Positions 1 through 64,000 of a DNA stretch of 64,000 nucleotides are shown piece after piece. This stretch comes from Arcticibacter pallidicorallinus (GTDB lineage Bacteria > Bacteroidota > Bacteroidia > Sphingobacteriales > Sphingobacteriaceae). Position 1 is the stretch's first letter. Every line of letters begins with the position of its first letter. Location of the stretch: assembly GCF_003002875.1 (NCBI RefSeq), contig NZ_PVTH01000004.1, forward strand, positions 186,001 to 250,000, written 5' to 3'. A model generated the notes under the pieces. The model had not been told where the DNA came from. It made no database searches and saw only the letters and a program-made list of their open reading frames with translations. A program made the position numbers and the translations under genes.

Positions 1-53
1 CCAAAAAAGGCTGGAAGATCACTAATGTCTCCACATCGTTTATAAATGAATGA
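1..53 (+). CDS. C-terminal tail of an unidentified upstream protein (partial)
   Basis: Reading from base 3, an open frame gives KKGWKITNVSTSFINE and then a TGA stop at 51-53. A strong stem-loop follows one base later, as expected at the end of a gene. The other two plus frames stop earlier without such a context. The ending GWKITNVSTSF resembles the last strand of SnoaL/NTF2-like or DUF4440 proteins, but 16 residues are far too few for an identification. The rest of the gene lies before the window. Confidence 0.4.
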   Translation, partial: KKGWKITNVSTSFINE

Positions 54-54
54 C

Positions 55-110
55 CCGAAATAAGATCATGCGAAAGCAGTTTCACAGCGTCGCATGATCT
101 CTTATTTCGG
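55..110. terminator. Long stem-loop after the upstream gene, possible terminator
   Basis: Bases 55-73 pair with 90-110 as a 19-bp stem carrying one 2-nt bulge, around a 16-nt loop. It begins one base after the TGA of the upstream frame and ends about 135 bases before mrpA. No T-run follows the stem, so it is not a textbook intrinsic terminator. It may instead stabilise the 3' end or separate the two transcripts. Confidence 0.45.
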
Positions 111-246
111 CGTCCGAAACACATTTATTGTTGCGTAGCGGAAGTAACAATTTTAAAGAATTGGGTCCGTGAATACGGAAAAAACAGAGAAAATCTGATA
201 ATTCTTGCTAATTTGGAAGCTTCTTCTACAAAACAAACAAGTTTAA

Positions 247-2562
247 ATGCTATTAATTGTACTGTCAGGATTAATTACATCGTGTCTCTTAATTCCATTC
301 GGAAAGTTTTTCCGTTCGAAGTGGAGTCTGTCCCTTGCGGTGTTGCCTCTCGCTTTGTTCATGTACTTTGCGGGACATATACCGTTTATCAGTCAGGGGA
401 ATACGATCGTTGAAAGCCATAGATGGGTTCCCTCACTTTCCGTTAACTTTGATTTTAGTTTAAATGGATTGTCGCTGTTGTTTTCTTTACTCATCACAGG
501 CATCGGATCCATTATTTTTATATACGCCAGTTCTTATCTGAAGGGGCACGTTTACCAGGACCGCTTTCTAGGTTATCTATGCCTTTTTATGTCAGCTATG
601 CTGGGCGTCGTGCTCTCAGACAATATTTTACTTCTTTTTGTATTCTGGGAGCTTACCAGTATCAGCTCCTTCTTCCTTATTGGTTTTAATAACGACAATT
701 CGGAATCCCGCAAGAGTGCAATAACAGCACTGAGCATCACTGGCCTCGGTGGATTCTTCCTGCTGGCCGGGTTGATTTTGATGAGTCAGGTTGCCGGTAC
801 TTATTCCATAGGTAAGCTGGTTGAGTCTGCACAAGTCATCACAGACCATCAATACTACCCGATCATAATCGCACTGGTATTTGTCGGTGCCTTTACCAAA
901 TCTGCCCAGTTTCCCTTTCACTTTTGGCTGCCGGGGGCGATGAAAGCCCCAACCCCGGTTTCAGCTTATCTTCACTCCGCTACCATGGTTAAAGCCGGTA
1001 TATTCCTTCTGGCAAGGTTTACACCGGTTCTTGGAGGCACAGATGCGTGGTCATGGACGTTGATGGCCGTGGGCGGATTTACGATGATTTACGCTGCATT
1101 CCATTCCTTATTCCGCATAGACCTTAAAGGCGTCTTAGCCTACTCCACAATTTCTGCGTTGGGTATACTGACCTTCCTGATAGGTATGGGATCTGAAGAA
1201 GCTCTTATTGCGGCCTGCACGTTCATCGTGGTGCACGCACTTTATAAAGCAACCCTATTTTTGGTTACAGGTATAATAGATCATGAAACAGGCACCAGGG
1301 ACCTGACAAAGTTATCCGGACTTCGTGCTGTTCTGGTTCCGGTATTCATTGCCGGCTTGCTGGCTGCTCTTTCCAGTGCCGGCTTACCCCTTTCGGTTGG
1401 ATTTATTGGCAAGGACCTTATTTACGAAGCAACCTTGCATGCAGACGCCACGGTGTCCATGTATCTTACAGCAGCAGCGATCCTGACCAATATATGTCTG
1501 GTCGCAGCAGGCTTCATGGCGGGTATACGACCATTCACCGGAAAACTGAATCCGGCTTTTGAGAAAGTTCATCTGCCTCATGCCACGATGTGGATACCCC
1601 CTCTCGTTCTGGGGATTCTTGGATTCATTCTGGGATTTTTTCCTGGAATTCTCGGCAAATATGTCGTCACAGCAGTCCTCAACGGAATGACGGGAATGCC
1701 CGCCGCTGTAGAGTTGAAGATTTGGCACGGCTTCAATCTGGTTCTTCTGCTCAGCATAGGAACGCTTGTAGTGGGCGCAGTTTTATACCTGCTCAATAAA
1801 CCGCGAGCCGGATCGCTGCAACTATTGGAGCGCTTTAACCGCTTATCTCCTCAAGCTGTATTTGGCGATATCTCACATTTCTTTGTATCGTTTTCTGAAA
1901 GATATACCAATTTGTTCCACAACGGTTTCCTGAGATCCTATCTCCTCAAGATCATTGTATTCGCAGAAATACTTCTTCTATATGAGCTGCTTATTGGTGG
2001 CCCTATCTTCATCGATTACAGTCAGTTATCGCCCATAACCTTTTATGAAGCCGCTAACGTCTTCATCCTTATCGGCGCGGTGATTATGACAGTAACAACC
2101 TCTTCGCGCTTAACGGCCGTTGTAGGAACCAGTGTTATTGGTTACGCCATCTGTTTGATGTTTGTATTCTATAGCGCGCCTGACCTGGCAATTACACAAT
2201 TCACGATTGACACATTAACAGTGGTTTTATTCGTCTTCGTTCTGTTCAATCTCCCTTCGTTTCTTAACTTCTCGACAAACAATAAAGCTACCGTTGTGAG
2301 GGATGCTTTTGTAGCGATCAGCTTCGGTGTCATTTTATCTATTATCGCAATCAAAGTTTTGCAGCAGCCCACATCGATTGATATCAGCAATTATTATGGC
2401 AAGTATGCGTATGAGCTGGCAAAAGGCAAAAACGTGGTAAATGTGATCCTGGTAGATTTCAGAGGGTTTGATACCATGTTTGAGATTGTGGTACTGAGTA
2501 TCGCGGCCCTTGGCGTGTATAGTCTGTTGAAGTTGAGATTGAAATCATCTGAAAAAGAATAG
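247..2562 (+). CDS. mrpA: Na+/H+ antiporter subunit MrpA
   Basis: This is the largest subunit of the Mrp multisubunit cation/proton antiporter in the inner membrane, 771 residues as usual for group 1 MrpA. The first ~500 residues are NuoL/ND5-like membrane segments. The family's proton-path residues are visible: E135 in FWELTS, K218 and H225 in [13 protein letters not shown]243 and K249 in HSATMVKAG. The C-terminal third is the MrpA-specific extension with a DUF4040/MrpB-like part. It is the first gene of a tight seven-gene operon, two bases before mrpB. The ATG at 247 is chosen because it opens a membrane segment; no Shine-Dalgarno sequence is seen. I could not place a promoter with confidence between 111 and 246. 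Confidence 0.95.
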
Positions 2563-2564
2563 TT

Positions 2565-2978
2565 ATGAGAAGTCCGATATTACAAACAGCGGCAAAGTAC
2601 TTGCTGCCTATATTACTTTTATTTTCTGCTTTTCTGTTGTTGAGAGGGCATTATCATCCCGGGGGAGGCTTCGTTGGAGGACTCGTAGCGTCAATAGCTT
2701 TTGTACTCCACAGCTTTGCTTATGGGACGGATAACACGATGAAACTTCTTTGGTACAAACCGCTGACGTTGATCCCTATAGGATTGATGATCGCCAGTGC
2801 GGCCATGTTTGCCCCGGTTTTATTCGGCCTTCCCGTAATGACGGGCTTATGGTTTGACCAACCTATACCGGTAATTGGCATGATCGGCTCGGCATTGTTC
2901 TTCGATCTGGGAGTCTACCTGGTGGTTATAGGGGTGGTACTCACCATTTTATTTACCATTTCATTATATACACATTAA
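2565..2978 (+). CDS. mrpB: Na+/H+ antiporter subunit MrpB
   Basis: A 137-residue integral membrane protein with four predicted membrane segments and the MnhB family signature [13 protein letters not shown] near residues 29-41. MrpB is required for assembly and activity of the Mrp complex. It follows mrpA by two bases and precedes mrpC by one, so the three genes are almost certainly translated from one message. Confidence 0.93.
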
Positions 2979-2979
2979 T

Positions 2980-3336
2980 ATGGAGTTACTATTAGTGATG
3001 TTAATCGGTGTCTTATACGCTGCAGGAGTTTACTTTATCCTGAGAAGGAGCATGGTACGCCTCCTGCTGGGGATCATGCTGCTGGGGAATGGCACCAATA
3101 TCCTCATTTTTCTCCTCGGAAATATCACCAAAGGCAAACCGCCTATTATTGATGCCGACCTGAAGGTGTTTGCCGACATATATGCAGACCCCATACCACA
3201 GGCACTGATACTGACGGCTATTGTGATAAGCTTTGGTCTGACGTCCTTCGCGATTGTTTTATTGAAGCGAGTATACGCATTAATTGGATCTGATGATCTC
3301 GATGACTTAAACACCCCGGAAGAAGAAGATATATGA
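2980..3336 (+). CDS. mrpC: Na+/H+ antiporter subunit MrpC
   Basis: A 118-residue NuoK-like membrane protein with three hydrophobic segments, including LLGIMLLGNGTNILIF and the closing IPQALILTAIVISFG typical of the NuoK/MrpC family. It is a small core subunit between MrpA and MrpD in the complex. Its last four bases overlap the start of mrpD, which suggests translational coupling. Confidence 0.94.
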   Translation: MELLLVMLIGVLYAAGVYFILRRSMVRLLLGIMLLGNGTNILIFLLGNITKGKPPIIDADLKVFADIYADPIPQALILTAIVISFGLTSFAIVLLKRVYALIGSDDLDDLNTPEEEDI

Positions 3337-4835
3337 TCGACAATCAAATTATTGCAACAGTACTGGTTCATCTTTTTACGGCCCTGCTTCAATTGGCTTT
3401 TTGGAGGAAGACGGTTACGCAGCGAATCCTGAGTATCGCGGGGACGCTAACGGGCTTCCTGTTTGCAGCAAATCTATTTACTAAAGTTTATACCGGCAGT
3501 ATTCTGACCATGAATGCCTCAAACTGGGAAGCGCCTTTCGGGATCGTCTTCGTAGCTGACATGCTGAGCGCTACCATGGTGTTGCTGACCTCTATCGCGG
3601 CGCTTGCCGTCTCCATATTTTCGGCTACGGGTGTTGGAAGGGCGAGAATGCTTTATGGCTACTTCCCGATATTTCATTTCCTGGTCATGGGCTTGAATGG
3701 AGCGTTTCTGACGGGTGACATTTTTAACCTCTACGTCTGGTTTGAGGTGGTCATTATCGCCTCTTTTGTGCTTTTAACACTCGGGGGCCGAAAAGCCCAA
3801 CTAGAAGGTGCTGTTAAGTACATGGCGATGAATATCCTTGCGTCCACTTTCTTTTTAACAGGTGTGGGACTCCTATATGGAATCACCGGCTCATTGAATA
3901 TGGCTGATCTTGCGCTTAAAATACCTGAGGTAGAGAACCAGTCGATTGTCAACCTGACTGCGATGTTCTTCCTTATTGGGTTCGGTATTAAGTCCGCCGT
4001 ATTTCCGCTATATTTCTGGCTACCTTCGTCCTACCACACGCCCCCCTCAGCAGTTGCAGCTACGTTTGGGGGATTATTAACCAAGGTTGGTATCTATGCG
4101 CTGTTCCGGGTTTTCACACTCGTCTTTACACCTGATGAGTTCATGAAAACGCTGTTCATTGTAATGGGAATTCTGACAATACTTACGGGAGCCTTCGGGG
4201 CGATTATAAAAAATAATATCCGCCGTCTGTTTTCCTATCTCATCGTCTGCCACATCGGTTTTATAATCGGCGGATTGGGTCTATATACTAAAGTAGCACT
4301 GTTGGGTGCCGTTTTCTATCTTATACACGATATGATTGTGAAAACCAACCTTTTCCTGATCGCCGGATTGATACGACAACTTCGGGGGACAATGAACATG
4401 GAGAAGCTAGGTGGACTTTATGCACATTATCCGAAGATTTCATTGCTTATTGCAGTGGTGCTATTTTCGCTTGCGGGCATCCCTCCTTTGTCTGGCTTCT
4501 GGCCCAAGATTTATCTCATCGAAGCAGGATTCTCCGCCAACAATTATGCTTTCGTATTGAGCGTTATCATTGGAAGCTTTATAACGCTATACGTGATTGC
4601 GAGGCTTTGGTCGGAGGTTTTCTGGAAAAATGATCCGGCGGAAGAGATCGTCACAGACAGTTTCAAGCCGCTTAAACCATTTAAAAAAATGTTGTTGGTG
4701 CTCCCGATTGGAATACTTGCGGCAACGACGCTGTACACTGGACTAAACGCGGAAATCATCATACAGGTTGCTGACAGAATATCGACGGAGATGTTAGATA
4801 CCACTCCATACATACAAGCAGTACTGGGTAATTAA
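3333..4835 (+). CDS. mrpD: Na+/H+ antiporter subunit MrpD
   Basis: A 500-residue NuoM/NuoN-like antiporter subunit with about 14 membrane helices. Conserved charged residues for ion translocation are present: E138 in YVWFEVV, K220 in GFGIKSAVFPLYFWLP, and K251 in LLTKVGIYALFR. Length and motif order match group 1 MrpD. The ATG overlaps the end of mrpC by four bases, and mrpE begins six bases after the stop. MrpA and MrpD together form the likely proton and sodium channels of the complex. Confidence 0.95.
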   Translation: MIDNQIIATVLVHLFTALLQLAFWRKTVTQRILSIAGTLTGFLFAANLFTKVYTGSILTMNASNWEAPFGIVFVADMLSATMVLLTSIAALAVSIFSATGVGRARMLYGYFPIFHFLVMGLNGAFLTGDIFNLYVWFEVVIIASFVLLTLGGRKAQLEGAVKYMAMNILASTFFLTGVGLLYGITGSLNMADLALKIPEVENQSIVNLTAMFFLIGFGIKSAVFPLYFWLPSSYHTPPSAVAATFGGLLTKVGIYALFRVFTLVFTPDEFMKTLFIVMGILTILTGAFGAIIKNNIRRLFSYLIVCHIGFIIGGLGLYTKVALLGAVFYLIHDMIVKTNLFLIAGLIRQLRGTMNMEKLGGLYAHYPKISLLIAVVLFSLAGIPPLSGFWPKIYLIEAGFSANNYAFVLSVIIGSFITLYVIARLWSEVFWKNDPAEEIVTDSFKPLKPFKKMLLVLPIGILAATTLYTGLNAEIIIQVADRISTEMLDTTPYIQAVLGN

Positions 4836-4841
4836 CACAAT

Positions 4842-5318
4842 ATGATTAAACTATTTTTAATGAATCTTCTGTTGAGTTTTATCTGGGTAGCACTCACAGG
4901 GTCAATGTACTATTCAAATTTCCTATTCGGATTCTTACTGGGCTTTTTTATCCTTTGGATCATGAACAGAAATGAAGTTGATCAGCGGTATTTTTATCGG
5001 GTGCCGAAAACGATCGGCTTTGTTTTCTATTTCCTGTATGAGATGATCATGGCAAATATCCATGTAGCCTATGATGTTATTACACCCAGGCATTTCTCAA
5101 AGCCAGGCATAGTACGCTTTCCTATGGAAGCGAAAACAGATCTGGAAATACATCTGCTTTCCACGGTTATATCCATGACCCCGGGCACGCTTATACTGGA
5201 CATCAGCGAAGACAGAAAGTCGCTTTTTATCCACGTGATGTACCTTAAGAGTAAGGACGATTTTATAACACAGATACAGAATGGTTTTGAAAAACGATTA
5301 TTAGAAGTACTAAGATGA
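4842..5318 (+). CDS. mrpE: Na+/H+ antiporter subunit MrpE
   Basis: A 158-residue protein with two N-terminal hydrophobic hairpins and a cytoplasmic C-terminal part. It carries the MnhE family pattern STVISMTPGTLILDI at about residues 106-120. In Mrp complexes MrpE is needed for full assembly and stability. The gene overlaps mrpF by four bases. Confidence 0.93.
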   Translation: MIKLFLMNLLLSFIWVALTGSMYYSNFLFGFLLGFFILWIMNRNEVDQRYFYRVPKTIGFVFYFLYEMIMANIHVAYDVITPRHFSKPGIVRFPMEAKTDLEIHLLSTVISMTPGTLILDISEDRKSLFIHVMYLKSKDDFITQIQNGFEKRLLEVLR

Positions 5319-5581
5319 CGTTGGACCTATATTTCGATTATGTAATTTTTCCGCTGCTGACGGTATCTGTAATTTTGGTTTTTTATCGGCTGTTTAAGGG
5401 GCCGGAAGTGGTCGACCGTGTCATCGCCCTTGATCTGATCATTACTATAGGAATTGGATTCATCACTGCTTACAGCATACGTTCGGAACAGGCCCTGTTT
5501 CTCGATGTTGCAATGATACTTGCCCTTATCGCATTTTTAGGAACGATTGCCTTTGCCTTTTATTTAGATAAGAAAAAATAA
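5315..5581 (+). CDS. mrpF: Na+/H+ antiporter subunit MrpF
   Basis: An 88-residue protein with three membrane segments and the MnhF signature GPEVVDRVIALDLI at residues 29-42. The conserved aspartates lie in that loop. The start codon overlaps the end of mrpE and one base separates its stop from mrpG, so the operon order E-F-G is intact. Confidence 0.93.
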   Translation: MTLDLYFDYVIFPLLTVSVILVFYRLFKGPEVVDRVIALDLIITIGIGFITAYSIRSEQALFLDVAMILALIAFLGTIAFAFYLDKKK

Positions 5582-5582
5582 T

Positions 5583-5996
5583 ATGACAAATACTCTAATC
5601 TGCATTTTTAGCACCATAGGGGCTCTTTCTATCCTATTTGCTTCTATAGGTATCGTACGCATGCCCGACTTTTATTTAAGGCTCTCTGTTACGGTGAAGG
5701 CAGCTACTCTTGGTGTAGGACTGTTGCTGGCCTGCGCGGCATTCTTCTTTCCGGATGTTTCGGTAACAACCCGGGCAATGGCGATTGTCTTTTTCCTCAT
5801 CCTAACTGCTCCGGTCGCTGCCCACATGATCGGGCGTACTGCCTATCACTCGGGTACACCTACCTGGGAAGGAACGCTTCTCGATGAGCTGGACGAAGAC
5901 TATAAGAAACAGCGTGCGGGTATGCTGGAAGATGCGAATAAGGAAGCGGCCGCGGCGGCCGAGGTACGGCGCTCTAAAGAGGATGATTCGGAGTAA
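5583..5996 (+). CDS. mrpG: Na+/H+ antiporter subunit MrpG
   Basis: A 137-residue protein with three N-terminal membrane helices and the MnhG/PhaG signature GIVRMPDFYLRLSVTVKAAT (residues 23-42). The C-terminal ~40 residues are highly charged and alanine-rich, probably a cytoplasmic tail, longer than in many homologues. It closes the mrp operon. A possible terminator hairpin lies about 50 bases downstream. Confidence 0.92.
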   Translation: MTNTLICIFSTIGALSILFASIGIVRMPDFYLRLSVTVKAATLGVGLLLACAAFFFPDVSVTTRAMAIVFFLILTAPVAAHMIGRTAYHSGTPTWEGTLLDELDEDYKKQRAGMLEDANKEAAAAAEVRRSKEDDSE

Positions 5997-6040
5997 GGCC
6001 AGGCTTCTAATAGGAAAGATAAAGATGAACAACCAGCAAA

Positions 6041-6075
6041 AAAAAATGGGAAGACGTCTAGCCTTCCCTCTTCTG
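6041..6075 (+). terminator. Possible terminator of the mrp operon
   Basis: An A-run (6039-6046) is followed by GGGAAG at 6048-6053 pairing with CTTCCC at 6063-6068, then a pyrimidine-rich stretch. The stem is only six pairs with a 9-nt loop, so this is a weak call. The rest of the 205-base gap before the next gene shows nothing else I recognise. Confidence 0.3.
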
Positions 6076-6204
6076 CAATTTGAGCGATAATGTACAGGAT
6101 TACACAAACTTACTCATTTTTTTCATCATTTATTTATCTGGTGGGAAATAATGAGTTATATTGAGATGGGCAGATAACCAATTATATAATTCAAAGAAGT
6201 AGTG

Positions 6205-9200
6205 ATGACCGGAATAGATGCTTTGGAGAGAACATTTAGCTCCAGCCCCATACCGACTATAATTTTACAGGTCAAGACTTCTGTCTTTCATATCATGGTA
6301 GCCAATGCAGCATACCGATCTGTGAAGAATATTGGGACTACAGAAAAAATCGTAGGCGAAGACTTCCTTAAAACATACAAACATGTTCCGGAGATAGATG
6401 ATTATGCCAGGGCCTTGCATTCTGTTTTGAACACCAAAAGCAGCTGTATGATCCGCAGCTCAGCCGGAGATATAAGCACTTACCCCATTTTGAACGAGCA
6501 TGAGGAGGTAGCTTTCCTTGTTCAACAACTGAGCGTGCCACCCGAACCGATGTCGTCTCGCCTTGGAAACTTCCTGTCCTCCAGACCGGATCTCGACCTG
6601 TTTGACTTCAGCCCTGTACCCATGTGGGTGTATGATATCTACACGCTTCGCATCCTTGCTGCAAATAAGGCCGCACTGGCAGATTATGGATATACGTTGA
6701 GCGAATTTCTGAACGCTACTGTGCGAATTCTGTGGCCTGCTGATGACTTGCCACGCATGGAGGAGATGGTGGCAGCAAAAGTTGAAAAGTTCAGTCCGAA
6801 CGAAGCTACCGTGAGGCACGCGAAAAGATCAGGAGAAATTATCTCTGTTAATATACACAGCAGACGGCTTCCCTCCTGGGGGAAGCATGCAAGGATCGTA
6901 ACGGCAATCGACGTCTCCGAAAAACTTAAAAATGAGCAGGCGATAAAAATGCACCGCGACCGGCTGGAGTCTTTGTTGAAGACGACAAACGGAATCGTAT
7001 GGGAGGCGGACTCGGCTAACCATCACTTTCGATATGTAAGCGAATACGCAGAAAAAGTTCTTGGCTATGCCCCTTCTCAGTGGCTGGCTGAGCCTGGCTT
7101 CCTGGAAAACCACATCTATCCAGAAGACCTCAATATGGTTCTTCAAGCCCGTGATCCGAACCTTGAGATCGGAAAAACCTATTCAGCTGAATACCGGATG
7201 CTTAACGCTGAGAATAATATCGTTTGGATAAGGGATACCTATACACCGATCATTCAGGACGAGAAGGTTTGGCTTCGTGGGCTAATGGTCGACGTAAGCA
7301 TCGCTAAGCGAGCAATGGCTATAGATCAGCTGGACAAGGAGATATTGACGAACAGCTCAAAAGAGGAGAACTCCATTCAGGAGGTACTCAACAATTACCT
7401 CAGAGGATTGGAAAATCAATTCCAGGGGTTGTTCTTTGCCATGATGTCAATAGGCACTGGGAAGCTATCAGATCTTGCATCTCCTTCCATACCCCGAACA
7501 ATTATAACATCAGCGGAGGATTTGCCTTATCCATCAGAACTTGAAAGCGGGAATGCATCTGACGCAGAATCAGCATGGAGCCATTTCCGAGAGACCGCGT
7601 CAAAAAACGGATATAAATCCGTTGTACATTATCCGGTACATGATAAGGATGCCGAGGTCGTTGCTGTCTTCTTTGTTTATCACAACCGTGAGGCTGCGCT
7701 TCTATCGGAAGAAGCAAATACCCTGGAACGGGTTATTACCTTGCTACAATTAGTCCTGGAAAGGAACGGGTATTCCAAAACATTGAAGGAATCAACCATA
7801 ATGATGCTTCAAAGTCAGGAACTGGCACGTTTCGGAAACTGGTCCTGGGATAGGGTTTCCGATGTGGTCAAATGGTCTGACACGCTTTATTCCATCTATG
7901 GATTATCATCAGAATACGTCGCTCCCTCCTTCGAGTCTTATTTGAATTTAGTTCATCCTGAAGACAAGGAGAACAGCTTCAATATTATTCAGGATCTGCT
8001 GATAAATGGCAAAGACAGAACCTTTGAAGAGCGCATAGTCCGTCCGGACGGAGAAGTGAGACAGCTAAAAACATGGGCAAAAGTTATCTACGGGGAATCA
8101 GGTGTTGCCGAAAAGATGTTTGGGGCATCTTTGGACATTACCGAAAGTAAAAAGGTCGAGGATGAACTCCAGGCAAGTAAGTCTGAACTTCAAAGAATGC
8201 TGGATCGGTATCTTTATGTCGATAAAGCCACAAACGACGCCATTTTCGACTGGGACATTCAGGATGATTACATTGAGTGGGGAGAGAGCTTCACCAGATT
8301 ATTTGGGTACAGTCAGCTTCCATTAATTTACACACTAAATAAGTGGTTTGAACTGGTACATCCGGAAGACCTGATAGTAATGCAATCTGCTCTTCAGAAA
8401 TCTCTCGCCAATAGAAATCAGCATCACTGGTGGGCAGAATACCGGATTAGAAAGGAAACCGGGGAATATATCTTTGTGGAAGAGAACGCCTACATACTTA
8501 GAGATCAGAGTGGCAACGCCCTTAAAATGATTGGCGTAGTTCGCAATATCACGGAACGTAAGGAAGCGGAAAGAAATTTGCAGTTATCTAACGAAAAGTA
8601 TAGTAATCTTTTCCATCTGAGCCCCCTACCTCTGTTTGTGTATGATCTGGAATCACTGCAAATCCTGGACGTTAACCAAGCCGCAATAGAAAACTACGGT
8701 TATTCTTTCGAAGAGTTTCTTTCGTTCACATTAAGGGATATTAGGCCGCCTCAGGACATAGCGATCCTGGATGAGATAATTAAGAAACATGTAAAGGCAG
8801 GTCATGTGAACAGCAGCTTTACCCGTCATGTAAAGAAATCGGGCAAAATTATTTTGGTCAGCACGAAAGGTAATTCCATAGCTTATAAGGGACGTAATGC
8901 CCGCATTGTGGTTGCTATTGACAACTCTGAAAGAATAAAGGCTGAAGAGTCACTTAGACAAAGCGAACGACGGTTTAAGACGATGATCCAGGAAGGCTCA
9001 GACCTCATTGTCATATTAGATCAAACAGGAAAAATTTCCTACATCAGCCCTAACATATTTAGACTTTTCAATCTGAACCCCAGGGATATGATGCTGACCA
9101 GTCCCTTTGACTACATACATAAGCATGATCACGCGGCTATAAAAAGCCATTTGTTAAACATCCGAAAAGATGAAACGCTGAAGGTATCTCCGTTTAGAGT

Positions 9201-9927
9201 AAGATTGAAAGGCGGAGAAATCCGCTGGCTGGAGACTATTATCACCAATAAATCTCACGATCCGGCGATTGCAGGCATAATTGCTAATTCCAGGGATGTT
9301 ACGGCCCGCATGAAGGTTATGTTGAAAAACAAGGAACTGCTTGAGCGTTATAACGCCGTAGCAAAGGCAACGAGTGACACGATATGGGATTCAAACATCG
9401 TGACAGGGAAGATCATTTGGAACTACTCTTTGGCGAAGATTTTTGGATATGATATTACACAAACTTCAGTTGGGTGGTGGAGAGAGCACGTACATCCCGA
9501 AGACGTGGACCGGGTTAACAGGCTGATCGAGTCCAGGCTAGCCTCAGGTGAAACCAGATGGATGAGCGAGTACCGCTTCAGATGTGCAGACGGCACGTAT
9601 AAGACTGTGCTTGACCGGGGATTTATCATTTTTTCGGATGAAGGTAAACCCTTAAGAATGATTGGCTGTATGCAGGATGTTACTCAGCGGGTTGCTTATG
9701 TGCATGCTATTGAAAACCACAACAGACAGTTACGTGAAATTGCATGGATGCAATCGCATCTGGTAAGAGCGCCCCTTGCAAGGATATTAGGCATCACGGA
9801 CATTTTAGCTGAAGGCGGAAACAGCGAGGACCAGATAGATGAGTTGTTATCGTATCTGTCAGTTTCGGCAGCAGAACTTGACGACATTATCAAGGGAATC
9901 ATCGGCAAAAGCCAGAACCTGCAATGA
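6205..9927 (+). CDS. Multi-PAS sensor protein with a terminal HisKA-like segment but no ATPase domain
   Basis: A 1240-residue soluble-looking protein made almost entirely of PAS/PAC repeats, about seven or eight, with a GAF-like stretch around residues 375-530. PAS 3-type repeats show the usual HPEDL-type turns followed by closing D-x-T/S-E-R motifs. Segments near residues 135-240 and 800-910 are clear duplicates of each other, as are ~670-785 and ~1050-1165. The last ~65 residues contain a histidine-kinase H-box-like sequence, SHLVRAPLARILG. The gene then stops without the N, G1 and G2 boxes of an ATPase domain, and the convergent GH28 gene begins right after it. There is no signal peptide or membrane helix. 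The ATG at 6205 is preferred to the overlapping GTG at 6202. It probably senses an intracellular signal and works through protein interactions; the partner is unknown. Confidence 0.8.
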   Translation: MTGIDALERTFSSSPIPTIILQVKTSVFHIMVANAAYRSVKNIGTTEKIVGEDFLKTYKHVPEIDDYARALHSVLNTKSSCMIRSSAGDISTYPILNEHEEVAFLVQQLSVPPEPMSSRLGNFLSSRPDLDLFDFSPVPMWVYDIYTLRILAANKAALADYGYTLSEFLNATVRILWPADDLPRMEEMVAAKVEKFSPNEATVRHAKRSGEIISVNIHSRRLPSWGKHARIVTAIDVSEKLKNEQAIKMHRDRLESLLKTTNGIVWEADSANHHFRYVSEYAEKVLGYAPSQWLAEPGFLENHIYPEDLNMVLQARDPNLEIGKTYSAEYRMLNAENNIVWIRDTYTPIIQDEKVWLRGLMVDVSIAKRAMAIDQLDKEILTNSSKEENSIQEVLNNYLRGLENQFQGLFFAMMSIGTGKLSDLASPSIPRTIITSAEDLPYPSELESGNASDAESAWSHFRETASKNGYKSVVHYPVHDKDAEVVAVFFVYHNREAALLSEEANTLERVITLLQLVLERNGYSKTLKESTIMMLQSQELARFGNWSWDRVSDVVKWSDTLYSIYGLSSEYVAPSFESYLNLVHPEDKENSFNIIQDLLINGKDRTFEERIVRPDGEVRQLKTWAKVIYGESGVAEKMFGASLDITESKKVEDELQASKSELQRMLDRYLYVDKATNDAIFDWDIQDDYIEWGESFTRLFGYSQLPLIYTLNKWFELVHPEDLIVMQSALQKSLANRNQHHWWAEYRIRKETGEYIFVEENAYILRDQSGNALKMIGVVRNITERKEAERNLQLSNEKYSNLFHLSPLPLFVYDLESLQILDVNQAAIENYGYSFEEFLSFTLRDIRPPQDIAILDEIIKKHVKAGHVNSSFTRHVKKSGKIILVSTKGNSIAYKGRNARIVVAIDNSERIKAEESLRQSERRFKTMIQEGSDLIVILDQTGKISYISPNIFRLFNLNPRDMMLTSPFDYIHKHDHAAIKSHLLNIRKDETLKVSPFRVRLKGGEIRWLETIITNKSHDPAIAGIIANSRDVTARMKVMLKNKELLERYNAVAKATSDTIWDSNIVTGKIIWNYSLAKIFGYDITQTSVGWWREHVHPEDVDRVNRLIESRLASGETRWMSEYRFRCADGTYKTVLDRGFIIFSDEGKPLRMIGCMQDVTQRVAYVHAIENHNRQLREIAWMQSHLVRAPLARILGITDILAEGGNSEDQIDELLSYLSVSAAELDDIIKGIIGKSQNLQ

Positions 9928-9978
9928 CCTGTTCCTGGAAATGATTATCTGATATTGACATGAAAGATAACCAGACAG

Positions 9979-11337
9979 CTATTTGGCGTGGGATGGCACT
10001 TTGACTTCTTCACCAATAATTACGTCATTGAAAACAATATTCTCAGCATGACTCAGGCTGACACCGGTAGCTGCAGAGTCTATCTTGACGTTAGAGAAGT
10101 GGATGTCTCTCACCTTCTTCGACGGATATCCCTGAATGACGACACCTGCATTGGTCGCCCGCCGGCATCTGACATTATCGACGAACACATTGCTTATATC
10201 CGTTTCAAATCCTTTTCCTTCACCATGGTAGTATGAGGTAATGAAAAAGCAGTCCTCTACTTCACCGAAAGTTACGTTATTTACGTAAATGTCGCGAATA
10301 AAACCCCCGCGATCGGGATTGGATTTTAAATATATGCCGCGCTTGCAATAGCCTCCGAAGCTGCAATTCTCCACGAATACATTCTGCACCCCCGCAGACA
10401 TCTCGCTCCCAATTACCACCCCGTGCAGGCCTTTGAACCTGCAATTGCGGATGACGATGTTCTCTGAAGTGATGGCAGTCCTTCTCCCTTCGTGATCTCG
10501 TCCTGCTTTTATTGCTACGTTGTCATCAGCGTTGTTAAAGTCGATGTCTTCGATCAAAACATTTTTGGAGTACTCCGGATCAAATCCATCATTATTTCTA
10601 TTGAAAGCATCAAACTTAACTTTCCGCGCCGTGACGTTCTCTGATTTCAGAATATGCACACACCAGAAGGGCGAGTTTTTGATGGTAACTCCCTCAATAA
10701 GTACGTTTTTACATTCGAAAAACTGGATGAGCTGGGGACGCAAAAAATGACCTTCGCCGAAAATACGGTCCTTTAACGGGGTATTTTCTTTGTTCATTTT
10801 GCGGCTAAGCAGCTGGCTTTCTTTTTGGTTTTCGGCCCATTTACTGAAATTATCACGTCCGTTACCATCAATCACCCCGTCCCCTGTTATTGCAATATTC
10901 TCAAGCTGGTATCCATAGATAAGTGGACTGTAGTTATATAGAAAAGTACCTTCCCAGCTCGTCAGAACTGCCGGCAGATAATCAGCAGGGTTTGCTCCGA
11001 ACACAAGTTTGGCACCCTTTTGTAGATCTATGCACAGGTTACTCGTTAAATGAATGGGACCATTGAGAATATATATTCCTGCGGGAACTACGATCTTGCC
11101 GCCATTTTGCTCCTTGCAGGCCTGAATTGCTTTGTCAAACGCCGGTTTGTTATCATGGAGAGAATCACCAACTGCGCCGAAGTCTGTGATTAAAAGAATA
11201 TTGTCTGAAATCTTTGGTGGAACGATGTTTTTAAGAACATTCTCAAGTTTCTCCTCCCGGGAAAGTGCCTTTTCCGGAGATCGGCTGCAGGAGGAGCAGT
11301 AAAATAAAACAACTAAAAGGAACAAACATCTTTTCAT
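9979..11337 (-). CDS. Glycoside hydrolase family 28 lipoprotein (polygalacturonase-like)
   Basis: A right-handed beta-helix enzyme of family GH28, which cleaves alpha-galacturonic acid linkages in pectin or rhamnogalacturonan. Motifs follow the family order: NNDGFD (for NTDGID), ADDNVAIKAG with the paired aspartates, GLHGVVIGSEMSAG, and GIYLKSNPDRGG. I chose the internal start at 11337 because it gives MKRCLFLLVVLFYCSSC, a proper lipoprotein signal with Cys17. The longest frame (from 11382) would bury it behind 15 extra residues. The protein is probably surface- or periplasm-anchored. It is the last gene of a minus-strand enzyme cluster. The exact substrate (homogalacturonan or RG-I, exo or endo) cannot be read from the sequence. 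Confidence 0.88.
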   Translation of the reverse strand: MKRCLFLLVVLFYCSSCSRSPEKALSREEKLENVLKNIVPPKISDNILLITDFGAVGDSLHDNKPAFDKAIQACKEQNGGKIVVPAGIYILNGPIHLTSNLCIDLQKGAKLVFGANPADYLPAVLTSWEGTFLYNYSPLIYGYQLENIAITGDGVIDGNGRDNFSKWAENQKESQLLSRKMNKENTPLKDRIFGEGHFLRPQLIQFFECKNVLIEGVTIKNSPFWCVHILKSENVTARKVKFDAFNRNNDGFDPEYSKNVLIEDIDFNNADDNVAIKAGRDHEGRRTAITSENIVIRNCRFKGLHGVVIGSEMSAGVQNVFVENCSFGGYCKRGIYLKSNPDRGGFIRDIYVNNVTFGEVEDCFFITSYYHGEGKGFETDISNVFVDNVRCRRATNAGVVIQGYPSKKVRDIHFSNVKIDSAATGVSLSHAENIVFNDVIIGEEVKVPSHAK

Positions 11338-11403
11338 ATCTCTGACAATATTGAGAACTAAGGTAAGACGTTTGTTCCTCAAAAACGCAACATTGGGGCA
11401 GAA

Positions 11404-12750
11404 TTATTCGAATCTCACCCAGTCAACATCAGCATCACCTGCTCCTTTCATCGTCACAAAAAGATGTTGAGTACCTGTCTTTGGCAGTGTCAATTTTGCT
11501 TGCATTGTTTTCCAGGCGGTGTTTTTCGGAATGGTAATCTCAGAGATCACCGGGCCAGAACGTGAGCCTGTTCGTAATTGCAATGTTGCTCCACGGCTTG
11601 AGGCGATCATAAGGTTTATCTTCTTAGGTGCACTGGTTCCGAAGTCAACCGTGTTATACTGTAACCAAGCACCGGGCGAAGTAAATTGTGCTTTCCAACC
11701 TTTGAACCTGTCTGTGCTATCCAGAAAATCAACAGTAACTCCTTTATCACTGATCATGCTGTACCTGTCTAATTGTATCTTCTGCAAAGCGTTACTCACA
11801 CCAACCCCGCGTAAGGTAGGCAGGACTTTTCTAATTTTGCCATCAGGTTCAAAGAACAGGCTATCAATTCTGACAGAACGGTTTTTATCAAAGTGCGGCG
11901 ACAAATCATTATGATGATAGAATAAATACCATTGATCCTTGAAGTTCAGAAGGGAATGATGATTGGTCCAGCACCCGTCGGGTGATTCGTCCATTATAAC
12001 GCCTGTGAACTTAAAGGGGCCGAGGGGACTGCTGCCAATAGCATATTCGAGTCTCTCTGTCTTATTCTCCACGTGCGGATAAGTCATGTAATAAATGCCG
12101 TTCCGTTCAAACACAAATGGTCCCTCCTTCAAGCCCTTTGTAGGAAGCTCCTGAAGTATTACCGGTTCGGAAGCCAGTTCGAGCATATTTTCTTTAAGCT
12201 TTGCTCCGTAAATATGTCCCCCAGACCAATATAAATACGCCTGACCATCTTTATCAATCAATACATTGGGATCTATACCGTTTACCCCTTTAATCGGGCC
12301 TGCCTCCGGAACAAACGGTCCGGAAGGTTTATCTGATATGGCGACTCCTATTCTAAATCCCCTTCCGCCAGTGGTATCAGATGGAACACTTGGAAAGTAG
12401 AAGTAGTATTTGCCATTCCTGTATATACAGTCGGGAGCCCACATACTATAGCTTTCAGGCTTCACCCAAGGTACCTTGTTTTGATGCACGATCATCCCGT
12501 GATCCGTCCAGTCAGTTAAGTTATCTGAAGAGAAAACATGATAGTCTTCCATCAAAAACCAGTTAGGCCTGCCTTTGCCGGGAGAGGGTGGGATGTCGTG
12601 AGATGGATATACGTATACTCTATTTTCAAATACACGCGCAGTTGGGTCTGCGGAAAACTGATCGGTGATGATTGGGTTTTGGGCAAAGAGGCTGGTTGCA
12701 ACCAGACTTAGAGCCATTGCGAGGGTATCTCGGAAATGTATTTTGCACAT
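11404..12750 (-). CDS. Glycoside hydrolase family 43 (arabinofuranosidase/xylosidase type) with C-terminal carbohydrate-binding domain
   Basis: A secreted five-bladed propeller enzyme. The GH43 triad is visible: Asp in FSADPTARVF, Asp in GIDPNVLIDKDG, and Glu in LKEGPFVFERNG. The last ~120 residues form a CBM6-like beta-sandwich ending in DADVDWVRF. Starting at 12750 gives a clean signal peptide (MCKIHFRDTLAMALSLVATSLFAQ, cleavage after AQ) and avoids the overlap with the upstream esterase that the longer frame (12831) would create. Family members remove alpha-L-arabinose or beta-D-xylose from arabinan, arabinoxylan or pectin side chains. It lies between the GH28 and CE6-type genes in the same operon. 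Confidence 0.88.
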   Translation of the reverse strand: MCKIHFRDTLAMALSLVATSLFAQNPIITDQFSADPTARVFENRVYVYPSHDIPPSPGKGRPNWFLMEDYHVFSSDNLTDWTDHGMIVHQNKVPWVKPESYSMWAPDCIYRNGKYYFYFPSVPSDTTGGRGFRIGVAISDKPSGPFVPEAGPIKGVNGIDPNVLIDKDGQAYLYWSGGHIYGAKLKENMLELASEPVILQELPTKGLKEGPFVFERNGIYYMTYPHVENKTERLEYAIGSSPLGPFKFTGVIMDESPDGCWTNHHSLLNFKDQWYLFYHHNDLSPHFDKNRSVRIDSLFFEPDGKIRKVLPTLRGVGVSNALQKIQLDRYSMISDKGVTVDFLDSTDRFKGWKAQFTSPGAWLQYNTVDFGTSAPKKINLMIASSRGATLQLRTGSRSGPVISEITIPKNTAWKTMQAKLTLPKTGTQHLFVTMKGAGDADVDWVRFE

Positions 12751-12811
12751 ATCTATGGTGATGTATATAAGCTGAAAAGATTGTGTGTCTTTTTGATAAA
12801 ATAGCGTACGG

Positions 12812-13666
12812 TTATTTCGTTTTTTTATCACTTAAGAGGGAAAGCATCTTTGTCCCGTAACGCTTTCCTAGTTCTCTGTAACCTTCTGCTGAAAAATGCA
12901 GATTGTCGGGACCATCTTCACATCCACTGGAAGATATTACATGGGAATTAGGAATGACTGTTGGCAAAGTAGCAATGATATTATTCATGCTGGCACAAAC
13001 CCCACCTTGATCAGCGTGCACCACCTCACCCGCCAACAGGGGAACAGCATTCGGTTTAAGATTCAAATCGTTCATCAGATTATCATAAACCACTTTCACC
13101 TTCTCAGGCCATTTGCTATCATTTGTATTTGATTCGCCCTGATGAAGCAACACGCCCTTGATAACCCCCTTCTGCTGGGCCAGTTTGGCTAGCTCCAGAA
13201 GGCGACCGTAGGGATTTCCGTCGTATTCCTTAACAATGTTTGAAAGCCATGCGGGAGCATCAGAAAGGTAGGCTTGATAACCGTCACGGTCAAATAATTC
13301 AATTTTACATCCGCCTACAGACACATTGATTACTCCTACTTTTACTTTTTTGGGAAGATTTTCAATCAATGTACGACCGAAATAGTCTACAGGGGTTAAA
13401 CCGGTTTTGCAACGTGTCAATGGGGGTACAGCTTTATACCAGCTCCCCTTCGTTCTGCCCAGCGTGGGGCAGTCTACCGCACCCATCACTTGAAAGCGAT
13501 CACTAACAACCGTGTCTCTTGGTTCAAATTTGGCGCTGCCTTCCATATTGGATTGACCAAAGCACAGGAATACGTAAAAATCGGGATCTTGAGAGAAGGC
13601 TTGGGAGCTTGTAAATGCAAGACACAGGACAACACACAGCCTTTTGAGAATTCCTTTGTTGTTCAT
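12812..13666 (-). CDS. Secreted SGNH-type carbohydrate acetylesterase (CE6 / DUF303-like)
   Basis: A 284-residue protein with a signal peptide ending near AFSQ (residue 26). Catalytic motifs of the sialate O-acetylesterase/CE6 family are present: CFGQSNMEG with the nucleophilic Ser, LLHQGESN, and DNLHFSAEGY carrying the Asp/His pair. Such enzymes remove O-acetyl groups from xylan or pectin and open the backbone to glycosidases. The neighbouring GH43 and GH28 genes support a role in plant polysaccharide breakdown. CE20-type activity is an alternative. Confidence 0.83.
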   Translation of the reverse strand: MNNKGILKRLCVVLCLAFTSSQAFSQDPDFYVFLCFGQSNMEGSAKFEPRDTVVSDRFQVMGAVDCPTLGRTKGSWYKAVPPLTRCKTGLTPVDYFGRTLIENLPKKVKVGVINVSVGGCKIELFDRDGYQAYLSDAPAWLSNIVKEYDGNPYGRLLELAKLAQQKGVIKGVLLHQGESNTNDSKWPEKVKVVYDNLMNDLNLKPNAVPLLAGEVVHADQGGVCASMNNIIATLPTVIPNSHVISSSGCEDGPDNLHFSAEGYRELGKRYGTKMLSLLSDKKTK

Positions 13667-13717
13667 ACTATTTTTAGATTAGTTTTCTTGATTGGTTTAG
13701 CAATTTTCTAGAGCAAT

Positions 13718-16234
13718 TTATAAATCCTGAGCCTGGAAGGTGTACGTTTTGCCCGCTCGTGTGGCTACGTCATACAGAAGTGATTCGCTGGTTTCTATTA
13801 ACTCAACTTTCGCTTTGCTGGAAATAACAGGCTTTGGAGTGGTTTCCACTTTATAGAAAGGATTGGTATTTTCGCCTGTCGCCCGGACCATAGAAGTTCC
13901 TGAAGTCTTAAGGGCGTTTGGCACCCGGAGCCGAAGATTACCGCCCAGAAGGGATTTCACCACCAGCTTCGTTAATTGAGCGTTTTTCCATTCCATTTGG
14001 ACTATTTCAAAACCTCCGACAGCCTTGATGCCGCTGATCGAACCAGAAGCACGCCATACGTCGGGAACAGCCGGGAGAAGATGAACAGAACCATCCGCAC
14101 TTTGCATCAGCATTTCAGTCATGCCTGACACGCATCCAAAGTTACCATCGATTTGGAAAGGCGGATGCGCATCAAAAAGATTATCGTATGTACCGCCGCC
14201 CCCTCTGTTCACTCCTACAGGTGTTAGCTGGTTTTGAATCAGTTTGTATGCGTGATTTCCATCCTGTAATCTGGCCCACCAATTTACTTTCCATCCCATG
14301 CTCCAGCCTGTAGACAGGTCGCCCCGATGAAGGAGCGTAGTCTTGGCGGCAGAAAATAAATCAGGTGTGCGATAAGCTGAAATCTGATTAGAAGGAAATA
14401 GCCCGTACAAATGCGATACATGCCTGTGATTATCTCTGGGATCATCGATATCATCTAACCATTCCTGAATCTGGGCGTGCTGACCAATATGCATAGGTGC
14501 AAGACGATCTCGGGTCCGCACCAGTGTATCAATAAATGCTTTGTCTTTTTTCAACAGCTCGGCGGCACGAATGGTAGAACTGAATACATCGAAAATGATC
14601 TGATTAGTCATCGTTACTCCGGCATCCAGTGATGAACCCTGGTGTGCCGCAGGCGCGTTCTCAGGAGATTCGTCGGGATTGGCAACCAGATAGCCGAGTT
14701 TGGGGTGTTCAATCAGGTAATCAATATAAAACAAGGCGGCCCCTTTTAGTATGGGATATGCACTCTTTAAAAATGCGACGTCTCCGGTATATAAATAATG
14801 TTCCCAAAGATGCTGACTTGTCCAGCCGCCTCCATTTGTCCATGCACCCCAGAATGCTCCGTCTACGGCCCCTGTAGTGCGCCAGATATCCGTATTATGA
14901 TGCGCAACCCATCCGCGCGCTCCATACATATCTTTTGCTGTTTTCTGGCCGGTAGCAGCAAGCTCTTTGACCATCCTTAAAAATGGCTCGTGCAGTTCAG
15001 ACAGGTTCGTTTTTTCGGCCGGCCAGTAGTTCATCTGCGCGTTTATGTTGATGGTGTACTTGCTGTCCCATGCCGGACGCAAGCTTCCGTTCCAGATACC
15101 TTGGAGGTTAGCAGGCTGTCCACCTGGTTGCGAAGATGAAATCAGAAGATACCGGCCAAACTGATAGTATAAAGCAGCAAATTCGGGATCAACAACTGAA
15201 CTAAAGTTTTTTAACCGCTCATTGGTCGGAAGCGATGCCTCGGAAACATTAGTGGCTCCCAGATTAATTTTTACACGGTTAAAATACTTTTGATAAGAAG
15301 AAATGTGCCCTTTGAGGATTTTGGAAAAGTCCATTCTCAGGGCAGAAGTCAAATGTGAAGTTGCCCGGTTATTTTCATTTCCACTGATATCCTGGAAATT
15401 ATTGAAATTGGTAGCGACAGAGATATAAATTGTTACCGCATTCGAACTCTTGACTGTAATCGAAGTGTCGGATGAAGATATCTCGCCGCCTTCAGGACTA
15501 AAATGCGTAATTCCCTTATATTTCACCATGCCCTTCACCCCTTCGTGATCGATTGTTGTGCCTGAAAAAGTTAGTTGCCGGGAATGCGGCGTCTGAATTT
15601 TGACATTCGGTTGAGGTGAGGTAAAGGATGCTGTAAATGAAATACTTCCAGGGCGGCTGGCTGTCAACCGAACCGCTATTACGCGTTCAGCAAAAGAGGC
15701 TATTACCTCTCTTGTATAGGTGACATCTGCCACCGTATACGATGTTTTGGCCACTGCCCTTTCAAGATCGAGCTCTCTGTAATAATTGGTGTAATTATCG
15801 TGTCCAGGGAAAGACAGATGAAGTTCGCCGGCGGGTCCGAAGATCTGTCCATGAGACTGTTTACTAATGATGACCTTGTTCGCCAGATTCTCTGCCTGCT
15901 TTTGTTTTCCTTCAAAGATGAGCCTGCGGATTGTCTCCAGAGAGTCCAATGCCAGTGGATTATCGTTGCGATTCGGACTGCCACTCCAAAGGGTATGCTC
16001 ATTTAGCTGTATTCTTTCCGTTTGAACGTTCCCATAAACCATTGCACCCAATTTGCCATTACCAAGGGGCAGAGCACTCTCCCATACTTTACCTGCAGGC
16101 TTATTATACCAGAGTTTCATTGCAGATCCCGGTGCGGACGCAGGTTGGCTGGCGCTTGTTCCCAAGCTTAAGAAAAAAAAGGAGAATCCAAGGTAGATGA
16201 ATAACTGGCTTTTGGCCTTTCTGAAAATGTACAT
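13718..16234 (-). CDS. Glycoside hydrolase family 95 (alpha-L-fucosidase / alpha-L-galactosidase)
   Basis: An 838-residue secreted enzyme with an N-terminal hydrophobic signal and the GH95 N-terminal motif WESALPLGNGKLGAMVYG. The inverting (alpha/alpha)6 catalytic centre is intact: paired asparagines in ININAQMNYWP, Glu in NPDESPENAP, and Asp in IDGNFGCVSGM. Family enzymes release terminal alpha-1,2-L-fucose, or L-galactose in some plant-glycan loci, from xyloglucan, pectin or complex arabinoxylan. Length and domain order are normal. It is separated from the CE1 gene upstream and the CE6-type gene downstream by roughly 36 and 51 bases. Confidence 0.9.
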   Translation of the reverse strand: MYIFRKAKSQLFIYLGFSFFFLSLGTSASQPASAPGSAMKLWYNKPAGKVWESALPLGNGKLGAMVYGNVQTERIQLNEHTLWSGSPNRNDNPLALDSLETIRRLIFEGKQKQAENLANKVIISKQSHGQIFGPAGELHLSFPGHDNYTNYYRELDLERAVAKTSYTVADVTYTREVIASFAERVIAVRLTASRPGSISFTASFTSPQPNVKIQTPHSRQLTFSGTTIDHEGVKGMVKYKGITHFSPEGGEISSSDTSITVKSSNAVTIYISVATNFNNFQDISGNENNRATSHLTSALRMDFSKILKGHISSYQKYFNRVKINLGATNVSEASLPTNERLKNFSSVVDPEFAALYYQFGRYLLISSSQPGGQPANLQGIWNGSLRPAWDSKYTININAQMNYWPAEKTNLSELHEPFLRMVKELAATGQKTAKDMYGARGWVAHHNTDIWRTTGAVDGAFWGAWTNGGGWTSQHLWEHYLYTGDVAFLKSAYPILKGAALFYIDYLIEHPKLGYLVANPDESPENAPAAHQGSSLDAGVTMTNQIIFDVFSSTIRAAELLKKDKAFIDTLVRTRDRLAPMHIGQHAQIQEWLDDIDDPRDNHRHVSHLYGLFPSNQISAYRTPDLFSAAKTTLLHRGDLSTGWSMGWKVNWWARLQDGNHAYKLIQNQLTPVGVNRGGGGTYDNLFDAHPPFQIDGNFGCVSGMTEMLMQSADGSVHLLPAVPDVWRASGSISGIKAVGGFEIVQMEWKNAQLTKLVVKSLLGGNLRLRVPNALKTSGTSMVRATGENTNPFYKVETTPKPVISSKAKVELIETSESLLYDVATRAGKTYTFQAQDL

Positions 16235-16270
16235 ATTGATTCGAATGATGCTTTAAATACCTCAAAGTGC

Positions 16271-18193
<1,923 letters not shown>

Positions 18194-18240
18194 TTACAAT
18201 TTTAGAGGTTAGTCGGCGTCCTTCTGAGAGGCCGTAATAT

Positions 18241-18268
18241 CAAAACTAAAGTATCGGTAGCTTCACAA
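18241..18268 (-). promoter_or_regulatory. Candidate promoter of the secreted-enzyme operon
   Basis: On the minus strand a perfect TAnnTTTG box (TAGTTTTG, 18248-18241) has a TTG at 18268-18266, 17 bases upstream. This fits the Bacteroidota -33/-7 arrangement. The box lies 60 bases before the CE1 start codon. It is the only such match on this strand in the divergent region. Confidence 0.4.
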
Positions 18269-18475
18269 GGTATAAGAATCATTAAAAAAATAGCAGATTT
18301 GTCCAAAAAGGCCTTTTCTATAAGTTTATCCCCCATTCGTGATCGCTAGACATTTATCCTATTCTTTTGGACATAAGGATCATATAAAGGTTCTTCAGTT
18401 GGGATAATTTAGATCTGTACTCACTAACCGGTGCAACATACGTCTAACCAACAATATAAACTAACCAATTTAGAC

Positions 18476-18586
18476 ATGAAACCTAAACAACTTGCTCGCA
18501 AGAAAAGGTACTTGTTTTTAGCGGCCAACATCACGTCCCCGATTGCCACCATTTTTAGCGGCACCGTGGCTATCCGTGATGGTTGA
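18476..18586 (+). CDS. Possible 36-residue leader ORF upstream of susC
   Basis: An ATG at 18476 opens a 36-codon frame, beginning MKPKQLARKKRYLFLAANI and ending before TGA at 18584-18586, 73 bases before susC. The N-terminus is strongly basic and is followed by a mildly hydrophobic stretch. I recognise no family, and a frame this short can arise by chance, so it is listed only as a candidate small protein or leader. Confidence 0.2.
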   Translation: MKPKQLARKKRYLFLAANITSPIATIFSGTVAIRDG

Positions 18587-18659
18587 CACTAAAGACAAGG
18601 AGTCCTCAGAGCTCAATGAAGCAAACTAACTAATCGAAATTAATTCTCAAATCAAAACT

Positions 18660-21600
18660 ATGCTAAAACTTAAACCAAGCTCAGGAGCTTTTATAGCATT
18701 CTTTATAGTAGCAATATCTATGCTATATCCCCGTCAAACAATGGCGCAGGGAAATCAAACTACCGTTACCGGAACCGTGAGCGACACGTCAGGTGTTCTT
18801 CCCGGCGTGAGCGTGAAGGTTAAGGGCACTTCGATCGGTACGATGACCGACGCCCAGGGAAGATACCGAATTTCATCTCCCTCAACTGCTACCCTTGAAT
18901 TCACGAGCATCGGTTTTACCGGTCAGGAAATCGCGGTTCGGGGCCGGACTGTCATTAATGTTCAACTTAAAGCAGATCAGAGAGCATTAGACGAAGTCGT
19001 AGTAATCGGTTATGGAACCCAGAAAAAGGTCGACCTTACATCTTCCATTGCTACAGTAGAAACGAAAGACCTGCTGAAGGTACCTGGTGGCTTTCAGGCT
19101 GCCTTGCAAAGTACCGTACCGGGAGTACAGGTGAACGCCGGAACGATACGTATTCGAGGTGTCGGCTCGATTAACAATACTGACCCATTATACGTTGTCG
19201 ACGGAATGATCGGAGGTGCGGTTCCAGACGATAATAATATCGCCAGCATCCAGATCTTGAAAGATGCAGCATCCAGTGCTATCTACGGATCTCGCGGAGC
19301 AAACGGTGTAATTCTTATCACCACGAAACGTGGTACCTCAGGGCCTGTTAAAATCGACTACTTTGGTTATGGTGGCACAAAAACCATCGCAAATAATGTA
19401 GAAACACTTAATGGTCAGCAGCTGGCAGAGCTTATTAACGAAGAAATGTACAATCAAAATCCGTCAAGGACGGATTATCTTCCTGCTTTGTCTAATCCCG
19501 CCAATATCGGCGAGGGATATAACATGGTTGATGCCTTACTTCGTACCGGTTCCTATCAAAAGCACAATTTATCTCTTAGCGGCGGTAGCGAAAATGCTAA
19601 CTTCCGCATCAACGGAATCTATTCAACAGACAAGCCAATCCTGATTCGGGACAACTCAAAATCCTACGGTACTCAGTTTATCTCAGATTTCACCAAGGGT
19701 AAGTTAAAAGTTGGAGAAACCGTTTTGTTGAGTTTTAACAAGCGGACATGGAGCGACAAAAACCTCATTGACGCTCAAAGATGGTCGTCCACATTACCGC
19801 TCTATGACCCTAACAGTTCAACTGGTTTCGCCGGCGCAGGAAACGGAACAGACGTAGCGAGTGCCCTGGCCAATGCTTATCTTAACGAAAACAACAGTGA
19901 AAGCTTTTTCGCTAACGGTAATATCTGGGCATCTTATGAAATTATACCCGGCCTTAAATATAAGTTCAATTTAGGATTAGACTTAAACAGATACAGAGAT
20001 GACCGCTATATCTCTGCTTACTCAGTTGGTCAGTATCAAAACCATGACCCGGATGAGCTTAACATTTCAAGCAACCAAAATAACAGATGGCTGTTTGAGC
20101 ATACCTTATCTTACGATAAGATGGTAGGAAAGCACAGCTTTAGTGCTCTGGCCGGTATCACTTCTGAGGAATCGCGATTCAAGTCGGTCAACGCAGGTGC
20201 GAGAGCACTTCCTAGCCCTGACCTAATGATCCTAGGTTTAAGTACCATGTCTTCGTCAAGAATAGTGGGATCAGGAATTGGGCAATTTGCCATGTATTCC
20301 ATGCTCGGACGCCTTAACTACAGCTACGACAGTAAATATCTGATGACCCTGAACTTTCGTCGTGACGGATCGGCAAATTTCAGCAAAACGCACCGATACG
20401 GTAACTTCCCTTCTGTTTCTGCTGGTTGGCGCGTAAGTCAGGAAAACTTCATGAAAAATGTGACCTTCATCAATGACTTGAAGCTGAGAGGTAGTTACGG
20501 ACTACTTGGGAATTCAGATATCGCCCAGTACCAATATCAGAGAACAGTGAGCTTTGACCACGTATGGTACTATCTAAACGGTGTTATGGTTACAGGGGCA
20601 CTACCCCTTACACCTTCCAATCCGAATGTGAAGTGGGAAAGTCAATATTCAACCGACCTGGGAGTAGACCTTTCTATGTTTGGCAACAAATTATCACTTA
20701 CCGTAGACTATTATGATAAGAAAACGGAAGATATGTTGGTGAACGTTCCTATTTCTTACGTGGCTGGATATATCGACAACTTTCCGGTTCTGAACTCAGG
20801 AAGCCTGCGTAACCGGGGTTGGGATATGCTTGCTACTTATAGAAACTCCATTCGCAACTTCAGCTATTCTGCTTCAGCGAACTTGTCGTTGGTAGATAAC
20901 GAAGTGTTGAGTCTCGGAAATGACAACGAAATCTTGTTTGGTAATGTGAATCCTGGCGGTGAAAACGTAACCAGAACTGCAGTAGGCCAATCTATTGGAG
21001 AATTCTGGGGATATGTAAGCAACGGTCTTTATACTACCCAGGAGCAACTACAACAAGACAGAGCCTTTGCTCCTAGAGCCGGCTTGGGAGACGTTAGATT
21101 TAATGACCTAAACGGTGATAATGTTTTGAACGATCGTGATAAAGCATTTATCGGCAGTCCAATCCCTGATTTCAGCTACGGCTTCAATTTCGACGCAAGT
21201 TATGCCGCACGGTTTGGAACTTTGGATTTCTCCATGATATGGCAGGGAGTTCAAGGTAACGAGATTTACAACAATAGTAAATATTGGGGTGAAGGTATGT
21301 ACCACTATTACAACAACTTTGCAACAACACTTGATCGTTACAGAGCCGAAGAGGTTGTTTTCACTAACCCGGTATCCGGCGCAAGAACAGTTTATCCAAA
21401 GAACGTCAACACCAATGTTCCAAGAGCAATACTTGGCGATCCGAACCAGAATCTTCGTGCTTCAAGTCGCTTTATTGAAGACGGTTCTTACCTGAGACTG
21501 AAGTCGCTTAATTTGGGCTATTCCCTTCCGGAAGACGTTACAAGAAGAATGAAAATTGATCGCCTGCGCGTTTACGTAGGAGCAAAGAATCTTCTAACAT

Positions 21601-21746
21601 TTACGAAATACTCCGGATATGATCCTGAAGTTGGCTCAGATGATGCAAGATATAACCTGAGCAGGGGTATTGATGCCCAAAGACCTTGGGGACGTACCTT
21701 CCCGAATTCTAAAGAATTTTTCTTAGGAGCACAGTTCACATTCTAA
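18660..21746 (+). CDS. SusC/RagA-type TonB-dependent outer-membrane transporter
   Basis: A 1028-residue outer-membrane transporter. A signal peptide ends at TMAQ (residue 30). A CarboxypepD_reg-like domain spans about 35-115, followed by the SusC signature DEVVVIGYGTQKK and the plug domain (IRIRGVGSINNTDPLYVVDG). A long beta-barrel closes with FFLGAQFTF at the C-terminus. It imports oligosaccharides together with the SusD lipoprotein, powered by TonB. The susD gene starts ten bases downstream. No truncation or frameshift is seen. The imported glycan is inferred from the neighbouring hydrolases. Confidence 0.95.
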   Translation: MLKLKPSSGAFIAFFIVAISMLYPRQTMAQGNQTTVTGTVSDTSGVLPGVSVKVKGTSIGTMTDAQGRYRISSPSTATLEFTSIGFTGQEIAVRGRTVINVQLKADQRALDEVVVIGYGTQKKVDLTSSIATVETKDLLKVPGGFQAALQSTVPGVQVNAGTIRIRGVGSINNTDPLYVVDGMIGGAVPDDNNIASIQILKDAASSAIYGSRGANGVILITTKRGTSGPVKIDYFGYGGTKTIANNVETLNGQQLAELINEEMYNQNPSRTDYLPALSNPANIGEGYNMVDALLRTGSYQKHNLSLSGGSENANFRINGIYSTDKPILIRDNSKSYGTQFISDFTKGKLKVGETVLLSFNKRTWSDKNLIDAQRWSSTLPLYDPNSSTGFAGAGNGTDVASALANAYLNENNSESFFANGNIWASYEIIPGLKYKFNLGLDLNRYRDDRYISAYSVGQYQNHDPDELNISSNQNNRWLFEHTLSYDKMVGKHSFSALAGITSEESRFKSVNAGARALPSPDLMILGLSTMSSSRIVGSGIGQFAMYSMLGRLNYSYDSKYLMTLNFRRDGSANFSKTHRYGNFPSVSAGWRVSQENFMKNVTFINDLKLRGSYGLLGNSDIAQYQYQRTVSFDHVWYYLNGVMVTGALPLTPSNPNVKWESQYSTDLGVDLSMFGNKLSLTVDYYDKKTEDMLVNVPISYVAGYIDNFPVLNSGSLRNRGWDMLATYRNSIRNFSYSASANLSLVDNEVLSLGNDNEILFGNVNPGGENVTRTAVGQSIGEFWGYVSNGLYTTQEQLQQDRAFAPRAGLGDVRFNDLNGDNVLNDRDKAFIGSPIPDFSYGFNFDASYAARFGTLDFSMIWQGVQGNEIYNNSKYWGEGMYHYYNNFATTLDRYRAEEVVFTNPVSGARTVYPKNVNTNVPRAILGDPNQNLRASSRFIEDGSYLRLKSLNLGYSLPEDVTRRMKIDRLRVYVGAKNLLTFTKYSGYDPEVGSDDARYNLSRGIDAQRPWGRTFPNSKEFFLGAQFTF

Positions 21747-21756
21747 TTGACTAAAG

Positions 21757-23364
21757 ATGAAAAACGTAACAAAACTTGCATACATAACATCGCTTGCCCT
21801 GGCCCTTTCCTCAGGCTGTAAGCCTGAGCTAGAGCTCGTAAATCCGCAGGAACTTTCAACGGACACTTACTATAAAACCGCTGAACAGCTGGAAGCGTCA
21901 GTTATTCCGGCCTATCAAGCCATAGTGGGGAGAGTTCAGGGCGGCTATGGCCGATCTTTATATTACGAACTCCTTGCTCCCGGCGATGATTTTGATCATA
22001 CATTTAAATGGGAGCCGATGTATCAGGACACCTATAATACGCCCGCCAGTGATGGAATGGCATCAGGAACATGGAAAGATCTATGGAACGGCGTCTCTGC
22101 GTCGAATCTTGCAATTGACAGAATCACAAACTTTGAAGGTACTATTGATGAAGAACGCAAGAACCGACTTTTAGGCGAAGCTCACTTCCTCAGAGCTTTT
22201 CATTACATGCATCTTGCCGCCATGTTCGGCGAGACAGTGCCACTGATTGATAAGCCCGTTGCATCGGATGAAGACTATTATCCAACTAATTCAACCAAGG
22301 GCCAGGTTTATGCACTTATCATCAGCGACTTTACCAAAGCAGCGGAACTATTACCCCTGAGAAGTGCATTGTATGCTAATACGGCGCAGATTGGAAGAGC
22401 GACAAAAGGAGCTGCACAAGCTTATCTCGCCCGGGCGTATATGTACCGTCCTATTCTGGAAAGCGGTCAGCGTGCCGACTTTGCTGCAGCCGAGGCACAA
22501 CTTAAAAAGGTTATCGAAAGCAACGAATACAGATTGGTTGATCAGTTCAGAGATAATTTTCTGGAAACAAAAGAAAACAACGCCGAGTCTGTGTTCGAAG
22601 TTCAGATGTTCAACGGTCCTGGATGGTTGGGAGATGATATTTCCAGCTCATGGCGCTGGCAGGAAATCGGAATGTTTGACGGTACCGGAGGTGCTTGGTG
22701 GAACCTCGCACCAAATAAGAAGACCAACGATGAATTTGAACCTGGAGATCCGAGAAAGTTCATGACTCTTTGGTGTGAAAATGGAGCTTACTTTACCCAG
22801 TTGGATGGCAAAGTGACAAGCTATCAGGATTGGATTAAAAATCTGGCTACTAACAAAGACTTATTTGGTACAAGGAAATACTGTCCGGATGTGCAGGTGC
22901 CAGACATTGACAATGGAAACAACGACCGCTTGCTGAGATATTCAGACGTATATCTGATGTATGCTGAATGTCTTAATGAGAGAGGCGACGTTGCTGGAGC
23001 AAAAACGTATATCGATCTGGTAAGAAACCGGGCTAATAACGTCGTTCCGACAGAACAGCCTCATCTATGGTATCAGCGTTCACGAGGTACGATTCCTAAC
23101 GTGGACGGTCTGCTTGCCAAAGACACCACTATCAATGGGGTGAGGTTAAATAATATTAAAAATATTATTGCCCATGAGCGTTACGTTGAGTTTACGGGTG
23201 AATATCTTCGTTATTTCGATTTGCTTCGCTGGGGATTTGCAGATCCTCAATGGTTGGAGCCATTGAAGAAGTTAGGCTGGACCGAACGTTCCACCTACTA
23301 TCCATTCCCTCAAGCCGAACTGGATAACAACAAGAATCTCACAGGCAATGCCATGAACAATTAG
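21757..23364 (+). CDS. SusD/RagB-type glycan-binding lipoprotein
   Basis: A 535-residue surface lipoprotein with a lipobox LALSSGC at residues 15-21. The SusD N-terminal pattern follows (NPQELSTDTYYKTAEQLE), then tetratricopeptide-like helices (LGEAHFLRAFHYMHL) and the C-terminal RagB region with HERYVEFTGEYLRYFDLLRWG. It caps the SusC barrel and captures glycans at the cell surface. It is co-transcribed with susC. A strong terminator follows the stop codon by 14 bases. Confidence 0.94.
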   Translation: MKNVTKLAYITSLALALSSGCKPELELVNPQELSTDTYYKTAEQLEASVIPAYQAIVGRVQGGYGRSLYYELLAPGDDFDHTFKWEPMYQDTYNTPASDGMASGTWKDLWNGVSASNLAIDRITNFEGTIDEERKNRLLGEAHFLRAFHYMHLAAMFGETVPLIDKPVASDEDYYPTNSTKGQVYALIISDFTKAAELLPLRSALYANTAQIGRATKGAAQAYLARAYMYRPILESGQRADFAAAEAQLKKVIESNEYRLVDQFRDNFLETKENNAESVFEVQMFNGPGWLGDDISSSWRWQEIGMFDGTGGAWWNLAPNKKTNDEFEPGDPRKFMTLWCENGAYFTQLDGKVTSYQDWIKNLATNKDLFGTRKYCPDVQVPDIDNGNNDRLLRYSDVYLMYAECLNERGDVAGAKTYIDLVRNRANNVVPTEQPHLWYQRSRGTIPNVDGLLAKDTTINGVRLNNIKNIIAHERYVEFTGEYLRYFDLLRWGFADPQWLEPLKKLGWTERSTYYPFPQAELDNNKNLTGNAMNN

Positions 23365-23378
23365 ATTTTCGGAAAATC

Positions 23379-23422
23379 AAAAAGGGAAGGCGAGTGCGTT
23401 AACGCACTCGCCTTCCCTTTTT
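23379..23422. terminator. Perfect 22-bp palindrome, bidirectional terminator
   Basis: Bases 23379-23400 are the exact reverse complement of 23401-23422. The GC-rich core is flanked by an A-run on the left and a T-run on the right. It sits between the converging ends of susD and the hybrid regulator gene, so it can terminate transcripts from both sides. Confidence 0.85.
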
Positions 23423-23472
23423 GTAGCTATCGGCAATTTCTGTAATGAAGCCCTCCGACGCCGTCAAGTGCC

Positions 23473-26400
23473 TTACTCCGTCGGTTGCGTCTTTCTTCGA
23501 TTTGCTAAATACTCAGAGGGAACCATATTATATTTAGCCTTAAAGGACCTGGCAAAATAGTTCGGCGTTGAAAATCCTACATGGTAAGCAATTTGTGCGA
23601 TAGAGAGATCGCTTTGCTCCAACAAAACAATGGCTTTTTCGAGCTTGACAGACCGGATAAACTCAACAGGACTCATACCGGTTATTTCCAGGATCTTATT
23701 GTAGAGTGAAGCCCTACTCATCGAAAGATTTCGTGCCATGGCTTCAACCGAAAGCTGCGGGTTGTTTAGATTGTCTTCAATATAGAGAAGTACCCTTTTA
23801 ATGAGCTTCTCGTTCTCTGACTCTACTTCAGCAATTGTCGAAGACACCCTAACCTGCTTCGCATATGTTTCCTTTAATTTTTGGTTCAACGTAAGGAGAT
23901 TTTTCAATTTAACGTTCAAGACAGCGAAGTTAAACGGCTTGGTCATATAATCATTTGCTCCTGACTCAAGGCCTCTTATTTGCTCATCCTCGCCGGTTGA
24001 AGCGGTTAACAAAATTATCGGAATATGACTTGTCCTTTTATCTGACTTAATCTTTCTACTGAGTTCAATACCGTTCATTTCAGGCATGTTGACGTCGCAA
24101 ACTATGATATCAGGATGCATGGACAGAGCCCTTTGCCAGCCTTCTTTTCCATTGGTTGCCTCATAGATCTTGTACAATGACTTCAGATTATCTTTAATAT
24201 AAAATCTAAAATCGTCGTCGTCTTCTATAACGAGCACAGATGTGCCAGCTTCTGATAGCAGTTGAGCGGATTCGTGATTAATATCTGGTACTTCATCCAG
24301 ATTTGTCATTTGAGGCTGTTCACCTGGATCCAATGGTGTTTCTGAATCAAGTAATCTAAACGGAATAGACACGATAAAGCTACTTCCTCGCCCTACCTGA
24401 CTTTCGAGGCGTACAGTCCCTCCATGCATTTTAACAAACTCTTTCACAATCGACAGCCCAATACCTGTGCCCTGATTAAGTACAGAAGTTCCCGGATCAT
24501 GCTGAATAAACCTCTCAAATATTCGTTCTTGCACTTCCTGTGGAACACCGATTCCTGAATCAGACACAGTCATATTCAACACTATCCTATCCTCGGGTGA
24601 TTGGTGCTCTTCAGCTACAACTTTGAGTGTTATTGCACCGGCCTCCTGCGTAAACTTAAAGGCATTTGAGAGCAAATTGAAAAGTATACGCTCTACTTTG
24701 TCATGGTCAAAGAAGACGAATACAGCCGCAACACTAGATGAGAATGTAAAAGATATGTTTTTTCTCGAAGCGACATCTCCGAACGAATCAGCAACATCCT
24801 TTATAAAAGAAACAATATCCCCCCCTGAAAGATGAAGCCGTAGCTCCTGCTCCTCCATTTTCCGAAAATCAAGTAATTGATTCACCAGGTTCATGAGACG
24901 ACGGCCATTCCGCTTAATCATGTTGAGCTGAGTGGAATAGGCAGGCTCCTTGATTTTATCGATCAGTGTTTCAACAGGGCCGACGATAAGTGATAACGGC
25001 GTTCTAAACTCATGGCTTAGATTAGTCAAGAACTTGATCTTCATTAAATCCATCTGATGAAGGTGCTCCGCATGATGGCGTTCCTGCTCGATAAGCTGCC
25101 TGGCCGCCATCCGCTCTTTCTCCAGTGCGAACTTTGCTTCCAACCGTTTGATCCCTCGATGACGAAACCAAACGATCAAACCTGTTATACTAATTATGTA
25201 AAAAATATAAGCGTACACAGTGCGCCAGAACGGAGGAGAAACATGAATAATTACTGAGTGACCTTCTAAATTCCAAATGCCATCGTTGTTACTCGCTCTA
25301 ACTTCGAATATATACTCGCCGGGATCAAGATTCGTGTAGTAAGCGGTATGCTCCTTCCCTGCTTGAATCCAGTCTCTGTCTACACCCTTGAGCCGATATT
25401 CATACTTATTTTGCTCAGAAATTGTATAGTTTAAAGCAACAAAGCTGAGTGAAAAGTTATCTTTATGCTTGAGGTTTATTCGCTCTGAGAGTAATATTGA
25501 TTGCTTTATAGGTCCATCTTCCGAGGGGGTTACCGGTGCATTGTTTACCCTTAAATCTGTGAGAACTACTGCGGGAACGTTGCGATTCATTCTCAGCATG
25601 GAAGGATCAAAATAATTAAATCCTTCTTGTCCGCCAAAGAATACGGCACCATTCGGTAAACAAATGCCGGCCCCCAGAACAAATGGGCTATTCTGGAGTC
25701 CGTTATGATGCGTATAGTTTTTGAAAACATGGCTTACTGGATCAAAACTGCTTATTCCGATATTGGTGCTCAACCAAATTTTTCCCTTTTTATCTTCAAC
25801 AATTTTTTGAACCACATCATTTGCCAGTCCATCTTTCTCCGAATAACTAATAAATCGGCCTGTTTTTGGATTTAACAGGCTAAGTCCCCCTCCATAAGTA
25901 CCTACCCAGATATTGCCCTTTTTATCTTCATGAATAGTAGTGATATAATTTGTTGGTAACCCACTCTTCTCTCTTGTGTAGAAACTGAACTTCTTTGTTG
26001 ACTGGTTCCATAGGGAGATACCTCCTCCAAAAGACCCAATCCACATGTTCCCGGCCCTATCGACTGTAAGCGCCCTGATAACAGGGTGCGAAGGATGATT
26101 CACATCCTCCACATTCTGCGGGTTATTGAGTAATTTCTCGATTCGGCCCGTATTAGGATTATAGCGATTTACACCTCCTCCGTTAGTGCCTATCCAGACG
26201 AAACCATCTTTGTCCTCCTGAATACAAAACACATCGCTGAAGTTCAGATCTGCCTGCCCATTTCCTTTGACATAATGTCGGCGACTGCCCGTGTTAAGGT
26301 CGACTACATGTACCCCGTCCAGAAAGGTTCCGATCCATAGCTTTTTATCTTTAGTAATCTCAAGAGCCAGCACCGACAGCGCATTATTATTCCTTGTGTT

Positions 26401-27633
26401 GGCATTTGATAAAATGGAGAAATGCGAAACATGGCCGTTTAGGGGATTAAATAAGTCAACACCCCCACCATCTGTACCAACAAATACCCCTTTGCCCGGA
26501 TAATCAGCAAATGAAGTTACCACAGGTGCACTTAACCCCTCAGAATCGAAAGGATTGCTTTCTACACGTTTGAACCGCGTAAAATTGGGATCGTACTTAC
26601 TAACGCCACCCTGGAACGTACCGACCCAGCTGATTCCATGTTCATCAAAGCAAATTGATCTAATAGATTTTGCTTTCAGACTATTCTCGTCACGACGATT
26701 TGCGCGGTATTTATAGACCAGTCCACTGTCAATGCTCACCACATTCAGGCCCTCCTCTGTTCCTAGCCATACAAGTCCATTTTTGGCGACTTTAACAGCA
26801 TAAATAATATCGCTGCTAATTCCGGCGGGGCTACCGTTGCTCTTATTGAGCGTTTTAATCATTTCCCCCTTGGAACCGAGAACATGTAGCCCTCCCTGGG
26901 TTCCGGCGAGAAGATGTCCTTTCTTATCCTCACTAAGAGACAGAACAAACGCTGGAAACTGAATTGCCGGTCCGTTTTTTGCATATAAGAATCTCGTAAA
27001 GCTATCATTGTTCCTGTTGTATCGATATAGACCCGCATCGGTCCCAACCCACATTGTTCCTCTTGAATCTTTAAATACAGAAGTGACGGTATTGGTGTTC
27101 AGCCTGCCACGTTTATTGCTGTACTGATAAACCGCTTTTATTTTGCGGGTTTTCCGATCCACGACATATAAGCCACTGTAAGATGCAATCCAAATATTCC
27201 CTCTGCCATCTTCCGACACTGAGTTAACCGCAACTCCCAAGGCGATTTGATTATACTTACTTAGTTCGATAAATTCATCCCTATTACGGTCGTATATAGT
27301 AACCGAACCACCGTTTGTCGCAACCCACAAAGACCCTTCGGAATCTTCAAAAAGAGACGTTACATGATTTGCAGGCAACGATGCCGAACTTCCATTAACG
27401 TGCCTGTAAACTTTAAAGGTAGTGCCGTCAAAGCGATTAAGACCATCATCGGTAGCAATCCAAAGAAAGCCGAAACGGTCCTTATGTATAGCGAAGACTG
27501 TATTTGAGGATAGGCCATCCCTGGAGGTAAATGTAGTAAAGCTGAGATCCGGTCTTGCCCCGAACAATTGCGCAGACAAGATCAAACCCAAAGACAATAG
27601 GGCGGTCCTTATTGAAAACAATTTATTCCACAT
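23473..27633 (-). CDS. Hybrid two-component system sensor/regulator of the polysaccharide locus
   Basis: A 1386-residue one-protein two-component system. Its order is: signal peptide (1-26), about a dozen Reg_prop propeller repeats forming the periplasmic sensor (~30-720), a Y_Y_Y domain (~745-805), one membrane helix (~815-835), a HisKA domain with the phospho-accepting His874 in NLSHEFRTPL, and an HATPase with NAFKF, DSGIGVP and GTGIGLSIV. A receiver domain has phospho-acceptor Asp1180 in CDVNMPEMNG, and an AraC-type DNA-binding domain covers the last ~110 residues. Such proteins bind an oligosaccharide in the periplasm and switch on the adjacent susCD and hydrolase genes. It converges with susD. 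All catalytic motifs appear intact. Confidence 0.95.
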   Translation of the reverse strand: MWNKLFSIRTALLSLGLILSAQLFGARPDLSFTTFTSRDGLSSNTVFAIHKDRFGFLWIATDDGLNRFDGTTFKVYRHVNGSSASLPANHVTSLFEDSEGSLWVATNGGSVTIYDRNRDEFIELSKYNQIALGVAVNSVSEDGRGNIWIASYSGLYVVDRKTRKIKAVYQYSNKRGRLNTNTVTSVFKDSRGTMWVGTDAGLYRYNRNNDSFTRFLYAKNGPAIQFPAFVLSLSEDKKGHLLAGTQGGLHVLGSKGEMIKTLNKSNGSPAGISSDIIYAVKVAKNGLVWLGTEEGLNVVSIDSGLVYKYRANRRDENSLKAKSIRSICFDEHGISWVGTFQGGVSKYDPNFTRFKRVESNPFDSEGLSAPVVTSFADYPGKGVFVGTDGGGVDLFNPLNGHVSHFSILSNANTRNNNALSVLALEITKDKKLWIGTFLDGVHVVDLNTGSRRHYVKGNGQADLNFSDVFCIQEDKDGFVWIGTNGGGVNRYNPNTGRIEKLLNNPQNVEDVNHPSHPVIRALTVDRAGNMWIGSFGGGISLWNQSTKKFSFYTREKSGLPTNYITTIHEDKKGNIWVGTYGGGLSLLNPKTGRFISYSEKDGLANDVVQKIVEDKKGKIWLSTNIGISSFDPVSHVFKNYTHHNGLQNSPFVLGAGICLPNGAVFFGGQEGFNYFDPSMLRMNRNVPAVVLTDLRVNNAPVTPSEDGPIKQSILLSERINLKHKDNFSLSFVALNYTISEQNKYEYRLKGVDRDWIQAGKEHTAYYTNLDPGEYIFEVRASNNDGIWNLEGHSVIIHVSPPFWRTVYAYIFYIISITGLIVWFRHRGIKRLEAKFALEKERMAARQLIEQERHHAEHLHQMDLMKIKFLTNLSHEFRTPLSLIVGPVETLIDKIKEPAYSTQLNMIKRNGRRLMNLVNQLLDFRKMEEQELRLHLSGGDIVSFIKDVADSFGDVASRKNISFTFSSSVAAVFVFFDHDKVERILFNLLSNAFKFTQEAGAITLKVVAEEHQSPEDRIVLNMTVSDSGIGVPQEVQERIFERFIQHDPGTSVLNQGTGIGLSIVKEFVKMHGGTVRLESQVGRGSSFIVSIPFRLLDSETPLDPGEQPQMTNLDEVPDINHESAQLLSEAGTSVLVIEDDDDFRFYIKDNLKSLYKIYEATNGKEGWQRALSMHPDIIVCDVNMPEMNGIELSRKIKSDKRTSHIPIILLTASTGEDEQIRGLESGANDYMTKPFNFAVLNVKLKNLLTLNQKLKETYAKQVRVSSTIAEVESENEKLIKRVLLYIEDNLNNPQLSVEAMARNLSMSRASLYNKILEITGMSPVEFIRSVKLEKAIVLLEQSDLSIAQIAYHVGFSTPNYFARSFKAKYNMVPSEYLANRRKTQPTE

Positions 27634-27842
27634 GTAGAGGTGTTATCGATATAACTGGTTTTTATAAAGTTAAACATCCTCATAGAAAACCCCAAACGAT
27701 CTCCTGGAATTAATTTGCTATTTATTGGTGAAGTAACTGGTTGACTTCAATGCGTACTAACCTCCAGTATCCACTTCTTAACGTTCTCTTTCGCCGAACA
27801 AACTTCTTAAGCTCCGCCAAACCTGAAGTCAAGAACCCTAGA

Positions 27843-27880
27843 AATAACAAGACCCCTCTTAATATGAATAAGAGGGGTCT
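27843..27880 (-). terminator. Terminator of the tRNA-Leu gene
   Basis: A perfect 11-bp stem (27850-27860 with 27870-27880) surrounds a 9-nt loop. On the minus strand it is followed by a T-rich stretch. It lies 13 bases beyond the 3' end of the tRNA. The rest of the 27634-27893 gap, upstream of the hybrid regulator gene, shows no other recognisable element. Confidence 0.75.
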
Positions 27881-27893
27881 CTATCGTCAATCG

Positions 27894-27973
27894 TACCCAG
27901 CGCCGGAGTCGAACCGGCACGGTTTCCCACAGGTGTTTGAGACCAGCGCGTCTACCAATTCCGCCAGCTGGGC
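27894..27973 (-). tRNA. tRNA-Leu, anticodon CAA
   Basis: The minus strand folds into a class II tRNA of 80 nt. It has acceptor GCCCAGC/GCTGGGT, a D-arm with AATTGGTAGA, anticodon loop CTCAAAC (anticodon CAA, reads UUG), a short variable arm GGGAAACC, and a T-arm GCCGG-TTCGACT-CCGGC. The discriminator is A, as expected for leucine. Oddities are a G1-U72 wobble and a U-U mismatch at the second pair of the anticodon stem (28/42). The 3' CCA is not encoded. Confidence 0.9.
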
Positions 27974-27993
27974 ATTCCTTCGTTAACGGGATG

Positions 27994-28024
27994 CAAATCT
28001 ATTTATTACACCTGATATTTACAA
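27994..28024 (-). promoter_or_regulatory. Promoter of tRNA-Leu
   Basis: On the minus strand a perfect TAnnTTTG box (TAGATTTG, 28001-27994) lies 20 bases upstream of the mature tRNA 5' end. A TTG at 28024-28022 is 20 bases further upstream. The spacing fits a Bacteroidota -33/-7 promoter with a leader of roughly 15 bases. Confidence 0.55.
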
Positions 28025-28069
28025 CAAAAAAATAGAATATGTTGAGCAGCTTGATACTCAGTAAAATAA

Positions 28070-29392
28070 CTAATTAAGCACATATTTAAAAATATCATTA
28101 CCCAGTACAAACACCATCAAAGCAACGATAATGACAAAACCTACTAACTGAGCACGCTCCATGAACTTATCGCTCAGCGGACTTCCCTTTACCATTTCAA
28201 TAATTAGAAAAACTGCATGTCCACCATCCAATGCAGGAATAGGCAACAGATTCATCAATGCCAAAGCCATAGAAAGGAGTCCAACCAGGGTCCAAAACTT
28301 CAGCCAGTTTACTTCTGCACCAAACATATTGGCTATACCTACAGGTCCCGTAAATGCCTTTTGTGCCTTAACCTGCCCCGTAACAACTTTACCTATACCT
28401 TTGGCATTGTCCGTGAACATGCCCCAGGCCTTGGAAGCACCTATAGGTAAAGAAGCCCATAATCCATGATCCAGACTTTCCGTCGGAACATTCATATCGA
28501 GTGAAACACCAATAGTTCCTTCTTCGCCAACAACAGGCATTAAAGTTACCACCTGCCTATTGCGATAGACATTAACATTGATTTTATTGTTCTTTCTCGC
28601 CATCAACTGTTGCTGGAACTCATCAAAATAAGTGATCTGCTTTCCGTTTACACTCAATATGCTATCACCTTTTTCAAAACCTGCCGCCGCGGCCTTACTG
28701 CCGGGCAGTACCTCTGCTACACGGCTTATTGAGGTCCTGGGCTGAACAAATTCAGTTACTCCATGATCAGCAACTTCATCAAGGATATTTCCAGGAACGT
28801 GTATATCCTTGGATTCTCCATTTCTTAATATACTTAGGGTGCCTCCTCCCATTAACACTTTGGAGCTGGTTATTTCGTCAAACCTAACCACTTTAGCCCC
28901 ATTAACGGCAACGATACGATCTCCTGTTTCAATTCCGATGGCTTTACCTACTTTTCCTGGAACGACTCCGCTGACAAGCTTATCATTGGGGATATAGGTC
29001 TCTCCCGTTTTGAAAGTAAGCATCCAGAAGATAAACATTCCCAGAACGATATTTACTGCTACGCCTCCCAACATCACAATCAGGCGTTGCCAGGCTGGCT
29101 TTGAACGGAACTCCCAGGGCTGTGGCGGGCCGGCAAGTTGATCTGTATCCATCGATTCATCAATCATTCCGGCGATCTTCACGTAACCACCAAGTGGCAG
29201 CCATCCCATACCATATTCGCATCCTTTATACTTAAAACTAAAAAGCTTAAACCCCCAGGCGTCAAAGAATAAGTAGAACTTTTCAACCTTTATACCAAAA
29301 GCACGGGCTGCGAAAAAATGACCTGCCTCGTGTAGTATAATCAATATTGATAGGCCCAGCAAAAGCTGGCCCGTCATAACCAATCCATCCAT
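28070..29392 (-). CDS. rseP: Site-2 intramembrane zinc protease RseP
   Basis: A 440-residue M50 family protease of the inner membrane. The zinc motif HEAGH is at residues 21-25 in the first membrane helix. Two periplasmic PDZ domains lie around 125-200 and 205-285. The C-terminal membrane part carries the second metal-ligand motif NLLPIPALDGGH. The family cleaves anti-sigma factors and leftover signal peptides within the membrane. It is the last gene of the run that starts at 39410 and follows dxr by 30 bases, a common neighbourhood for rseP. Confidence 0.94.
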   Translation of the reverse strand: MDGLVMTGQLLLGLSILIILHEAGHFFAARAFGIKVEKFYLFFDAWGFKLFSFKYKGCEYGMGWLPLGGYVKIAGMIDESMDTDQLAGPPQPWEFRSKPAWQRLIVMLGGVAVNIVLGMFIFWMLTFKTGETYIPNDKLVSGVVPGKVGKAIGIETGDRIVAVNGAKVVRFDEITSSKVLMGGGTLSILRNGESKDIHVPGNILDEVADHGVTEFVQPRTSISRVAEVLPGSKAAAAGFEKGDSILSVNGKQITYFDEFQQQLMARKNNKINVNVYRNRQVVTLMPVVGEEGTIGVSLDMNVPTESLDHGLWASLPIGASKAWGMFTDNAKGIGKVVTGQVKAQKAFTGPVGIANMFGAEVNWLKFWTLVGLLSMALALMNLLPIPALDGGHAVFLIIEMVKGSPLSDKFMERAQLVGFVIIVALMVFVLGNDIFKYVLN

Positions 29393-29422
29393 AGTACTTA
29401 TAAAATCTATTAGAATAATTCT

Positions 29423-30577
29423 TTAATAATTTGTTACCAACTGACTGGCAAACTTCCTCGTTTCCGCATCCGTCTCAATGAAATCGTCTAAATTCGGATC
29501 ACGAATATAGGAAACTTCGCTCATACACTTTTCGATGACGTCACTCATCTCCAGAAAACCTAGTCGATCAGTAAGGAATGCCTGAACAACAATTTCATTT
29601 GCAGCATTAAGTACACAAGGGCTGTTACCTCCCCTTGCCATTGCGTCAAAAGCAAATCCAAGGTTGCGGAAAGTTCGGCGATCTGGCTGCTCGAACGTCA
29701 TTTCAGTATGTTTCAAGAAATCAAAACGTGGAAAAGTGTTTAATATTCTGTCAGGATACCCAAGTGCATATTGAATCGGAAGCTTCATGTCGGGTAAACC
29801 CATCTGCGCTTTCATAGATCCGTCCTGAAACTGAACGATGGAATGGATGATAGACTGGGGATGTACAATAACATCAATCTGTGCCGGTTCCAAGTCAAAG
29901 AGCCACTTAGCTTCTATGACCTCCAGACCTTTATTCATCAAAGAAGCAGAGTCAATGGTAATTTTAGCTCCCATAACCCAATTCGGATGCTTAAGCGCCT
30001 GAACCTTAGTTACTGAAGTAAGAAATTCTCTACTCTTCCCTCTGAACGGTCCCCCTGATGCGGTGAGATAAATTTTCTCAATCCTATTCCCTTGCTCTCC
30101 CTGCAAACATTGAAATATTGCTGAGTGTTCAGAATCCACCGGCAGAATGGATACTTGATACTTCTTAGCCAGAGCATTCACAAGCTCGCCTGCCACAACC
30201 AAGGTCTCTTTGTTTGCCAGAGCGATATGTTTTCCAGCCTGGATTGCCGCTATAGTAGGTCTCAGACCGCAAAAGCCAACAACAGCAGTCAATACCACGT
30301 CTATCACGGGATGCTGAACAACTTCTGTCAACGCTTGCTCGCCGGCAAAAACCTCTATCCCCAATCCTTCGAGAGCCGAACGTACTTCGTCGTACTTCCG
30401 CTCGTCCCCAATAACCACTTGTAAGGGCTTGAATTCCCGCGCCTGCTCAATAAGCAACCCGGCATTATTCCCCGCAGTCAACACCGAAACTTTAAACCGG
30501 CCAGGGTTATCCCTGATCACTTCAAGAGCCTGGGTACCAATGCTGCCAGACGATCCTAATATTGCTATATGTTTCAA
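29423..30577 (-). CDS. dxr: 1-deoxy-D-xylulose 5-phosphate reductoisomerase
   Basis: This cytosolic enzyme of the MEP isoprenoid pathway converts 1-deoxy-D-xylulose 5-phosphate to 2-C-methyl-D-erythritol 4-phosphate using NADPH. Its 384 residues match the family length. Visible motifs are the NADPH-binding ILGSSGSIGTQALEV at residues 5-19, ALANKETLVVAGE, the metal-binding PVDSEHSAIFQCL, and TASGGPFRG. The gene lies between a GH3-family gene and rseP with short gaps. Confidence 0.95.
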   Translation of the reverse strand: MKHIAILGSSGSIGTQALEVIRDNPGRFKVSVLTAGNNAGLLIEQAREFKPLQVVIGDERKYDEVRSALEGLGIEVFAGEQALTEVVQHPVIDVVLTAVVGFCGLRPTIAAIQAGKHIALANKETLVVAGELVNALAKKYQVSILPVDSEHSAIFQCLQGEQGNRIEKIYLTASGGPFRGKSREFLTSVTKVQALKHPNWVMGAKITIDSASLMNKGLEVIEAKWLFDLEPAQIDVIVHPQSIIHSIVQFQDGSMKAQMGLPDMKLPIQYALGYPDRILNTFPRFDFLKHTEMTFEQPDRRTFRNLGFAFDAMARGGNSPCVLNAANEIVVQAFLTDRLGFLEMSDVIEKCMSEVSYIRDPNLDDFIETDAETRKFASQLVTNY

Positions 30578-30591
30578 GTGTAATAATTCTA

Positions 30592-32091
30592 TTATAAAAT
30601 AAACGGTGCCAGACCTTCTGCAATCTTACGATCGTTTGATAACCTGGGCACTTTGTTTTGACCTCCCAATTTACCCTCGCTCTTCATATACTGCTGGAAT
30701 GCTCCCTTAATCAAGCAACGTATAACGAGCGGCTGTAATATATTTCCCTTAATCAGATCAAAGTAGTAAATATTTTTCTTCTGCATTGCTTCGTCTACCT
30801 GCTTGCTAAATGCAACTAAATCATCTGGCTGACTAGCGAATTCAATAAACCACTCATGATATGGAAGTTCACCTGCGGATGGCGTCACCTGCGGTGCAAC
30901 CGTAAACTCGGTAATTTCCAGATGAGATTCTGCTGCCGCTTCCAGCAACGCACTCTCTACTTCTTCCCCTATCACATGCTCCCCAAAAGCAGAAATATAG
31001 TGTTTAATCCGGCCTGTCACCACAATTCGATATGGATTTTTTGAAACAAACCTTATCGTGTCACCAATGCTATATCCCCAAAGTCCGGCATTCGTATTGA
31101 GGATCAAAGCGTAGTTAGTGTCAAGCTCCACTTCTGCCAAACTCAAACGGCGTCGGTTTTCATTAAAATATTCTTCCGAAGGAATAAACTCATAAAACAT
31201 TCCGGCGTTTGTCAGAAGCAGCAAACCTCTTTCATTCTGCGAATCCTGATAGGCAATAAAGCCTTCGGAAGCCGGATATGTCTCAATAGAATCAATCTTT
31301 CTTCCGATTACCTCCTCCATCCGTTGCCGATAGGGCTCATAATTTACTCCTCCGTATACAAAGAGGCTAAAATTTTTGAATATATCCTTTATCTTCTTCC
31401 CTCCCGCCTTCGCAGACAATCGATCGAAATACATTTGCACCCAGGGCGGTATACCTGAAATAAGCGTCATATCTTCAGAAAATGTCTCCTCGACAATCGC
31501 ATCGACCTTTTCTTCCCAATCTTCGATACAATTTGTCTCATAAGACGGAAGCCGGTTCTTTTGCAAATATTGCGGAATATGATGCGCAACGATACCCGAA
31601 AGCCGACCTGTAGCAACGCCATGCTTCTCTGACAACACCGGACTCCCCTGCAGAAAAATCATCTTTCCATTTACAAAATCAGTTTTTCCGGTTTCATGTA
31701 TATAAGTTAACAGTGCACTCCGCGCTGCTTTGATATGCTCAGGCATGGATTCCTTTGAAATGGGAATGTATTTAACGCCCGACGTAGTACCAGAAGTTTT
31801 TGCAAGATAAGCAGGTTTACCTTTCCACAATATATCTGCTTCTCCTTTTACAACCCGCTCTATATAAGGCCGAAGATCTTCATAATCACGCACAGGTACG
31901 TTCTTTTTGAAGTCCTCGTAAGTCCGAATTTCATCGAAGTTGTGATCTTTGCCGAACGCAGTATAGCGCGCCTCATCCACAAGCGTAGCCATGACTTGCT
32001 GTTGCACTTCCACTGACCTCTTTTTCCACTTATTAATTTGGTAAACTGCCAACGCAGCAAAGGGCTTGCTAAGTTTCGCCTTAAGTCCCAT
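30592..32091 (-). CDS. GH3 auxin-responsive-promoter family protein (acyl-adenylate amide synthetase-like)
   Basis: A 499-residue member of the GH3 branch of adenylate-forming enzymes, known in plants for joining amino acids to hormones. The nucleotide-binding loop KTSGTTSG is at residues 98-105, and the family's YPASEGFIAYQ and NTNAGLWGYSIGDTIRF follow in the expected order. Bacterial substrates are unknown to me. No signal peptide or membrane helix is seen, so it is cytosolic. The position seven bases after a membrane-protein gene and just before dxr suggests it is a housekeeping member of this run. Confidence 0.85.
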   Translation of the reverse strand: MGLKAKLSKPFAALAVYQINKWKKRSVEVQQQVMATLVDEARYTAFGKDHNFDEIRTYEDFKKNVPVRDYEDLRPYIERVVKGEADILWKGKPAYLAKTSGTTSGVKYIPISKESMPEHIKAARSALLTYIHETGKTDFVNGKMIFLQGSPVLSEKHGVATGRLSGIVAHHIPQYLQKNRLPSYETNCIEDWEEKVDAIVEETFSEDMTLISGIPPWVQMYFDRLSAKAGGKKIKDIFKNFSLFVYGGVNYEPYRQRMEEVIGRKIDSIETYPASEGFIAYQDSQNERGLLLLTNAGMFYEFIPSEEYFNENRRRLSLAEVELDTNYALILNTNAGLWGYSIGDTIRFVSKNPYRIVVTGRIKHYISAFGEHVIGEEVESALLEAAAESHLEITEFTVAPQVTPSAGELPYHEWFIEFASQPDDLVAFSKQVDEAMQKKNIYYFDLIKGNILQPLVIRCLIKGAFQQYMKSEGKLGGQNKVPRLSNDRKIAEGLAPFIL

Positions 32092-32098
32092 AAATGTA

Positions 32099-32887
32099 TT
32101 AAATGATATTCCCCATTAACCCTGGATTGTCTTCTCCATGATACTCATTCATCATCTGGCGATAGGCCACCGCTATGGCCACACTCGACAAAGGGATGAT
32201 CAGTAACGAATTGACCAGGTTAATCATCGCAGCGGAAATCAGGTCCTGCTCAGAGTAAATTTTCAAATATAGCGCCTGAAAAATTGCAAGAAGCATCAGC
32301 AGCATCAATAACTTTGTAAAGTTCCCTCTCGTGATCGCCATACTCAGTCGGATAGATTTAAACGGCGAGCAGTTCCTGTCTATAATAAAAAACGGAAAAA
32401 AAGAAATCCGTATCCAGGTAAAAATGATACCAAGCACTCCCAGCGACGTTGCCACCTGAGTAAGAATAACCATCGGTATGCGTACATAGGCCAACGGAAG
32501 TATCACTAAGACGATAAGCCCATAAACCACAAGGATACAGAGTACGAAATAAAATGTAGCCAATAGAAACCTCAGAATTTGCCTTGTGGTCGGAAAGGAG
32601 TCCTTTACGTAAACGTCCTCATCAGGCTTATCGAGCACCCGAAGTACAAATTTGAATAGTGTAAGCTGGAATCCGAAGTAGGCAACGATGAAGATTAACA
32701 TCATGAATATGCTCAACCCAATGTTAAATCCTCCGATATACATGGCCAGAATGCCCGAGAGGTTAAATATAACAAACATAAGAAGGCACAAACCTAATAC
32801 CTTGAAATATTGGCGTTTCAGCACTCTCCATGCCGTTGCAACTACATCATTTACGCCAAATGTGCTTTCTTTTAGAAATTCAATCAT
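32099..32887 (-). CDS. Multi-pass inner-membrane protein of unknown function
   Basis: A 262-residue protein with about six hydrophobic helices (around residues 30-55, 60-80, 110-135, 145-170, 190-215 and 220-245). I recognise no catalytic motif or named family. The start overlaps the end of the upstream glycosyltransferase by four bases, and a GH3-family gene follows within seven bases, so it is co-expressed with them. A role in envelope assembly is only a guess from these neighbours. Confidence 0.7.
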   Translation of the reverse strand: MIEFLKESTFGVNDVVATAWRVLKRQYFKVLGLCLLMFVIFNLSGILAMYIGGFNIGLSIFMMLIFIVAYFGFQLTLFKFVLRVLDKPDEDVYVKDSFPTTRQILRFLLATFYFVLCILVVYGLIVLVILPLAYVRIPMVILTQVATSLGVLGIIFTWIRISFFPFFIIDRNCSPFKSIRLSMAITRGNFTKLLMLLMLLAIFQALYLKIYSEQDLISAAMINLVNSLLIIPLSSVAIAVAYRQMMNEYHGEDNPGLMGNII

Positions 32888-33855
32888 GAATGTTTAAGAA
32901 TTATTCTCTTCCAAAAATCCTGCATAAAACCTAAGCCGTAAGCCATTAGCTGAACAAAGGATGCTGCTATACTTAAAAACGCAACCTTAGCTGATTTGTT
33001 CGCATTCCATGAATGAAAGAACAATAGCAGGATATATACAGCAATCAGAAAATTGCATACATCTGCCAGTTTGATGCTTAGCGCGTTTGCAAGCACTGTA
33101 AAAATAACAAATAATGTAAACAATGCCGGAAAGAAATGGACTGCTTTCAACTGAGACGGGAAAAATGTATAAATATTTATCCTCGCACGTCCAAAAAAAT
33201 GCAACTGCTTGTAGAATTGCTTAAAATCTGTACGCCTTTTATGAAATACTTTTGCCTCAGGAATCAAGCCGCTCTTAAAGCCCATCGACTGTATGCGGAT
33301 ACTGAATTCTATATCCTCCCCCAGACGGGTTAGAATAAAGCCATTCGTCGCCTCCCATACCCTCCTGGAAATCCCCATATTGAAGCTTCTCGGATGAAAT
33401 GATCCACCAATTCGCTTCCTGTTACCCCTGATACCCCCCGTCGTAAAGGGTGATGTCATCGAATAACTGATCGCTTTCTGAACGGGAGTGAATGACGAAT
33501 GCGCCGCATCAGGACCTCCAAAGGCGTCCAGCTGGTATTTCAATAAATGACGATAAACGATCTCGAGATAATCTGAAGGAATCAGACAATCAGAATCAAA
33601 CATAATAAAATAGTCGCCCTTGGCTAGTTTAAACGCATAATTGCGAGTAAAGCCTTGTCCTTCATTTTCTTTAAAATAATATCGGACATCTAGCTTATCC
33701 CGGTAGCCCTCAACAATTTCACGGGCATCTTTGACAGATCCGTCTTCGATAACAAGAACTTCAAACTGAGTATAGGTCTGAAGGGTAAGTGTATGCAAAA
33801 GCTCATCTACCTCCTGGGGTCTGTTGTATAACGGAATGATTATCGAAAAGAACAT
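32884..33855 (-). CDS. Family 2 glycosyltransferase, membrane-anchored
   Basis: A 323-residue protein with a GT-A fold: the N-terminal FSIIIPLYNRPQEVDELL, the DxD-type motif FDSDCLIP near residue 92, and GEDIEFSIRI as the acceptor-side ED motif. Two or three C-terminal hydrophobic segments (~245-310) anchor it in the membrane. It probably transfers a sugar to a lipid carrier or surface glycan. It touches the second GT2 gene upstream by one base and overlaps the membrane-protein gene downstream. Confidence 0.85.
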   Translation of the reverse strand: MFFSIIIPLYNRPQEVDELLHTLTLQTYTQFEVLVIEDGSVKDAREIVEGYRDKLDVRYYFKENEGQGFTRNYAFKLAKGDYFIMFDSDCLIPSDYLEIVYRHLLKYQLDAFGGPDAAHSSFTPVQKAISYSMTSPFTTGGIRGNRKRIGGSFHPRSFNMGISRRVWEATNGFILTRLGEDIEFSIRIQSMGFKSGLIPEAKVFHKRRTDFKQFYKQLHFFGRARINIYTFFPSQLKAVHFFPALFTLFVIFTVLANALSIKLADVCNFLIAVYILLLFFHSWNANKSAKVAFLSIAASFVQLMAYGLGFMQDFWKRIILKHS

Positions 33856-34805
33856 CAGGCCTCTCTTTCTATCTGGTAAGCATTACGTTCAGACGAATTA
33901 CGCGCTACAAGTTCCGCAACAAAGCCGGTCAGAAACAACTGGAAACCAACAATTATGGCCACGAGTGCGATAAAAAATAAGGGCTGGTCAGTAACGTTTC
34001 TGAACTTGTGCCCCTGAGATATATCATAAAGCTTTTCAGCAATCAACCATACCGATATAACGGTTCCTGCAAAAAAGCTCAGAACACCCATAGCACCGAA
34101 AAAATGCATAGGACGCTTGCCAAACTTCCCGACAAAAACGATAGACACCAAATCCAGAAAACCATTTATAAATCGGCTCAGACCAAATTTCGTAGTTCCG
34201 TATTTCCTTGGACGGTGTTCTACAACCTGCTCTCCTATCTTTTTAAACCCAGCCCATTTCGCAAGCACCGGTATATAACGGTGCATTTCCCCATAAACCT
34301 CGATACTCTTAATCACTTCCCGGCGATAAGCTTTCAATCCGCAATTAAAGTCATGAAGATTGTGGATTCCCGACATTTTCCTGGTAGCCGAGTTGAAGAG
34401 CTTGGTCGGTACTGTTTTCGTGATGGGATCATGCCGTTTCTTCTTCCACCCAGAAATAAGATCGTATTTATCGTCAACGATTCGGCTGTAAAGACCTGGT
34501 ATCTCATCTGGACTGTCCTGCAGATCTGCGTCCATCGTAATCACCACCCTGCCTTGCGCAGCCTCAAACCCGACATTTAGGGCGGCAGACTTGCCGTAAT
34601 TCCTTCTGAATTTAATCCCGCGAATGTGCGGATGTAGTTTCTTCAGGTCTTCTATTACTTCCCAGGAGCGATCTGTACTTCCGTCATCCACCAGAATTAT
34701 CTCGTAAGAATAGTTATGGGTCTCCATAACTCGGCGATTCCATTCAACTAATTCTGGCAGAGATTCTTCTTCGTTATATAGCGGTACGACTACAGATATA
34801 TCCAT
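33855..34805 (-). CDS. Family 2 glycosyltransferase of the DPM1/GtrB type
   Basis: An approximately 316-residue protein beginning MDISVVVPLYNEEESLPEL, with the DxD-type motif MDADLQDSPDEIPGL and two C-terminal membrane helices (around 230-255 and 270-300). This architecture is typical of polyprenyl-phosphate glycosyltransferases that load a sugar onto undecaprenyl phosphate. The longest frame begins at 34820 (MLNSH extension). I prefer the Met at 34805, since the fold starts right there. It may supply the donor for the adjacent GT2 protein; that pairing is inference. Confidence 0.86.
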   Translation of the reverse strand: MDISVVVPLYNEEESLPELVEWNRRVMETHNYSYEIILVDDGSTDRSWEVIEDLKKLHPHIRGIKFRRNYGKSAALNVGFEAAQGRVVITMDADLQDSPDEIPGLYSRIVDDKYDLISGWKKKRHDPITKTVPTKLFNSATRKMSGIHNLHDFNCGLKAYRREVIKSIEVYGEMHRYIPVLAKWAGFKKIGEQVVEHRPRKYGTTKFGLSRFINGFLDLVSIVFVGKFGKRPMHFFGAMGVLSFFAGTVISVWLIAEKLYDISQGHKFRNVTDQPLFFIALVAIIVGFQLFLTGFVAELVARNSSERNAYQIEREA

Positions 34806-34824
34806 ATGTGAGTTCAACATAGTA

Positions 34825-35409
34825 TTAGTCCTCTGCCCTCATAAAGACAGGAGGCTCTTTTTTAAATATCGCTGCAAAGATAAGCGCAACTACAAAAATT
34901 ATTATGATAGCTTGCAAATATCCCTGAACCATTTGTCCGGTACTCAGCTCAGCTCCTTCCGCAAATCCGGCATTTACCTTCTCCAATGATGCATCAATTT
35001 CATCCTGATTTGCTCCTTGACTTTCCAGGAACGAGGTGGTGACTCTAATAAGGTTTTCCTTGGTCTGAGCTTTCAACCCTGGTCCGCTTACTTTGTAAAA
35101 AATAGAATTGCCCACGGTTGAAAAGGTATAGGCCACGATAAACATGATAAATAGCCCTGTTGTTGCTTGCCTCAGAGTCCAGTACCCCCCAACCCGTTTC
35201 CTCAAATTCAGTGTCAAAAACACGGCAGCTCCAAGGGGTATCAGTAATGACACAATTAAGGGCGTTGCAACAACAAAGGCAAAACGCGCTGTATTTGCCA
35301 GCATATATACCGATATAATTCCGGCAAGCAGCACGATAATACCAAAGATGAGGCCATTAATGGCCCCACCTTTTTTCAATTCTCTCTGATCTAATGATAT
35401 TTCGGCCAC
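34825..35409 (-). CDS. DUF4199 family membrane protein
   Basis: A 194-residue protein with four hydrophobic helices (about residues 17-40, 45-68, 82-104 and 163-185) and a hydrophilic loop between helices 3 and 4 rich in charged residues. This layout matches DUF4199, a family found mainly in Bacteroidota and of unknown function. It is commonly encoded next to dolichyl-phosphate-type glycosyltransferases, as here. Its ATG directly abuts the stop codon of the acidic protein upstream. Confidence 0.8.
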   Translation of the reverse strand: MAEISLDQRELKKGGAINGLIFGIIVLLAGIISVYMLANTARFAFVVATPLIVSLLIPLGAAVFLTLNLRKRVGGYWTLRQATTGLFIMFIVAYTFSTVGNSIFYKVSGPGLKAQTKENLIRVTTSFLESQGANQDEIDASLEKVNAGFAEGAELSTGQMVQGYLQAIIIIFVVALIFAAIFKKEPPVFMRAED

Positions 35410-36084
35410 CTATTCTCCTTCATTAAACGCTACTAACATAGAGTAGACTACAGCATCAAATTCCGGATCCTGACTGTAGTTGATGACCTCCTGGACTTCA
35501 TCATCCTCAGGAGTGGTCTGTAGGAAGAAGCACATCACCGGATAAAACAAATCTCCTATTTCAGACTCTTCAGACAAACTTGCAGAAACTTTGCTGATCT
35601 CCTCAACATTACTTTCCATAAGTACCTGGTTGGCTATCATATCTTCATAGATGCGATGCTCATCCTGGAACTCATCCTCATCAACCAACAGGAACTCCTT
35701 CAAAAAGTCTTCAAGCTCCGGCTGAATATCCTCATCTTCGCACTCCTGAATATAAAGTAATACGTTCAGCAGTTCTGTCCCACGGTCGATCGTCTGGTTT
35801 TCAATTTCCTCCCACTCAGGAGTCTCCAGATAGTCTTCCTCCAGCTTATGCACATCTTCTGAAAAGAAGTTGACCATCAGCAGATCAAAGAACACCTCCC
35901 GAAGGTTCTCCAACGATGGCTCATCGTCAAACGCGGCGTCAAGATCCGCAACCTTTTCCATAAAACCTTTCTCAGAATCGAAGACAGCACTGATCTTGTC
36001 CTGAAACTCGCCAACTGATTTTCCTGAGATACTCTCAAATTGCGCTAACGCGGCATTGACTGCCTTTTCGATCTGTTTTTCCAT
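35410..36084 (-). CDS. Highly acidic hypothetical protein
   Basis: A 224-residue soluble protein very rich in Asp and Glu, predicted to be mostly helical, with no signal peptide, membrane helix or recognised motif. It lies five bases after the dihydroorotase-like gene and abuts the DUF4199 gene, so it is firmly inside the operon. I do not recognise its family and infer no function. Confidence 0.75.
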   Translation of the reverse strand: MEKQIEKAVNAALAQFESISGKSVGEFQDKISAVFDSEKGFMEKVADLDAAFDDEPSLENLREVFFDLLMVNFFSEDVHKLEEDYLETPEWEEIENQTIDRGTELLNVLLYIQECEDEDIQPELEDFLKEFLLVDEDEFQDEHRIYEDMIANQVLMESNVEEISKVSASLSEESEIGDLFYPVMCFFLQTTPEDDEVQEVINYSQDPEFDAVVYSMLVAFNEGE

Positions 36085-36089
36085 AGTCC

Positions 36090-37358
36090 TTATTGTTGAT
36101 AATAAAACTGTTCATTGTTACACACGGCCAAAACCCTTCCTTTTAATATTTGACCCATAAAAGGTGAATTGGCCGATTTAGATTTATTGCTGCTTGCCTC
36201 AAAGACCCATTCCAAATCTTCACTAAAGAGAACGAAGTTGGCAACCTGTCCTTCTTCCAGAGGCGGTAAAGGCAAATTCAATATCTTCCTCGGATTTACA
36301 GCTAGCTTTTCCACCAGCAGTTCAATCGGAAGTCCGGTTTTAAGCGCCAACGGAAGAACCGTTTGCAAGCCTATGATTCCAAACGAGGCAATTTCAAACT
36401 CCACATCTTTAAACTCAATTTCGTGCGGCGTATGCTGCGATACTATCGCGTCAATCGTGCCATCTCTTAAGCCTTCCAAAAGTGCATCGACATCTTCCTT
36501 AGCTCTCAACGGCGGTTTAACTTTATAGTTGGTATCGAAGCCCTTCAGAACCTCATCTGTAAGTACCAAATGATGAGCCGCGACGTCGCAGGTCACACGG
36601 GTTCCCTTCGCTTTTGCTTCGCGGATCAGCCTTACGCTTCCCGCTGAAGAAATGGTGCTGAAATGTATTCTCGAGTCATTGTATTCTGCTAAATACAAAT
36701 CTCTCGAAATAGCAATCTCTTCCGCAAGGTTCGGAATACCCTTCATTCCCAAAAAAGTACTAACGATTCCTTCGTTCATTTTACCTTTCCCTGCTACTGA
36801 GCTATCTTCAGGATAAGAAAATACAAGTCCGCCAAATCCCTTTGCATAAAGTAAAGCCCTGCTCATAAGTCCCGAGTCATTTATCGGCCGGTTACCGTCA
36901 GTAAATGCGACTGCTCCTGCAAGCTTCATATCGTAGAGCTCGGCAAGGTCCTTACCTTCTCTTCCCTGACTAATACAACCTAAAGGATGAATATCTGCCA
37001 GAAAGCTGGAACTGCGATTTACTATGTAAGAAACTTCCGACTTGGAATGCACGGGCGGATGGGTAGAGGGTTGAAGAGCTAATCCCGTAAATCCACCGGC
37101 AACAGCTGCCAGGGTTCCACTTATCAGATCCTCACGGGTCTCATAACCTGGTTCGCCAAAACTAGCGTTAAGATCAAAAAATCCGGGAGCCAGGTAGCAC
37201 CCTTCTGAGTTTATTACTTGCAGCCCCTCCATGTTGGCGTCAATATTCACAGACAGCTCCACAATCTTACCGTCTTTAATCAATACATCAACAGACTTTT
37301 TATGATATTCAGAGCTTGGATAGATAAGAGTAGCTGAGCGAAAGAGTAGTGTATTCAT
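36090..37358 (-). CDS. Dihydroorotase-like protein lacking the metal-binding and catalytic residues
   Basis: A 422-residue amidohydrolase-fold protein aligned over its whole length with class I dihydroorotase, the third step of pyrimidine synthesis. The active site is nearly all replaced. The HxHxR signature reads N64-A-S66-F-G68 before EPG. The HcED histidine is Tyr183, the HIcH histidine is Thr235, and the catalytic Asp of TDHAPH is Gln308 in SQHTPH. Structural motifs (GLQTVLPL, KVKPPLR, VTCDVAAHHLVLTDE) are kept. This resembles the inactive PyrC-prime proteins that support aspartate transcarbamoylase assembly. A scaffolding or regulatory role is therefore likelier than catalysis. It sits in the operon between a BatA-like gene and the acidic protein. 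Confidence 0.85.
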   Translation of the reverse strand: MNTLLFRSATLIYPSSEYHKKSVDVLIKDGKIVELSVNIDANMEGLQVINSEGCYLAPGFFDLNASFGEPGYETREDLISGTLAAVAGGFTGLALQPSTHPPVHSKSEVSYIVNRSSSFLADIHPLGCISQGREGKDLAELYDMKLAGAVAFTDGNRPINDSGLMSRALLYAKGFGGLVFSYPEDSSVAGKGKMNEGIVSTFLGMKGIPNLAEEIAISRDLYLAEYNDSRIHFSTISSAGSVRLIREAKAKGTRVTCDVAAHHLVLTDEVLKGFDTNYKVKPPLRAKEDVDALLEGLRDGTIDAIVSQHTPHEIEFKDVEFEIASFGIIGLQTVLPLALKTGLPIELLVEKLAVNPRKILNLPLPPLEEGQVANFVLFSEDLEWVFEASSNKSKSANSPFMGQILKGRVLAVCNNEQFYYQQ

Positions 37359-37373
37359 TTGATCGTTAATCTA

Positions 37374-39410
37374 TTAAGTCTTCTGCCCATAATAACGCAG
37401 GAGCAGGATTTCCGCAGCAAGGCAAATCAGGGATAAAATTAGACAAAGTTTCCACAACTGCACACCATAATTTTCGGCTTTTATTTCTGATGCCAACATA
37501 TTGTCAGCTGTGTCATACAGCTTCGAAGCCGCGTCTGGGAAAACTTTCTCAAGCATGTCGTCGCTCAAATAGCTTAAGTCAGATTCGGATGGATTGATAT
37601 TAAAAGCAACCTTGCTTATTAAACGGTCACCGCGTGTTAAATCGTAAATTCCAGGCTGGATTACCTGGTCCGAGATAAACATTCTGACACCGCTTTCTGT
37701 TTGCCTGATATCGGGAATGATTTCGCTGTCCCCATCCCTCAATCTAAGTCCTTCCCTGCTACCTGAATCCGAACTCTTCAAGTTAATTAGTTCATCCTTC
37801 CCAAGGGTATAATAGAGAGGCTGATCTCGAAGACTGGAAAATGCAGACTGGTACATAATTGGGACAAAGAGTGAATGCCTTACAAGATTCGAACTCTCTT
37901 CATCGGCTGCAACGGCCGACAAGAATACCTGCCCTGCTCCTACTGCGTATTGAGCCAGAAGCAGATGCTTATTCTCAAATTTAAGTAGAGTCCGGCGACT
38001 GCTTCTAATCATATCCGAATACCGCACATACGATTTCGCTTCGGGGAGATCCATGTTCCTGGGTATCGCTTGAAAAACGTCTCTGAAGATCGAATGGCTA
38101 CGATCCATATAGTCCGTTTTAACCGTCTCTTCAACCCTACCCAATGGTTTATCAATACCGAGACGCAAGCTAAGACTTTCCAACTCAGACAGCTTTCCTT
38201 CCGAAGGAGGAAAAAGAAACAGAGTCCCTCCTTTACGAACATATTCTGTCAACCGTTGAATCAGACCTTCACTGATGCTTGCCGAACCAGGTAAGACAAC
38301 CATCGGATAGGCATCGAGCCACGAATAGTTTACATGGCCCACATCGGTATGCTCCGCCTTAAAAAACGCTTCGGACCGATATACTGCATCAACATATACG
38401 TTTGGTTCCTTGTTGTCAAGTATGAGAATGGGTAAGGATTCCCTGACGGGATAAGTGAAGAAATACCGGTCATCAAAAGTAAAGGGATTATCAACTATTG
38501 CTACACTTGCTTCCTGCCAGCCGCTCGCCGGCGAGTTGAAAGCCAATGTATCCAAAGCATCCTGCCGCCCTTCAATATCAACGCTTGAGAGCGCCTTCTG
38601 ATGACCTCCTACCTGCAATTTGACGGTTACCTGCTCCGCTTTGTTATCAGAGTTATTGCGCAGTCTAACTACCAGTTGTTCCGGTCCCCCGGGTTTATGC
38701 AGTGGCGACACAAACCATAAAGAATCAATTGAAATATTAGTTAGACCTTCAGCCTTAAGTTTAACTAACGAATAGCGGCTCAAAGAGTCGGTACCAACCT
38801 GCTGCCCGTCCCAGAGGTTACGTTGAAAATCCGACAGAAAATAGGCGACTTTCGAATTAACTGGCTTTCCGCTGAACAACATATTCTGCCGGTCTAACAC
38901 TTCTCTGACGCTACGGCTACGTGCGCTTATACGAATAGTATCGACCGCCTCCTGAAATTCCTCTTTTGTCATCAGCCGCTGATGAAGTCCTTCGAAATCA
39001 TTTGTCACGAGCTGAATCTTCGTATTTGCGCCGTATACGGCCGCGATATCCTTAGCCTTCTTCTTTGCCTCTTCCAATAAGCTACCCTCACGGCTGACAG
39101 CTTCCATACTGTATGAATTATCGATATAGACGCTGACATACTTAGCATCAGCTCCAGCAGCACCTTCATGATCAGCAACATATGGCCGTGCAAAAGCGAG
39201 TACTAAAAATGCCACCGCGAGCGATCGACACAACAATAAAGCGTAGCGTTTAACCTGTCTTGACCCCGTTGTCTCTAGCTCAACCTTCTTCAGCAACGAT
39301 ACGTTCGAAAAATAGACCCTCTTGAAACGCCTGAAATTAAAAAGATGAACAATTACAGGAACTGCAATCAAGCCAAGCGCAAACAGAAACTCGGGAAAAA
39401 GAAATCGCAT
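37374..39410 (-). CDS. BatA-domain, von Willebrand-like membrane protein
   Basis: A 678-residue protein opening with the aerotolerance BatA N-terminal domain: FLFPEFLFALGLIAVPVIVHLF as the first membrane helix, then the basic loop and a second helix near 55-78. A VWA-like domain follows (YVSVYIDNSYSME, a partial metal-ion site), then a long periplasmic part and a C-terminal helix (about 650-672). Function in Bacteroidota is unknown; related Bat proteins act in envelope stress or oxygen tolerance. It is the first gene of the ten-gene minus-strand run. A TAnnTTTG-like box at 39422-39415 is too close to the ATG to be convincing. Confidence 0.8.
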   Translation of the reverse strand: MRFLFPEFLFALGLIAVPVIVHLFNFRRFKRVYFSNVSLLKKVELETTGSRQVKRYALLLCRSLAVAFLVLAFARPYVADHEGAAGADAKYVSVYIDNSYSMEAVSREGSLLEEAKKKAKDIAAVYGANTKIQLVTNDFEGLHQRLMTKEEFQEAVDTIRISARSRSVREVLDRQNMLFSGKPVNSKVAYFLSDFQRNLWDGQQVGTDSLSRYSLVKLKAEGLTNISIDSLWFVSPLHKPGGPEQLVVRLRNNSDNKAEQVTVKLQVGGHQKALSSVDIEGRQDALDTLAFNSPASGWQEASVAIVDNPFTFDDRYFFTYPVRESLPILILDNKEPNVYVDAVYRSEAFFKAEHTDVGHVNYSWLDAYPMVVLPGSASISEGLIQRLTEYVRKGGTLFLFPPSEGKLSELESLSLRLGIDKPLGRVEETVKTDYMDRSHSIFRDVFQAIPRNMDLPEAKSYVRYSDMIRSSRRTLLKFENKHLLLAQYAVGAGQVFLSAVAADEESSNLVRHSLFVPIMYQSAFSSLRDQPLYYTLGKDELINLKSSDSGSREGLRLRDGDSEIIPDIRQTESGVRMFISDQVIQPGIYDLTRGDRLISKVAFNINPSESDLSYLSDDMLEKVFPDAASKLYDTADNMLASEIKAENYGVQLWKLCLILSLICLAAEILLLRYYGQKT

Positions 39411-39549
39411 CAGTCAAAAATACATATAAATAAGACTATCTCCCATCAGGATGAAACACCTGCGTGCCTCCAGACGTTGTACCATGAAATATGGATGTTT
39501 ACTTTCGCAACGGAAATAACTGCAAAGACACCATAAAACGAACATCAAC

Positions 39550-39987
39550 ATGGAAAAACAGAACATCAGCAATCACATTCGTTTCTACGCCCCCCACCAC
39601 TTCATTTTTTATCCCGTAATTTTGCTACTGATCATATCCGCGGTCTACTATACGATCACTGACAGCGAAAACCGAGTAGTCTTTTCTTTTATCACTGCTG
39701 TACTGATACTCGTATGTTGGCTGTCTTACATGACCCGGCAGCACTATGCCTTGACGAATCAAAATCGTACTGTAAGATTGGAGATGCGTCTTCGCTACTT
39801 TCAGCTGACCGGCACACCTTTCGATCAGGTTGAAAACCAACTGTCGTTCTCTCAGCTATCGGCATTACGATTCGCATCGGATCCAGAACTTGTCGCGCTT
39901 ATCGAAAGAACCCTCGAAGAAGACCTGGACTCCAAAACAATAAAGAAATCTATCCAAAACTGGCAACCAGACCACATGAGGGTTTAG
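39550..39987 (+). CDS. DUF6526 family small membrane protein
   Basis: A 145-residue protein with two membrane helices (about 18-35 and 43-61) and a cytoplasmic helical tail. The pattern NHIRFYAPHHFIFYP at the start and RLRYFQLTG in the middle fit DUF6526, a Bacteroidota family of unknown function. It reads away from the BatA-like gene across a 139-base gap. The function is unknown. Confidence 0.7.
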   Translation: MEKQNISNHIRFYAPHHFIFYPVILLLIISAVYYTITDSENRVVFSFITAVLILVCWLSYMTRQHYALTNQNRTVRLEMRLRYFQLTGTPFDQVENQLSFSQLSALRFASDPELVALIERTLEEDLDSKTIKKSIQNWQPDHMRV

Positions 39988-40058
39988 TTTTTAATATAGA
40001 TATGACACATCTCAAAACTTAACCCCACAGATATCGGTTTACTTTAGAAAAGAACTTA

Positions 40059-40613
40059 ATGGAGCGAGAACATATCATTTCAGGAGAAACAGAAGATCAG
40101 ATCTGGTCGCTGGTAAACGCAGACTTTATTACAAATAAGGACCTTCTTGATTATCACGCAGTGTTGGATCAGGCAGGCCGCAGGGTTGTACTCGATATAG
40201 GAATTGATCTCGGAGGAGGATTCGAAAGCGGAAGCGCTTACACCACGTTCAGTTCGTACTTATACGGTCGCGACGCATTTCGCTTCTCCATACATAGACA
40301 AGGATTTATTGATGAGATAGGCAAGTTCTTCGGCATGCAGGATGCCGTACTGGGTTATTTGGAGTTCGACGAAAAATTCATTGTCAAAACGAATAGTGAA
40401 CTGAAAGCCGCTACCCTTTTTGCTGATGATCAGCTAAGACGTATCCTAATCGCATACGAGGATCTGAGCTTTGGCATCGTTGACTATGCCCTCGAAGAAA
40501 ACGAAGAGAAAGCTCCATTCCTGGAGCTAAAGATTCAAGCCGGGATCACAGACCCTGCCCTTTTGAGAGAAATCTACACCGTTTTTATGCGGGCCGTTCA
40601 AGTTCTGGACTAG
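40059..40613 (+). CDS. Hypothetical soluble protein, possibly two-domain alpha/beta
   Basis: A 184-residue protein without signal peptide or membrane helix, with mixed charged and hydrophobic segments (VVLDIGIDLGGGFESGSAYTTF; DAVLGYLEFDEKFIVKTN). I do not recognise the family. The middle resembles proteins of unknown function that follow a phospholipid- or membrane-stress theme, but no motif supports a call. Its 3' end overlaps xseB on the opposite strand by four bases, so the two genes converge tightly. I see no terminator there. Confidence 0.6.
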   Translation: MEREHIISGETEDQIWSLVNADFITNKDLLDYHAVLDQAGRRVVLDIGIDLGGGFESGSAYTTFSSYLYGRDAFRFSIHRQGFIDEIGKFFGMQDAVLGYLEFDEKFIVKTNSELKAATLFADDQLRRILIAYEDLSFGIVDYALEENEEKAPFLELKIQAGITDPALLREIYTVFMRAVQVLD

Positions 40614-40816
40614 TCGCCCCCACCCGGCATCCCGGATATTATAATATTCACCTCGTCTTCAGTAGAGCGGAGTCTGGTCTGACAAAATTTAATCAGCACA
40701 GCCGCCCGCTTTACTTTTTCCGCGAGCACATCCACCGATACCTCTTCATTATTTATTTCCTGATAGATCTTATCCAACTCTGCAAACGCACTCTCGTATG
40801 TCATCTCTTCGGTCAT
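40610..40816 (-). CDS. xseB: Exodeoxyribonuclease VII small subunit
   Basis: A 68-residue helical protein matching XseB in length and pattern (YESAFAELDKIYQEINNEEVSVDVLAEKV). Several copies bind the long coiled coil of XseA and are required for the nuclease, which degrades single-stranded DNA to short oligonucleotides. It starts two bases after the xseA stop codon. Confidence 0.9.
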   Translation of the reverse strand: MTEEMTYESAFAELDKIYQEINNEEVSVDVLAEKVKRAAVLIKFCQTRLRSTEDEVNIIISGMPGGGD

Positions 40817-40818
40817 AA

Positions 40819-42144
40819 CTATATTTTTTTTGTAATAGCAGCTTCGTAGCTCTGCTTGTGTAGTATAATTTCAACGTTATCCCCTTCCCCCAATTCACTT
40901 CCAATCACATATTTACCGTCTTTTCGAATCATGGCAAAGCCCCTTCGCAGTAGACGATCGGGACTAAGGCTCTGTATATGTTCATTCAAATGCAGGAGAT
41001 TCTTCTGAGTGGAGGCGAAATAAAAAGGCAAACGAAAACTGATCTGCGCTGACTTCATCATGAGCTTCGAGTTCAGGCTCTTAATCAGGCGAAAGGCCGC
41101 CGGATATACACCCGACTGCACATGCTGCAGCTGATAGCGTTTACGCTGAAGGGCTTCCCTCGTCGTCGATCCGAATCGGGACTGTAACATGATAAAGCGG
41201 TTTTTCTTTTCGGTTAGCAGGGAGGTGGCTGTTTGGTTGACAGAATCTGACAGCGTGCTAAGACGCTTTTCAAACGAGTGATTATGGTCTATCATGAACT
41301 GAGCCGCCATGGTAGGTGTCTTCATATGAACTCTTGCGAAAAAATCCGCAATTCCCTGATTCGTCTGGTGCCCAATACCAGTCAGTATAGGCATTGGGAA
41401 CAATGCGATACTCAAAGCCAGATCATAGTTATCGAAAGGCAGAAAATCTGCAGGAGCACCTCCCCCTCTCGTGAGTATAACCATGTCGTAACAAACCCCG
41501 GAGGTCTTGATCTTCACAAGCGCATCCATTATAGATGCAGCCGCACTATATCCATGAACCAGCGCTTCATAGAGATCTGCATGGAAGCAGTAGCCATAAT
41601 CATTCGTATTCAGACAATGCTTCAGATCAGCATGGGCATCCGAGGTTCGTGAGGTAATAATCGCAACCTTTTGAATAACGGCAGGTAATGGTAATCGCTT
41701 ATTCGGCGTAATGTACACCCCGTCTTGGAGCGATAAATACGCTGAATTATTACGCAATAGTAAGTCGAGAGTCTCCTTCCTTTGAAGTTCAATACCCCCA
41801 AGGGTCAACTCCGCATCCAACTCCAGGAGATTCAGGCTCAGACCATAAACAGGATGATAGTTTACAGAAGCTCTTAGCCCTATCTTAATCCCTTCTGTAA
41901 ACTTCTGCCCTGTGATTTGCTCGAAGGCTTGAATCGCCTGCGTCCCTTCACCAAAAAAAGCCGTCCCCTTAATCTGCGCAACCTTCTGCCCGCTACTGAT
42001 CTGTATAAGCTCGAAATAAACATGACTTCCTACACGCCTCACCCCTGCCAGCTCGGCCTTAATCCAGTAACTTCCGGGGAAAGCCTGACGGAGCTGCCCC
42101 TGGACGTTAAGCAATAACTGTTGAAGGGTAAGGTAGGTATTCAT
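40819..42144 (-). CDS. xseA: Exodeoxyribonuclease VII large subunit
   Basis: A 441-residue catalytic subunit. An OB-fold DNA-binding domain (about 1-100) contains GSHVYFELI, and the catalytic core has AIITSRTSDAHADL, ILTRGGGAPADFLPFDNYDLA and TGIGHQTNQGIADF with the family's conserved His and Asp. A long coiled-coil region (about 265-380) binds XseB. XseA is often longer in its N-terminal part, but all core motifs are here. It lies between the M16 peptidase gene and xseB on the same strand. Confidence 0.93.
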   Translation of the reverse strand: MNTYLTLQQLLLNVQGQLRQAFPGSYWIKAELAGVRRVGSHVYFELIQISSGQKVAQIKGTAFFGEGTQAIQAFEQITGQKFTEGIKIGLRASVNYHPVYGLSLNLLELDAELTLGGIELQRKETLDLLLRNNSAYLSLQDGVYITPNKRLPLPAVIQKVAIITSRTSDAHADLKHCLNTNDYGYCFHADLYEALVHGYSAAASIMDALVKIKTSGVCYDMVILTRGGGAPADFLPFDNYDLALSIALFPMPILTGIGHQTNQGIADFFARVHMKTPTMAAQFMIDHNHSFEKRLSTLSDSVNQTATSLLTEKKNRFIMLQSRFGSTTREALQRKRYQLQHVQSGVYPAAFRLIKSLNSKLMMKSAQISFRLPFYFASTQKNLLHLNEHIQSLSPDRLLRRGFAMIRKDGKYVIGSELGEGDNVEIILHKQSYEAAITKKI

Positions 42145-42151
42145 GCAAAAA

Positions 42152-44971
42152 CTAGTTAGCCTTAGCCTTCACTGCGGTCTCAGATTCAGGAAGCAAAATC
42201 AGCTTGATCATATTTTTCCCGCTTAAATATTTGTTCGCAGCTGCCTTCAGGCTCTCTGGAGTGATCTTTTTTAACGAATCCAGATAAGTGAGGATTTCTT
42301 CAGGATCATCTTTAAGCTGATAGGCTGAGCTCAGGTAACTTGACCAGAAGCTGTTTTGCTTTAACTGCAGCTCCGTGGTCCTTCTTTCTTCTGCAAGAAA
42401 CTTGTCAACATCTGAAGCGTCGGCGCCCTTGGTCTTTATTTTCTCGATTTCATCCAGAGTAGCGGCAATCAGACGCTCGACATTCTCTGGTCCGCAACCG
42501 AAAGACACAGTGAAAGAATACCTATTTTTTGGAAACTTGCTATATCCTGCTCTGGCCCCGGGACTATACACGCCACTTTCCAATTCACGCAGGCGCTCAA
42601 TCAGCTTAATCTGCAGAACCTCGCCCAAGGCTTGAATCTGATTATTATTATCTTCATTATATTCATAAAAGCCACTGAATACCAGTCGTACCGTAGCTTT
42701 AGGCTCCTGTCCTTTATATACCTTTTTTGTGATAAGCCCTTCCGGTGTGTTGATATTGAGATCTCTTGCTTCCTCAACACGACTTGTGGACGGCAATGAT
42801 CCTAGATAAGTAGCCAGGAGAGGCTTTATCTGCTCAAGTTCAAAATTCCCTACAAATGTAAATGTAAAGTCGCTCGCATCAGCGAAACGATCTTTATAGA
42901 TATTAAGCAGCTTGCCTTCCCTAACCATGTTAAGCTTCTCAATGCTTGGTCCGGTTCTACGAATACTGTAATTGCCCAACACCGCGGATATCGTATCACC
43001 AAATACGCTGTTCGGATCGTTAGCCCGATTAGCCAAAGCGCCCCGCTGCTGCTGCATGGTCGATTGGAAAATATCCTTATCCATCCTCGGCTCCGTAAAA
43101 TAAAGATGAATCAGCTGCATAGCGATTTCCAGGTCTTTTGGGGCTGCGAATGCAGATATGCCTTCCGTGCGTTCAGTAATATACGGACTTACGCTCACCC
43201 TCTTTCCATTTAGCAATTTCGGCAGCTGAATAGAATTGAAGGATGCGATACCGCTTCTTGCCACAATTGAACTGGCGAAAGAGGCAGTCTCATACAGTGA
43301 ATCGGGATATAATGAAGTACCACCCGGACTGAAAGCACTGATCAGTATCTCGTCATTCTTAAAGTCGGTCGGCTTAAGCACAACCTTTACACCATTGCTC
43401 AGCGTAAGCTCGGTAAAGCCCAACTTTTCATTTTTCGTCTCAGAAACGACTTTCCCTGCCACAGGCGCCTGTGCCATCAGCGGCTTATCCGATACCTGAT
43501 CCACATATGCTGCAATACTGGAACCGGCGATCGACTGGATCCATGAACGTACCCTAGCTTCCGTAGGCAGACTCTCTTTTTCCTTATCCGGAGCCATAAT
43601 AATCACGTCCCGGTTGTTTTCAGTCAAGTACTGCCTGGTAAGACTATTCACTTCATTTAGCGCAATACGCGGAATTTCCTTCTTCGCAAAGTTGTATTCA
43701 TAGTCGATACCCGGACTTGCCGTTCCCTTCAAAAACAACTGAAGGTATTCCTGAACATAAGACGCCGAATTGGTCTTATCTTTTTCCTTCAGTGCAGCTT
43801 CCATACCACTCATATACGATGCCTTTGCACGCTCCAGCTCAGTTGCTGTAAATCCATGCTTCCTTACACGCTCGACCTCGGTAAACACGGCATTAAAGCC
43901 TTTTTCAAGCTCACCTGGTTTCGCTACAACCACAGCACTTGCGGCGTCAAGACCCGCCAGGAATGAGCTGATACTGCTCCCACCCTGCAGAAACGGTGGT
44001 TCCGCCTGTTTCATCAGCTCCCCAAATCTTGCACCCATCATCTGATTATAAAGGGAACGTATGATATTATGTCGAAGGTCAGACGTCGTCTTAATTTCTT
44101 TTTCCGGATGCTTGATAATTACCTGAGCAACCGTGTACTGCATCTCCTTATCGGTAACAGCAACAAACTGATTTTTATTCAGCAGGGGAATCTTGTAGTC
44201 GATTCGCTTGCGTTCTTTGGACGGATTCTTCAGATCAGCGAACTTATCCATGATCATCTTTTCGATCTGTGCAACGTCAATATCCCCCACAACGATCAAA
44301 GCCTGAAGGTTCGGGCGGTACCAGTCTTTATAAAACTGAGTGATGGTCTCGGCCTTAAAACCTTTCAACACCTCGTCAGTGCCTATTGGCAGGCGGTTCG
44401 CATAACGGGAACTGTTAAGAATCGTTGGAAGATACTTATCCTGCATTCTCTGCTGGGCGCCTTTTCCAAGTCGCTTTTCTTCCAGCACAACGCCCCGCTC
44501 CTTCTCAATCTCATCTGCATCCAGCAAAGCGTCCTGCGCCCAGTCACGCATAATCTGCATTCCGTTCTTTAGAAGCTGAGGATCATCTGTAGGCAGGGGA
44601 AGCTGATATACCGTCTCGTCAAAGCTGGTATACGCATTTAGATCAGCACCAAATCGAACTCCCGACTTCTGCAAATAACTGACAAGCTCATTCTTCGGGA
44701 AGTTTTTCGTCCCATTAAAGCTCATGTGTTCCATGAAATGTGCCAGTCCGCGCTGGTCGTCATTTTCCAGAATAGATCCGGCCTTGATGGCAAGGTAGAG
44801 TTGCACACGCGCTTTGGGTTCGGTGTTTTTTCGTATATAATAAGTAAAGCCGTTAGCTAGCTTGCCGGTTTTAACCTGCGGATCTAATGGCAGCTTGGTT
44901 TGAGCCGATGACGGCAAAGTGCTTGAGCCTAAGGCAACAAGCATGATAACGATACGGTTAAGATATTTCAT
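42152..44971 (-). CDS. Secreted M16 family zinc metallopeptidase
   Basis: A 939-residue protein with a signal peptide ending at SAQ (residue 24). The inverted zinc motif HFMEH at residues 78-82 is followed by the distal Glu region (DADEIEKERGVVLEE), so the N-terminal half is catalytic. The C-terminal half repeats the fold without a zinc site, the usual M16 clamshell in one chain. Such periplasmic peptidases degrade unfolded or transit peptides. It is followed by xseA after seven bases. A 15-bp inverted repeat lies upstream. Confidence 0.9.
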   Translation of the reverse strand: MKYLNRIVIMLVALGSSTLPSSAQTKLPLDPQVKTGKLANGFTYYIRKNTEPKARVQLYLAIKAGSILENDDQRGLAHFMEHMSFNGTKNFPKNELVSYLQKSGVRFGADLNAYTSFDETVYQLPLPTDDPQLLKNGMQIMRDWAQDALLDADEIEKERGVVLEEKRLGKGAQQRMQDKYLPTILNSSRYANRLPIGTDEVLKGFKAETITQFYKDWYRPNLQALIVVGDIDVAQIEKMIMDKFADLKNPSKERKRIDYKIPLLNKNQFVAVTDKEMQYTVAQVIIKHPEKEIKTTSDLRHNIIRSLYNQMMGARFGELMKQAEPPFLQGGSSISSFLAGLDAASAVVVAKPGELEKGFNAVFTEVERVRKHGFTATELERAKASYMSGMEAALKEKDKTNSASYVQEYLQLFLKGTASPGIDYEYNFAKKEIPRIALNEVNSLTRQYLTENNRDVIIMAPDKEKESLPTEARVRSWIQSIAGSSIAAYVDQVSDKPLMAQAPVAGKVVSETKNEKLGFTELTLSNGVKVVLKPTDFKNDEILISAFSPGGTSLYPDSLYETASFASSIVARSGIASFNSIQLPKLLNGKRVSVSPYITERTEGISAFAAPKDLEIAMQLIHLYFTEPRMDKDIFQSTMQQQRGALANRANDPNSVFGDTISAVLGNYSIRRTGPSIEKLNMVREGKLLNIYKDRFADASDFTFTFVGNFELEQIKPLLATYLGSLPSTSRVEEARDLNINTPEGLITKKVYKGQEPKATVRLVFSGFYEYNEDNNNQIQALGEVLQIKLIERLRELESGVYSPGARAGYSKFPKNRYSFTVSFGCGPENVERLIAATLDEIEKIKTKGADASDVDKFLAEERRTTELQLKQNSFWSSYLSSAYQLKDDPEEILTYLDSLKKITPESLKAAANKYLSGKNMIKLILLPESETAVKAKAN

Positions 44972-45003
44972 TGATGTCAGATAAAGTAACAGGCTGAAAG
45001 ATA

Positions 45004-45043
45004 CGATTTTTACACCATAGAGAAATCAATGGTGTAAAAATCG
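45004..45043. repeat. Perfect 15-bp inverted repeat upstream of the M16 peptidase gene
   Basis: Bases 45004-45018 are the reverse complement of 45029-45043 around a 10-nt loop. It lies between the end of ccsBA and the start of the peptidase gene. The T-run is on the 5' arm and the A-run on the 3' arm, on both strands. This is the wrong way round for an intrinsic terminator, so it may be an operator or mRNA hairpin instead. Confidence 0.6.
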
Positions 45044-45088
45044 ATAACCTCGAAAACTTTATACCTTACATCAGAATGAATCGTTTAA

Positions 45089-48000
45089 CTAGACAACCAG
45101 CCCTTTCCTGGTTTCAGCAGACATCTTCCTGTGCTGAATAATCGCTATTACCGAGATGAGCGCCAATACTGCCACAACCCAGTAAACCCATACAGGCACT
45201 GGAACAGGGTCTCCAGCAGCGTAGGAATGTAAACCGGACAAATAATAGTTAACACCGAAGGATGTCATAATGATCGACGAAAATGCCCATAAGCTCGCAA
45301 GGTTGTAGACGATCGCACTTCTCAAAGCCGGAATCAACCTCAGATGCAATACGAAAGCGTAGATAATCACCGAAATAAGTGCCCAGGTCTCCTTCGGATC
45401 CCAGGCCCAATAGCGTCCCCAACTTTCGTTCGCCCAAACCCCTCCTAAGAAGGTACCAATAGCGAGCAAAAACAAACCTATCGTTATAGCTAGTTCGTTT
45501 ACTATCGTCAACTCTTGCATGCTAATCCACCAGTTAGCCGTAGGCGTCTTCGGTTTGAAAATGATAAACATCAGATTCAGTAGTGCAAGTATCGCCGCAA
45601 GGGCCAAAGGAGCATAAGAACTAACGATTATCGCAACATGGATTTTGAGCCAATAAGAATGCAACACCGGCATGAGGTTGGTGATTTCCGGATTTAGCCA
45701 GTCAAGGAAGCTTACAAACAGCAGCGTACCTGAGAACAGCAAACCTAAAGGAACCGTAAAACGCGACTTGCCAGAGAAAAGCAGGCCGAACAGCAAAACA
45801 CCCCAGGCGACAAAAACAAGCATCTCGAATCCGTCACTCCATGGGGGATGTTTGGCGATATACCAACGCAGGGCAAGATGGAAAGTGAAAACAATCAAAC
45901 CAGCCCATGTCAGCCATTTCCCACTGGTCCATAAACCTTCCATCAGTTTGGATTCTCTGAACAGCATAACGATACCGAGAACTAACATCAGGAAACCTAA
46001 TACCCAGAAGATTCCAAACAGCTTATTACCAAGATTCAATTTGTTATAAAGCAGTTCAACCTTTATCAATTGCTCTGAGGGATAAACACGCTCTCCTGCT
46101 TTTTGCTGAAACAGATGGATATACTCCAGCGCTTCGTCACCTTGCTTCCAGTTGTTCTTTTGAAGGCCTTTCTGAAGTCCGGTCAGGTAAAGCGACGTAA
46201 TATTTTTTACAAAAGTTGCATCTTCTTCTTCAAACCCGCTTTGAGATTGCTGACTGGTGAACCAGGTATTATTCTTGTCGCCCTTATTAGGAAATATGCG
46301 CAAGAAATCTCCGGTCAGCAATGCATAGAAAATATTAAAACGTTCATCGGTTTTAAGCAGTTCCTTGTGCCCCTCATTCCGTTCTGCAGGCTTCAGCTTG
46401 TTCGCTTCTTCAACGAGCTCGTGGAGCAGATAGTCGCCCTTATCATTCAGGAAAGCTTTAAAACTGATCCTGTCGGCCGGTTGGATACCAAGAGCCTTGA
46501 ATGCAAGGGTAGACTTCTCCCTGTCAATCCTTATCACCGGCATCTGACTAAAAAGTATAGGGTCTAATTGAACCGCAAGCAGAAACTGTTCTGAAGACAT
46601 TTGAATGTCTCCATCAGCTGAAGGAACCGTAATACGAGATTTCCCGTTAAGCTTGCGGACGATTTCATTGGCCAGTGTGTTGAGCGGCTTCATACGTCCA
46701 TCCAGGTCCTGAACAATCAATCGACCGTAATTGGCGGCCTTTTCCTCAGGCACTACCGCAATCTTTGGAACCTGCTGCGTTTGTGCACCAACTGTACCAG
46801 CTAAAAAAAGCATAGCAAAAACACTTGCGACACCAGCTTTCCTCCGCATACTGTGAAGTTTTTTATTCAACATTCTGAACCTGCTACCTTTGGCAAAAAG
46901 CGTCAAAAACATTCCAAGTGTTAGTAATGTATAACCAAGATATGTCAAATAGGTGCCCGGCCGATCACGGCTAACCGAAAGAACCGTTCCCTTTTCATCA
47001 GTATCATAAGACGACTGGTAAAATCGGAAACCCTTATAATCAAGCACATTATTCATATATACACGGTATGGAAACTCCTTTTTATCGTCCATAACAGTCA
47101 GCTCACTGGCATAGCTCTCTGGGCTCTGACTTCCCGGATACCTTTTCAGTTCAAATTCCCTCAAAAAAAGCGCGAAAGGTAACACCTCCGCGCGAGGTCC
47201 ATATGTCACTGAATACTGTTTACCGTTGGCAGTGAATGAATGCCATGCCGGATCCAGGCTGGATAACTTGATATAGTCAGACATCACCGTTTTACCATTG
47301 CGATCAGCTATTTTCAATCTTACTACGTCCGCTAAGCCCTTTGCCATCTGTTCATCGGTTTCTTTGCTGTACTTCACAGACGCATTCTCGTGAATAACCT
47401 TTACTATAAACGCCCCCCCATCCCATTGATAAAGCGATCTGAGTTGCAAGGGTTTCACCTCAGCAGCGTGAAGAACGCCTATCTTCTGAGTGGCCATCTC
47501 CATGACCTGAAGATGAACGTCGGATTTAATGACCCAAATGCTGTCTTTCTTGAAAATTTTAATGTTACTCTTTGCCTGCTCCTCCGTACCCAGTACGATC
47601 TCACCCATTTGTAATACGCTGCCCGAAGTAATAAAATAATCCGTTCTTCCCTCTCCCATTGCAACAGCGACGTCCAGATAAGTATTACTACCCCCAATGA
47701 TCTCCTCCTTCGCCTTGGTTATGAAATCCTCAAACGTCACCTCAAACTCCTCATCACCGAACTCCGCCCCTAAAGTAACAGGCTTAAAATTATGGCTGAT
47801 CAAGCTCAATGGTTTCTCAAATCGCTTACCTTCGTTTACGCCAAGCTGCTTGATCTGCAGATAACGTGCGTTTGTGAAAAAAGTACTTTCTTTCTGTTTT
47901 TCCCGAATATGGATCAAACCTTCCTCACTGAAATACCGGGTAACGCCGGCGCCGACAATGATGATAACAAAAGCAACGTGGAATAGTCCCACCGGCCAAC

Positions 48001-48220
48001 GGTTCTTATGAAACAGTTTATATTTATCTATATGGGCCAGAAAATTTACCGCCAACCAGAGCATAATTAGCTCAAACCACCAGGCTTCATACACGAGTCC
48101 TCTCGCAACAGCTGTTCCATGATCATTTTCAATGAACGTAGCAGCAGCATTTGATAACGCGAACGCAATTAAAAGAACCAGGGATATACGGGTAGATAGA
48201 AGGAATTTTAAATATGTCAT
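45089..48220 (-). CDS. ccsBA: Fused cytochrome c synthetase CcsBA (ResB-CcsA)
   Basis: A 1043-residue inner-membrane protein that joins the two halves of system II cytochrome c biogenesis. Residues 1-430 are ResB/CcsB-like with four membrane helices and a large periplasmic domain. The C-terminal part is CcsA-like, with eight or so helices and the heme-handling WWD-type motif GRYWAWDPKETWA near residue 935. It brings heme to the outside and attaches it to CXXCH motifs. It lies 97 bases after nrfA on the same strand, resembling the nrfHAI order of Epsilonproteobacteria. There NrfI handles the unusual CXXCK heme site of NrfA. That specific role is inferred. Confidence 0.92.
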   Translation of the reverse strand: MTYLKFLLSTRISLVLLIAFALSNAAATFIENDHGTAVARGLVYEAWWFELIMLWLAVNFLAHIDKYKLFHKNRWPVGLFHVAFVIIIVGAGVTRYFSEEGLIHIREKQKESTFFTNARYLQIKQLGVNEGKRFEKPLSLISHNFKPVTLGAEFGDEEFEVTFEDFITKAKEEIIGGSNTYLDVAVAMGEGRTDYFITSGSVLQMGEIVLGTEEQAKSNIKIFKKDSIWVIKSDVHLQVMEMATQKIGVLHAAEVKPLQLRSLYQWDGGAFIVKVIHENASVKYSKETDEQMAKGLADVVRLKIADRNGKTVMSDYIKLSSLDPAWHSFTANGKQYSVTYGPRAEVLPFALFLREFELKRYPGSQSPESYASELTVMDDKKEFPYRVYMNNVLDYKGFRFYQSSYDTDEKGTVLSVSRDRPGTYLTYLGYTLLTLGMFLTLFAKGSRFRMLNKKLHSMRRKAGVASVFAMLFLAGTVGAQTQQVPKIAVVPEEKAANYGRLIVQDLDGRMKPLNTLANEIVRKLNGKSRITVPSADGDIQMSSEQFLLAVQLDPILFSQMPVIRIDREKSTLAFKALGIQPADRISFKAFLNDKGDYLLHELVEEANKLKPAERNEGHKELLKTDERFNIFYALLTGDFLRIFPNKGDKNNTWFTSQQSQSGFEEEDATFVKNITSLYLTGLQKGLQKNNWKQGDEALEYIHLFQQKAGERVYPSEQLIKVELLYNKLNLGNKLFGIFWVLGFLMLVLGIVMLFRESKLMEGLWTSGKWLTWAGLIVFTFHLALRWYIAKHPPWSDGFEMLVFVAWGVLLFGLLFSGKSRFTVPLGLLFSGTLLFVSFLDWLNPEITNLMPVLHSYWLKIHVAIIVSSYAPLALAAILALLNLMFIIFKPKTPTANWWISMQELTIVNELAITIGLFLLAIGTFLGGVWANESWGRYWAWDPKETWALISVIIYAFVLHLRLIPALRSAIVYNLASLWAFSSIIMTSFGVNYYLSGLHSYAAGDPVPVPVWVYWVVAVLALISVIAIIQHRKMSAETRKGLVV

Positions 48221-48235
48221 GCTTGGGCGTATAAA

Positions 48236-48262
48236 TGCCCGGGCTTGTTGTAAGCCCGGGCA
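48236..48262 (-). terminator. GC-rich stem-loop between nrfA and ccsBA
   Basis: A perfect 11-bp stem (48236-48246 with 48252-48262) with a 5-nt loop lies in the gap between the nrfA stop and the ccsBA start. On the minus strand it is followed by only a short TTTAT. It may terminate part of the nrfHA transcripts or protect their 3' end, so that more NrfHA than CcsBA is made. Confidence 0.5.
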
Positions 48263-48317
48263 GGGAGAGAATTTGAGTTCTCACTGGAAAACAAATTGAT
48301 TGCTTCGCTGGGTCGGA

Positions 48318-49805
48318 TTACTGAAGCATATTCACTTTAAGTTTCGCTTCGCGCTCCTTACCTTCTTTTAGCCATTTAGGGACAACCTGCTCCAAAAAGT
48401 TTGCTTTTTGAACTTTCTCTTTCTCAAGATCTATTCCTATGTAGGCTTGAAGTGCAGATTTGCTACTTAAGTTTGGCATTTGTACCGGCTCTGTATGACC
48501 AAGAGAAGCAAGCACCCTGGCCAGCTCAACACGGGCGTCCTGAATAATCGCAGAACCGGAAGCGATAATACGGCTCGACTCCAATGGTGCGTGGAAACCA
48601 GCTCCATGAGAAGCAGAGACATAATCCCATCTCCATTGTGCATTCCTGATTCCCTTTAAAATCTTAGCCATCTTTGCTTCAGTCGCTCCCAGCTTCCAGG
48701 CTTTTTCAGCCTCCAGGTGAGCCATCGCAATGTGACGTTGCAATTGCATCACACCCTGCTTTACCTTGCCCTGACGCTCATAAACGTCATTAACAAGATC
48801 AGATACTTTTTCCCGATGACAAACGAAACATGAGTTTTCAACATTTGCCAATGGAGAGCCGATATGGTGATCAGTGAACTTCTGTCCTCCCTCAGTACCG
48901 TATGGCATATGGCAGTCAGCACATGATACTCCCCGCTTGGCATGAACTCCGAACGAATATATTTCATAATCAGGATGCTGCGCTTTCAGCATGCGAGCCT
49001 TGCTCAATGGGTGAACCCAGTCCGCAAAATCGATGCTGTCGTAGTATTTCTCCATATCTTCCGCGGTGAAACCATCTTTCCATGGAAATGTAACGTAAGC
49101 TGCACCTTTCGCATCTGGCTTATTCTTATCAAAGTAATATTCGACGTGACATTGAGCGCAGACCAGCGAACGCATTTCCTGGTGAGATGCCTTATTGATG
49201 TCTTTACCCATAGCCTCATACGCTTCGATCAAAGCTGGTCTGGTTATCGTCAGATTCATGGTCTTGGGATCGTGACAATCCGCACAACCGATAGGGTTGA
49301 TAATTTCACTACCAAAATCAGACAGCTTCTTACTGTAGAACTCGGTTACGCCCAGCTCACTCATCAAGCGGGGAACATCCGGGCTTTTACAGGTCCAACA
49401 TGTGCTCGGCATATTATCTGCCTCCGGATCTTTTGGAGCACCGATACGCACAGAGCTCAATACGTCACGTATGGCATGGTTGTGCCCTCTTGGCTGGTTA
49501 TAGCCTTTACTAAATGCATATCCTGCCCAAAGGATAATAGTTTCCGGATTTTCTTCTAGCGCATCGCGGAAACCGCTCGTATTATATTTACTCTTGAAAG
49601 TAGTATCAAGCGTTTTCTGGTAGGATTGATACTGTCTCGGATAGTTCATTCCCCAAAGTGAATCACGAGGCTCAATACCCTCAATAGCTACCTGAGGGTG
49701 GTAAGCAAACCTGGCTTCTGTCTTCCTATCCATTATCGAATAGACAAGCATAGAAAGCAGGAACACGACGACAATTGTTGCAATAAATAATATCCAGTTT
49801 TTCAT
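48318..49805 (-). CDS. nrfA: Ammonia-forming cytochrome c552 nitrite reductase NrfA
   Basis: A pentaheme enzyme of 495 residues that reduces nitrite to ammonium with six electrons at the outer face of the membrane. An N-terminal hydrophobic segment (5-24) serves as signal or anchor. The catalytic heme site CWTCK is at 136-140. Four ordinary sites follow: CADCH 174-178, CAQCH 216-220, CADCH 295-299 and CFVCH 326-330. A lysine in the first site is the family hallmark. nrfH lies 17 bases upstream. Confidence 0.96.
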   Translation of the reverse strand: MKNWILFIATIVVVFLLSMLVYSIMDRKTEARFAYHPQVAIEGIEPRDSLWGMNYPRQYQSYQKTLDTTFKSKYNTSGFRDALEENPETIILWAGYAFSKGYNQPRGHNHAIRDVLSSVRIGAPKDPEADNMPSTCWTCKSPDVPRLMSELGVTEFYSKKLSDFGSEIINPIGCADCHDPKTMNLTITRPALIEAYEAMGKDINKASHQEMRSLVCAQCHVEYYFDKNKPDAKGAAYVTFPWKDGFTAEDMEKYYDSIDFADWVHPLSKARMLKAQHPDYEIYSFGVHAKRGVSCADCHMPYGTEGGQKFTDHHIGSPLANVENSCFVCHREKVSDLVNDVYERQGKVKQGVMQLQRHIAMAHLEAEKAWKLGATEAKMAKILKGIRNAQWRWDYVSASHGAGFHAPLESSRIIASGSAIIQDARVELARVLASLGHTEPVQMPNLSSKSALQAYIGIDLEKEKVQKANFLEQVVPKWLKEGKEREAKLKVNMLQ

Positions 49806-49822
49806 CGAATTATATTTTGTAC

Positions 49823-50467
49823 TCAGTTTTTCTCTTTATTCTTTTTTTGGCTCATGGATTCCTCAAGCCAGTCCGGCACCACCTTGGTTCCCGGAGGCGC
49901 ATGCGCCCTGATCGGCTCGATCTGAAGTCCGGTTGACGAAAGACTCTTCACCCTTCCATGAGGTACTTCTCGGTGACAGTCCCAGCAGGTCCGGTCAGTA
50001 CGTTTTTCAAAATGATCCTCAACAAAACCAACAAGCTTCGCATCCGTTACCTGATCACTATGACAGCGAATACAGTTATCGTGAATCACTTCTACAGAAG
50101 GTTCTTTGGCCTTTATCACCTGAGGTTCGGCTCTTAACGTGAAGATGGAAGCATGATACAAGCCATCCTTAGCTTTAAAGAAATATTTGTTAAACACGTT
50201 GTTGTGTGGAACGTGGCAGTCATTGCAATTTGCAACTTCCCGATGAGAACTGTGATTCCAAGTAATATACTGTGGAGTCATCAAATGGCAGTTGACACAT
50301 GCCTGCGGATCATCTGAAAGATATGAAGCGGCGTTGCTTAGCCTTACTATATACAATCCCAGGCCTATAAATGAAGCAACAGCGACTATTGCCGCCGGAC
50401 GCCATTTCTTTGTTGGTATCAGGTTGTACTTGAAGAGAAAGCGTTTTAACTTTCGAAATCTCGTCAT
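49823..50467 (-). CDS. nrfH: Cytochrome c nitrite reductase small subunit NrfH
   Basis: A tetraheme quinol dehydrogenase of the NapC/NirT family, 214 residues. One N-terminal membrane helix (about 24-45) is followed by heme sites CVNCH 57-61, CNDCH 81-85, CIRCH 132-136 and CWDCH 161-165. It takes electrons from menaquinol and passes them to NrfA. It opens the nrf operon, with a candidate promoter at 50516-50523. Confidence 0.95.
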   Translation of the reverse strand: MTRFRKLKRFLFKYNLIPTKKWRPAAIVAVASFIGLGLYIVRLSNAASYLSDDPQACVNCHLMTPQYITWNHSSHREVANCNDCHVPHNNVFNKYFFKAKDGLYHASIFTLRAEPQVIKAKEPSVEVIHDNCIRCHSDQVTDAKLVGFVEDHFEKRTDRTCWDCHREVPHGRVKSLSSTGLQIEPIRAHAPPGTKVVPDWLEESMSQKKNKEKN

Positions 50468-50515
50468 AAGGTTCTAACTAGTTCGTCAATTGTCTATGCT
50501 TTGTCATAAACTGTT

Positions 50516-50546
50516 CAAATCTATAATGAAATTCTCACAAATTTGT
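50516..50546 (-). promoter_or_regulatory. Candidate promoter of the nrfHA operon with palindrome
   Basis: On the minus strand a perfect TAnnTTTG box (TAGATTTG, 50523-50516) lies about 50 bases before the nrfH start. Thirteen bases upstream sits the 10-bp palindrome ACAAATTTGT (50537-50546), placed where an activator or the -33 element would be. No consensus FNR site (TTGAT-N4-ATCAA) is seen. Confidence 0.4.
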
Positions 50547-50640
50547 AAAACTTCACATATTTTTTTAACCGAGAAATATTTAAATAGTTTTTGTGAAAGA
50601 TATTTGGACTCACGCCGACTCAATGGAGGCCCAGGCTAAC

Positions 50641-50680
50641 AATAAAAAAGCCGTAAATCTCTTTTCAGACTTACGGCTTC
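50641..50680 (-). terminator. Terminator of the uxuA-SDR operon
   Basis: AAGCCGTAA (50648-50656) pairs with TTACGGCTT (50671-50679), with a 14-nt loop. On the minus strand the stem runs straight into a T-tract. It begins 25 bases past the stop of the SDR gene. The rest of the 50468-50703 gap is AT-rich and holds the nrf promoter region. Confidence 0.8.
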
Positions 50681-50703
50681 GAAGAACCTTACAGATAGCT
50701 GCT

Positions 50704-51531
50704 TTAGACGCCGCTAAAAGCTGTGAACCCACCATCTACCGGCAAGATTACTCCAGTAATAAAGCTGGCCGCATCCGAACATAAAAACTGAACGGCACCA
50801 TTTAGTTCAGAGATATCCCCGAACCGGTTCATCGGCGTTCTGGCCAGGACTTTGACGCTTCTTTCCGTGTAACTTCCATCAGGATTTATCAATACCGCAC
50901 GATTCTGATCGCCGATGAAGAAGCCGGGAGCCAATGCATTAACCCTAACTTTCTCACCAAATTTCAAAGCCATCTCTGTAGCCAGCCACTGTGTGAAAAT
51001 ATTGATACCTGACTTTGATACCGAATATCCAGGAACACGAGTAATCGCCGAATAAGTAGCCATGGAAGAAATATTGATAATACTGCCGCTTCCTTGTTCT
51101 GCCATTACCTCGCCGAAAGCAAGACAAGGGTAAACCGTACCGTTTGTATTCAGGTTGGTAACCTTCTCCCAATCCTCAATCTTCATATCAAACACATTCT
51201 GATCTTCTCTCAGGGTCGCGCCCGGAACATTACCGCCCGCACAGTTCACCAGAATGTCAATCCTACCCCACTGCTTCTTAACGGTCTGTGCGAGTTCTTT
51301 TAGGTTTTCCAGATCCAGTACGTTTCCCGCAACACCTATTACATCCTCGTGGATGTGTTTTAACTCCGCCACACGCGTATCCAGGTTTTCCTGGCGGATA
51401 TCAGTAGCTACCACTTTAACACCGGCTCTCATCAAACTGGCGGCAATACTTCCACCCAGTACACCGCCGGCACCCGTCACAACGGCGACCCGCCCGCTGA
51501 GGTCAAACAATGAATTTCCTTCGTTTATCAT
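50704..51531 (-). CDS. SDR oxidoreductase, probable D-mannonate (fructuronate) oxidoreductase
   Basis: A 275-residue classical short-chain dehydrogenase. It has the cofactor motif TGAGGVLG at about 19-26, NCAGG in the middle, and the catalytic Ser and YSVSK. The Bacteroidota enzyme next to uxuA interconverts D-fructuronate and D-mannonate with NAD(P)H, and this neighbour is the main basis for the call. It follows uxuA by 11 bases and is followed by a clear terminator. It is unrelated in fold to E. coli UxuB, so I leave the symbol empty. Confidence 0.82.
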   Translation of the reverse strand: MINEGNSLFDLSGRVAVVTGAGGVLGGSIAASLMRAGVKVVATDIRQENLDTRVAELKHIHEDVIGVAGNVLDLENLKELAQTVKKQWGRIDILVNCAGGNVPGATLREDQNVFDMKIEDWEKVTNLNTNGTVYPCLAFGEVMAEQGSGSIINISSMATYSAITRVPGYSVSKSGINIFTQWLATEMALKFGEKVRVNALAPGFFIGDQNRAVLINPDGSYTERSVKVLARTPMNRFGDISELNGAVQFLCSDAASFITGVILPVDGGFTAFSGV

Positions 51532-51542
51532 TAGTATATAAA

Positions 51543-52745
51543 TTATTTTAAAGCACTTTCAATACCAAGCTCCAGTCCCGAAATCTCGCAGAAGCCCTTC
51601 ATCCTCCCTACCAGCGGATAACCGGGATTACTCTTCCTGTTAAAGTCATCCAGGATCTTCAATCCATGATCCGGCCTGAAAGGCATGCGTGTATCCTTTC
51701 TTTCCACTGCCACTCTCCTATGCTGCTCTTCCAGCAGGACCTTTAAGATGCCATACATATTGGCGACTCCATCCAGGTGCGCAGATTCGTAAAAACTTCT
51801 CTCTCCAACCCTTTTGATATTCCTCAGGTGCACAAAGTGAACCCTTTCTGCAAAAGTCCGCGCAATCTCCACAAGGTCATTATCTTCTCTTACCGACAAA
51901 GAACCACTACAATACGTCAGGCCGTTGTTCAAAGAAGGATGCTCGTTAAATATCCACGCGAAATCCTCAGCAGTACTGGCTATCCTGGGCAGTCCCAGCA
52001 ACGGAAAAGGCGGGTCATCCGGATGAATGCACATATTGATGCCGCACTCCTCAGCCACCGGCAAAACATCCTCTAAGAAACGTGAAAGATGCGTTCTCAA
52101 GGTGTCACGGTTAATATGATCATAGCGGCTTAGATAATCCAGGAAGATCTGCTTATAATTGCTAACATTACCTACTGTACCGTTTATGAAGCCCTGAGTC
52201 ACCACGATAATATTGTAAGCGAGCGTATTTTGTTCCTCTTCGCTCATGCCTTCAAAAATTTGTCTCGCCTTATCCACGACATGTGAAGGATAATCCCCTT
52301 CCGCATCAGGACGTTCCAAAATAAAAATATCAAAGGCCGCGAAAGTCTCATGATCATAGAGCATAGACTCCGCGCCATTTTCATTCAGGTAGTGCAGATC
52401 CGTCCTTGCCCAATCCAGCACAGGCATAAAATTATAGCATATCGTATCAATGCCGCATGCAGCAAGGTTACGCATTGAAATCTTATAGTTCTCTATCAGT
52501 TCGGCACGCTTGTCACTGCAGATCTTTATTTCCTCCGAAACGGGCAGACTTTCTACCACACTCCAGCGCATGCCATGGCGTTCAATCTCATTCTTGACAG
52601 CCATAATCTCTTCGACGGGCCAGACCGCCCCGCCTTTTATGTGATGCAACGCAGTCACTATACCCTCGACACCGAACTGGCGTAGTTCTGCGAGTGTTAT
52701 ACTATCGTTAACTCCAAACCATCTCCAGGTTTTTTCTAAAGCCAT
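51543..52745 (-). CDS. uxuA: Mannonate dehydratase
   Basis: A 400-residue TIM-barrel enzyme that dehydrates D-mannonate to 2-keto-3-deoxy-D-gluconate in the hexuronate pathway. Family features are the N-terminal TWRWFG, GIDTICYNFMPVLDW, the metal-site MCIHPDDPPFPLLGLPRI, and TYCSGSLSV with HFVHLRNI. Its length matches UxuA. It is the first gene of a two-gene operon and is preceded by a strong palindrome overlapping the likely promoter. It would consume glucuronate-derived products of the glycan loci in this window. Confidence 0.95.
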   Translation of the reverse strand: MALEKTWRWFGVNDSITLAELRQFGVEGIVTALHHIKGGAVWPVEEIMAVKNEIERHGMRWSVVESLPVSEEIKICSDKRAELIENYKISMRNLAACGIDTICYNFMPVLDWARTDLHYLNENGAESMLYDHETFAAFDIFILERPDAEGDYPSHVVDKARQIFEGMSEEEQNTLAYNIIVVTQGFINGTVGNVSNYKQIFLDYLSRYDHINRDTLRTHLSRFLEDVLPVAEECGINMCIHPDDPPFPLLGLPRIASTAEDFAWIFNEHPSLNNGLTYCSGSLSVREDNDLVEIARTFAERVHFVHLRNIKRVGERSFYESAHLDGVANMYGILKVLLEEQHRRVAVERKDTRMPFRPDHGLKILDDFNRKSNPGYPLVGRMKGFCEISGLELGIESALK

Positions 52746-52816
52746 ATTGATTTTGTTAAGTAATTAAGATCGAAACGAGGTTTCATCTCATTTAGGTTAT
52801 TCGTAGTTCGTTGACG

Positions 52817-52863
52817 TAAAAGTATAAATTAAAATGAAATAACAATCGGTTGTTATTTCATTT
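52817..52863 (-). promoter_or_regulatory. uxuA promoter overlapped by a 32-bp palindromic operator
   Basis: A perfect 14-bp inverted repeat (52832-52845 with 52850-52863) surrounds the centre TCGG. On the minus strand the TTG at 52845-52843 is followed after 18 bases by TACTTTTA (52824-52817), one mismatch from TAnnTTTG. The palindrome thus covers the -33 element, typical for repression. The central AACAATCGGTTGTT is compatible with a LacI- or GntR-type regulator. The remainder of the gap before the GlxA-like gene holds nothing else I can name. Confidence 0.6.
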
Positions 52864-52920
52864 GAGATAATATTTAAGGAAATGATTCAGGGATCTGGAA
52901 ATGATTGTTGACGAAATTCG

Positions 52921-53901
52921 TCAGTCGCGAATCTTCGGGAGGCTAGCAAATTTATTTCGATACTCAATGGGTGTCAAGCCGGTTATTTTTTTGAACATAT
53001 CCCGAAAGGCTTTCGTATCCGTATAGCCCACATCATACATCACATCAGCAACATTTTTCCGCGAAGCCTCAAGATGCTTTTTAGCTACCTCCATCCTCAC
53101 GCGTTGCAAGTACTCGATTGGAGTGTTGTTCGTGGCATCTTTAAACCTCCGCTCAAACGTTCTGCGACCAACGTGGAGAAGATTCGCCAAATCGTCGACG
53201 GAAATCCGCTCCTCATATTTGCTTTCTATGTAGTCCTGTACTTTCTGAATAGCCGGATCACCGTGATTTTTCTGTCCCGTAAAAATCGCAAAATGCGCCT
53301 GACTCTCCCGCCCGATGTCTATTGCAAAATACTTGGAGATCATTACAGCGGTTTCACGATCTGAAAACTTTTCCACAAGATACAATAACAGATTCCACAA
53401 GCTGTTCGCACCCCCACTGGTATAAATGCCATCGTGCTCCGTAACAATAGCACCATCTTCGATTTCCACCAGCGGATATCTTTCCTTAAAGCTATTGATG
53501 TGGGCCCAATGGGTAGAACACTTTCTGCCACTCAACAGACCCGTCTCTGCTAAAAGAAAAGCACCAGCACACAGGCTGGCCAGACTACTTCCTTGTTGAC
53601 GAAGCTTTCTGAAGTAAGGAATAGCTTCAGCGTTTGCCTCTATCCCCCGCACCGCGTTACCGAAAGTAGGCGGTATAATAAGCAGATCTGTCTCGGCGAC
53701 ATCTTTAAGCAATCTGGTCGTTCTGACCATGTATTCACCCCCGCTAGCAGATACATACTCCGTTAGCCCAACATATTCCACATCGAAAACAGGCCTTTTG
53801 CCAGACGCGACTAAAAACTCGTTCGCCGTATGAAACGTTCTGAATGCCGGAGTAATAGCTTCTATCACGCCGTGTAGAGGAACAAAAACGGATACCCTCA
53901 T
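52921..53901 (-). CDS. GlxA-family transcriptional regulator (DJ-1/PfpI plus AraC domain)
   Basis: A 326-residue protein with an N-terminal DJ-1/PfpI-like amidotransferase fold, including Cys111 in ASLCAGAFLLAETG at the nucleophile elbow. A C-terminal AraC-type double helix-turn-helix covers about 215-315, with VADVMYDVGYTDTKAFRDMFKKITG. In this family the first domain acts as a sensor rather than an enzyme. It is divergent from the SRPBCC gene at 54026 across 124 bases and probably regulates that small cluster. The effector is unknown. Confidence 0.88.
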   Translation of the reverse strand: MRVSVFVPLHGVIEAITPAFRTFHTANEFLVASGKRPVFDVEYVGLTEYVSASGGEYMVRTTRLLKDVAETDLLIIPPTFGNAVRGIEANAEAIPYFRKLRQQGSSLASLCAGAFLLAETGLLSGRKCSTHWAHINSFKERYPLVEIEDGAIVTEHDGIYTSGGANSLWNLLLYLVEKFSDRETAVMISKYFAIDIGRESQAHFAIFTGQKNHGDPAIQKVQDYIESKYEERISVDDLANLLHVGRRTFERRFKDATNNTPIEYLQRVRMEVAKKHLEASRKNVADVMYDVGYTDTKAFRDMFKKITGLTPIEYRNKFASLPKIRD

Positions 53902-54025
53902 ATCTGATGGTGCTTAACACCAAGTTACAAAATAGTATTGTCGCAAACCACCCCTAAAGTTGTCGCTTTCATAACATATTAAAGTTCAGGATCAGTAGCA
54001 TCTTTGTTAAGTAAATGCTAATCCA

Positions 54026-54475
54026 ATGAATAACAATACAGTCACACTACACAGAGTAATCAAGGCGAGTCCGGCAAAATTGTTCCGTGCCTTCGCCGAC
54101 CCGACGGCCAATTCATTTTGGTTTCCCCCTTATGGCTATCTGTGCCAGGTTCATGAAATGGACTTCAGAGAAGGTGGCAAGTTCAAGATGAGCTTTATCA
54201 ATTTCAGCACCGGAAACGGTCACTCTTTCGGAGGTGAATATTTAGAGATAAGGCCAGACGAGTTCATCAGGTACAGCGACAGATTTGACGATCCCAATTT
54301 ACCGGGAGAAACCGTTACATCGATCTGGCTGAGCAGGGTTTCCTCCGGCACTGAGCTTAAGATAGTGCAAGAAGGAATCCCGGAAGTTATACCGGCAGAC
54401 ATGTGCTACCTCGGCTGGCAAGAGTCCTTGGAAAAACTGAAAAAACTTGTAGAACCCGAAATCCCTGACGCATAA
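54026..54475 (+). CDS. SRPBCC (AHSA1-like) protein
   Basis: A 149-residue START-like fold protein with the opening TLHRVIKASPAKLFRAFADP and the AHSA1 pattern GGKFKMSFINFSTGNGHSFGGEYLEI. The family binds hydrophobic ligands or assists Hsp90-like chaperones, but bacterial members mostly have unknown partners. It is the first of four plus-strand genes spaced by about 12 bases and is divergent from the GlxA-like regulator. Confidence 0.85.
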   Translation: MNNNTVTLHRVIKASPAKLFRAFADPTANSFWFPPYGYLCQVHEMDFREGGKFKMSFINFSTGNGHSFGGEYLEIRPDEFIRYSDRFDDPNLPGETVTSIWLSRVSSGTELKIVQEGIPEVIPADMCYLGWQESLEKLKKLVEPEIPDA

Positions 54476-54486
54476 TCTTACACCGT

Positions 54487-54888
54487 ATGCTGCTAAAAGA
54501 TAGAGATAATTTAACAAGTGGAGTCTTTATAACCTTCTCCGGAAACTGTAAAAAAGCACTCAACTTTTACCAGCGCTGCTTTGGTGGCATCCTTCACTTA
54601 GAAACTTTTGATGAAGAACTGTATCGTGACCCTAAAAGGCCCATTATCATCGGCTCATTGGTTTCTGACAGGATTATCATTCACGGCTCCGACCTGGTAC
54701 ACGACAAAGGGAGGAAAATAGGAAATCATCTTTCCATTTTCCTCCCCTGCGCAAATGAACAAGACCGCCAGGAACTCGTTGAAAAGCTGGAATCACCGGA
54801 GAATGTAAAGTTTAGCACAAGTCACAAAGAGCGGAAACTCGTTGAGGTAACTGATCCTTTTGATGTAAGCTGGGTCCTGAGCATCTAA
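54487..54888 (+). CDS. VOC family protein (PhnB-like glyoxalase fold)
   Basis: A 133-residue protein with the PhnB-type pattern FSGNCKKALNFYQRCFGG and a beta-alpha-beta-beta-beta layout. Members are metal-dependent or metal-free small-molecule binding proteins. The usual metal ligands are not obvious here, so activity cannot be stated. It lies between two SRPBCC genes in a compact cluster. Confidence 0.8.
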   Translation: MLLKDRDNLTSGVFITFSGNCKKALNFYQRCFGGILHLETFDEELYRDPKRPIIIGSLVSDRIIIHGSDLVHDKGRKIGNHLSIFLPCANEQDRQELVEKLESPENVKFSTSHKERKLVEVTDPFDVSWVLSI

Positions 54889-54920
54889 TAGCATAATTAG
54901 TGTTAACCAACAAATTGACC

Positions 54921-55352
54921 ATGACAAAAGAAAATAAGATATCAATAGAAGCAGTAGTGAATGCCCCGGCAGACACAGTCTGGAAAGCCTGGAACACACC
55001 AGAACATATCACTCAATGGAACGCGGCAGATCCTAGCTGGCATTGTCCGGACAGCGAAAACGATCTACAGGTAAACGGTTCGTTCAAACACCGTATGGAA
55101 GCCAGAGATGGAAGTTACGGCTTCGATTTCGAAGGAAAGTATGACGAAGTTGAACCCAACAAAAAAATTGCATACACCATGCCCGATGCGAGGACCGTCA
55201 CTACATCATTCTCAGAAAATGAAGGTAAGACCATGATCAAATCCACTTTCGACGCTGAACTAGAAAATAGTACTGAGCTGCAGAGACAAGGCTGGCAGGC
55301 CATTCTAAACAACTTCGTCAACTACGTAGAATCAAATAAGTCAACCATCTAA
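54921..55352 (+). CDS. SRPBCC (AHSA1-like) protein
   Basis: A 143-residue AHSA1-type protein starting MTKENKISIEAVVNAPADTV. The frame extends back to a GTG at 54900, but the ATG at 54921 begins the fold directly and is preferred. Typical features are WKAWNTPEHITQWNAADP and the closing GWQAILNNFVNYVE. It is related to, but not a close copy of, the SRPBCC protein two genes upstream. Confidence 0.85.
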   Translation: MTKENKISIEAVVNAPADTVWKAWNTPEHITQWNAADPSWHCPDSENDLQVNGSFKHRMEARDGSYGFDFEGKYDEVEPNKKIAYTMPDARTVTTSFSENEGKTMIKSTFDAELENSTELQRQGWQAILNNFVNYVESNKSTI

Positions 55353-55364
55353 AAACATCGACCA

Positions 55365-55751
55365 GTGAAAAAAAATAAGATCATCTTTTGGGTGGCAACC
55401 ATTATCCTTGTCCTTTGGGAAGGAGTCATGCCCCTGAGCACCGTCCTCTTCGCGCCGGAATATGTCAACGCTGGCACGAAACCACTGGGCTACCCTGATT
55501 ATTTCGCTTACGCACTCATCATCTGCAAAGTGCTTGGTGTGATCGCAATCGCGTATCCTAAAACTCCCGAAAGGCTAAAAGAATGGGCGTATGCGGGATT
55601 GTCATTTAACCTGATCTTTGCATTTATAAGCCATGCAGCAGTCGACAAGAACATCGCATACATGGTAATGCCGCTAGCCTTCCTCGCTATACTTGCGGTG
55701 TCTTATATCTACAATAGAAAGATCCATTCGCATGACCGAACTCTAAAATAA
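55365..55751 (+). CDS. DoxX-like small membrane protein
   Basis: A 128-residue protein with four membrane helices (about 7-27, 46-64, 71-90 and 97-116), matching the DoxX-like family found in Bacteroidota. It starts with a GTG at 55365, 12 bases after the SRPBCC gene; no ATG is available upstream in frame. It is the last gene of the small cluster and converges on the lipoprotein gene. Function is unknown. Confidence 0.75.
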   Translation: MKKNKIIFWVATIILVLWEGVMPLSTVLFAPEYVNAGTKPLGYPDYFAYALIICKVLGVIAIAYPKTPERLKEWAYAGLSFNLIFAFISHAAVDKNIAYMVMPLAFLAILAVSYIYNRKIHSHDRTLK

Positions 55752-55786
55752 CGTCTTATAAGCCCAGACTTTAAGCTATTACAAAA

Positions 55787-56602
55787 CTACTTTTGACCCT
55801 CTGCTGGTTGTACAATAGCCGCCGCACCCAATGCTGCCGCGACTCCTACCCCAGTCATCGTTTTTCCGTAGGCCGTAGTGCTTGAGTTATAAAAAACATC
55901 AGCGGATGGCTGGCTATACTCAAAAAAGTTCTGGGGTTTCCCGGATGTTCTTATCGACTTTGACACGAAGAACGATTTGTCGAAAGAGAATGGTGTATTC
56001 TTTTGTCCGTCCTGCGTATATAGTGTGAGATACGTTCTGAACGCAAGAGGAGTGTTTGAAGAATCAAAATTGCCTGCCTTTACTTTCACGGTTCCTTGAG
56101 AGGTAGAAAGGTAATCAGTTTCTTTGTAAAGAGAATCCGATAAATTCTTAAAAAACTCATGTTCAAAAGCTTGAAGAGTTGTCTCGATGCCTGAGTTAGG
56201 AGGAATAAAAGTAACTTCCTTCGCGGTCCGAACCGTTCCCTGCATGGTCGATTCAGCCAAAGACAATCCGCTGATATTTCTCGTATCGGTAGAAATACTT
56301 CCCCCGAACTTAATCTCGTCCGGAACAAGACTCTTAGCGTTGCCATTATACACCAAAGACGACCTCGCCCAGTCTACATACAAGGGCACTTGAAGCTTAT
56401 TATATACTTTTACACGAACGGGTGCATCCTTGCCGGCAAATCCATAAGAAATCTTCACAGAATCATTCTCTAACAGAAATTCTCCGGTTCCCTTATCCTT
56501 AAGCATGTTATTACTGCTTACGGTATTGATATGATATTTTGAACAGGATGTCAGGCTGAGTACTAAAATACCCGGGAGAATAAGGTTGAATAGGCTTTTC
56601 AT
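55787..56602 (-). CDS. Lipoprotein of unknown function
   Basis: A 271-residue protein with the lipobox SLTSC at residues 16-20, so it is membrane-anchored in the periplasm or at the surface. The body is beta-rich with Ig-like spacing and no motif I recognise. The last ~25 residues form a small glycine/alanine-rich hydrophobic stretch (GKTMTGVGVAAALGAAAIV), possibly a second membrane contact. It is separated from the GH105 gene by 90 bases on the same strand. A link to glycan use is only positional. Confidence 0.7.
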   Translation of the reverse strand: MKSLFNLILPGILVLSLTSCSKYHINTVSSNNMLKDKGTGEFLLENDSVKISYGFAGKDAPVRVKVYNKLQVPLYVDWARSSLVYNGNAKSLVPDEIKFGGSISTDTRNISGLSLAESTMQGTVRTAKEVTFIPPNSGIETTLQAFEHEFFKNLSDSLYKETDYLSTSQGTVKVKAGNFDSSNTPLAFRTYLTLYTQDGQKNTPFSFDKSFFVSKSIRTSGKPQNFFEYSQPSADVFYNSSTTAYGKTMTGVGVAAALGAAAIVQPAEGQK

Positions 56603-56692
56603 AATCGTCGTTTTTTTGTATAAGTGTGTAGCACAATTTAAGCAAATTTCGTGAATACTGAATGCAAACTAGTCGCGACTACAAACTCAAGA

Positions 56693-57895
56693 TTATTCTC
56701 GCGCCAACTGCCTCTCATTAGCGGCCAGTATAAAAGCCCCCATCCCCTTCGGATCATCCTGGATAACCGGTTCGCTGATATAATACTCGTAACTTCCGTC
56801 TCTGTACGGATTCCCGCCTAAGCCGGAAACCATAACCGTTCCGTTGAGATGATAGTGTCCATCGTCTCCCTTTACAATAAACTGCTTAATCAATCCATCA
56901 TATCCATTCATCCCGATAGACTTGAACTTAGAAGGAATATACCCCAATCTGGATCCTTTTAACATCGTGTACACAAACATCGAAGAAGCAGACGCTTCCG
57001 GATAATTCCCTTCTCTCCCAGCATGATCCAAAACCTGATACCATAAATTATTATCCGGATTCTGCACCTTAGCAGCAGCTTCCACATATCGGTTAAGTAT
57101 CGCTATCAGTTCCGCTCTTTTAGGATGATCTTTCGGAAAATAATCCAGAACATCAACCAAGGCTACACCGTACCAACCCATCGCACGTCCCCAAAAGTTT
57201 GGCGACTTACCCGTAGTTTTATCAGCCCATTTCTGCTCTCTCTTTTCATCCCAGGCATGATGCAGCAAACCCGTTTTATCATCCCTCCCATTCTTCTCCA
57301 TCAGGATAAACTGTTTGGCTACGTCATCAAAGTTCTCCGGCTCACTAAACTGCTTAGAATAATGCGCATAAAACGGCTGGCCCATATATAATCCATCTAA
57401 CCACATCTGATGCGGATACACTTTCTTATGCCAGAACCCGCCTTCACTTGTTCGCGGATGCTTGTACAGTTGTTGTCTTAGAAATTTTGCTGCATCAGCA
57501 TACTTCTGTTGACCTGTCTTTTCATACAGATACAACATAATCTTACCGTTTCTAACATAATCGATGTTATAAGATTCCTGGCCGTAATACCTGATCTTTC
57601 CGTCAGGCAACAGAAATCTATCCATTTGACGCCGAATGTATTCAAAATACTTTTGATTACCTGTCCTGGCATAAACGTTCGACATAGCATCCAGATACAA
57701 GCCAATATCGTATGACCATCCCGCTGATTTGCCATCCAGGCGGGTCAAAGAATCCGGCCATTTGTGCATAATGGTGTTACTGATCTCCGTGGCATAATCC
57801 ATATGCTGCACATTCTGATTCGATACTTTTTGTGACGCACATCCAACTGACACCATAACACCCACACAGGCGATTAAGATTCTTGAGTACTTCAT
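56693..57895 (-). CDS. GH105/GH88 unsaturated glucuronyl or rhamnogalacturonyl hydrolase, lipoprotein
   Basis: A 400-residue (alpha/alpha)6-barrel enzyme of the YteR/GH105 type. The lipobox VSVGC ends at Cys19. The catalytic Asp is probably D167 in MWLDGLYMGQPF, a hallmark of the family, and the SWGRAMGWYG-like motif appears as FWGRAMGWYGVALVDVL. These enzymes hydrate the unsaturated uronic acid left by pectate or rhamnogalacturonan lyases. It follows the GH2 gene by 10 bases, so both enzymes likely act on the same oligosaccharide. Confidence 0.88.
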   Translation of the reverse strand: MKYSRILIACVGVMVSVGCASQKVSNQNVQHMDYATEISNTIMHKWPDSLTRLDGKSAGWSYDIGLYLDAMSNVYARTGNQKYFEYIRRQMDRFLLPDGKIRYYGQESYNIDYVRNGKIMLYLYEKTGQQKYADAAKFLRQQLYKHPRTSEGGFWHKKVYPHQMWLDGLYMGQPFYAHYSKQFSEPENFDDVAKQFILMEKNGRDDKTGLLHHAWDEKREQKWADKTTGKSPNFWGRAMGWYGVALVDVLDYFPKDHPKRAELIAILNRYVEAAAKVQNPDNNLWYQVLDHAGREGNYPEASASSMFVYTMLKGSRLGYIPSKFKSIGMNGYDGLIKQFIVKGDDGHYHLNGTVMVSGLGGNPYRDGSYEYYISEPVIQDDPKGMGAFILAANERQLARE

Positions 57896-57905
57896 GCTAT
57901 AAATT

Positions 57906-60368
57906 TTATTTTACGCTAATTTTCAAACTACGAGATTTTAACCCTTCCGATTTAACCTTTAAAGATACACTACCCTTTTCATATCCCGATCTGAGTATAA
58001 CGATCGCCCTGCCATTAAATAACTTCGGTTGTAGAGAATTGAAACTCTCCATGTCACTTGGCGCGGCATTACCCGAAGCAACAATCTTACCCGCCTTTCC
58101 GGATAATGAGATATCAATCATTCTACCCGACTCCAAAACCACCTGACCATGCTGATCGACAAGTTCAATCAGCACATGAGAGAGTGACTGCCCATCCGCC
58201 GCTAATTTTTTAAGATCCGCCGATAATCTCAACATCCTTTTCTCTCCCGGAGTAGTCAGTGCAATAGAGTCACCTGCTACACCGTCGATATATTCCACTG
58301 CTTTAAGCGTTCCCGGATGATACGGGGTCTTGAAAGTGGCTTTATAAACGCTGTCTGTTTTTTGTTCGGCCAGAAACTTACCATTAAGAAACAGCTTGAC
58401 TATCGGTGCCCTCGAATATACATTTACCGAAACCTCTTTACCGATTTGTTCCGGAAAATTCCATTCCAGACTTTCCTGTGGCCAACCCCAAAAGCTAACT
58501 TTTCTGATCTTTCCTGGCTGTGCGGGCAATTCTACTGCCATCGTAATGTTCCGCCGTTTCCAAACGATATCCCGATAGTACGACTGAGGCTTCTTAATAC
58601 CCAACAAATCAATGTCTCCACACCAGGCATTATACCACGGCCAATCCTGAAAAAAGTGTGTATTTTCCGTCGGATCGACTTCAATGGAGCTGCCCAGTCC
58701 CGATTCACCCAGGTAGTCCATTGCAGTCCAGATAAAATCTCCTATTACGTAAGGTAACCTTTCCACCTTATCCCAGTTAGCTGCAGCTTCGGTGGCTACA
58801 CTTTCAGTACCCAACATGATTCGGTCGGGGAATCTGACATGATCACGCTCATACACAGACCACATGTAATTGTATCCCGCCACATCCAGCGAACGAAACG
58901 CATTGTCAATCGGAACCCTGTTTTTACGCTCTTTATCCCACTGGTTGTTTACTCCCGCTGTAATGGCCCTGGTAGTATCGTATTTCAGCACTTCCTTTCT
59001 CAGGTATGCTGCTATTTCCATACCCCTCTCAGTAAGCCTTTCATATATCTCGTTACCGATGCTCCACATGATGACTGACGGTTTATTACGATCTCTTAAT
59101 ACCAGCGCTTTGATATCTTTTGCACTCCATTCCTTGAAGTACTGATGATAGTCATCCGGATTTTTCTTTCTCTCCCACTGATCAAAAGCTTCATTTATGA
59201 CTAACATTCCCAGACGATCACAGGCTTGCATAAAACTTTCCGACATCGGATTGTGAGATCGGATAGCGATGAATCCGTTCGCTTTCAACAACTCAATCTT
59301 TCTTTCCTCAGCTCGATCGTATGCAGCTGCACCAAGCAAACCATTGTCGTGATGAATACATCCCCCTTTAAGATTAAGCGTCTCTCCATTAATTTGGAAC
59401 CCCTTGTCAACAGAAAAAGCGATAGTGCGAATGCCAAAAGGCAAGGTAACGATATCCTGAACGCCCTTTTTATTGGTCAATGTCAACTTCAAGCTGTAAA
59501 GAGAGGGAGTCGTCACATTCCATAGTTTTGGATTAGATACCATGAAATCAAAAGCCAATGCCGCAGTATCATTTGCCGCAGAAGGAACAGATCTTTGTTC
59601 CTTGCCAACAACTTTCCCCTCCGGGCTTGTCAGCACTGCATCAATACTTAGGTCTTTATCGCCCTTAGATTGAATTACGGTTGTAGCTATGCTCAGCCTC
59701 GCTTCATCTTTTTGTATAGAAGTGGTCTGAACAGAGCTAAGCCAATCATCTATATGCGATTGACCCGTCTTGATCAGGTAAACGTGCCTGTAAATGCCCG
59801 ATCCCGCGTACCATCTGGAATTTTTCCCTTTATTAACTACTTTTATTGCAATTACATTTTTTTCTCCGGGCGCATTACAATATGGCGTGATGTCGAAGCG
59901 GAAGGTACTGTAACCATACATGTTCTCCCCTGCCTTTTTCCCGTTTATCCATATTTCCGATTGGTTGTATATACCCTCGAAATACAATTCATGTCTTTTG
60001 CCGGCGTCAGCTGAACCTATCGTGAATGATTTTCGATACCAACCTTCCCCACCCAGCGTCTGGCCAGTGGCGGCGCCACCCGGACTTTCCTTGCTGAATG
60101 GACCTATCGTTTTACCAGGAACTTGATTTTTTATTGGCTCAATACTCCAATCGTGAGGAAGATCCACCGAGCGCCACTGACTGTCATCAAATTCAAACGA
60201 TTTCGCCTCTTCTGCTGCACCGAGATAAAACTTCCAACCCCTATCAAAAAGTTGTTTCCTGTCATCCGCATAAGTAAATGCAGAGAGTGACAGCATCATG
60301 AGGGTCAAAAATAATTTGAAATTAAGTGATGAATGAACAGTATGTTCGGAAAGCAGAGATCTAAGCAT
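57906..60368 (-). CDS. Glycoside hydrolase family 2 (beta-galactosidase/glucuronidase type)
   Basis: An 820-residue secreted GH2 enzyme. A jelly-roll sugar-binding domain (about 35-215) and an immunoglobulin-like domain precede the TIM barrel. The acid/base Glu440 is in WSIGNEIYE and the nucleophile is probably Glu522 in LGTESVATE. A DUF4982-type and a further C-terminal beta domain end the chain. The N-terminal ~35 residues hold a signal peptide (LFLTLMMLSLSAFTYA). Beta-galactosidase is the commonest activity of this domain order. A TAnnTTTG box lies just upstream. Confidence 0.9.
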   Translation of the reverse strand: MLRSLLSEHTVHSSLNFKLFLTLMMLSLSAFTYADDRKQLFDRGWKFYLGAAEEAKSFEFDDSQWRSVDLPHDWSIEPIKNQVPGKTIGPFSKESPGGAATGQTLGGEGWYRKSFTIGSADAGKRHELYFEGIYNQSEIWINGKKAGENMYGYSTFRFDITPYCNAPGEKNVIAIKVVNKGKNSRWYAGSGIYRHVYLIKTGQSHIDDWLSSVQTTSIQKDEARLSIATTVIQSKGDKDLSIDAVLTSPEGKVVGKEQRSVPSAANDTAALAFDFMVSNPKLWNVTTPSLYSLKLTLTNKKGVQDIVTLPFGIRTIAFSVDKGFQINGETLNLKGGCIHHDNGLLGAAAYDRAEERKIELLKANGFIAIRSHNPMSESFMQACDRLGMLVINEAFDQWERKKNPDDYHQYFKEWSAKDIKALVLRDRNKPSVIMWSIGNEIYERLTERGMEIAAYLRKEVLKYDTTRAITAGVNNQWDKERKNRVPIDNAFRSLDVAGYNYMWSVYERDHVRFPDRIMLGTESVATEAAANWDKVERLPYVIGDFIWTAMDYLGESGLGSSIEVDPTENTHFFQDWPWYNAWCGDIDLLGIKKPQSYYRDIVWKRRNITMAVELPAQPGKIRKVSFWGWPQESLEWNFPEQIGKEVSVNVYSRAPIVKLFLNGKFLAEQKTDSVYKATFKTPYHPGTLKAVEYIDGVAGDSIALTTPGEKRMLRLSADLKKLAADGQSLSHVLIELVDQHGQVVLESGRMIDISLSGKAGKIVASGNAAPSDMESFNSLQPKLFNGRAIVILRSGYEKGSVSLKVKSEGLKSRSLKISVK

Positions 60369-60393
60369 GAACCTTTCTTTGTACTTTAAAAAC

Positions 60394-60401
60394 CAAAAGT
60401 A
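60394..60401 (-). promoter_or_regulatory. Candidate -7 box of the GH2-GH105 operon
   Basis: The minus strand carries TACTTTTG, a perfect TAnnTTTG match, 25 bases before the GH2 start codon. A clear -33 TTG at the right distance is missing. A 7-bp inverted repeat (GTACTTT at 60381-60387 and AAAGTAC at 60396-60402) overlaps the box and could be a regulator site. Confidence 0.4.
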
Positions 60402-60576
60402 CGACTTAGCCGTTAAAATTTCCGTATCAGAGCCGTTACTATAAAAAGTACGCGTCTACGCATCCATATACACCCCAAACGAACGACTCAGAATTGTTGA
60501 TACTTACCATGCTGGACGTGCTTTTTCTGTATTAACTTGTAATAATTATTCCCTTTCTTGAATTAAAAGCACTACC

Positions 60577-60978
60577 ATGTCAAAGCAAGCACAGTATCTG
60601 AATGACAAAGTCACAGAATTTCTGGACCATCTGGACCACCCACTAAGAAATGAAATTGAAGAATTGCGGAAATGTATTCTAACCGCAAATGCAGGCCTGA
60701 CCGAAAATATCAAATGGAACGGACCGAATTTCTGCTTTAATGACGAGGACAGAATCACAATGAGGATTCAGCCGCCAAAGCAGATTCAATTAATTTTTCA
60801 TAGGGGAGCAAAGAAGCTGGAACAACCTCCAAACAGATTGATCGATACAAAAAGTAAGTTATTAAATTGGAAAGAGAATGACAGGGCGATAGCAACGTTC
60901 AAGAACATTCGGGAGATAGAAGACGCAGAATTAGACTTGGCTAAGATTGTTGATGAATGGATTTCCGCGGCTAAGTAA
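60577..60978 (+). CDS. DUF1801 (YdhG-like) protein
   Basis: A 133-residue protein with the DUF1801 pattern: a helical start, GLTENIKWNGPNFCF at about residues 40-54, then a beta-strand IQLIFHRGAK. The family has a small alpha/beta fold and unknown function in bacteria. It precedes arsR by 42 bases on the same strand. The repeated palindrome before arsR suggests that arsR has its own promoter. Confidence 0.75.
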   Translation: MSKQAQYLNDKVTEFLDHLDHPLRNEIEELRKCILTANAGLTENIKWNGPNFCFNDEDRITMRIQPPKQIQLIFHRGAKKLEQPPNRLIDTKSKLLNWKENDRAIATFKNIREIEDAELDLAKIVDEWISAAK

Positions 60979-61004
60979 AGAAAAGTTTTTCATCCTTATA
61001 ATTA

Positions 61005-61022
61005 ATCGTAATATTGCAATAT
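61005..61022 (+). promoter_or_regulatory. Candidate ArsR operator overlapping the arsR start codon
   Basis: This 18-bp element contains the perfect palindrome ATATTGCAATAT, and its last two bases are the AT of the arsR start. A second copy differing at two positions lies at 61369-61386, before the next ars gene. Two copies flanking arsR fit autoregulation by ArsR. Confidence 0.5.
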
Positions 61023-61350
61023 GGGACTAACAAAAACGGAAATGTTTACAGCCGAACAAAATCAGCTTGCACAATTGTTGAAGGCAATGGCTCATCCTGC
61101 CCGTATTGCTATTTTGCAAAGAATACTCCTTTCCAATACTTGCATATGTGGCGATCTGGTAGATGAATTGGGACTTGCTCAGGCGACTATCTCCCAACAT
61201 CTTAAGGAATTAAAAAACGCTGGAATAATTCAAGGCAATATTGAAGGAGTAAGTGTTTGTTACTGTATCAATCCGGAAACTTGGGTGCTCTTAGAAGAGC
61301 GAATAGGTGGATTCCTTGGCGCATATAAGGCGCCGAGCAGCTGCTGCTAG
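61021..61350 (+). CDS. arsR: ArsR family metalloregulatory repressor
   Basis: A 109-residue winged-helix repressor. The recognition helix region reads GLAQATISQHLKELKNAG at about 51-68. Arsenite-sensing cysteines are likely C41 and C43 in TCICGDL, with C80, C82 and the terminal C108-C109 as further candidates. It would leave its operator when arsenite binds and release the arsC-acr3 genes. The start MGLTKTE is typical of the Bacteroidota subgroup, so I keep 61021 although it overlaps the operator. Confidence 0.92.
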   Translation: MGLTKTEMFTAEQNQLAQLLKAMAHPARIAILQRILLSNTCICGDLVDELGLAQATISQHLKELKNAGIIQGNIEGVSVCYCINPETWVLLEERIGGFLGAYKAPSSCC

Positions 61351-61358
61351 CTTTTTTT
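61336..61358 (+). terminator. Possible weak terminator at the end of arsR
   Basis: AGCAG (61336-61340) can pair with CTGCT (61344-61348), and a run of seven T follows at 61352-61358. The stem is only five pairs and overlaps the stop codon, so efficiency is doubtful. With the second palindrome downstream it would separate arsR from the effector genes. Confidence 0.3.
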
Positions 61359-61368
61359 ATACCTATAC

Positions 61369-61386
61369 ATCGTATAATTGCAATAT
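61369..61386 (+). promoter_or_regulatory. Second candidate ArsR operator, before the effector genes
   Basis: This element matches the one at 61005-61022 in 16 of 18 bases, with the core ATTGCAAT conserved. It lies 21 bases before the DUF6428 start, so it could control the DUF6428-arsC-acr3 transcript. Confidence 0.5.
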
Positions 61387-61406
61387 AACAAACAGGGTAT
61401 TTAACT

Positions 61407-61877
61407 ATGAAACTATCAGAAATAAAGAGCCATTTAGCTCAGGCAGAAAGCGTAAACTTTGAATTAGGAGATGGGACGTTAGTTCCTGAACATTTCCATG
61501 TTACCGAAGTAGGTGTTATCACCAAAGACTTCATCGATTGCGGTGGGGTTGTGCGTCACGAAAAGGTAGCTAATTTCCAATTATGGGACGCTAATGATTA
61601 TGAACATCGTCTGAAAGCAGGAAAACTGCTCAATATCATCTCCCTTTCTGAAAAGGTGCTTGGTATGGAAGATTTAGAAATTGAAGTTGAATACCAGGGA
61701 CAAACAATAGGCAAATATGATCTGGGTTATGATGGTAATAACTTCCTGCTTCTTGCTAAAAAGACCGCTTGCCTGGCTCAAGATCAATGTGGTATCCCTT
61801 CAGAAAAACAAAAAGTGCAGTTGAAGAACCTTGCTGTTTCCGGATCGGTGTGTACACCTGGCGGCAATTGCTGTTAA
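61407..61877 (+). CDS. DUF6428 family protein of arsenic operons
   Basis: A 156-residue soluble protein with the central EHFHVTEVGVITKDFIDCGG and a cysteine-rich C-terminus (CLAQDQCG; SVCTPGGNCC). The family is found in Bacteroidota ars operons, but its biochemical role is unknown. The cysteine pairs could bind arsenite or another thiophilic metal; that is inference. It starts 56 bases after arsR and is followed by arsC after 18 bases. Confidence 0.8.
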   Translation: MKLSEIKSHLAQAESVNFELGDGTLVPEHFHVTEVGVITKDFIDCGGVVRHEKVANFQLWDANDYEHRLKAGKLLNIISLSEKVLGMEDLEIEVEYQGQTIGKYDLGYDGNNFLLLAKKTACLAQDQCGIPSEKQKVQLKNLAVSGSVCTPGGNCC

Positions 61878-61895
61878 GATAATAAACCGTTTAAA

Positions 61896-62309
61896 ATGAA
61901 AAAAATACTGGTGCTATGCACAGGAAACAGTTGCCGAAGTCAGATTGCAGAAGGATACCTAAGGCATTTTGCAGGAGCAAAGGCAGAAGTTTATAGTGCG
62001 GGGATAGAAACCCATGGTGTAAATCCGAAAGCTATTGCTGTCATGAAAGAAGACGGGATAGATATTTCCGCTCATACCTCCAATAATGTAAATGAATACC
62101 TGAATATTGATTTCGACTACGTGATTACTGTCTGTGATAATGCAAAAGAGAGCTGCCCTTACTTTCCAACTCAGGCAACAAAATTCCACTACAATTTTCC
62201 TGATCCGGCAAAAGCATCGGGAACTGAGCAACAAGTCCAACAGCAATTCAGAACTGTAAGGGACATGATCCGGAGTTACTCAGAGAAATTCATCAACGAA
62301 AATATTTAG
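61896..62309 (+). CDS. arsC: Thioredoxin-type arsenate reductase
   Basis: A 137-residue enzyme of the low-molecular-weight phosphatase fold that reduces arsenate to arsenite. The anion-binding loop C8-TGNSC-R14 is the CX5R signature. The redox partner cysteines are likely C8 with the CDNAKESC pair (about residues 79-86). The general acid region FPDPAKASG is present. It is followed by acr3 after three bases, so the arsenite made is exported directly. Confidence 0.92.
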   Translation: MKKILVLCTGNSCRSQIAEGYLRHFAGAKAEVYSAGIETHGVNPKAIAVMKEDGIDISAHTSNNVNEYLNIDFDYVITVCDNAKESCPYFPTQATKFHYNFPDPAKASGTEQQVQQQFRTVRDMIRSYSEKFINENI

Positions 62310-62312
62310 ACC

Positions 62313-63401
62313 ATGTCTGCAAATCACTGCGCACCTGCTGCCGAAAGAAAAAAATTAGGCTTTTTAGATCGTTTCCTTACTCTCTGGATATTTCTTGCTA
62401 TGGGTATCGGTGTTGCTACCGGCTACTTCCTACCTTCTTCCTCGGGATTTATCAACTCATTTTCGAGCGGAACCACGAATATCCCACTAGCAATTGGATT
62501 GATACTGATGATGTATCCACCACTGGCAAAAGTGAAGTATGAGAAAATGGGTGAAGTATTTAAAGACACCAGGGTTTTAAGTGTTTCGCTAGTGCTGAAC
62601 TGGGTTATCGGGCCGATATTAATGTTCTTTTTGGCCATTGCCTTTTTGAGAGATTACCCAGAATATATGGCAGGGTTAATCCTTATTGGTCTGGCCAGAT
62701 GTATTGCCATGGTTGTAGTGTGGAATGAGCTTGCTGAGGGCAACAGGGAATATGCCGCCGGACTGATTGCGTTAAACAGCATATTTCAGGTGCTTCTATA
62801 CAGTGTGTCTGCTTATGTTTTCATTACAGTATTACCCCCTTACTTCGGGCTGGATAGCCTTGAAGTGAACATCACTATTGCAGAGATTGCTAAAAGTGTT
62901 GGAATCTACCTGGGGATTCCGTTCGCAATGGGTGTTATCAGCAGATATGGCCTTATTAAACTTAAAGACGAAGATTGGTTTCAAAACAAGTTTATCCCCC
63001 TCATTTCTCCAATTACTCTTATTGCACTGCTTTTCACTATCGTAATCATGTTTAGCCTCAAAGGTGAGTTGATCGTTCAGATACCAATGGATGTGGTCAG
63101 GATTGCTATACCTTTAGTTATCTATTTCTCCATCATGTTTGTAATCAGCTTTTTCGCAGGAAAATATTTTGGTGCTGATTATTCAAGAAGTACGTCTATT
63201 GCATTTACAGCTACCGGAAATAACTTTGAACTTGCCATTGCAGTTGCCATTGGCGTCTTTGGGATCAATTCAGGACAAGCATTTGCAGGTGTTATTGGGC
63301 CATTGGTTGAGGTTCCTGCATTAATTGCTTTGGTCAATCTGGCCTTTTATTTCCGCAAAAAATACTATCCCACAAAAGCCTTAGACATCATACAAAAATG
63401 A
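62313..63401 (+). CDS. acr3: Arsenite efflux transporter Acr3
   Basis: A 362-residue inner-membrane carrier of the BASS/ACR3 family with ten predicted helices. The conserved cysteine lies in [16 protein letters not shown] in the fourth helix, and the conserved glutamate is in [17 protein letters not shown]. It pumps arsenite out of the cell by proton antiport. Its stop overlaps the next start as ATGA, which suggests translational coupling to the phosphoesterase gene. Confidence 0.95.
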
Positions 63402-64000
63402 GAATTGCACTTTTTTCAGATATCCATGCGAATCTTGCTGCATTTGAAGCGATGCTAAAGGATATGGACGGTCAGAATCCGGATATCATTTATTGCCTTG
63501 GCGATCTGGTTGGATATCACATCTATCCGAATGAGATCATAGAAGAGATTCGAAGAAGAAAGATAGGGACATTAAAAGGAAACCATGATGAGAAGATTGA
63601 GAAGATAAAGACGACCGCAGAAAGCCTTCAAGAGCCAGGCAAGAATTATGCTTACCATTTAATCAAGGAGGAGAACAGAACATACTTGAAGGCTCTTCCT
63701 GCACATATTAAATTAGAATACAAATTACGGGCAGGCTTGTTGAATCTTATGTTTGCTCACGGCAGTACCCGGCGTATAGATGAATATATACTCGAAGACA
63801 CAGACGAAAATTACGTATTGGAACTAATGGAGGAAGCAGATGCGCACCTACTTTTTGTGGGGCATTCACATAAACCATATCATCGGATCTTAAAGACCAA
63901 CGGTAGTTCGGTCAGGCGGGTTGTGAATATCGGCTCGGCAGGGAAGCCAAAAGACGGCGATCCGCGAGGTTGCTATGTGATGTTGACCCTTGAACCAGAC
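63398..64000 (+). CDS. Metallophosphoesterase (YfcE/MJ0936-like), cut by the window end
   Basis: The frame runs from the ATG at 63398 to the last base, 201 codons without a stop, so the C-terminus is missing. Calcineurin-like phosphoesterase motifs are complete: SDIHANLAA at 7-15, GDLVGY, GNHDE and GHSHKPY, which together hold two metal ions. The family includes phosphodiesterases and phosphatases with varied substrates. It overlaps acr3 by four bases (ATGA), so it belongs to the ars transcript. A role in arsenic resistance is not known to me. Confidence 0.88.

Follow-up and report, generated by a model that had tools for sequence, protein, structure and literature searches.

A degenerate dihydroorotase found across a class of Bacteroidota, a probable structural partner of aspartate transcarbamoylase

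The closest described counterparts of the gene reported here are dihydroorotase (DHO) homologues associated with aspartate transcarbamoylase (ATCase). The Pseudomonas PyrC-prime, or pDHO, of class A2 is an inactive DHO homologue of about 45 kDa that has lost its zinc ligands, in genomes with a separate PyrC and no PyrI. The Pseudomonas PyrC-prime gene adjoins pyrB. Class A2 is further characterised by a dodecamer of the pseudo-DHO with PyrB, which on its own is monomeric or inactive. In P. aeruginosa, the dead DHO is reported to be needed for the ATCase chain to form an active trimer (PMC7053772). The rhizobial PyrX (S. meliloti smc01361) is annotated as a DHO and described as a proposed inactive form needed for PyrB, with an essential PyrC elsewhere, and disruption of its gene, which adjoins pyrB, is reported to cause pyrimidine auxotrophy (PMC5929573). 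In class A1, the DHO of the Aquifex aeolicus DHO-ATC complex (3d6n, 4bjh) is active and has all its ligands. In this enzyme, H61, H63 and D153 are reported to bind a single zinc with D305 as the next closest ligand, and the H180A/H232A mutant to retain activity, so that H180 and H232 are dispensable (PMC3880350). A dead DHO-like domain is also retained in the ATCase-bearing fungal CAD (5nnl), in which, unlike the separate protein described here, the domains of a eukaryotic polypeptide are fused. None of the papers listed by our literature search, in which the lists were capped at 20 or 30, deals with an inactive DHO of Bacteroidota, and an earlier notice is possible, for example in papers on ATCase evolution (Labedan 2004, Barba 2013).

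We analysed a stretch of 64,000 nucleotides, hereafter the window, which carries an uninterrupted ORF of 422 aa with an ATG start (Table 1). Its product scored 326 bits against TIGR00857 (dihydroorotase, multi/type-I; NCBIfam), for which the cut-off is 279, and gave no Pfam match at E ≤ 0.001. The top PDB sequence match was the A. aeolicus DHO 3d6n_A (E = 1.2e-85), covering residues 4–420 of 422, and the fungal domain 5nnl was matched weakly (E = 1e-7). These values bore out the proposal, made from the sequence alone, that structural motifs are kept over the full length of an intact gene. The structure predicted from 37 sequences had a mean pLDDT of 92.3, with values below 50 solely at residues 194–205, and the product is thus modelled as a full-length type-I DHO fold. 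Over 417 residues, the model most resembles the two DHO chains of A. aeolicus that are bound to ATC, with Z = 56.5 and 55.9. This ranking was rejected as a sign of ATC binding, because the T. thermophilus DHO ties with these chains (Z = 55.5) and fewer residues are ordered in the unbound chains of A. aeolicus; the model confirms the fold and says nothing on the partner. A chance alignment with DHO is ruled out by E = 1e-85, and a frameshift artefact by the open frames in relatives. The closest named relatives among the matches listed bear Sphingobacteriaceae names, the best being Desertivirga at 71%.

Table 1. Positions of the pseudo-DHO gene, its altered site codons (A. aeolicus numbering for the replaced residues) and the neighbouring genes in the window
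Feature	Position	Strand	Basis
Pseudo-dihydroorotase gene, 422 aa, degenerate PyrC of multi / type-I kind	36090..37358	(-)	ORF, TIGR00857, PDB sequence match, alignment, predicted structure
Asn64 codon, replaces zinc ligand His61	37167..37169	(-)	alignment
Ser66 codon, replaces zinc ligand His63	37161..37163	(-)	alignment
Gly68 codon, replaces substrate Arg65	37155..37157	(-)	alignment
Gly155 codon, replaces zinc ligand Asp153	36894..36896	(-)	alignment
Tyr182 codon, replaces His180	36813..36815	(-)	alignment
Thr235 codon, replaces His232	36654..36656	(-)	alignment
Gln308 codon, replaces catalytic Asp305	36435..36437	(-)	alignment
BatA-like membrane protein gene, immediately upstream, same direction	37374..39410	(-)	PF07584
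224-aa protein, function not assigned, immediately downstream	35410..36084	(-)	matched in 65/80 named loci (best 80 of 568 relatives)
DUF4199 protein gene, same gene string	34825..35409	(-)	PF13858
Family 2 glycosyltransferase, same gene string	33855..34820	(-)	PF00535

The alignment with the A. aeolicus DHO placed the site residues in the window protein, in which H61, H63, D153, R65 and D305 read N64, S66, G155, G68 and Q308, respectively. In addition, N95 is changed to S98, and H309 is retained as H312. Since the H180A/H232A mutant is still active and H61, H63 and D153 hold the zinc, the decisive loss is that of H61, H63, D153 and D305, and all four are absent from the window protein. The erased active site claimed by the sequence-only reading was therefore confirmed. 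Its list of replaced residues was correct for N64, S66, G68, Thr235 and Gln308; one number was wrong (Tyr183, properly Tyr182), and the change of Asp153 to Gly155 had been omitted.

The genome that carries the window encodes a PyrB with STRTR, HPTQ and HPGP motifs (G000:C6:60661) and a PyrC of the PRK09236 type (G000:C8:135758, E = 1.4e-223). Neither PyrI nor an E. coli-type PyrC was found in this genome. The search for a second pyrC suggested by the sequence-only reading thus led to a separate gene, whose activity is assumed from the pathway. Two properties of a class A2 pseudo-DHO subunit are found here, namely the absence of zinc and substrate residues from a DHO homologue and the presence of separate PyrC and PyrB without PyrI. 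A location beside pyrB is not, as pyrB lies on contig C6 and the pseudo-DHO gene on C4. No pyrB was found beside the pseudo-DHO gene in the window or in 101 loci (80 named ones and 21 unnamed same-class ones; flanks of 1.5 kb or up to 6 kb). A 195-aa ORF directly upstream of another pyrB (L037:841-1428) presumably resembles PyrR.

The PRK09236-type PyrC scored over the cut-off in 61 of 247 genomes of the phylum; by hand count, it is present in 59 of the 61 genomes that belong to the window's class and in 2 of the 186 that do not. The other-class genome G087 has a PRK09236 PyrC together with a type-I DHO match. The two same-class exceptions are G072, which has an intact pyrB-adjacent DHO, and G166, in which no PyrB scored over the cut-off. 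We infer that the class gained a second DHO and that the first decayed. Of 31 sequences of the presumed active PRK09236 PyrC that were read, among them L003:1306-2682 (G000:C8), 25 have Gln at the position of the leading His of the HxH metal pair and 6 have His; seven other site columns are kept in 31/31.

The distribution of the gene was counted by hand in 217 genomes of the window's class, taking E of at most 1e-40 as a strong relative. Such a relative was present in 186 genomes. The gene is not peculiar to this genome. PyrI was found in none of the 186 genomes with a strong DHO match versus 10 of the 31 without (Fisher 8.6e-10, the genomes not being independent). Among these ten, G386 is slightly under the cut-off, and the match of G029 is a fragment with stops. 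Within the class, PyrI occurs in five families, which implies few independent losses. A profile search of three of the ten gave PyrC-placed matches and one weak fragment.

The absence of the pseudo-DHO was accompanied by other kinds of PyrB. In 32 other rows labelled as carrying the pseudo-DHO, PyrB is 66–89% identical to that of the window genome (L163 was dropped from the PyrB set as the same stretch as L124). The PyrBs of nine PyrI rows are 32–35% identical and lie apart in the tree. Three genomes of family f3 without pseudo-DHO (G012, G095, G210) have PyrBs 38–42% identical, which group with B. subtilis PyrB at 100/98, a placement for which the program warns of long branches meeting. In G317, PyrB is foreign and the search gave no pseudo-DHO; in its genus-mate G360, both types of PyrB occur together with a degenerate DHO. 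The presence of the gene may go with a native PyrB outside classes B and C; the independent events are few, and there are five exceptions. In the draft assemblies of G421, G426 and G428, PyrB is native-like (81, 74 and 66% identical) and no pseudo-DHO was found even by profile search. G293 has a divergent PyrB (50%) and no pseudo-DHO was found in its draft assembly; G357 has the pseudo-DHO and no PyrB match, also in a draft assembly. A contig-end fragment of G428 (L326) was rejected as a pseudo-DHO, having a PyrC-like ATDHAPH motif, and G428 therefore counts as an exception. In G196, a genome from outside the class, PyrI occurs together with two PyrB copies over the cut-off and an intact DHO, which shows that PyrI is compatible with a type-I DHO.

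Distance covariation was also calculated for 28 genomes. The partial r was 0.61 for PyrB-pseudoDHO versus 0.55 for PyrB-PyrC, and 0.33 versus 0.60 when the fast clades were removed; permuted partial correlations were as high in 0, 2 and 0 of 2000 cases in three sets. Because the PyrC control was not discriminated, this measure was dropped as evidence singling out the PyrB-pseudoDHO pair.

An active DHO lies beside pyrB in 4 of 12 sister-class genomes (L017/L129, L034, L036, L128), the 12 being other-class genomes with an active DHO whose DHO or PyrB locus was read with 1.5 kb flanks. The PyrBs of these neighbour genomes are 59–61% identical to that of the window genome. Those of five other-class genomes with an active DHO are 55–61% identical, and that of a sixth (G010) is 49%.

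Taken together, the pseudo-DHO has probably lost its catalytic function and been retained to support PyrB structurally, in a class-A2-like arrangement with its gene unlinked. Among the roles considered, that described for P. aeruginosa and S. meliloti appears the most likely. What we observed is the erosion of the site in 121 same-class sequences, purifying selection, a separate PyrC and, among the genomes sampled from the class, a pattern of exclusion between the gene and PyrI, with its exceptions. Physical binding to PyrB, the need of PyrB for its partner and the order of events would complete the picture as follows. Ancestrally, PyrB may have formed a complex with an active type-I DHO like that of A. 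aeolicus, and the pairing of the two genes in some sister-class genomes points in this direction. The class ancestor would then have gained the PRK09236-type PyrC, which took over catalysis. The gene of the old DHO would have become separated from pyrB, and its metal and substrate sites would have eroded along many routes, the protein being retained because the native PyrB would require it for assembly or stability. Finally, it would have been lost when PyrB was replaced by class B (PyrB and PyrI) or by a B. subtilis-like class C trimer.

The sequence-only reading had proposed a counterpart of the Pseudomonas PyrC-prime. This comparison, made by description, is well supported by the separate PyrC, native PyrB, lack of PyrI, purifying selection and the absence of the gene where PyrB differs; physical assistance of PyrB is the part that we infer. 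Unlike the Pseudomonas gene, that of the window sits away from pyrB in a string of BatA and glycosyltransferase genes. It shares with the rhizobial PyrX the presence of a DHO-type gene besides a separate PyrC, and differs from it, too, in being unlinked. The A. aeolicus complex provides the closest solved sequence for both chains, but its DHO keeps the ligands that the window protein lacks. Compared with the known pseudo-DHOs, the present one appears new in that its gene is unlinked, class-wide and eroded in many ways.

The neighbourhood of the gene offers a different role, in which the dead DHO was recruited to the envelope and works with the BatA-like protein encoded upstream, independently of PyrB. 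The envelope-gene setting noticed in the window proved to be conserved, which is the strongest argument for a role with BatA: of the 76 named loci for which enough sequence was available (from the best 80 of 568 relatives), 56 have a BatA-like gene directly upstream in the same orientation. The adjacency also occurs in records labelled Chitinophaga, Flavobacterium and Tenacibaculum. The window gene string runs from BatA through the pseudo-DHO, the 224-aa protein and DUF4199 to glycosyltransferases, and a role with BatA would also explain G421, G426, G428 and G357. However, no adjacent BatA was found by BLAST in 20 of the 76 loci, mostly of Sphingobacterium and Parapedobacter, and the gene is still kept there. 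Moreover, the absence of the pseudo-DHO tracks other PyrB kinds (PyrI genomes, f3, G317), and no BatA match was found beside the active DHOs of L017, L025, L027, L029-L031, L034 and L036, a weak point as BatA diverges fast. We therefore regard recruitment to the envelope as unlikely. The 224-aa protein gave no Pfam or NCBIfam match at E ≤ 0.001. Further along, window 30592-32091(-) encodes a GH3-family protein, whose sole NCBIfam match, lyso-ornithine lipid synthetase OlsH, is under the cut-off (409 vs 620 bits).

The protein could also be an active enzyme with an altered site, for example another cyclic amide hydrolase that is metal-free or uses other ligands. A P. aeruginosa PyrC paralogue without the zinc residues is reported to have activity (PMC2770081). 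Asp154, His309 and His312 are still found close to the former site. The site was read in 121 sequences of the class, with that of the window among them; 112 come from the 186 strong-match genomes, and G072, G283 and G409, also strong matches, were read outside the 121. Left out were G072, a same-class genome with an intact DHO adjoining pyrB, the sequences of f64 g143, f75 and f80, and G261, which has a frame of ambiguous kind only (L325). The zinc triad H61/H63/D153 was kept together in 0/121 versus 19/19 sequences from other classes, in which all site residues are intact. His61 and His63 were both kept in merely 4 of the 121, and His63 and His232 in none of 81 (the window and the best 80 of 568 relatives). 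Position 305, at the 71st conservation percentile, has Asp in 76% of the same-class set, which would suit an altered-site enzyme. In contrast, positions 61, 63, 65, 153, 180 and 232, invariant in the active set, lie at the 10th–37th percentile, and the seven former site positions show 87 distinct patterns, unlike one shared new active site. An altered-site enzyme thus appears very improbable.

Families f64 (genus g143) and f75 had been candidates for lacking the gene. This was rejected, as profile search and reading of the sequences (eight ambiguous rows dropped from the base set, two of them re-extracted) gave very divergent copies; their genomes are counted among the 31 without strong match, and the PyrB-tree label 'no_DHOm' overstates absence there. 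The DHO homologues of f75 (L237, L239, L328-L331; 371–397 aa) are extremely divergent and occur with a fast-evolving PyrB.

The gene is under purifying selection, with dN/dS of 0.02–0.09 in 47 overlapping pairs of named relatives of at least 78% nucleotide identity (Nei-Gojobori); dS exceeds 1 in many pairs, for which the ratio is unreliable, and it is 0.08–0.09 in the two closest pairs, with dS of about 0.2. The pair Glu140/Asp143 is present in 119/121 same-class sequences versus 7/19 active homologues, and it represents a constraint kept or gained as the catalytic constraint vanished. A functionless decaying relic, which the heavily eroded site and the very divergent copies of f64 and f75 might suggest, is hardly credible against these ratios, this pair and the long open frames in the relatives read.

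If PyrB is indeed the partner, family models mislabel as dihydroorotase a gene present in most genomes of the class, and ATCase in the class would consist of two subunits, the second of them encoded at an unlinked locus. Within one phylum, the same protein would then exist as an active form linked to pyrB and as a dead, unlinked form, and would be missing elsewhere, replacement of PyrB providing the way out. It would also become directly testable why an active chain grows dependent on an inactive one. A bolder picture, to which we give little credence, is that ATCase in nearly the whole class has an overlooked and wrongly annotated second subunit, namely a DHO that was displaced from catalysis by a PyrC from a different lineage, trapped as a scaffold and lost only upon PyrB replacement, and that the BatA neighbourhood leads pyrimidine synthesis to be expressed, or even anchored, with the envelope machinery.

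In another class of the phylum, G001 (L144, L217) has a degenerate DHO with Tyr, Phe and Gly for H61, H63 and R65, directly adjoining pyrB. This is the arrangement reported for Sinorhizobium, and G001 is possibly an independent class A2 case.
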